From IMG/VR virus record IMGVR_UViG_3300031566_000363, positions 1 to 24,052 of that record: a stretch of DNA of 24,052 nucleotides, one strand, 5' to 3'. Position numbers and translations under genes: made by a program. Below are positions 1 to 24,052 of the stretch, one piece after another (positions within the stretch are counted from its first letter, which is position 1; each line of letters opens with the position of its first letter). The notes below the pieces were generated by a model. That model worked only from the letters and a program-made list of their open reading frames with translations. It did not search any database and was not told the origin of the DNA. The stretch comes from a virus.

Positions 1-169
1 ACTGCGATGACCGGACGATGGGATTGGGAGGAGGGATGATGGTGCTTAGATAGCAATGGTGAACGCGGAGATCGAGGAGCCCGAGAATGAATAGATGCGT
101 TTAAAAATAATCAGGCGCATTCGGTCATGCTGAATTAGTATTGCTCCAAACCCACCAGGAGCAATAAGC
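1..169. other. Leader upstream of the terminase gene; no supported gene
   Basis: I see no convincing gene here. One + strand frame is open from the window edge to a TAG at 51-53 and could be the last codons of an upstream gene; the usual neighbour would be a small terminase subunit, but 16 codons are too few to tell. A 12-codon frame at 56-94 has no good ribosome binding site. Two possible RNA hairpins occur: a weak one at 94-121 with G-U pairs, and a strong one at 139-166 described separately. No convincing -35/-10 promoter pair was found by eye. Confidence 0.6.
139..166 (+). promoter_or_regulatory. Hairpin covering the ribosome binding site of the terminase gene
   Basis: Bases 139-147 (TATTGCTCC) and 158-166 (GGAGCAATA) are perfect reverse complements, giving a 9-bp stem with a 10-base loop. 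The ribosome binding site AGGAG (157-161) of the terminase start at 170 lies at the base of the loop and in the 3' arm, so folding would hide it. There is no T run after the stem, so it is not a normal terminator. Regulation of terminase translation is inference; the pairing itself is visible. Confidence 0.6.
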
Positions 170-1606
170 ATGGATCAAAAAATCCAAATCGACTTACCCA
201 CGCCGCATTCAAAAATCCAAAAAATGATAATGGAAAGCTTTATCGATCCCGGCGGGCCCATCGAAGTTTATGTCGCGTGTGGGACAAAGCTGGGCAAGAC
301 GTTGGGATGTTCGGTTGCTCTGGCGGCGGCGATGCCAACTTCTCCCGCGACAAACTGGCGGTGGCTCGCGCCGTATTATTCTCAGTCCGTAATTGGCTAC
401 GATAACCTCAAGGCCATTTTGCCAGGGGCCTTCACTCGCGCCAGACGCTCCTCGATGGAAATTGAAATCCCATCGATTCGGACGAGCTGCAAATTTATCC
501 ACGGACAGAATCCTGAGCTGATCGAGGGTCACCAGATTCACGGATGGGTTTTGGATGAGGCTGCAAAAATAAAGGAGGAAATATATTACTCCTGCAGAAC
601 GACGGTCACGCGGACGCGTTCATCTGGCATGGGCAGAATGCTGGTGCCCTCGACTCCGCTCGGACGGAATTGGTTTTATAAAAACTGCATGGAAGCTCGG
701 GACGAAATGCAACTAGCAAAGTTGAACAACCGAAAGCCGCGATCGCTTTTCCTCACGGCTCCAACATCAGAAAATCCTTTTATCGCTCCAAGCGTAATCG
801 AGGCAGCGAGACTCCGCTTGCCTGATAGATTATTTCGGCAGTATTACTTGGCAGAATTTTTAGAGGAAAGTTCTGTCTTCACTGGTGTCACCGAATGTCT
901 TTTTGGGATTGAATTCTCCATGTCATCTGGAAAGCATTCGGCTTGGTTTGATCGAGCTGCAGAAAAATGTTCGGTGGTAATCGGAGCCGACTGGGCCAGA
1001 GGCAAAACCACCTCTGCCGACAGCACAGTCTTCACGGCAATCAATTACGAATGCTCTCCCTGCAGAGTCGTCGGGATTTTAAAACTGAGGGGATTAAATT
1101 ATACAGACCAGATTGCACACCTCGTTAGATTTTCGCGGAAGTTTAAAGACTGCTTTCGGGTCATGCACGACAAGACGGGAGTCGGTGTTGCCATCGATGA
1201 CCAGATGGAGCTAACTGGACTGGTTTACGAGGGAAAAACGTTTACTCTGCAAAGCAAGTCGGAGATGGTCTGCGGACTAATAACCGCGATCGAACAGCAA
1301 CGCCTAGAAATTCCGCATTGCGCCGACTTGATCGAGGAGCTTGATGCCTTCGAAATGGACGTCACTCCGCAAGGGCATATGAAGTTTGCAGCGGCTCAGG
1401 GAAATCACGACGACATGGTCTGCTCGCTAATGCTGGCGTGGACGCTGGCGAGGAGATATGCTGATACTGATGTTGAGTTTAGAAGTCTAGACGACATCAA
1501 GGCAAACAAAACTCCCATAGCTTCTTATTACGATGATGTTTTGTCCGACGAGGATGATCTCTATGGGGACTGGATCGAGACGATTAATGCCGTGAGGACA
1601 AAATGA
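170..1606 (+). CDS. Phage terminase, large subunit (packaging ATPase and nuclease)
   Basis: This is the DNA packaging motor: it hydrolyses ATP to pump DNA through the portal and cuts the concatemer. The 478 residues match the usual family length. The N-terminal ATPase has a Walker A variant GTKLGKT at residues 38-44, a Walker B with the catalytic acid in WVLDEA at 125-130, and a coupling motif PSTP at 159-162. The C-terminal RNase H-like nuclease has its acidic residues at D273 (GADWA), in HDKTGVG at D333 and in NHDD at 413-414. The ATG at 170 follows AGGAG at a good distance. The stop overlaps the portal start by four bases (ATGA). The small subunit is not visible and would lie upstream. It cannot be assigned to a cos or pac type from this sequence alone. 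Confidence 0.95.
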   Translation: MDQKIQIDLPTPHSKIQKMIMESFIDPGGPIEVYVACGTKLGKTLGCSVALAAAMPTSPATNWRWLAPYYSQSVIGYDNLKAILPGAFTRARRSSMEIEIPSIRTSCKFIHGQNPELIEGHQIHGWVLDEAAKIKEEIYYSCRTTVTRTRSSGMGRMLVPSTPLGRNWFYKNCMEARDEMQLAKLNNRKPRSLFLTAPTSENPFIAPSVIEAARLRLPDRLFRQYYLAEFLEESSVFTGVTECLFGIEFSMSSGKHSAWFDRAAEKCSVVIGADWARGKTTSADSTVFTAINYECSPCRVVGILKLRGLNYTDQIAHLVRFSRKFKDCFRVMHDKTGVGVAIDDQMELTGLVYEGKTFTLQSKSEMVCGLITAIEQQRLEIPHCADLIEELDAFEMDVTPQGHMKFAAAQGNHDDMVCSLMLAWTLARRYADTDVEFRSLDDIKANKTPIASYYDDVLSDEDDLYGDWIETINAVRTK

Positions 1607-3759
1607 CAAAAGAAGTATCAAAAACACAGGCAGCGCACGACACAGATCGATTTGTCGCGGAGGTGATGAAGCGTGTCCTCAAAAACGCTGATGAAATGTT
1701 TAGCGATCAGGACGGATCAGGTTATTGGGCATCTAAACCAAACATCCATATAGATCGCCAGTCTTTAAAGTCGCTCTTTTATTCTTCCGACTGGGTTTAT
1801 ATTTTGGTTAACCTGATCGCGACGAAAATATCTAACCAACGCATGATCGTGACTGAAAAAAAAGTGACCGATGGTGTTACCTTATTCGCGCCAGCAACCG
1901 ATCACGAATTGCAGACGCTACTTGACCAGCCGAATCCGCGACAATCGCAAGGGACGCTTGTTTATAATTGGGTCGCTGATCTTACTCTCGGCGGTAACGG
2001 GTTGGTCTATCATGCTGAGCCAGGAGACACGCTGCATAATGTGGCGTTCGAACGGATCAGTCCCCTGCTAAAGCCAGACACCGACGAGCTGCTCGGTTAT
2101 TATATTTCTACTGACATGAATTGCGACCCAACGGGTGATAATGTCATTCGTTTTGGGCCTGATGAAATTCTCCACGCGATGAAACCAGATCCCTCCGCTT
2201 GCTGGTGGGGCCTGAGTCCGTTTATCCCTGGACGCGCGGGAATTTTGTTTGCAAAATACTCGCAAGAATTTTTAAATTCATTTTATTTAAAAGGTGCCAC
2301 GCCGCAGCTTGCGCTCGAAATGGATTCGGACGTTAACGAAAAAGGTGCGATGCGTCTTTTGCGGAGTTTTGAAAAGGCTTACACTGGCCGCGAAAATTCT
2401 CGTCGGCCCCTCGTCACTCCAAAAGGTGTGACCGTAAAGCCCATCACCACCACACTCGCGGATCAGCAATTAATCACATATATAAATTCGAATCGGGAAA
2501 CATTAATTAACCTGCTCGCGATTCCAAAACACGAGTTGAGCTTGCAGGATGGAGGCGGGCTCGGATCTCAGGAGATGCGGCTCTCGCTCAGAAACTTTTG
2601 GCTTACGACTCTGAAGCCGACGATGGCATTTATCGAGGGCTCGCTCAACTCTCACTTCCGCGAACGCTTGGGCACCGATCACGACATTAAGTTCGATCTA
2701 TCTGGCGTCGAAGCTCTCCAAGACGACGAGGTAAAAAAAGCAGAGCTGGCCGACCGTCTGATCAAGGCGGGAGTCATGACGCCAAACGAGGTTCGGCAAA
2801 AGGTTTTTAAAATGTCTCCGCACATTGATGGTGATGTTTTGCAGATCACAATTGGCCGTGGACTGCAGGAGCAACCGCCGCCAGTTTTAGAGCCTTCAGA
2901 GCGTCCACCAGACAACGAGCCGATCCGCGCGCTCCTCGGAGGTTCGACAAAAGAAGCGATCGTTTTGATGCGAAAGGAAAGAGAGGAGGAGGAGCAGAAA
3001 CCGAGGAATTATATGGCTGCATTAGTTCAGGGAGTCCTCGCAAAATATTTAGATATTTTAATTCCTTTGATGCAAACGGAGCTAGAAGGATTGGTGCCAG
3101 AAAAAGCTGATACGAGGCTAACTTCGGCGACGATAAAACTAAACAGAAAAATCGAAAAGGCAATGCAGAAACTACAAGATCAGTATGTCGAGCGATACGG
3201 CGAAATCGCTAGACCTGCTGTCGATTCTGGTCACGCCGCTGTCCTCACCGCGAGCTTCGGGCCCGTTCGCGCAGGCGAGATTAATTTGATCGCAAACGAG
3301 AAGCGAAGAATAGAGTTTCTGTGGGCCAGGGGCATAGAAAGTTTTAAGGGGCTAAATAAAACTTCCACCTCCCAGGTCATGGCTGATATAAAGAAAGGAG
3401 TAGAATCCAATTCATCGCTTCAGGAGATCACTCGTAACGTCTCCACGAAATTCGCGGAGGGAGCTGAATTCAGAGCCGAACGAATTAGTCGGACTGAAGT
3501 AGGCGTTGCGACAATGGCTGGTCGAGAGGCCGCTTTTGGCGATGCTCAGGAAGTGCTCGGCAAGGTTAATAAAGTATGGATAACTGCAGGAGATGCCGAT
3601 GTCAGGGAGTCCCATGAATCGTTGGATAACGTCCCTGCTAATGCAGATGGTGAATGGGTTACTGATGCTGGCAATGTACTTGCTTATCCACTGGACCCTA
3701 GTGCAGAGCCAGAGGAGCGAATTGGCTGTCGTTGTGATATGATTTTTGTTGAGGACTAA
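1603..3759 (+). CDS. Portal protein fused to a MuF-type minor head protein
   Basis: The N-terminal part, about residues 1-420, is a phage portal protein: the dodecameric ring at one capsid vertex through which DNA passes. Seen signs are the AWW/PGR-containing core, the NLLAIPKHEL and GSQEMRLSLRNFW segments typical of HK97/SPP1-like portals, and the position right after terminase. A Pro/Glu-rich linker follows at about 421-445, then a helical stretch, and the last 200 residues form a Mu gpF/SPP1 gp7-like domain. That domain is recognisable from RISRTEV, KVWITAGDADVRESHE and the terminal GCRCD. In most phages these are two genes; here 718 residues form one uninterrupted frame. The ATG overlaps the terminase stop (ATGA) and is preceded by GAGG. 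The MuF part is expected to sit inside the procapsid and may be delivered with the DNA, which is inference. Confidence 0.92.
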   Translation: MTKEVSKTQAAHDTDRFVAEVMKRVLKNADEMFSDQDGSGYWASKPNIHIDRQSLKSLFYSSDWVYILVNLIATKISNQRMIVTEKKVTDGVTLFAPATDHELQTLLDQPNPRQSQGTLVYNWVADLTLGGNGLVYHAEPGDTLHNVAFERISPLLKPDTDELLGYYISTDMNCDPTGDNVIRFGPDEILHAMKPDPSACWWGLSPFIPGRAGILFAKYSQEFLNSFYLKGATPQLALEMDSDVNEKGAMRLLRSFEKAYTGRENSRRPLVTPKGVTVKPITTTLADQQLITYINSNRETLINLLAIPKHELSLQDGGGLGSQEMRLSLRNFWLTTLKPTMAFIEGSLNSHFRERLGTDHDIKFDLSGVEALQDDEVKKAELADRLIKAGVMTPNEVRQKVFKMSPHIDGDVLQITIGRGLQEQPPPVLEPSERPPDNEPIRALLGGSTKEAIVLMRKEREEEEQKPRNYMAALVQGVLAKYLDILIPLMQTELEGLVPEKADTRLTSATIKLNRKIEKAMQKLQDQYVERYGEIARPAVDSGHAAVLTASFGPVRAGEINLIANEKRRIEFLWARGIESFKGLNKTSTSQVMADIKKGVESNSSLQEITRNVSTKFAEGAEFRAERISRTEVGVATMAGREAAFGDAQEVLGKVNKVWITAGDADVRESHESLDNVPANADGEWVTDAGNVLAYPLDPSAEPEERIGCRCDMIFVED

Positions 3760-3771
3760 GGGGAATATTTA

Positions 3772-4740
3772 ATGCAAATAATTGCCAGCGCAGACGAAGA
3801 TACAAAGGTGAGTTTCTACTCAAAAAAGAATAGCACCAGAAGCGTTTTCGTTGAGGGGTATGCGAATCGATATCAAGAAAACGGTCTGCTCCTAGTCGAC
3901 CGAGGAAATGACTTGATCGATCCGAAGGGTTGGGAGGTAAATAACTTTGCATCGAATGCCGTGATTTTATTTAACCATGATCGCGACAATCCAGTAGGCA
4001 GGGCCGTTAAAATAGAAACAAATGATGATGGGCTTTTTGTTAAAGCTAAATTATCAGACAGCGACCATCCAGAGATCAGCCGAATCCGCGATCTGGTTAA
4101 GGACGGTGTCTTGCGCGCTTTTTCTGTCGGCTTCGATCCCAAGCTAATGGCCGAGGAAACGATAAAAGAACTAGGCGATAAAAAAGTGAACGTGATCAAG
4201 TCTGCGGAGCTTCTTGAAATATCAATCGTTTCCTTGCCAATGGCAGAGCGTTCTCTATTTCAGGTTTCTGCAAAGCAGCTTGCATCGCTTCCTTATTCCG
4301 TTGCTTACAAGGCGTGTCGCGGCGAGCTAAATATTCTTGAGGATGATGGTATGGCCTTTACAAACGAATGCATCGAGGTAGTTAATAACGTCCGCGCGAA
4401 GGCAGAAGCACCAGCGGAGCCGCCAGCGGAGCCGCCAGCGGGGGACGGGGCTGATGGTGGGGTCGACAGCCAACCTTCTGAAGCCGAGTCTACTTCGCCT
4501 TTGCTTGATCAAATAAAGCAAACTAATGTATTGTTGGCTACGCTAATAAACGAAGTTAAACTGATGTCGAAAAAAATGGATGTTGTCGAGGAGGAGCCCG
4601 CAGAGGAGCCAGCTCCGAATTCAGAGGCTCCACCAGAAGGCGATGCTCCTGCAGAAATGGGGGACGATCCAGACCAACTAAAAAATGTGAGTAATATATG
4701 GGCCGAGTGCGATAGAATATTAAGAAAGCATGGCATCTAG
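3772..4740 (+). CDS. Prohead protease (HK97 type, peptidase U35) with scaffold-like tail
   Basis: This serine protease sits inside the procapsid and cleaves scaffold and capsid N-termini during maturation. Residues about 24-175 match the U35 family: the catalytic His is H69 in LFNHDRDNPVGRA, the catalytic Ser is S118 in AFSVGF, and the segment LLEISIVSLPM closes the fold in the usual way. Beyond about residue 205 the protein becomes rich in Pro, Glu and Ala, with a 12-base direct repeat near 4411, a helical stretch (LLDQIKQTNVLLATLINEVK) and more acidic sequence. This 322-residue length and composition suggest a built-in scaffold domain, as no separate scaffold gene is present; that is inference. 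The ATG follows AAGGGGA. Confidence 0.93.
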   Translation: MQIIASADEDTKVSFYSKKNSTRSVFVEGYANRYQENGLLLVDRGNDLIDPKGWEVNNFASNAVILFNHDRDNPVGRAVKIETNDDGLFVKAKLSDSDHPEISRIRDLVKDGVLRAFSVGFDPKLMAEETIKELGDKKVNVIKSAELLEISIVSLPMAERSLFQVSAKQLASLPYSVAYKACRGELNILEDDGMAFTNECIEVVNNVRAKAEAPAEPPAEPPAGDGADGGVDSQPSEAESTSPLLDQIKQTNVLLATLINEVKLMSKKMDVVEEEPAEEPAPNSEAPPEGDAPAEMGDDPDQLKNVSNIWAECDRILRKHGI

Positions 4741-4798
4741 TTTAAACCGATCCAATAAAATTAAATTCGATATCGATATATTCAAAGGGGAATCTAAA

Positions 4799-6151
4799 AT
4801 GAAGACAGGCACCGAGTTAGAATTAGCATTGAGCTTTAAGGAACGGGTTACAGAGCTAGAGAGGCAGAACGAGGCTTACAAAAAACAATTGATCTCTAGC
4901 CCACTTGCTGGCCAGCGCGAAAACTCCGACGAAAAAAGAGCGATGCGATCCTTTAATGTCTCCAACATTAAAAAGCTGCTTGAGGTTAATACCTGCGATC
5001 CAAAATTCAAGCATGTCCCCGACGAAGTGAAACAGCAAGTTATCAATCTAAAAGAAACCGTCGATACCGCTCGCGCAATTGCGGTTTGTTATTACGGCGG
5101 GAAAGCTGATCGAATTGGCCGAACAGAAAAAGAAGATAAAATCCAAAACTTGAGCAAGGAGCTGGAAGCATCACCTTTCGGAAAAGAAGTGATGTTGCCA
5201 ATGATGAAAGCGTATACCACAGGCGCAAATCCTGATTGGCTTTCAGAAATTACCGCCGCTGCATATATGGCCGAATTCGAGCTGGATCGAAAAGTAACCG
5301 GATTGTTTCGCGACACGCCGATGCCATCAAACCCTTATCACCATCCTACTCAGGACGGCACGACTACCGCTAGAATTATCGGCGAAAATGTCACCATCAC
5401 CGAGGCATCTTTTCCGACTGGACGATTAACCTTCGATAGCACCAAGCTCGGGCAGTTTGCAGTTATCCCGGAGGAGATGAATGAGGACTCTGCTCCAAGT
5501 ATAATTCCAACAATCCGCGAAGATGTTATCAGTGCTCAAGAACGAGCTTACGAGACGGCGATCATAAATGGAAACGCTGCAGACCTTGTCGCTCTAGCGG
5601 CTGACGACGCAAGAAAAGCTTGGGACGGCCTAAGAAAACTTGGAGCTGATAACTCCGCATTCGGCGGCACCTTCGACTTCACTGGCACTCTCACAGATGC
5701 CGGAATGAAAGCGATGAAAAAGCAAGGCGGTAAATTTACCGTCAATCCAAGTGCCCTTGCGTGGATCGCTAGTGCTTCTACTTACCACCAGATGACTGGT
5801 CTAGAAGTATTTTCAACAGCCGAGAAATTCGGCAATACGCTGTTCACGAATCTTACGGGTGTCCTTGGAGCGGCCCTCGGAATTCCTGTGATAATTTCAG
5901 AATTTTACCCTGAAACTTTGGACGCGACTGGTATAGATCCATTTGCACCAAGCACCTTTACGGGTTTGATTTTGGTTAACCGTCAGCGGTTCTTCATGGG
6001 CACCAGACGACCAATTAGAGTTCGTGTAATGGCAGATCTTCCGCAGAACGATCGCATGTTAATGTCGTCTTATTCGCGAAAAGATTTTCAAGGACGCGTT
6101 CAGTCCGCTTCTGAAACAAGCGTTGTTGTCGGATTCAATATCGCTTCGTAA
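4799..6151 (+). CDS. Major capsid protein (HK97 fold)
   Basis: This is the shell protein of the icosahedral head. I place the start at 4799 (450 residues), not at the in-frame ATG at 4730, because 4799 has GGGGA at a good distance while 4730 lies inside the protease gene with no clear site. The first 140 or so residues are helical and charged (LSFKERVTELERQNEAYKK), like the delta domain removed by the prohead protease. The HK97 core follows, recognisable from LDRKVTGLFRDTPMPSNPY, the E-loop and spine segments around ATTTARIIGENVTITEASF, and a C-terminal end with LVNRQRFFMGTRRPIRVR. Position after the protease and before a strong terminator supports the call. Confidence 0.92.
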   Translation: MKTGTELELALSFKERVTELERQNEAYKKQLISSPLAGQRENSDEKRAMRSFNVSNIKKLLEVNTCDPKFKHVPDEVKQQVINLKETVDTARAIAVCYYGGKADRIGRTEKEDKIQNLSKELEASPFGKEVMLPMMKAYTTGANPDWLSEITAAAYMAEFELDRKVTGLFRDTPMPSNPYHHPTQDGTTTARIIGENVTITEASFPTGRLTFDSTKLGQFAVIPEEMNEDSAPSIIPTIREDVISAQERAYETAIINGNAADLVALAADDARKAWDGLRKLGADNSAFGGTFDFTGTLTDAGMKAMKKQGGKFTVNPSALAWIASASTYHQMTGLEVFSTAEKFGNTLFTNLTGVLGAALGIPVIISEFYPETLDATGIDPFAPSTFTGLILVNRQRFFMGTRRPIRVRVMADLPQNDRMLMSSYSRKDFQGRVQSASETSVVVGFNIAS

Positions 6152-6181
6152 AAACGGCGGCATTATAGTCTAGTGGTTTTG

Positions 6182-6213
6182 GAGGGGGGCTAACTAACGG
6201 CCCCCTTTTTTTT
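6182..6213 (+). terminator. Rho-independent terminator after the major capsid gene
   Basis: A GC-only stem pairs GGGGGC (6185-6190) with GCCCCC (6200-6205) around a 9-base loop, extended outward by G-T and A-T pairs, and is followed by a run of eight T. It lies in the 89-base gap between the capsid gene and the first gene of the accessory structural cluster. It would lower transcription of the downstream genes relative to the capsid protein. Confidence 0.88.
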
Positions 6214-6240
6214 AATACTCGGCCTTCTGGCGGATCTCAT

Positions 6241-6921
6241 ATGACTAAAGTTTGTGTTTTACATCTATATGAGACGCTCAATATTTTTAAAGAAAAAGAT
6301 GTCGCTGGTGGATTCTATGATCGCTATATGCAATTTAGAGGAAATTCATTATTAAATACTATAACCGTCGACCGATTAGATAGCGGCAGTTTAGTTTTAG
6401 AATTCTATGAAGTCATCGAGGCTAATGTTGAGAATTTAATTAAAACGGTGACGGTAACTGCAACCGGATTAATCCAATTTTCTATTATTCCCTTCCATAC
6501 TCAAATTCGCGTCCGCGCAGTCACCACGGATATATCGAGCTTTACATTAAAAACAACATGCCGTGAAGATGGGTCTGCGCTGCAGTCGCTACCATCCGCA
6601 GTTCAGGATGGATTTTATATTGATGGGATTGAGCTATCGACTCCAGGCATACCGACGGTCTTGTCTACGTTTACCGTCGCTCCTAATAAAACGATATATT
6701 TAGCAAGCATAAATGTATCGACTAATATCGCTGGTCACTGGTCGGCCTATATTGATGCGAGTATAATTGCATCTGGAAGATGTCACGCAGGATCGCCGGA
6801 CTCGAGGTTTGATTTTTATCCGCTCAGAAAAATAATCGAAGCTGAGGAATTTACGCTATCAATGACCGGACGATCTCCAGCGACAGATATAGGATTTCAT
6901 ATCCAGGGCAAAGAAATATAA
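6241..6921 (+). CDS. Beta-rich phage protein, possible capsid decoration or surface protein
   Basis: I do not recognise a named family. The 226 residues have no signal peptide or membrane segment, are rich in alternating Val/Thr/Ile, and look like two beta-sandwich modules: residues about 30-110 and about 125-226. The second half has the pattern seen in the small proteins downstream (FTVAPNKTIYLASINVS, then a polar loop, then LSMTGRSPATDIGFHIQG). Position directly after the capsid terminator suits a virion surface component. The ribosome binding site is weak (GGCGGA). It starts a run of six such genes. Function is inference from position and composition only. Confidence 0.6.
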   Translation: MTKVCVLHLYETLNIFKEKDVAGGFYDRYMQFRGNSLLNTITVDRLDSGSLVLEFYEVIEANVENLIKTVTVTATGLIQFSIIPFHTQIRVRAVTTDISSFTLKTTCREDGSALQSLPSAVQDGFYIDGIELSTPGIPTVLSTFTVAPNKTIYLASINVSTNIAGHWSAYIDASIIASGRCHAGSPDSRFDFYPLRKIIEAEEFTLSMTGRSPATDIGFHIQGKEI

Positions 6922-6939
6922 GTTTAGGAGAGATTTGTT

Positions 6940-7491
6940 ATGTCCGATAAAGAAGAAATTTTTAATATAGCTTCAAAGCCTTCAGGAGAAGGAGCGCCAG
7001 TCGCGGAGCTATTTAATGCAACAACATTAGTGGCTGCACTTCGCGGCATCATCGGTTTCGCTTTCCAAGACTCACAGGGCAGAGCGATCTTGCCCCAACT
7101 AACAACCGATGGAAAACTTCCAGTCTCGGGAGACTCATCAGGCATCCACGTTGACGCTCATGATACAATTATAACTCCTACTGTCGGGCTAAAAACTCTC
7201 GTCACCACCGCGACTTTAGCGGTAGATAAACTATATAGCCTTAAGCTTGCGTCCGGTGCGTCAACGCAAACGGTTTTATGGTCGATAGAACAACTTGATG
7301 GTGAATCCGAGACACCAAGGCATAAATTTATTACTGGATCAGGCGAGTATACTAAGGATGAAAATTCTGGGTGCCTAATTTTCCTGGCAGGAGCCAGCGG
7401 CCCTCAAGAAGTTAGTTTATATGGGACTCAAATTAAGGGGGCATCATCGGACATGCATGGAACTTTATGCCTTCTGCAGATAGGAGCCTAG
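6940..7491 (+). CDS. Hypothetical structural-cluster protein
   Basis: The 183-residue product is not recognised. The first 65 residues are polar with one Ala/Leu-rich stretch; the rest is beta-type sequence with VDKLYSLKLASGASTQTVLW and LAGASGPQEVSLYGTQIKG, again resembling a jelly-roll or Ig-like sandwich. No signal peptide, membrane helix or catalytic motif is seen. The ATG follows TTAGGAGAG, a strong ribosome binding site. It is the second of six same-strand genes between the capsid terminator and the small-protein/peptidase cassette, so a virion role is plausible but unproven. Confidence 0.6.
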   Translation: MSDKEEIFNIASKPSGEGAPVAELFNATTLVAALRGIIGFAFQDSQGRAILPQLTTDGKLPVSGDSSGIHVDAHDTIITPTVGLKTLVTTATLAVDKLYSLKLASGASTQTVLWSIEQLDGESETPRHKFITGSGEYTKDENSGCLIFLAGASGPQEVSLYGTQIKGASSDMHGTLCLLQIGA

Positions 7492-7495
7492 ACCG

Positions 7496-7816
7496 ATGGC
7501 CGATGTAGCAGAAGAATTTGAGTCTACCGATAAACTAGGCACCACAGAGCAATTTGATGGAACCGTTGGAGTGGCTCCAATAACAATTCCTGCGATAGCT
7601 GGAACATCGATTAGTGAATTTATTATTCAGTGCCCGTTTGATCAATCCGATACAAACACTTTGAAGGTTTCTATCAATGGTGGTGCTAATTATCTCACTT
7701 TACAGCCTGCGGGATTTTGGGGCTGGACTCCCAAAGGAGGGGTTAAGCAATTAACCATTCTTGGAAATGTTGCAGGAGTGAAATATGAAATTGTCTTGAA
7801 TAAGGAGTTATCCTGA
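7496..7816 (+). CDS. Small beta-rich protein, possible decoration protein
   Basis: The product has 106 residues and is not recognised. After a polar N-terminus it has short beta strands (APITIPAIAGTSISEFIIQC) and a segment SINGGANYLTLQPAGFWGWTP of the type that occurs in small phage surface domains. The start follows AGGAG at a slightly long distance, and the stop shares one base with the next start (TGATG), which implies translational coupling. Its size fits a head decoration protein, but there is no direct evidence. Confidence 0.6.
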   Translation: MADVAEEFESTDKLGTTEQFDGTVGVAPITIPAIAGTSISEFIIQCPFDQSDTNTLKVSINGGANYLTLQPAGFWGWTPKGGVKQLTILGNVAGVKYEIVLNKELS

Positions 7817-8934
7817 TGGCGATAGGAACGTTCCACAATGGCCGAACCGTCACATCAATAACTGGCAATAACGGCTTGCATCGGGTTGACGTTGATTTAG
7901 TTTCTGGAAAAAACAGGATGGCGACTGATGCGGTTGTAACCGTGGAGCAGTTATTCGGTAGGCCGGGATTCTCGGCAGTCTGGTTTGCGATTGGGACTTT
8001 TGACGATTGCTCAGGTGTGGGTAACGCCGGGGACACGATTAGGATTGAAATAGCGGCAGGATGTTTGCCGACGCTATATCCTGCCGTTGATTTAATCTAT
8101 GTGATTACAGCCGGGGACGTCGCGGCGGCGCAGCCAGAAATATCCGTTAGGGATGCGATAATATCGGCACTCAATTCCGATGCTGATTTTCAAAAGTCAT
8201 GGCGTGCTGATGATATAAAAAACAACGGCATAGTTTTTATTGAATCAAAATTAAGGGCAGAAAAAGGCGACCGGATAGTCCCTGGTGATTTTGCTGTAAC
8301 TCCGACGGGCACCACCACCACGACGATTTCTTTTGATGTTATTTTAAGGAGAGGGACAGAAACTGAGCTTGTGAGATCAATCGATGATCCAAGGCAGGGT
8401 ATATTAGGTATTTCCGGTTCGGTTTCAGTAATACCGACAGGTTTTCCAAATAGATTTAATGGTGACTGCGCGAATCTAGGCGTTACCGATTTAACAATCA
8501 ATGGTGCGGCGACTCCGACTATATTTAAAGTTAATGCCATCGCCAACTTTGATATCTATGTTAACGAAATCAGAATTCATGGTCTTTCTAACGGCGTAAA
8601 ATTCGGAAAATTCTTAAACCTGAACTCAGTTCTAACGAACGGTATACTGATAACAGTAAAAACAGATAATATCGTGACGGTCGAGCCGACAATTAAAAGC
8701 ACCGATGATCTTAAGGCCAGATTTTCAACATCAGGAGCATGGAATTTGGACGTTCAAGCAGGTGGTGATCACGTTTTAGCAAGTCAGGTTCTTGGTTCGT
8801 TTCCTTTCGTTATCAGGGCTCAAAATACATTTGGCGTTGGCAATGACGATTATTTTCAAATACTAATCCGAGACAATCTAAGCCAGGTTACTAATTTGTT
8901 TTGCACGATAATTGGTTTTGAGAGGGAACCGTAA
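7816..8934 (+). CDS. Multi-domain phage virion protein of unknown role
   Basis: This is the largest protein of the cluster (372 residues). Its first 190 residues carry a layout I associate with recurring phage surface proteins: AGDTIRIEIAAG, then VRDAIISALNSDADF, then NNGIVFIESKLRAEKGDRI and a Thr-rich GTTTTTISFDV strand. The C-terminal half is another such module with LTINGAATPTIFKV, NEIRIHGL, GKFLNLNSVLTNGILITVK and a final IRDNLSQVTNLFCTIIGFER. A strong AAGGAG precedes the ATG; the start and stop each share one base with the neighbouring genes. The family resemblance is from memory of patterns, not a search. A head fibre, decoration protein or tail-associated protein are all possible. Confidence 0.65.
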   Translation: MAIGTFHNGRTVTSITGNNGLHRVDVDLVSGKNRMATDAVVTVEQLFGRPGFSAVWFAIGTFDDCSGVGNAGDTIRIEIAAGCLPTLYPAVDLIYVITAGDVAAAQPEISVRDAIISALNSDADFQKSWRADDIKNNGIVFIESKLRAEKGDRIVPGDFAVTPTGTTTTTISFDVILRRGTETELVRSIDDPRQGILGISGSVSVIPTGFPNRFNGDCANLGVTDLTINGAATPTIFKVNAIANFDIYVNEIRIHGLSNGVKFGKFLNLNSVLTNGILITVKTDNIVTVEPTIKSTDDLKARFSTSGAWNLDVQAGGDHVLASQVLGSFPFVIRAQNTFGVGNDDYFQILIRDNLSQVTNLFCTIIGFEREP

Positions 8935-9266
8935 TGTCATATCGGTATGACCTAGATAAGAGATTCTATAGTCTAGTGCCCGCGTCGACAGTATTGACCG
9001 ATGACTATGTTCCCGCTGATGGTGAAAAGATTTATCTGGTAAATGCAGGAGCCAGCGGCAGCTCTGCCCCGCAAACAACGGCATGTATTATCTGGGACGC
9101 TGATGGTGAGCCACAATACTTAATATCTACCTATGGCGAGACTAATCAATCGAACCTAAATATTCATCTATTAGGAGATGGAGTCAAAATTTTACGAATT
9201 AAATTGATCAACGACCTTACTGAATCAGCTTATGTTGGCGCATTCTGGCAGGGGGAACTTTTGTGA
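8934..9266 (+). CDS. Small beta-sandwich-like protein, paralogue of the next gene
   Basis: The 110-residue product is not recognised by name. It has strands VPADGEKIYLVNAGASG, ACIIWDADGEPQYL and HLLGDGVKILRIKLIND. The same order of motifs (VPAGE, then an exposed loop, then VGDGIKAFRFIREN) appears in the next gene, so the two look like a tandem duplication that has diverged. The ATG follows GAGGGA. Its 5' end shares one base with the upstream stop, and its stop overlaps the next GTG start (GTGA), giving tight coupling. Likely virion surface, inferred from the setting. Confidence 0.62.
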   Translation: MSYRYDLDKRFYSLVPASTVLTDDYVPADGEKIYLVNAGASGSSAPQTTACIIWDADGEPQYLISTYGETNQSNLNIHLLGDGVKILRIKLINDLTESAYVGAFWQGELL

Positions 9267-9616
9267 CCGAACGCACTAGAATTCAGTTAATTTATGAAGA
9301 CGATATTTCGGCGGGTGAAGTAGTTAATGAATTAATAGTGCCCGCTGGCGAGGTATGGCAGTTAACTAGAATCATATTTGGAGACATGTCCAAAAATGAT
9401 AGCAAATCAGGAGTGTTTAAAGTTGATTTTGGGGTTGGTGCGGATCTAGATGTCATTGCTATCGCTTATCTTTCAGGGAGCACTCTGCCGCTATCGATCA
9501 ATAGGCCATTTGTCGGAGATGGGATCAAGGCGTTTAGATTTATTCGTGAAAACCAATCTAATCCTGCAAAGAAAATGCTTATATTTGTAGATGGATTTAA
9601 ACGCAATGGAGATTAG
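9263..9616 (+). CDS. Small beta-sandwich-like protein, paralogue of the previous gene
   Basis: The 117-residue product starts at a GTG that overlaps the upstream TGA and is preceded by GGGGGA. Strands LIVPAGEVWQLTRIIFGDM and RPFVGDGIKAFRFIRENQ line up with the previous protein, and the N-terminal half also resembles the second half of the protein encoded at 6241-6921 (FTVAPNKTIYLASINVS). No catalytic motif, signal peptide or membrane segment is seen. It closes the six-gene beta-rich cluster. Confidence 0.62.
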   Translation: MTERTRIQLIYEDDISAGEVVNELIVPAGEVWQLTRIIFGDMSKNDSKSGVFKVDFGVGADLDVIAIAYLSGSTLPLSINRPFVGDGIKAFRFIRENQSNPAKKMLIFVDGFKRNGD

Positions 9617-9630
9617 GATAAAATAGAACC

Positions 9631-9948
9631 ATGGATAAGGAGGTTGCAGGATTAGCGGCGTTATATGCAGTCACAGAGCTTCTCAAATGGCTGTACGAAC
9701 GCAACGAAGTTAATGTTTGCACACTATCAGTGGACGATAAAAGAAAAATAGATGATTTGTATGACTGGCATCGCAAGGAGGACGATGAGGGTCGCAAACT
9801 TTGGTACTTCCCCTCTTATTTCCATACAACTCAAGACAAGATAGTTGAAATGCTCCGCGACATCTCCAGCACACAGGAGAAGACAGCACGATTACTTGCT
9901 GAATTGGAAAAAAAGATAGAGGGACTAGGAAATGGAAATCGTAATTAG
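9631..9948 (+). CDS. Small phage protein next to the cell-wall peptidase
   Basis: The 105-residue product has an N-terminal hydrophobic or amphipathic stretch (VAGLAALYAVTELLKWLYERN), a motif KIDDLYDWHRKEDDEGRKLWYFP, and a charged C-terminal helix likely to be a coiled coil (KTARLLAELEKKIEG). The DLYDWH...DDEG...LWYFP core recurs in small proteins of many tailed phages, often near lysis genes, but its function is not known to me. Its last 17 bases overlap the peptidase gene, so the two are probably made together. A holin-like or membrane-associated role is possible but the hydrophobic stretch contains charged residues, which argues against a simple transmembrane holin. Confidence 0.65.
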   Translation: MDKEVAGLAALYAVTELLKWLYERNEVNVCTLSVDDKRKIDDLYDWHRKEDDEGRKLWYFPSYFHTTQDKIVEMLRDISSTQEKTARLLAELEKKIEGLGNGNRN

Positions 9949-10348
9949 CTATGCAATGACATTTTTAGGAATTCAATATCGGTGGGGAGGAGACGATCCA
10001 ATTTTAGGATACGACTGCAGCGGTTTTGTTCAGGAGGTGCTCTCGGCTTTCGGGGCTGATCCTAAAGGCGATCAAACTGCTGATGGTCTCTATCGGATTT
10101 TTAAAAAAGATCCGGACGCGACTGAGACATTGGCCGCTGGCAGCTTACTTTTTTTTGGATCGGAGCGGCGTATAACCCATGTCGCACTAGCGATCGATAG
10201 ATATCGAATGATCGAGGCTGGTGGTGGTGGGAGTAAATGTAAATCGATTGAAGCTGCCGCCGCTTGCAACGCTTTCATTAGAATTCGTCCGATAAACAAC
10301 CGAAAAGATCTCGTAACTGCTATATTGCCATTTTACCCCTCATTATAA
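9932..10348 (+). CDS. NlpC/P60-family cysteine peptidase (cell-wall hydrolase)
   Basis: NlpC/P60 enzymes cut peptide bonds in peptidoglycan stem peptides. The 138-residue protein is a single catalytic domain: the nucleophile is C29 in YDCSGFV, preceded by the typical YRWGGDDP, and the general base is H83 in ITHVALAI. The third polar residue is uncertain; E95 in MIEAGGGG is at about the right place. No signal peptide or wall-binding domain is present. The start follows GAGGGA within the preceding gene. It could be the endolysin or a virion-borne peptidase used during entry; such genes more often lie beside tail-tip genes, whereas this one sits between capsid-cluster and connector genes. Confidence 0.85.
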   Translation: MEIVISYAMTFLGIQYRWGGDDPILGYDCSGFVQEVLSAFGADPKGDQTADGLYRIFKKDPDATETLAAGSLLFFGSERRITHVALAIDRYRMIEAGGGGSKCKSIEAAAACNAFIRIRPINNRKDLVTAILPFYPSL

Positions 10349-10359
10349 GGAGCATTGCG

Positions 10360-10617
10360 ATGACTAGATTGACTTTAGAGCGAATGGGAAAGAGCCTTTG
10401 CTCAGGCCCGCTAATAGATTGGGGTTTACTAGAAGAACCATGGCCAGTGGGTGTAACAAAAGACGTGGAAGATCTGAAAGCGGCTCAGCTTATGGCAAAA
10501 TACGGATCGATGTTTAAGAAAACCATCGCCAGTGAGAAGATATTCGATAAAGTCGGAAAAAAACCTAAGAATAAGCTGTATGAGGACAAAATAATTAAGC
10601 CAAGTGGAGTTAAATAA
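10360..10617 (+). CDS. Small basic hypothetical protein
   Basis: The 85-residue product is not recognised. Its C-terminal third is strongly basic (Lys-rich, KKPKNKLYEDKIIKPSGVK), its middle is helical (VEDLKAAQLMAKYGSMFKK), and no motif is seen. A strong AAGGAG precedes the ATG, and the stop shares one base with the next gene (TAATG), so it belongs to the same transcription unit as the connector gene. A minor head-tail joining role would fit the position but is only a guess. Confidence 0.6.
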   Translation: MTRLTLERMGKSLCSGPLIDWGLLEEPWPVGVTKDVEDLKAAQLMAKYGSMFKKTIASEKIFDKVGKKPKNKLYEDKIIKPSGVK

Positions 10618-11255
10618 TGGGAGGACTTCAGGCGCGATCGGTGGTTTCAGTGCTGAGCCCATTTGCGCTCACCACACTATATAACGTTCGGACGCAATTG
10701 GGGCTTCCATCCACCGCTTTAACCCAGGATTTAGCTTATAAATTCGAGAGATTGATTAACGCTGCCAGCTTAGCGATTGAGACGTATTGCGATCGCGAGT
10801 TTGCGGAGCGGGAATCAATAGAAACCTACGATGGTCGCGGCGCGGATCGCTTGGTCACAAGAAATTGGCCAATAACGCAGGTCATTAATTTATATTTAGA
10901 TCCGTCTAAGAGCTTCACGACACCGAAAGACCCTTCTACTTTTGCAATTGTCGATGACGACACCACCATAGAGCTTCTTTCCGGTCAATTTCCGTCCTCA
11001 CGTTATTCAATCCGAGTGCATTACAAAGCGGGGTTTGTTTATGTCCCTGCAGATGTATCTCTCGCTTGCGATTTATATGTCGAGTGGCTTTATAGATTTA
11101 ACGAGCGGGAGGATATCGGTCGGACTAGTCGCAGTAAAGGCGACGAAAGCATAAATATTGAGCAGGGAATGCCTGATATCGTGCGACAGCTAATTTCAAA
11201 ATATAAAAGACTTGAATTTGGTGGTGCCAGTCCGAGGTCAATTATAAATGTCTGA
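10617..11255 (+). CDS. Head-tail connector protein (gp6-like adaptor)
   Basis: This family forms the ring that attaches below the portal and opens the path to the tail. The helical N-terminal core at about residues 19-62 (NVRTQLGLP...LAYKFERLINAASLAIETYCDREF) and the following beta hairpin GADRLVTRNWPITQVINLYL are typical of HK97 gp6-like adaptors. The 212-residue length is somewhat above the smallest family members, because of an added beta region and a C-terminal helix. It overlaps the next gene by eight bases, and is followed by a gp10-like protein as in HK97. Confidence 0.8.
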   Translation: MGGLQARSVVSVLSPFALTTLYNVRTQLGLPSTALTQDLAYKFERLINAASLAIETYCDREFAERESIETYDGRGADRLVTRNWPITQVINLYLDPSKSFTTPKDPSTFAIVDDDTTIELLSGQFPSSRYSIRVHYKAGFVYVPADVSLACDLYVEWLYRFNEREDIGRTSRSKGDESINIEQGMPDIVRQLISKYKRLEFGGASPRSIINV

Positions 11256-11760
11256 TGAGCTTTCAGAATTATCGATGTGGATTCGCGCCGCGCAGCAAAT
11301 CGACCGGAATAAATTTTTGACTAGCATCGGTATTGGTGTGGAAGCTGAAGCTAAAAGCAGGGCTCCAGTGCGGAGGGGCTCACTTCGTCGCGCTATCAGC
11401 CATAGAGTGAACGCGGACGCGACAAAAGTAGATGTCGGCGTTCTAGGGGGCAGGGCAAAGTCGGTTCCTTATGCGAAAATTCAGGAGGAAGGCGGTAAAA
11501 TTAGCAAAGATGGATGGCTCGCTATACCACTGGAAAATAAATACCGAGACAGAACACCGAGAAGCTTTGATTTAGTTAGCCGCAAGCTCGGCGGGAAGGT
11601 GTATTTAATAGATCGAAGCACAGGCGAGGCGGCGTATCGGCTAATGAGATCAGTGAAAATCAAAGCCACGCATTATTTATCCGGCGGTCTAGAAGCCTAT
11701 ATGAGAAAATCGCTAGATCGACTGGTACAGCGCACGTTAGACCAGTTATTTAAGGCGTAA
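11248..11760 (+). CDS. HK97 gp10-like head-tail joining / tail completion protein
   Basis: The signature is in residues about 24-85: an amphipathic helix VEAEAKSRAPVRRGSLRRAI, then a strand VDVGVLGGRAKSVPYAKIQEEGG. The RAPV..G.LR and YA...E.GG elements are characteristic of the HK97 gp10 family, which contributes to the neck or tail completion. The 170-residue length is normal. The start overlaps the connector gene by eight bases and has GAGG at about ten bases, a little far. Confidence 0.8.
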   Translation: MSDELSELSMWIRAAQQIDRNKFLTSIGIGVEAEAKSRAPVRRGSLRRAISHRVNADATKVDVGVLGGRAKSVPYAKIQEEGGKISKDGWLAIPLENKYRDRTPRSFDLVSRKLGGKVYLIDRSTGEAAYRLMRSVKIKATHYLSGGLEAYMRKSLDRLVQRTLDQLFKA

Positions 11761-11763
11761 AAT

Positions 11764-12207
11764 ATGAGCAAGAAATCAGAAATTTTAACAAAAATAGTAG
11801 AAGTGCTGACTCAGCTCATCGCGACGAACGATATCAAGGTCGTTAATTATCAAACAATCAAATTAGTTTTCAGTGATTTCGAAGGTTGGGAGCTTCCTGC
11901 GATACAATTGATTGATCAAGGCGAGCTCGTGGAGCACGAACAAGGCCGCGCACGAAAAACATGGGACATAGTTCTGGAAATCGTGCTTAAAAGCAGCGTT
12001 GACGGGCTAGTAGATCAGCAAGCTTTGTTTGATTTACAATATTTAGTTGAGCGGACGCTCTGGGAGGTGCCCAACCTACGCATTCCTGGTATGATCGATT
12101 TAAAATATCTAGGCTCATCGACCGATTTGCATATGGTGTTGCCATATTTTTATTGCAGAATGGATCTGCAAGCTCGGTATTATGATCCTTTGGTTAGTAC
12201 GTGTTAA
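11764..12207 (+). CDS. Probable tail terminator protein
   Basis: Tail terminators cap the finished tail tube and bind the neck. The call rests mainly on position, between a gp10-like protein and the major tail protein, and on a fitting size (147 residues) and fold pattern: N-terminal helix (ILTKIVEVLTQLI), strands WELPAIQLIDQGELVEHE and WDIVLEIVLK, a second helix ALFDLQYLVERTLWEV and a last strand. It belongs to the connector operon, three bases after the previous stop. A different minor tail completion role remains possible. Confidence 0.65.
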   Translation: MSKKSEILTKIVEVLTQLIATNDIKVVNYQTIKLVFSDFEGWELPAIQLIDQGELVEHEQGRARKTWDIVLEIVLKSSVDGLVDQQALFDLQYLVERTLWEVPNLRIPGMIDLKYLGSSTDLHMVLPYFYCRMDLQARYYDPLVSTC

Positions 12208-12278
12208 AATAAACATAGAAAAAATATCTCCGGCCCCTCCTCCAGCCGCTAAAATTTAGAAAACATGGGGATTTATCT

Positions 12279-13550
12279 ATGAAAGACTATGCGGCGATAT
12301 ACGATTCCGAAAACGACGCTTCTTCGCTGGAACAAAAGTGGTATTTGAAGCAGGAAAGCGTTCGAGGTGTGCTAGCAGTCCCGACCGACACCGATTATTT
12401 TTATGCTTTGGAAGGCGGGACGATAGATTATTCCCAACCTTTTGACGAATCGCCTCAGAGATCCGGCAGGCATTTGAATAATATCGTGAAATCGAAAAAA
12501 ACTCTCTCCTGGGGATTCCAAACTTTTATCAATATCGATGAGGCGGTATCTCCTGGCGGGCCGACTGAAATCGATCAGGCCGTTCGTACTCTCTGGACAT
12601 CGCTAATGGGCAGAGAGTACGTCCGAGTCTCTGGCCCTGATCCATTTGACGGTCTCGAGTATAGTAATAACGTTGCACCTTCCACTTCTTTCTCTCTTTT
12701 TTCGGTCGTCGATAAATTCGCGCAGCAATCCAGAGGAAATTTTGTTCAAAGCGGTAACTTTAGTTTTCCTGGTGATGGGCAGGCCCAAATTGACTGGGCC
12801 GGAAACGGCAAGGACGCCTTAACCATCGGTCTCGCGAAGTCTGTCATTGATAATAACGCGGGCACCACCGTCACTGTCGGAGTCGGTGAAGGCCGCCAGA
12901 TGAAACCCTTGGGCTTGGTTATGATAATCAAAGCAGACGGCGTTACCAGGAGCACAGATAGCCTGAACGGAACCGCGCTTGTCGTCAAATCGATTGCTGG
13001 CGATGTTATCACTCTTGAGGACACAGGCGGATCGCCGCTAACTTTAGCGGACGCCGATGGCTCTGGCACTCCAGTTTATCTTGTTTACTATGAACCAGAA
13101 AATCCTATTGCAATTGATAACCCGATCGTCGGATTGCGCGGGCAATTTATAATCGACGGCCTGCCGCCTCAAAGCTGTGTTAGGAGTCTAACGGTCAATA
13201 TGACGAACGGTCATGAGCTAATTGATTATTGCGCGGGAGAAGACTCTCTCGGTGATAGCTTGTTCGTCCCAGGCGATCGTTTTCGCGCGGATGTCGAGCT
13301 TACGCTCAATATGAACACCCCGCTCGTTGCTTTCTTTAGGGACGTGGAGGAGTTTGTTTTCAAAGATATCGACTCCGCTCTCGGCGATGTGCTCGGAAGG
13401 CACTTTAGAATCCTACTGCCGAGGGTTATTTTCCCAGTGCCACCGATTCCAGTACCAGGATCGGGCAGTATACCAGTGACATTTGCAGGCGGTAAAGCAT
13501 TGCAGACGGCACTTGGAGCCGCCGACGAATGCCAACCTTCATTTAGATAA
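12279..13550 (+). CDS. Major tail protein (tail tube)
   Basis: The tube subunit of a long tail. The 423-residue product lies after the tail terminator gene and before the assembly chaperones, the standard place, and is followed by its own strong terminator, as expected for a protein needed in many copies. Its sequence is beta-rich. At about residues 188-275 there is an inserted module with VGEGRQMKPLGLVMII and ITLEDTGGSPLTLADADGSG, and the tube core resumes with GLRGQFIIDGLPPQSCVRSLTVNM. The length is greater than in small siphophages, so the extra module may project from the tail surface. The start follows GGGGA. No sheath gene is present, so the tail is inferred to be non-contractile. Confidence 0.78.
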   Translation: MKDYAAIYDSENDASSLEQKWYLKQESVRGVLAVPTDTDYFYALEGGTIDYSQPFDESPQRSGRHLNNIVKSKKTLSWGFQTFINIDEAVSPGGPTEIDQAVRTLWTSLMGREYVRVSGPDPFDGLEYSNNVAPSTSFSLFSVVDKFAQQSRGNFVQSGNFSFPGDGQAQIDWAGNGKDALTIGLAKSVIDNNAGTTVTVGVGEGRQMKPLGLVMIIKADGVTRSTDSLNGTALVVKSIAGDVITLEDTGGSPLTLADADGSGTPVYLVYYEPENPIAIDNPIVGLRGQFIIDGLPPQSCVRSLTVNMTNGHELIDYCAGEDSLGDSLFVPGDRFRADVELTLNMNTPLVAFFRDVEEFVFKDIDSALGDVLGRHFRILLPRVIFPVPPIPVPGSGSIPVTFAGGKALQTALGAADECQPSFR

Positions 13551-13564
13551 CGCGTTCGCGAGTT

Positions 13565-13617
13565 AAAATAGACTGAAGCCTGCGTGATTGGTAACATCAC
13601 GCAGGTTTTTCTATTTT
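13565..13617 (+). terminator. Strong rho-independent terminator after the major tail protein gene
   Basis: CCTGCGTGAT (13579-13588) and ATCACGCAGG (13596-13605) form a perfect 10-bp stem with a 7-base loop, followed by five T. The stem can extend through AAG/TTT pairs, and flanking AAAATAG (13565-13571) and CTATTTT (13611-13617) are also complementary, giving A/T tracts on both sides that could make it work in both directions. It separates the tail tube gene from the chaperone-tape measure unit. Confidence 0.92.
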
Positions 13618-13641
13618 ATAATCTAATCAGGAGCGGCTAAA

Positions 13642-14118
13642 ATGGCCTTTTTCGCAGACATGAGTGATGGAAAGATAAAAGTTATATCCCGCAGAGATCG
13701 AACGATTCAGGAAGTCACGCCGGAAGCATACGAGGCATACCTCGTTGACCTAGACGAATCTATTTTAGGGATCACTGAAGAAACTAAATGCACTCGATTT
13801 GTTTTGAGGAAGGTGCTCACTTATAAAGCACAATTGAAAGTGAAGAATGCGCAGGTCTCAATGGAAGACGGCGTTGTAAAACCTCAGTTATCGTTTATGA
13901 GCGAGGAGGTTCGACTGTCATTGATGGACATTGAAAACCCAGACGTGCCAGAAGATCATAAAAAATATTTGCTAACCTATAAACGCGAAAACGATGGTGG
14001 TGCGGGCTATAATTTGATGGCAATTCTGGAGTCGGCTGGTGTCGTCAACGACCTATACGCGGCTAAGGTCAAGGCAAACGAAGGCAATAAGCTAACCGAT
14101 ATTGATAAAAAAAAATAA
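13642..14118 (+). CDS. Tail assembly chaperone, upstream frame (lambda G-like)
   Basis: Chaperones of this position coat the tape measure protein while the tail tube polymerises. The 158-residue product is helical and mixed charged, with no sequence motif I can name; the call comes from its place between tail tube and tape measure genes and from its ending. The last codons are AAA AAA AAA TAA, a run of nine A just before the stop, and the -1 frame from that run leads straight into the next reading frame. The ATG follows AGGAG. As in lambda G/GT, most ribosomes would stop here. Confidence 0.75.
   Translation: MAFFADMSDGKIKVISRRDRTIQEVTPEAYEAYLVDLDESILGITEETKCTRFVLRKVLTYKAQLKVKNAQVSMEDGVVKPQLSFMSEEVRLSLMDIENPDVPEDHKKYLLTYKRENDGGAGYNLMAILESAGVVNDLYAAKVKANEGNKLTDIDKKK
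14107..14115 (+). promoter_or_regulatory. Slippery A9 run for a -1 programmed frameshift
   Basis: Nine A lie in frame as AAA AAA AAA directly before the TAA stop at 14116. Slipping back one base reads on as ATA ATC GCA TTG and enters the next frame without a stop; that frame is closed upstream by a TAA at 14106-14108, so it can only be entered at this run. The fused product would be about 303 residues. Bases 14146-14153 (CGCACTCA) and 14180-14187 (TGAGTGCG) form a perfect 8-bp stem downstream, farther away than usual for a stimulator. Frameshifting is inferred. Confidence 0.75.
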
Positions 14119-14552
14119 TCGCATTGATTGAGATCTCGTTTCTATCGCACTCATCAGCGGAAGCGAAGTCAAGGGGCTTTGAGTGCGCCGCCTGCCCCAA
14201 AAAAATCAAAAATTTAAGGCGGTGCGAGGAGCCACGGATGGATTTTACAAATGATGATGGTGCTATCTGGCCGATTCAAATGTCTCCCGGCGGGGCTCTT
14301 TATTCTTTCTGTCCAGGTAAGGCGACATGGGATCATATGGCCAGAGAGGTTTATGGTATTCTGGTGATGTCGATGGAGATGGGTTGTTTATATAACGCTG
14401 GCGGCATTATAAATCAGCCGACGTGGTATTTGGATCTCATGTCTTTCTTCGGGCCGATATATGATAAACTAAAATTCACCAGCAAGGCGCGGATGGTGCT
14501 CGGTGATGGCAAAAGCACGAAGACACCACCATCATTAAACCGAAGGCATTGA
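14109..14552 (+). CDS. Tail assembly chaperone, downstream frame (lambda T-like, made by frameshift)
   Basis: The frame is open from 14109 to the stop at 14550. The first possible start is TTG at 14124 (142 residues), which lacks a ribosome binding site, so I read it as the extension of the upstream chaperone by -1 frameshift. An ATG at 14238 preceded by GAGGAG could also give a short product of about 104 residues. Counting from the TTG, the sequence has four cysteines (C21, C24, C34, C63; ECAAC, RRC, SFCPG) that could bind a metal, then a helical region (REVYGILVMSMEMGCLYNAGG). A Cys-rich T segment preceding the tape measure gene is consistent with chaperones of other tailed phages, but I do not know the function of the cysteines. 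Confidence 0.72.
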   Translation, partial: KKIIALIEISFLSHSSAEAKSRGFECAACPKKIKNLRRCEEPRMDFTNDDGAIWPIQMSPGGALYSFCPGKATWDHMAREVYGILVMSMEMGCLYNAGGIINQPTWYLDLMSFFGPIYDKLKFTSKARMVLGDGKSTKTPPSLNRRH

Positions 14553-14561
14553 GGATAACCA

Positions 14562-17500
14562 ATGGCAGATCGAGAATTTAAAGTTGGAATCATCCTTGAT
14601 GCAAGCGGTGTGATTAAAGGTGTCGAGGACGCCGATGGTGCGATAGTAAAATTTACCAAAAGCCTTGAAGATTCGAAAACTGCTCTGGTCGAAACCGCAG
14701 ACGACTCGACAAATCTAGGCGATGCTCAAGTTGAGATGGCCGGAAAAACAGAAATATCTCACGCAGCAATCACAGCTTTAAATCAGGCACTAGAAATAGG
14801 TAAAAAAGCTTACGAAGCAATCAGCGGCGCAATCTCTAGCACGACAGAAGTCTATTCTATACAGGAGATCGCGGAGCAAGGGGTCGCGAACGCTTTAAAA
14901 TTAACGAATTCATTTACCGAGACAGGTTTGCAAGGCTGGAAGGACTGGGCAAGTGAATTGCAAAACGTTACTACCACAGGCGACGAGGCGACACTCGAGC
15001 TTATTAAAATGTCGAAAGCTCTCGGCCTTACCGACGAACAAACGAAAACATTAATTACGGCATCGGTCGATCTTTCTGCGGTGACTGGTAAAGGTGTGAA
15101 GTCGAGTTTTAAGCTTTTGCAGGGCACCTATTCCGGTGTCGCGACTTCTCTTGAAAAATTGGGGCTCAATGTAAAATCGCTTACCGTCGATCAAATAAAA
15201 TCTGGAGCTGGCGTCGATTTAGTCGCTGAAAAATTTAAGGGATTAGCCGAAGCGCAGACTAAAACATTTACCGGAGCCAGCATTCAGGCAGCGAATGCCT
15301 TCGGCGATGTCCTCGAGGAGATTGGAAAACTATTTGTCGAGGTTTTAGATCTTACTGGCAGAGGTCATGCGATGACTCAATTTTGGGTTGAAGTTGGCAA
15401 GGCTGTCGGGCAAGTGAGAGAAGCAGTCCTGGTCGCTAAAGATGTGATGATTGGATTTATAGAATTGCCGTGGTCTAAATTAACGACTGCGGCGAGCCTT
15501 ATGGGAGGTTTAGCGATTGCAATTGTTGCGGTGCAAATCGCGACGGGGACTGCCAACGCAAACATGATCGCATTTATTTTAAATATTGTGAGATCGGGAG
15601 CCGCCGCGTTAACCACTGGCGCGCAATACGCGCTACTAGCAGTCAAGGCGGGGCTTATAGCGGCAGGCGTTGCAACCGTGGTTATAGCGGTTGATCTACT
15701 AGTCAGAAATTTAGATAACCTTTCCGGCCTAGCAGACGTTGTCTGGAATGTTTTCAAAAAAGCATTCGCTAATATGGCAGGCGTCGTCACTTCGATGATT
15801 GGCGAGATGGGGACTGCCCTTGCGGACTTTGCAAAGGGAGCAGGGCTCTCGGGTTTAGGTGAGGCCCTTGGGAGCGCAGCGCAATCCGCATCAAATACCG
15901 CTATTGAGCAATTTGATATCGCTTCAGGGCTCCAAGTAAAAATCGATAATTTAAGTAAAAATATTGATACGGGTTTTGCTGGAGATATCGCGAAGAAATT
16001 AGACGATGCCTTCAATAGCATCAAAGTACCAGACATAGCCGCAAAGGCCGCAGGCGGCGGTGGCGGTGGTGGTGGTGGTGGTGGTGGATCATTCCCAGTG
16101 GTCGGCCCCGCTGCGGCAGGCGGCGGAGCGGCTGTAAAAGAAAAGGAAAAAGAGAAGGCGATAGTTGAAAAAATATCGGAAGCTCAAAAAAATCTCAACG
16201 ACCTTTTAAAAAACCAAACTGGAATCCAAACCACCATCAACGAATTCGGCAAATCAAACGCAGAATTGCTAAACCTTAGATTGGCAAGCCGACTGCAGGA
16301 GATCGACGCGATCGGAGCGGCGGCGGGAGCACAGGGATCACTCGCTGTTGCTGAAGCAAAATCGAACGAAATCGAATTGGCAAAATTAAAATTTGCAGAA
16401 ATGCAAAAGGCCGTGATCGATGATTTAAAAGATGATGTTCAATCGCTAAATATGAACGCTCTGAATGGAGTCGAGTTAGCGCAAGAAAAACTTAGAATCG
16501 ATCTGGAAGCTTTAAATTTAAAAGAAGATGAATTGGCGAAAGCTAACATGCTTACAGCCGAAGCAGAAAAGCTTTTAGATGCGAAGCGAAAAGCAATCGA
16601 AGCTGGATCAGCAACCGATATAAAAAAGATCGAATCCGACAAAGCGGCGGCAGGAGACAAGCCAGGGTCGGCGGCACCATCAGTTTCATTTATTAATGAA
16701 GCGCAGCTCGCGACAATTCAGGACACGTTCGGGGCCACGACAACCGCGACAGTGGGGGCCATTGGTGGAGCGGCGGCAGCTTTCGCGGGGCCAGTCGCCG
16801 CTGCAGGGGCCATTATAGGCATGGCCAGCGGGATTATAGACGCGGTCCTAAATATCCCTGCAAAGCTTGCCGAGGTTTTTAATAAGCTAACGGATTTCGG
16901 CCCTAATTTAGCGAATGCGATTAAGGATTTACTGAAGTCTATTGTGGGTATGGTTTCTAGTCTGATTCCAAATCTTCTGCAAGGTCTTTTTGACATAATA
17001 ATGTCTGTTTTGGACATGTTTGCGACATCGCTGCCAGACGCTTTCGTTTCGCTCGCAAATAAAATCCCTGAGATGCTCCAGAAATTTATCGACGCCGCTC
17101 CTGAGATGGCTCAAAAACTTATCCAGGGCCTTTTCAAAATGAATCCGACGACACTCGTTACCAAATTTATGGTTTCGATAATTAAGTCGCTGCCAAAACT
17201 AATAACATCTCTGGTGGATTCGATCCCTTTAATCATAAATGAATTTATCACCGGATTTATGGAGGGCATCGATGAGATGGTCACGATGTTCGTCGACCTT
17301 TTTATCAATGGTGGTGTGGAAAAAATAATTAAGGCGGTCATCGTCGCGCTGGCCGAAGGTGTTAAGAAAATATTCAAGGGTATTTTTGGCGGATTCAAAT
17401 TACCAAAACTACCACCGTTAGAAGTACCACCAGCACTTACAGAGCTTCCCGCGAAACTAGGAAATGCGGTTAAAAATATCGCGACCGGAATCAAGGCGGG

Positions 17501-19094
17501 AGGTTCTGATGTATTTTCCGTTCTCGATGTCTCGAAGGTAAAGTCGGCGAAGGCGATCGATAAAACTATTGGCGATGCCACGCGCCAAGCGACTAAAACG
17601 TTCGAAAATGGGTTTGCCCGCATCGGGAAAAAATTAAGTTCGCTCTGGGATAAACTTAGAGAAGTATGGCTCTGGGTTTGGGGTTTGCTTTCAGGATTGT
17701 GGGAGGGCATAAAAATGATTTTTAAAATAATCGTCGATGCCCTCCAAATACTTTGGGACGGTATCAAGGCAATTTGGGACGTGGTGGTGCAAGCATTGCA
17801 ATTGCTGTGGGATGGAATAGAGGCAATTTGGGACGTGGTGGTGCAAGCGTTGCAATTGCTCTGGGACGGCCTACAAGCGATCTGGGACGTTGTAATTTTA
17901 GCGGTGCAAGCACTATGGGACGGGCTAAAGGTAATCTGGGACGCCGTTGTACTGGCCTTACAAGGGCTTTGGGATTCTCTAAAGGAAATCTTTGCTAAGG
18001 TGTGGGAAAAATTCACGGAGGTCATTGCGTCGCTCGGCGAGGTTTTTGGAAAGCTCTGGACTTTTATTACCGAAGGTGCTCAAAAAATCCTAGACGTGAT
18101 AATGAAAATCCCAGGTTTATGGATTCAGGGAGCGACTGCGATTCTAAACGTCATCACGCAGATCCCTGGCAAGATCGGCGAAGGCGTTACCAATCTCACA
18201 AATGCGATTTCCTCTATCCCTGGAAAATTCGCCGAGGGAGCAAATACCGTCCTATCGAAATTCGGAGAAATTGGCGAAAAGGTTTTTACTCAGTTACGCG
18301 ATGCTTTCAATAAACTGAATCCTGCAAATCTTTTAGGAAAGATGTTTGATGTCGGCCCTAGTCAGGGAAAGGTAGAAGGTTTATTAGGAATTGATATTCC
18401 GGTGATTCCCTTTGCGCGCGGCGGTATTGTCCCAGGAACCTCTCCATTTTCAGGCGATAATAAAAAGAACGACACAGTCGCGGCCCTACTCTCGCCAGGG
18501 GAAGCGGTAATCCCTAACTCGGTCATGTCCGATCCAAATATAGCTCGGTTAGTAAGCTCGATTATGGACGGACAAGTGAAATTTGCTTACGGCGGCCTGA
18601 AGCCCCCTTCAATTAAGATCAGTGCTCCTAAAATATCAGCTCCGAAGTTACCATCAGTTAATGACATCAAAAAAATGAATCCTGCAGATTTAATAAAAAG
18701 TGTAACGGATAATTTAGAGGCCCTAAAAAATATGGCCTTTGGTGATGTTTGGAGTCTTTTTAAAGACGAGGTATTTAAACAAGCGCAAAACTCAGTCATG
18801 AGCCTAATTAAACAAGGGGCAGGATCATTTGATAACGGCGGCGTCGTTCCTGGTGATGGGATCGGGATGCTCCATCAAAATGAAATTGTGCTCCCAACAA
18901 ATATCATCGATAAATTAATGGGAATTCAAAAACCATCGGCGGCACCAGTCACGAATTTAACCCTAAATGCAACGATCGCAATTGCTGGCGATGGCAGGGC
19001 TACGGGGAAAAAAGTTATCGATGAGATGTTTGTCGAGCTTCGAAAGCGAAGTGCTAATCAGAAAATCATGTTTCAGTCAGGACTAATAGCATGA
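14562..19094 (+). CDS. Tail tape measure protein
   Basis: This very long protein sets tail length and exits first during DNA ejection. At 1510 residues, using the usual 1.5 Angstrom per residue, the tail would be about 225 nm. Seen features in order are a helical N-terminus, hydrophobic stretches at about 310-375, a run of 12 Gly at 498-509, a coiled-coil region around 535-675, another hydrophobic stretch at about 728-775, and seven 18-residue Trp repeats at 1028-1153. Two Gly-Gly-x-Val-Pro-Gly modules, ARGGIVPG near 1286 with LLSPGEAVIPNSV and NGGVVPG near 1426 with LHQNEIVLPTNI, are typical of the C-terminal part of this family. No lytic domain is visible. The ATG follows GAGGA; the stop overlaps the next gene (ATGA). 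Confidence 0.95.
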   Translation: MADREFKVGIILDASGVIKGVEDADGAIVKFTKSLEDSKTALVETADDSTNLGDAQVEMAGKTEISHAAITALNQALEIGKKAYEAISGAISSTTEVYSIQEIAEQGVANALKLTNSFTETGLQGWKDWASELQNVTTTGDEATLELIKMSKALGLTDEQTKTLITASVDLSAVTGKGVKSSFKLLQGTYSGVATSLEKLGLNVKSLTVDQIKSGAGVDLVAEKFKGLAEAQTKTFTGASIQAANAFGDVLEEIGKLFVEVLDLTGRGHAMTQFWVEVGKAVGQVREAVLVAKDVMIGFIELPWSKLTTAASLMGGLAIAIVAVQIATGTANANMIAFILNIVRSGAAALTTGAQYALLAVKAGLIAAGVATVVIAVDLLVRNLDNLSGLADVVWNVFKKAFANMAGVVTSMIGEMGTALADFAKGAGLSGLGEALGSAAQSASNTAIEQFDIASGLQVKIDNLSKNIDTGFAGDIAKKLDDAFNSIKVPDIAAKAAGGGGGGGGGGGGSFPVVGPAAAGGGAAVKEKEKEKAIVEKISEAQKNLNDLLKNQTGIQTTINEFGKSNAELLNLRLASRLQEIDAIGAAAGAQGSLAVAEAKSNEIELAKLKFAEMQKAVIDDLKDDVQSLNMNALNGVELAQEKLRIDLEALNLKEDELAKANMLTAEAEKLLDAKRKAIEAGSATDIKKIESDKAAAGDKPGSAAPSVSFINEAQLATIQDTFGATTTATVGAIGGAAAAFAGPVAAAGAIIGMASGIIDAVLNIPAKLAEVFNKLTDFGPNLANAIKDLLKSIVGMVSSLIPNLLQGLFDIIMSVLDMFATSLPDAFVSLANKIPEMLQKFIDAAPEMAQKLIQGLFKMNPTTLVTKFMVSIIKSLPKLITSLVDSIPLIINEFITGFMEGIDEMVTMFVDLFINGGVEKIIKAVIVALAEGVKKIFKGIFGGFKLPKLPPLEVPPALTELPAKLGNAVKNIATGIKAGGSDVFSVLDVSKVKSAKAIDKTIGDATRQATKTFENGFARIGKKLSSLWDKLREVWLWVWGLLSGLWEGIKMIFKIIVDALQILWDGIKAIWDVVVQALQLLWDGIEAIWDVVVQALQLLWDGLQAIWDVVILAVQALWDGLKVIWDAVVLALQGLWDSLKEIFAKVWEKFTEVIASLGEVFGKLWTFITEGAQKILDVIMKIPGLWIQGATAILNVITQIPGKIGEGVTNLTNAISSIPGKFAEGANTVLSKFGEIGEKVFTQLRDAFNKLNPANLLGKMFDVGPSQGKVEGLLGIDIPVIPFARGGIVPGTSPFSGDNKKNDTVAALLSPGEAVIPNSVMSDPNIARLVSSIMDGQVKFAYGGLKPPSIKISAPKISAPKLPSVNDIKKMNPADLIKSVTDNLEALKNMAFGDVWSLFKDEVFKQAQNSVMSLIKQGAGSFDNGGVVPGDGIGMLHQNEIVLPTNIIDKLMGIQKPSAAPVTNLTLNATIAIAGDGRATGKKVIDEMFVELRKRSANQKIMFQSGLIA
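16053..16088 (+). repeat. GGT/GGC triplet run coding 12 glycines
   Basis: Twelve consecutive Gly codons, mainly GGT, lie within the tape measure gene and are followed by a Pro/Ala/Gly linker. The run probably separates two rigid helical sections. Triplet slippage here would change length without breaking the frame. Confidence 0.9.
17643..18020 (+). repeat. Seven tandem 54-base repeats (18 residues each) in the tape measure gene
   Basis: The unit reads LWDGIKAIWDVVVQALQL with Leu-Trp at positions 1-2 and a second aromatic residue at 9 in most copies. The copies start at 17643, 17697, 17751, 17805, 17859, 17913 and 17967. The copies at 17751 and 17805 match in 48 of 54 bases, including 28 in a row, which points to a recent duplication; the outer copies have diverged. 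Eighteen residues equal five helical turns, so each copy repeats the same hydrophobic face. Confidence 0.88.
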
Positions 19095-20275
19095 CAGGAA
19101 TTTCTGCCGGATTCGGCCCGATACGTTATCTCGATTGTAGCATTACAGGTTATTTAGAAGGCCCATATTTATCCGCTCCATATTTAGGGGCCAACACTGG
19201 ATATTGTTCGCTACCATATATGAGCAATCCATATATGTTTTTTGATTTGAGATGCGGTAATCTCGGATTAGAAGCGTTGCAAGTGATCGATGCGGAAGTA
19301 AATACTGGCCTCGAGTCATTGCAGACGATTGATGCAGAAAAAAACACCAGCATCGAAACCCTACAGACGATTGACGCAGAAAAAAACACTGGTATCGAGA
19401 TCATTCGCTTTAGAGCAGATCCGACTGGCTTGCAATGCTTCTTCGCGCTATACAATGTTAATTTATTGCGAGTGCTTTGCGAGTTTGATAGTCGCGGGGT
19501 CGTGATTAATAACTGGGTGGTGCAAGCTGGCGGTACTGCGGCTGGACATTTCGATATCAATAATATCAATACCGATATTTGGGAGGAGATTTATCGCTCC
19601 AACGATGTCCAGATTACGATTGATTGCGATATCGGCATCGCCAGAAAGAGCCGTCCCGATACTTTCTGGTGGGGCAATCACAATCTCACTAGCGGTGCAA
19701 ATATAACCGTGATCGGTTCCAACGATCCGACGTTCGTCGCTCCCGAGTGGCAGTTTATTGTTGAAACGATAACGCCAGAGCAGGTTTTTTATATCCTTCC
19801 AGAGGACGATTTCCCGCTCACAGGCGTCAGATACGTTCGACAGATTATTGTCGACACCACCAATCCCGCTGGCTACCTAGAGTTTGGCCATATTTTATTT
19901 AGCTCTGCGATTGTTTTTAATGGTGACTGCATTACTCAGGACATCACCAAGCAGATCGTGCAATTCAAGGACGAATTTCAGACCGAGGGATTTACCTCGT
20001 CAATGAATCACCGAGCCTTGCGAAAGAACGTTAATTTTCAATTTAAAAACCTAAGAACCGGGCTCGGAAACTATAACCGTCTAGTGGATGATGTATTTTT
20101 GAAGGCCAGAACAGATCTGAAATGCCTTTGGATTCCTTATCCATTGCAACCGACGAGGTTCGGGGTCTTCGCCAAGCTAACAACGATACCAGCGGAGCAA
20201 CATAACCTTCTTGGCGATGCTTCTCAGGATCTAGATTTTGTTTCCTTCGATATTTCAGTAGACGAGGCGTTATAG
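19091..20275 (+). CDS. Tail-tip protein downstream of the tape measure (probable distal tail protein)
   Basis: The 394-residue product follows the tape measure with an ATGA overlap, where distal tail or tip proteins are normally found. Residues 59-114 are four 14-residue repeats (GLESLQTIDAEKNT type). From about 170 comes a beta-rich domain with VQITIDCDIGIARKSRPDT, GNHNLTSGANITVIGSNDP and a closing strand near 290. The HNLTSGA...GSND element is a pattern I recognise from phage tail proteins with a carbohydrate-binding-like fold. The C-terminal part has no recognised motif. Attachment of the tip to sugar on the host is a possible role, but this is inference. AGGA precedes the start. Confidence 0.65.
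   Translation: MTGISAGFGPIRYLDCSITGYLEGPYLSAPYLGANTGYCSLPYMSNPYMFFDLRCGNLGLEALQVIDAEVNTGLESLQTIDAEKNTSIETLQTIDAEKNTGIEIIRFRADPTGLQCFFALYNVNLLRVLCEFDSRGVVINNWVVQAGGTAAGHFDINNINTDIWEEIYRSNDVQITIDCDIGIARKSRPDTFWWGNHNLTSGANITVIGSNDPTFVAPEWQFIVETITPEQVFYILPEDDFPLTGVRYVRQIIVDTTNPAGYLEFGHILFSSAIVFNGDCITQDITKQIVQFKDEFQTEGFTSSMNHRALRKNVNFQFKNLRTGLGNYNRLVDDVFLKARTDLKCLWIPYPLQPTRFGVFAKLTTIPAEQHNLLGDASQDLDFVSFDISVDEAL
19265..19432 (+). repeat. Four tandem 42-base repeats (14 residues) in the tail-tip gene
   Basis: Copies begin at 19265, 19307, 19349 and 19391. The consensus is G-L-E-x-L-Q-T-I-D-A-E-K-N-T; the last copy is diverged. Copies 2 and 3 share 11 identical bases (CAGACGATTGA) and nearly identical ends. 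Fourteen residues are two heptads, which suits a short coiled coil or a rod-like repeat. Confidence 0.85.
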
Positions 20276-22378
20276 ATGGGGGCAACGCGAGACAGAAGGC
20301 CATACTTAGTCGCGACAAGCGTCGATCAATCGCTACTTGATGAAATGGCCAGCAATTTAAACAGCCAAATCGAGTTTGTGGTCGACGTAAACGCGCCGGA
20401 CGGCAGTATTATCCGCGCTTCTAACCGGAATAAATATATAGAAGGCGTCTGGTATGCAGCGATTTTAGAGGAAATACCGTCTCCAGTTAAAACATTAGGC
20501 GAGTGGCTCCAGGCAGGACTAGATTTTTCGACCGTCACGATCAGTATTTTAAACGTTCTAGGGCAGTTTAATAACTTTACTCCTGGCGGATCGGACTACA
20601 AAGATTGGACTGGACTTGCTCTGTCGATCAGGATCGGCCTTTTTGATATCGGCGCGAGCTACCAAACAATATTCGAAGGCTTTATAACGGACATCGGCGG
20701 GTTTGGAAGGAGCCAAAGGACGATAAATATCACCGCGCGCGATCGCTACGACACCTTAAACAAGCAGTTTCCGACCGCGATATTTAACAACGTGACGTGG
20801 CCAGACATTGAAGACAGTTTAATCGGCACCATCATCCCGATTGTCTACGGGGATTACACCACGATAAACAGTCGTACTCCCGCAATGATCCCTGCTTTCC
20901 CAGTTAACGGCGCAGACCTGGAGGTTATCGGGGGCCCGAACGGCGACGAGGAATTAACGGCGGCATCGGGAACGGTTGCAGTCGTAAATAATACGTTTGA
21001 CGCTGGCGATGCGGTCATTGTTAACACGGTTTCGTTTACACTGGACACCGAATGGACGGCTGGTGTGGACACTGATGCGAGTGCGATTGCGATTCGTGAC
21101 GCAATAAATGCCTCGGTAAATGTTCTAATCAGTGGTGTGGTAACGGCGGCTCTAGACGGATCGATTCCATCGACAATTATCATAACTGCGGTCGTTCCAG
21201 GGCAAGCGGGAAACGCGATCCCATTATCCTTGTCTGATGGTGCGACTTTAAACTTCAATATAACGGCTTTTTCAGGAGGGTTTGACGACAAACGCCACAA
21301 TGTCCAAATGGTTATTTCAGAAAACGACAACACAGTATTCCAAACCGAGAACGTTTATTATCGCGTGAACGCGCAGGAGTACGTCAAAGTCCCCGCAACA
21401 GAAATTACAGCGGTCTCGGTCGGGAAAAACCAGTTTGAGATCAAGCAAGTCTCTCCTATTAATTGGATTCCCGAGCCAGACGGCGAAGGTGGAGTCATTT
21501 TATCTAAATATAGGTTCAGCGGCAGCGACGAATTTTTCGTTCGGGTTAAAGGAAAGGCTTTAGGCGGCGCGGGTTTCGATACGAACGCCATTTCGATCGT
21601 AAAAGACATTTTAAAAACTTATGGAGGCGTCACTGATCCAGATTTTGATCCTAATTTTGAAACCTATAGGATAAAATCCAGCCCTGCTCAGAGCGCGATT
21701 GCAAATATACCAGTGCGGGCATGGATCAGAGAGCAACAAGTGGTGGTGGAGTATACGCTGCAGATTTTTGAGCAGATCAGAATCGAGTATTTTATCGAAA
21801 GATCCGCGCAATTAATCAAAATAAATTCGCTTCATTTTGAGGATATAAATACGGCGTCATCAATCGTTGTTAGAAACTGGGACATCGGCAGAAATAGTTT
21901 GACGATGACGACAAGCGATACTCATTTTATAAATCAAGCTCAGGGAGCCTACGATTTAAATCCGGCTCTTGACGGCAATTCGTTTAATACAGAATTTTAT
22001 GAAAATCCTCTCTCGATCTCGAACACTAAAACCGTTGCTAAGCAGATTTCTTTTCCAAATATCGAATCAAAATCCGACGTGATTAATCAGCTAATAGAAA
22101 TTTTGAGAATGTCGTCGTCGAATTTTGAAATATTAAATATAAATATGACGAGCCGCGCCTTGCTGCAAGACCTCGGGGACTTTATTATCATCGATGTCCA
22201 GATTGGGTCGACTATATTTAACAACGTCCCCTGCCAGATAAGAGAAATCGGTTATGGGAACTCAGGAAACATTCAGTTAAAGGTATGGTCATATTTGATG
22301 ATGCCTTACCCTGGATATAATAGCGGGGCTCCAGGGATCGTTGGTGGCTTTGATGCTACAATATCGTTATCATCCTAA
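20276..22378 (+). CDS. Tail hub / baseplate-like protein
   Basis: The 700-residue product starts directly after the previous stop. Its first 200 residues have the tail-hub style: a strand-rich region with FEGFITDIGGFGRSQRTINI, then TARDRYDTLN and IGTIIPIVYGDYTT. At about residues 230-338 there is an inserted domain with DAGDAVIVNTVSFTLD, AIAIRDAINAS and GQAGNAIPLSLSDGA; the FxAGDxxxxNxxxFT order is found in many phage surface domains. The hub part then resumes and ends with IELNIxMTSR-type and LKVWSYLMMPYPGY sequences. I infer that it forms the tip plug or hub connecting tail tube and fibres. No catalytic motif is seen. Confidence 0.65.
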   Translation: MGATRDRRPYLVATSVDQSLLDEMASNLNSQIEFVVDVNAPDGSIIRASNRNKYIEGVWYAAILEEIPSPVKTLGEWLQAGLDFSTVTISILNVLGQFNNFTPGGSDYKDWTGLALSIRIGLFDIGASYQTIFEGFITDIGGFGRSQRTINITARDRYDTLNKQFPTAIFNNVTWPDIEDSLIGTIIPIVYGDYTTINSRTPAMIPAFPVNGADLEVIGGPNGDEELTAASGTVAVVNNTFDAGDAVIVNTVSFTLDTEWTAGVDTDASAIAIRDAINASVNVLISGVVTAALDGSIPSTIIITAVVPGQAGNAIPLSLSDGATLNFNITAFSGGFDDKRHNVQMVISENDNTVFQTENVYYRVNAQEYVKVPATEITAVSVGKNQFEIKQVSPINWIPEPDGEGGVILSKYRFSGSDEFFVRVKGKALGGAGFDTNAISIVKDILKTYGGVTDPDFDPNFETYRIKSSPAQSAIANIPVRAWIREQQVVVEYTLQIFEQIRIEYFIERSAQLIKINSLHFEDINTASSIVVRNWDIGRNSLTMTTSDTHFINQAQGAYDLNPALDGNSFNTEFYENPLSISNTKTVAKQISFPNIESKSDVINQLIEILRMSSSNFEILNINMTSRALLQDLGDFIIIDVQIGSTIFNNVPCQIREIGYGNSGNIQLKVWSYLMMPYPGYNSGAPGIVGGFDATISLSS

Positions 22379-22396
22379 CCAAATAGAGGTTTTGAA

Positions 22397-23107
22397 ATGA
22401 GTGTTCTTTTATTAATTGCCAAAACAAGTCTTGGTGCTCAGGTCGCCGACCCATTGTCTGGCGGTGGAGTCGGTTATGATATCGGTGTTACTCGAAACGG
22501 CGGCTATAGCGGGCTCATCTCGAAAGCGGCAAACACAGGACACAACGATTTTTACCTGAGCCACGATGCCATCAACGATCCCGTAAGTAATTTTTCTTTA
22601 TTCGTCGAGCCTTATACGCAATTGTATGGAGGTGTTAGATCCGCAGCGGTCGATTATGCTAAATTGCAATCGCTTGCGGAAGCAACGGACGGGTCAAAAA
22701 ATAATGGGACGGGAGGAGCCGGAGGATTTGCAATCGATATGGACTGGGACGTTATCGCTGCAAACCAATTTGATTATATAAACTTTGGGCCGATTGCTGA
22801 TAGCATCGTAACGGGTGGTGGTGGTGGTGTGGTGAGATATTTCCGAAGGACTGATAGTGGAAATATAGTTGATGAGGGCTCCGACCTTATCACCAGGATA
22901 AATATATTGTCACAGGCAGCATTTTACGAGACAGGAGCGGGGCCAGTATCGGCGACAACTCCTCTCGATGGATTCATTGGAAAGTCGGACGACACAATTC
23001 TGGGGAATCGCATGAGAGTTAAGGCCAGACTGTTTTTGCCACAACTTGAAATTGAAGGCGGCGAGACACAGTGGGACTTAACAACGGCGTTTACTTATAC
23101 GAGTTAA
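22397..23107 (+). CDS. Hypothetical tail-associated protein, Gly-rich
   Basis: The 236-residue product is not recognised. It contains many Gly and Asp residues, a run of five Gly near 22816, an N-terminal stretch LLLIAKTSLGAQVADPLSGGG that is not a clear signal peptide, and aromatic strands such as NDFYLSHDAINDP and DMDWDVIAANQFDYINFGP. No membrane segment is evident. AGAGG precedes the ATG. Its place between the hub and the fibre-like gene suggests a tail-tip role. Confidence 0.6.
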   Translation: MSVLLLIAKTSLGAQVADPLSGGGVGYDIGVTRNGGYSGLISKAANTGHNDFYLSHDAINDPVSNFSLFVEPYTQLYGGVRSAAVDYAKLQSLAEATDGSKNNGTGGAGGFAIDMDWDVIAANQFDYINFGPIADSIVTGGGGGVVRYFRRTDSGNIVDEGSDLITRINILSQAAFYETGAGPVSATTPLDGFIGKSDDTILGNRMRVKARLFLPQLEIEGGETQWDLTTAFTYTS

Positions 23108-23108
23108 A

Positions 23109-23465
23109 ATGTTTGATCTAAGATGGTGTTTAAATTATCAAGATGGCAGGACAAAGCGTGGGCTCTGGAGCAATGACTCTTTATCGTATCTGGAGCATTC
23201 GATTGAAGGGCTCTCCTGCGCCAACATCGAAGGCAAGAATTTAGCGAATCAAAAGCAGCTAGTTTTTGCTTCTATCAAATCCGATGATTTTTGCACCTTC
23301 CAGTGGATCGCGACAGCTCCCGTTAAATATGGATTCCATCGACCCAAGATAATTGGGATGGTTCTAGTCGGTCGCGAGTACGAGATATTAATTTATATTG
23401 ATGGGAAGATGATTCCGAGGCCCCGATCTTGGGATGACAAACTAATGAAATATGGAAAGGTTTAG
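23109..23465 (+). CDS. Small hypothetical tail-region protein
   Basis: The 118-residue product has Trp-rich beta sequence: LRWCLNYQDGRTKRGLW at the N-terminus, then a middle part IEGKNLANQKQLVFASIKSDDFCTFQWIATAPV. It resembles, to my recollection, small proteins in tail regions of other phages, but I cannot name a function. It begins one base after the previous stop (TAAAATG) and lacks a clear ribosome binding site, so translation probably depends on coupling to the gene before it. Confidence 0.6.
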   Translation: MFDLRWCLNYQDGRTKRGLWSNDSLSYLEHSIEGLSCANIEGKNLANQKQLVFASIKSDDFCTFQWIATAPVKYGFHRPKIIGMVLVGREYEILIYIDGKMIPRPRSWDDKLMKYGKV

Positions 23466-23467
23466 GA

Positions 23468-24052
23468 ATGACAATTATTTCAAGACTGGAGTTGGATCAT
23501 CCCCTGTTTTTAGCTCCAGGGACGCAGCTACTACACAATCAGATCCAGGGAATCTATGCGACACTAGGCGACAACGTAGATACGCGATTTTTTACGGTTG
23601 AGAATCTTGCTAACAGCGCAACGGCGACTGTGAGGCATAATTTTAAGATCCCTTTTACCTCAATGTTCATAAAAATATGGGCATACAATTTTGGGACTTT
23701 GGAAGCGACAGAAGTCGATCAATCAGATTACACAATTATTGCTAACGGCGGACTTCCCACAGAAGAAATCGACATAACAAATAATAGTGGTGGTGAAGTC
23801 GATATTGCAATTACTGTTTATGGGACTGTAATGCCGATCGGTGCGCTGGCAGATGTTATTATCACGGCACCAGCCGAGGGACACCTCCTCCATTACGACA
23901 ATGGGACGGGAACATGGATTAATGCAGCGGCAGCGATCCCGACTCTGGCCGCGCTCACAGACACCACAATCACAGCTCCAACCGAAGGCCAGCGCCTTGC
24001 CTTTGACAATGGAACAAGCAAGTGGATTAATGTTGCGGCAACCCCATTGACA
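23468..24052 (+). CDS. Tail-fibre-like protein, 5' part only (runs off the window)
   Basis: The frame starts at ATG 23468, two bases after the previous stop, with AAAGG upstream, and stays open for 195 codons to the window end, so it is easily missed when complete ORFs are listed. The N-terminal part (FTVENLANSATATVRHNF and a beta-rich region to about residue 120) resembles fibre attachment domains. From 23846 a 36-residue repeat begins: LADVIITAPAEGHLLHYDNG with GTWIN, and a second copy from 23954, LTDTTITAPTEGQRLAFDNG with SKWIN. Repeats of the form DVTIT-P-G-L-YDN-W-N are a hallmark of tail fibre and surface-binding proteins of many phages. The 3' end, probably containing the receptor-binding tip, is outside the window. 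Confidence 0.78.
   Translation, partial: MTIISRLELDHPLFLAPGTQLLHNQIQGIYATLGDNVDTRFFTVENLANSATATVRHNFKIPFTSMFIKIWAYNFGTLEATEVDQSDYTIIANGGLPTEEIDITNNSGGEVDIAITVYGTVMPIGALADVIITAPAEGHLLHYDNGTGTWINAAAAIPTLAALTDTTITAPTEGQRLAFDNGTSKWINVAATPLT
23846..24052 (+). repeat. Tandem 108-base repeats of the fibre gene (second copy cut by window end)
   Basis: Copy 1 is 23846-23953 and copy 2 begins at 23954. Shared residues include the ITAP.EG.L..DNGT..WIN core. More copies may follow downstream of the window. Confidence 0.8.

Follow-up and report, generated by a model that had tools for sequence, protein, structure and literature searches.

A predicted −1 ribosomal frameshift at a conserved A run in a tail chaperone-like gene pair of environmental phages

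We analysed a stretch of 24,052 bases of viral DNA (IMG/VR record IMGVR_UViG_3300031566_000363, hereafter the window), which holds the structural part of a tailed-phage genome, from the large terminase to the tail genes. Two overlapping ORFs in this region are very probably joined by programmed −1 ribosomal frameshifting at a run of nine A residues (Table 1), a prediction made from the sequence. The analysis revealed a conserved shift site, a conserved frame relation and a conserved C-terminal coding sequence, and what we infer is that slippage occurs, how efficient it is and that the products act as chaperones. The pair would represent a widespread, unannotated protein family of environmental phages whose coding relies on a conserved frameshift at an A run, and this reading would set the gene model right where a standard gene caller lists two separate or truncated genes.

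Table 1. Features of the window that bear on the predicted frameshift
Feature	Position	Strand	Remarks
Probable major tail protein	12279..13550	+	phrog_290 'minor tail protein', E 1.4e-4 (weak match)
Terminator-like hairpin and U tract, gap between tail-tube gene and ORF1	13575..13619	+	z −7.9
ORF1, G-like protein, product of normal termination	13642..14118	+	158 aa
A9 run with slip site	14107..14115	+	longest A run in the window
Slippery heptamer A_AAA_AAA, zero frame	14109..14115	+	in-frame A_AAA_AAZ in 61/61 −1 relatives
ORF2, T-like domain, −1 frame	14109..14552	+	145 aa from codon 14115–14117 on
Possible downstream hairpin	14132..14170	+	begins 17 nt after the heptamer; weak in the window phage
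Second, longer predicted stem	14175..14233	+	about 60 nt downstream; 14116–14240 folds with z −2.29
Four invariant Cys codons	14184..14312	+	at 14184, 14193, 14223 and 14310 (C26, C29, C39, C68)
AGGAG and ATG 14238, apparent internal start	14227..14240	+	AGGAG at 14227–14231
Probable tape measure protein	14562..19094	+	1510 aa; from length and position

Layout of the gene pair and predicted mechanism

The pair is flanked by a probable tail-tube gene and an ORF of tape-measure size, the position of a G/GT-type pair; the latter ORF had no match in Pfam. ORF1 ends in zero frame with GAT AAA AAA AAA TAA (stop at 14116–14118), as an earlier sequence-only reading had reported with coordinates that all hold, and the second frame was likewise found to lie exactly in −1, up to 14552. 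Upstream, the ORF2 frame is closed by the TAA at 14106–14108; this codon had been correctly located but described as directly preceding the run, whereas it consists of a T and the first two A residues of the run and therefore overlaps it. Read in zero frame to 14115 and resumed at 14115, the fused frame is open and codes for 303 aa, in agreement with the fusion of about 303 residues that had been proposed.

According to the predicted mechanism, the majority of ribosomes would stop at the TAA of ORF1 and release the 158-aa G-like protein. In a minority, the lysyl-tRNAs on AAA AAA at 14110–14115 would slip back one base and re-pair on AAA AAA at 14109–14114, and these ribosomes would go on at ATA (14115–14117) to produce the 303-aa fusion with the Cys4 domain of ORF2. 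By analogy with lambda, in which gpG and gpGT link the tape measure and tail-tube proteins (PMC5009743), the short form may serve as a coat on the tape measure protein and the fusion may bring in tail-tube subunits. A-run cassettes have been found to shift experimentally, with 6–7% frameshifting in two tested phage tail chaperone genes (PMC3711429).

Conservation of the slip site

The heptamer by itself is weak evidence, since 16 in-frame A_AAA_AA sites are present among the ORFs of the window; it is conservation across 61 distinct relatives that places the slip site above chance. Scanning with the single ORF1 and ORF2 sequences yielded no relatives; these were reached through the capsid protein and then by alignments. 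The first one found (L004) has 51–56% protein identity to the ORF1 and ORF2 products (51% for ORF1) and an identical GATAAAAAAAAATA block at the run, beyond which the DNA diverges and the −1-frame protein is kept, including the residues K-K-I-x-A-L-I-E, which span the run and the codons directly behind it. A five-sequence alignment scan of viral contigs gave 74 contigs; once the window and the previously found loci are added and a 90% protein identity level is applied, these amount to 63 distinct sequences.

ORF1 and ORF2 are split into two frames in all 63 distinct homologous pairs. The conservation of the slippery run in related phages, which the sequence-only reading had proposed as a check, was borne out: in 61 of the 63, ORF2 is in −1, as in G/GT-type pairs, the junction carries an in-frame A_AAA_AAZ (last codon AAA in 55, AAG in three and AAC in three) and the protein after the run is retained; the fused frame is open in all 61. 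These counts bear on whether the split could be an artefact of assembly or sequencing, with a single fused gene broken up by an A run miscounted by one base; homopolymers are error-prone and no second contig covers the exact site, but the split goes the same way in 61 distinct homologues, an in-frame fusion occurs in none (the ORF2 frame reaches at most 67 codons into ORF1) and the frame relation is constant while the run length varies, so that such an error is scarcely credible.

Codon usage at the slip site differs from that of the surrounding gene. The slip-site Lys codons of the 61 distinct relatives comprise 116 AAA and 3 AAG, as against 442 AAA and 416 AAG in the ORF1 bodies (naive binomial p of about 2e-29, a value that ignores relatedness and should not be taken literally). 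In the fused codon alignment, both slip-site Lys columns are AAA in every row with Lys there; the commonest codon of the 104 other conserved columns reaches at most 79%.

The run itself ranges from A6 to A9 among the 61 −1 relatives, with at least 18 changes of length on the tree, the heptamer being kept. This variation bears on the choice between ribosomal slippage and transcriptional slippage, in which RNA polymerase would add one A or drop two within A9, giving a single-frame mRNA for the same protein or for one that is a Lys shorter. Nine A residues are long enough for the polymerase, since slippage on runs of eight or more is documented, including that on 9 A's in the dnaX gene of Thermus thermophilus (PMC3711429), and A8 or A9 is found in 53 of the 61 relatives; the other eight have A6–A7, below the usual length (PMC3711429), so a homopolymer of about eight or more is present in the window but not family-wide. 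The tree also has at least six changes between short and long runs, all of which keep the phase needed for tandem ribosomal slippage, an argument that is weak on its own because a run of A8–A9 can hold the heptamer whatever the phase. Although A9 by itself permits both processes, the variation in run length from A6 to A9 favours ribosomal slippage, which is not proven for the window phage, and we consider transcriptional slippage unlikely.

Start codons and RNA structure around the site

Protein conservation already sets in with the first codons 3′ of the run, ahead of any start codon that the relatives share, and no start belonging to ORF2 itself is conserved, as in G/GT-type pairs: none of ATG, GTG and TTG precedes the first Cys in 28 of the 61 relatives, and ATG is missing there in 43. 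ORF2 is thus very improbable as an ordinary separate gene, translated from TTG 14124 or ATG 14238 by reinitiation or from its own ribosome binding site. The sequence-only reading had named a TTG without a ribosome binding site as the only early start. TTG 14124 indeed has no Shine-Dalgarno-like sequence, and it reads CTG in the closest relative, but the good-looking AGGAG six bases before the ATG at 14238 had been left out, and in some relatives an ATG overlaps the ORF1 stop, both of which could speak for a separate gene. We rejected ATG 14238 as the start: its column contains Met in only 4 of the 61 sequences and W or E in 42, and initiation there would remove three of the four invariant Cys residues, which lie upstream of it. 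The AGGAG is judged, from the codons that it covers, to be a by-product of the Glu-Glu codons in a conserved RRCEE stretch. A separate gene would also leave the 100% AAA codons at the slip site unexplained. A conserved start together with an unconserved A run had been named as the outcome that would count against a fusion; we found the opposite, a conserved run and start codons that are not conserved.

Across the family, predicted RNA stability has a localised peak 0–80 nt downstream of the slip site, which the mechanism of transcriptional slippage does not require. The mean z of 90-nt segments is −1.70 at offset 0, compared with −0.9 to 0.2 at flanking positions that do not overlap it, and z values below −1 were obtained downstream in 41 of the 61 relatives versus 25% of control windows. 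The region of the peak is a poorly conserved linker, and structure is hence easier to evolve there. The fold of the nearest hairpin in the window phage (14116–14180) is unremarkable (z −0.71). A Shine-Dalgarno-like stimulator upstream of the slip site was detected in 26 of the 61 relatives versus 38 of 122 controls, which is not convincing, and none is present in the window. The weak hairpin and the lack of an upstream stimulator are points against −1 ribosomal frameshifting here, as is the finding that A_AAA_AAA shifts less readily than A_AAA_AAG in E. coli (PMC5009743), a bacterium that may not be the host of the window phage.

The terminator-like hairpin between the tail-tube gene and ORF1 has similar counterparts at the same place in 39 of the 61 relatives versus 18 of 243 control stretches. 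It may act as an attenuator, lowering chaperone expression relative to the tail-tube protein.

Protein family and comparison with known systems

The ORF1 and ORF2 proteins had no convincing match by sequence in Pfam, PHROGs or the PDB, and no homologue was identified in the named phages searched, which gave no or non-significant matches, or in the bacterial and archaeal genome contigs searched. AlphaFold2 models of both proteins were confident (pLDDT 86 for ORF1, 88 for ORF2; the ORF1 alignment, A6, has 57 rows). The top PDB fold match for ORF1 was the HK97 chaperone 2ob9, which was not significant (E 2.4), and the only strong viral structure matches were uncharacterised proteins of uncultured phages, apparently, from the models, members of the same family. 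Of two BFVD entries, A0A6J5PLL9 and A0A6J5PJA4, one corresponds to ORF1 and the other to a part of ORF2 (only 92 aa are matched), which suggests that the fusion has been missed in public annotation. The family with its Cys4 domain appears to be unannotated in the libraries searched. The four Cys residues of the T-like domain, invariant in 61 sequences, probably form a metal-binding site, as judged from their pattern of conservation.

G/GT-type tail chaperones are highly diverged, and missing similarity to characterised chaperones therefore does not exclude membership. From position and gene architecture, we infer that the pair has a tail assembly chaperone role. The gene order recurs in the relatives, with an ORF of about 420 aa in the place of the probable major tail protein in most of them, then the ORF1/ORF2 pair, and finally a tape-measure-like ORF of very great length (in 62 of 63 it is either long or runs off the contig). 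The arrangement by position was thus rightly likened to lambda G/GT in the sequence-only reading, as was the slip site rightly set apart as pure A. As in lambda, two overlapping ORFs lie between the tail-tube and tape measure genes, the slip site ends the first ORF, the shift is −1 and the T-like domain has no start of its own. In contrast to lambda, the site is A_AAA_AAZ rather than GGGAAAG and the T-like domain carries the Cys4 motif, and there is no detectable sequence kinship between the two.

The −1 frameshift conserved among dsDNA phages is credited to Xu, Hendrix and Duda 2004, as cited in PMC6256562 and reviewed in PMC5009743. Tail chaperone genes with a slip site on an A run have also been reported before, so the mechanism is known. 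The same heptamer class is found at the same gene position in Paenibacillus larvae phages (AAAAAAA, PMC6256562), in Acinetobacter phage Loki (AAAAAAC, PMC5313236) and in the haloarchaeal virus HCTV-2 (A_AAA_AAC, PMC5009743), a likeness of heptamer class and gene position and not of protein homology. The Paenibacillus and Loki sites are predictions at the level of annotation, whereas conservation was tested here over 61 diverged sequences. Tandem lysyl-tRNA slippage on A runs is shared with the unrelated genes of E. coli dnaX (A_AAA_AAG) and magnesium chelatase (A_AAA_AAR), and poly-A cassettes in that work gave 10–63% frameshifting (PMC3711429, PMC5009743).

The +1 arrangement was found in only two sequences, L012/L083 and L081, which are 60–61% identical to each other. 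In these, ORF2 lies in +1 at UCR_AAA_AGU (L012:4994–5008, L081:3994–4008), and the ten residues before the junction (GGSVSEDSKS) and the five after it (KVRAW) are identical in both. A single tRNA-Lys, next to AGU, would move from AAA onto the AAA that overlaps it in +1, joining the frames. A −2 shift was considered for L012 and L081 and rejected, as re-pairing would be poor and +1 appears to fit better. We tentatively propose, as a reading that is slightly less likely than not, that the direction of frameshifting has switched within one homologous family, and that its T-like domain is a metal-binding chaperone domain absent from the libraries searched. With its natural A6–A9 runs and the +1 branch, the set of 61 sequences constitutes a panel for the effect of slip site and RNA structure on the product ratio. 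Another branch (L045, L048 and L060) has S-[IL]-T-E-K inserted between the slip site, an A9 run, and the domain, which puts the slip site 18 nt further upstream.
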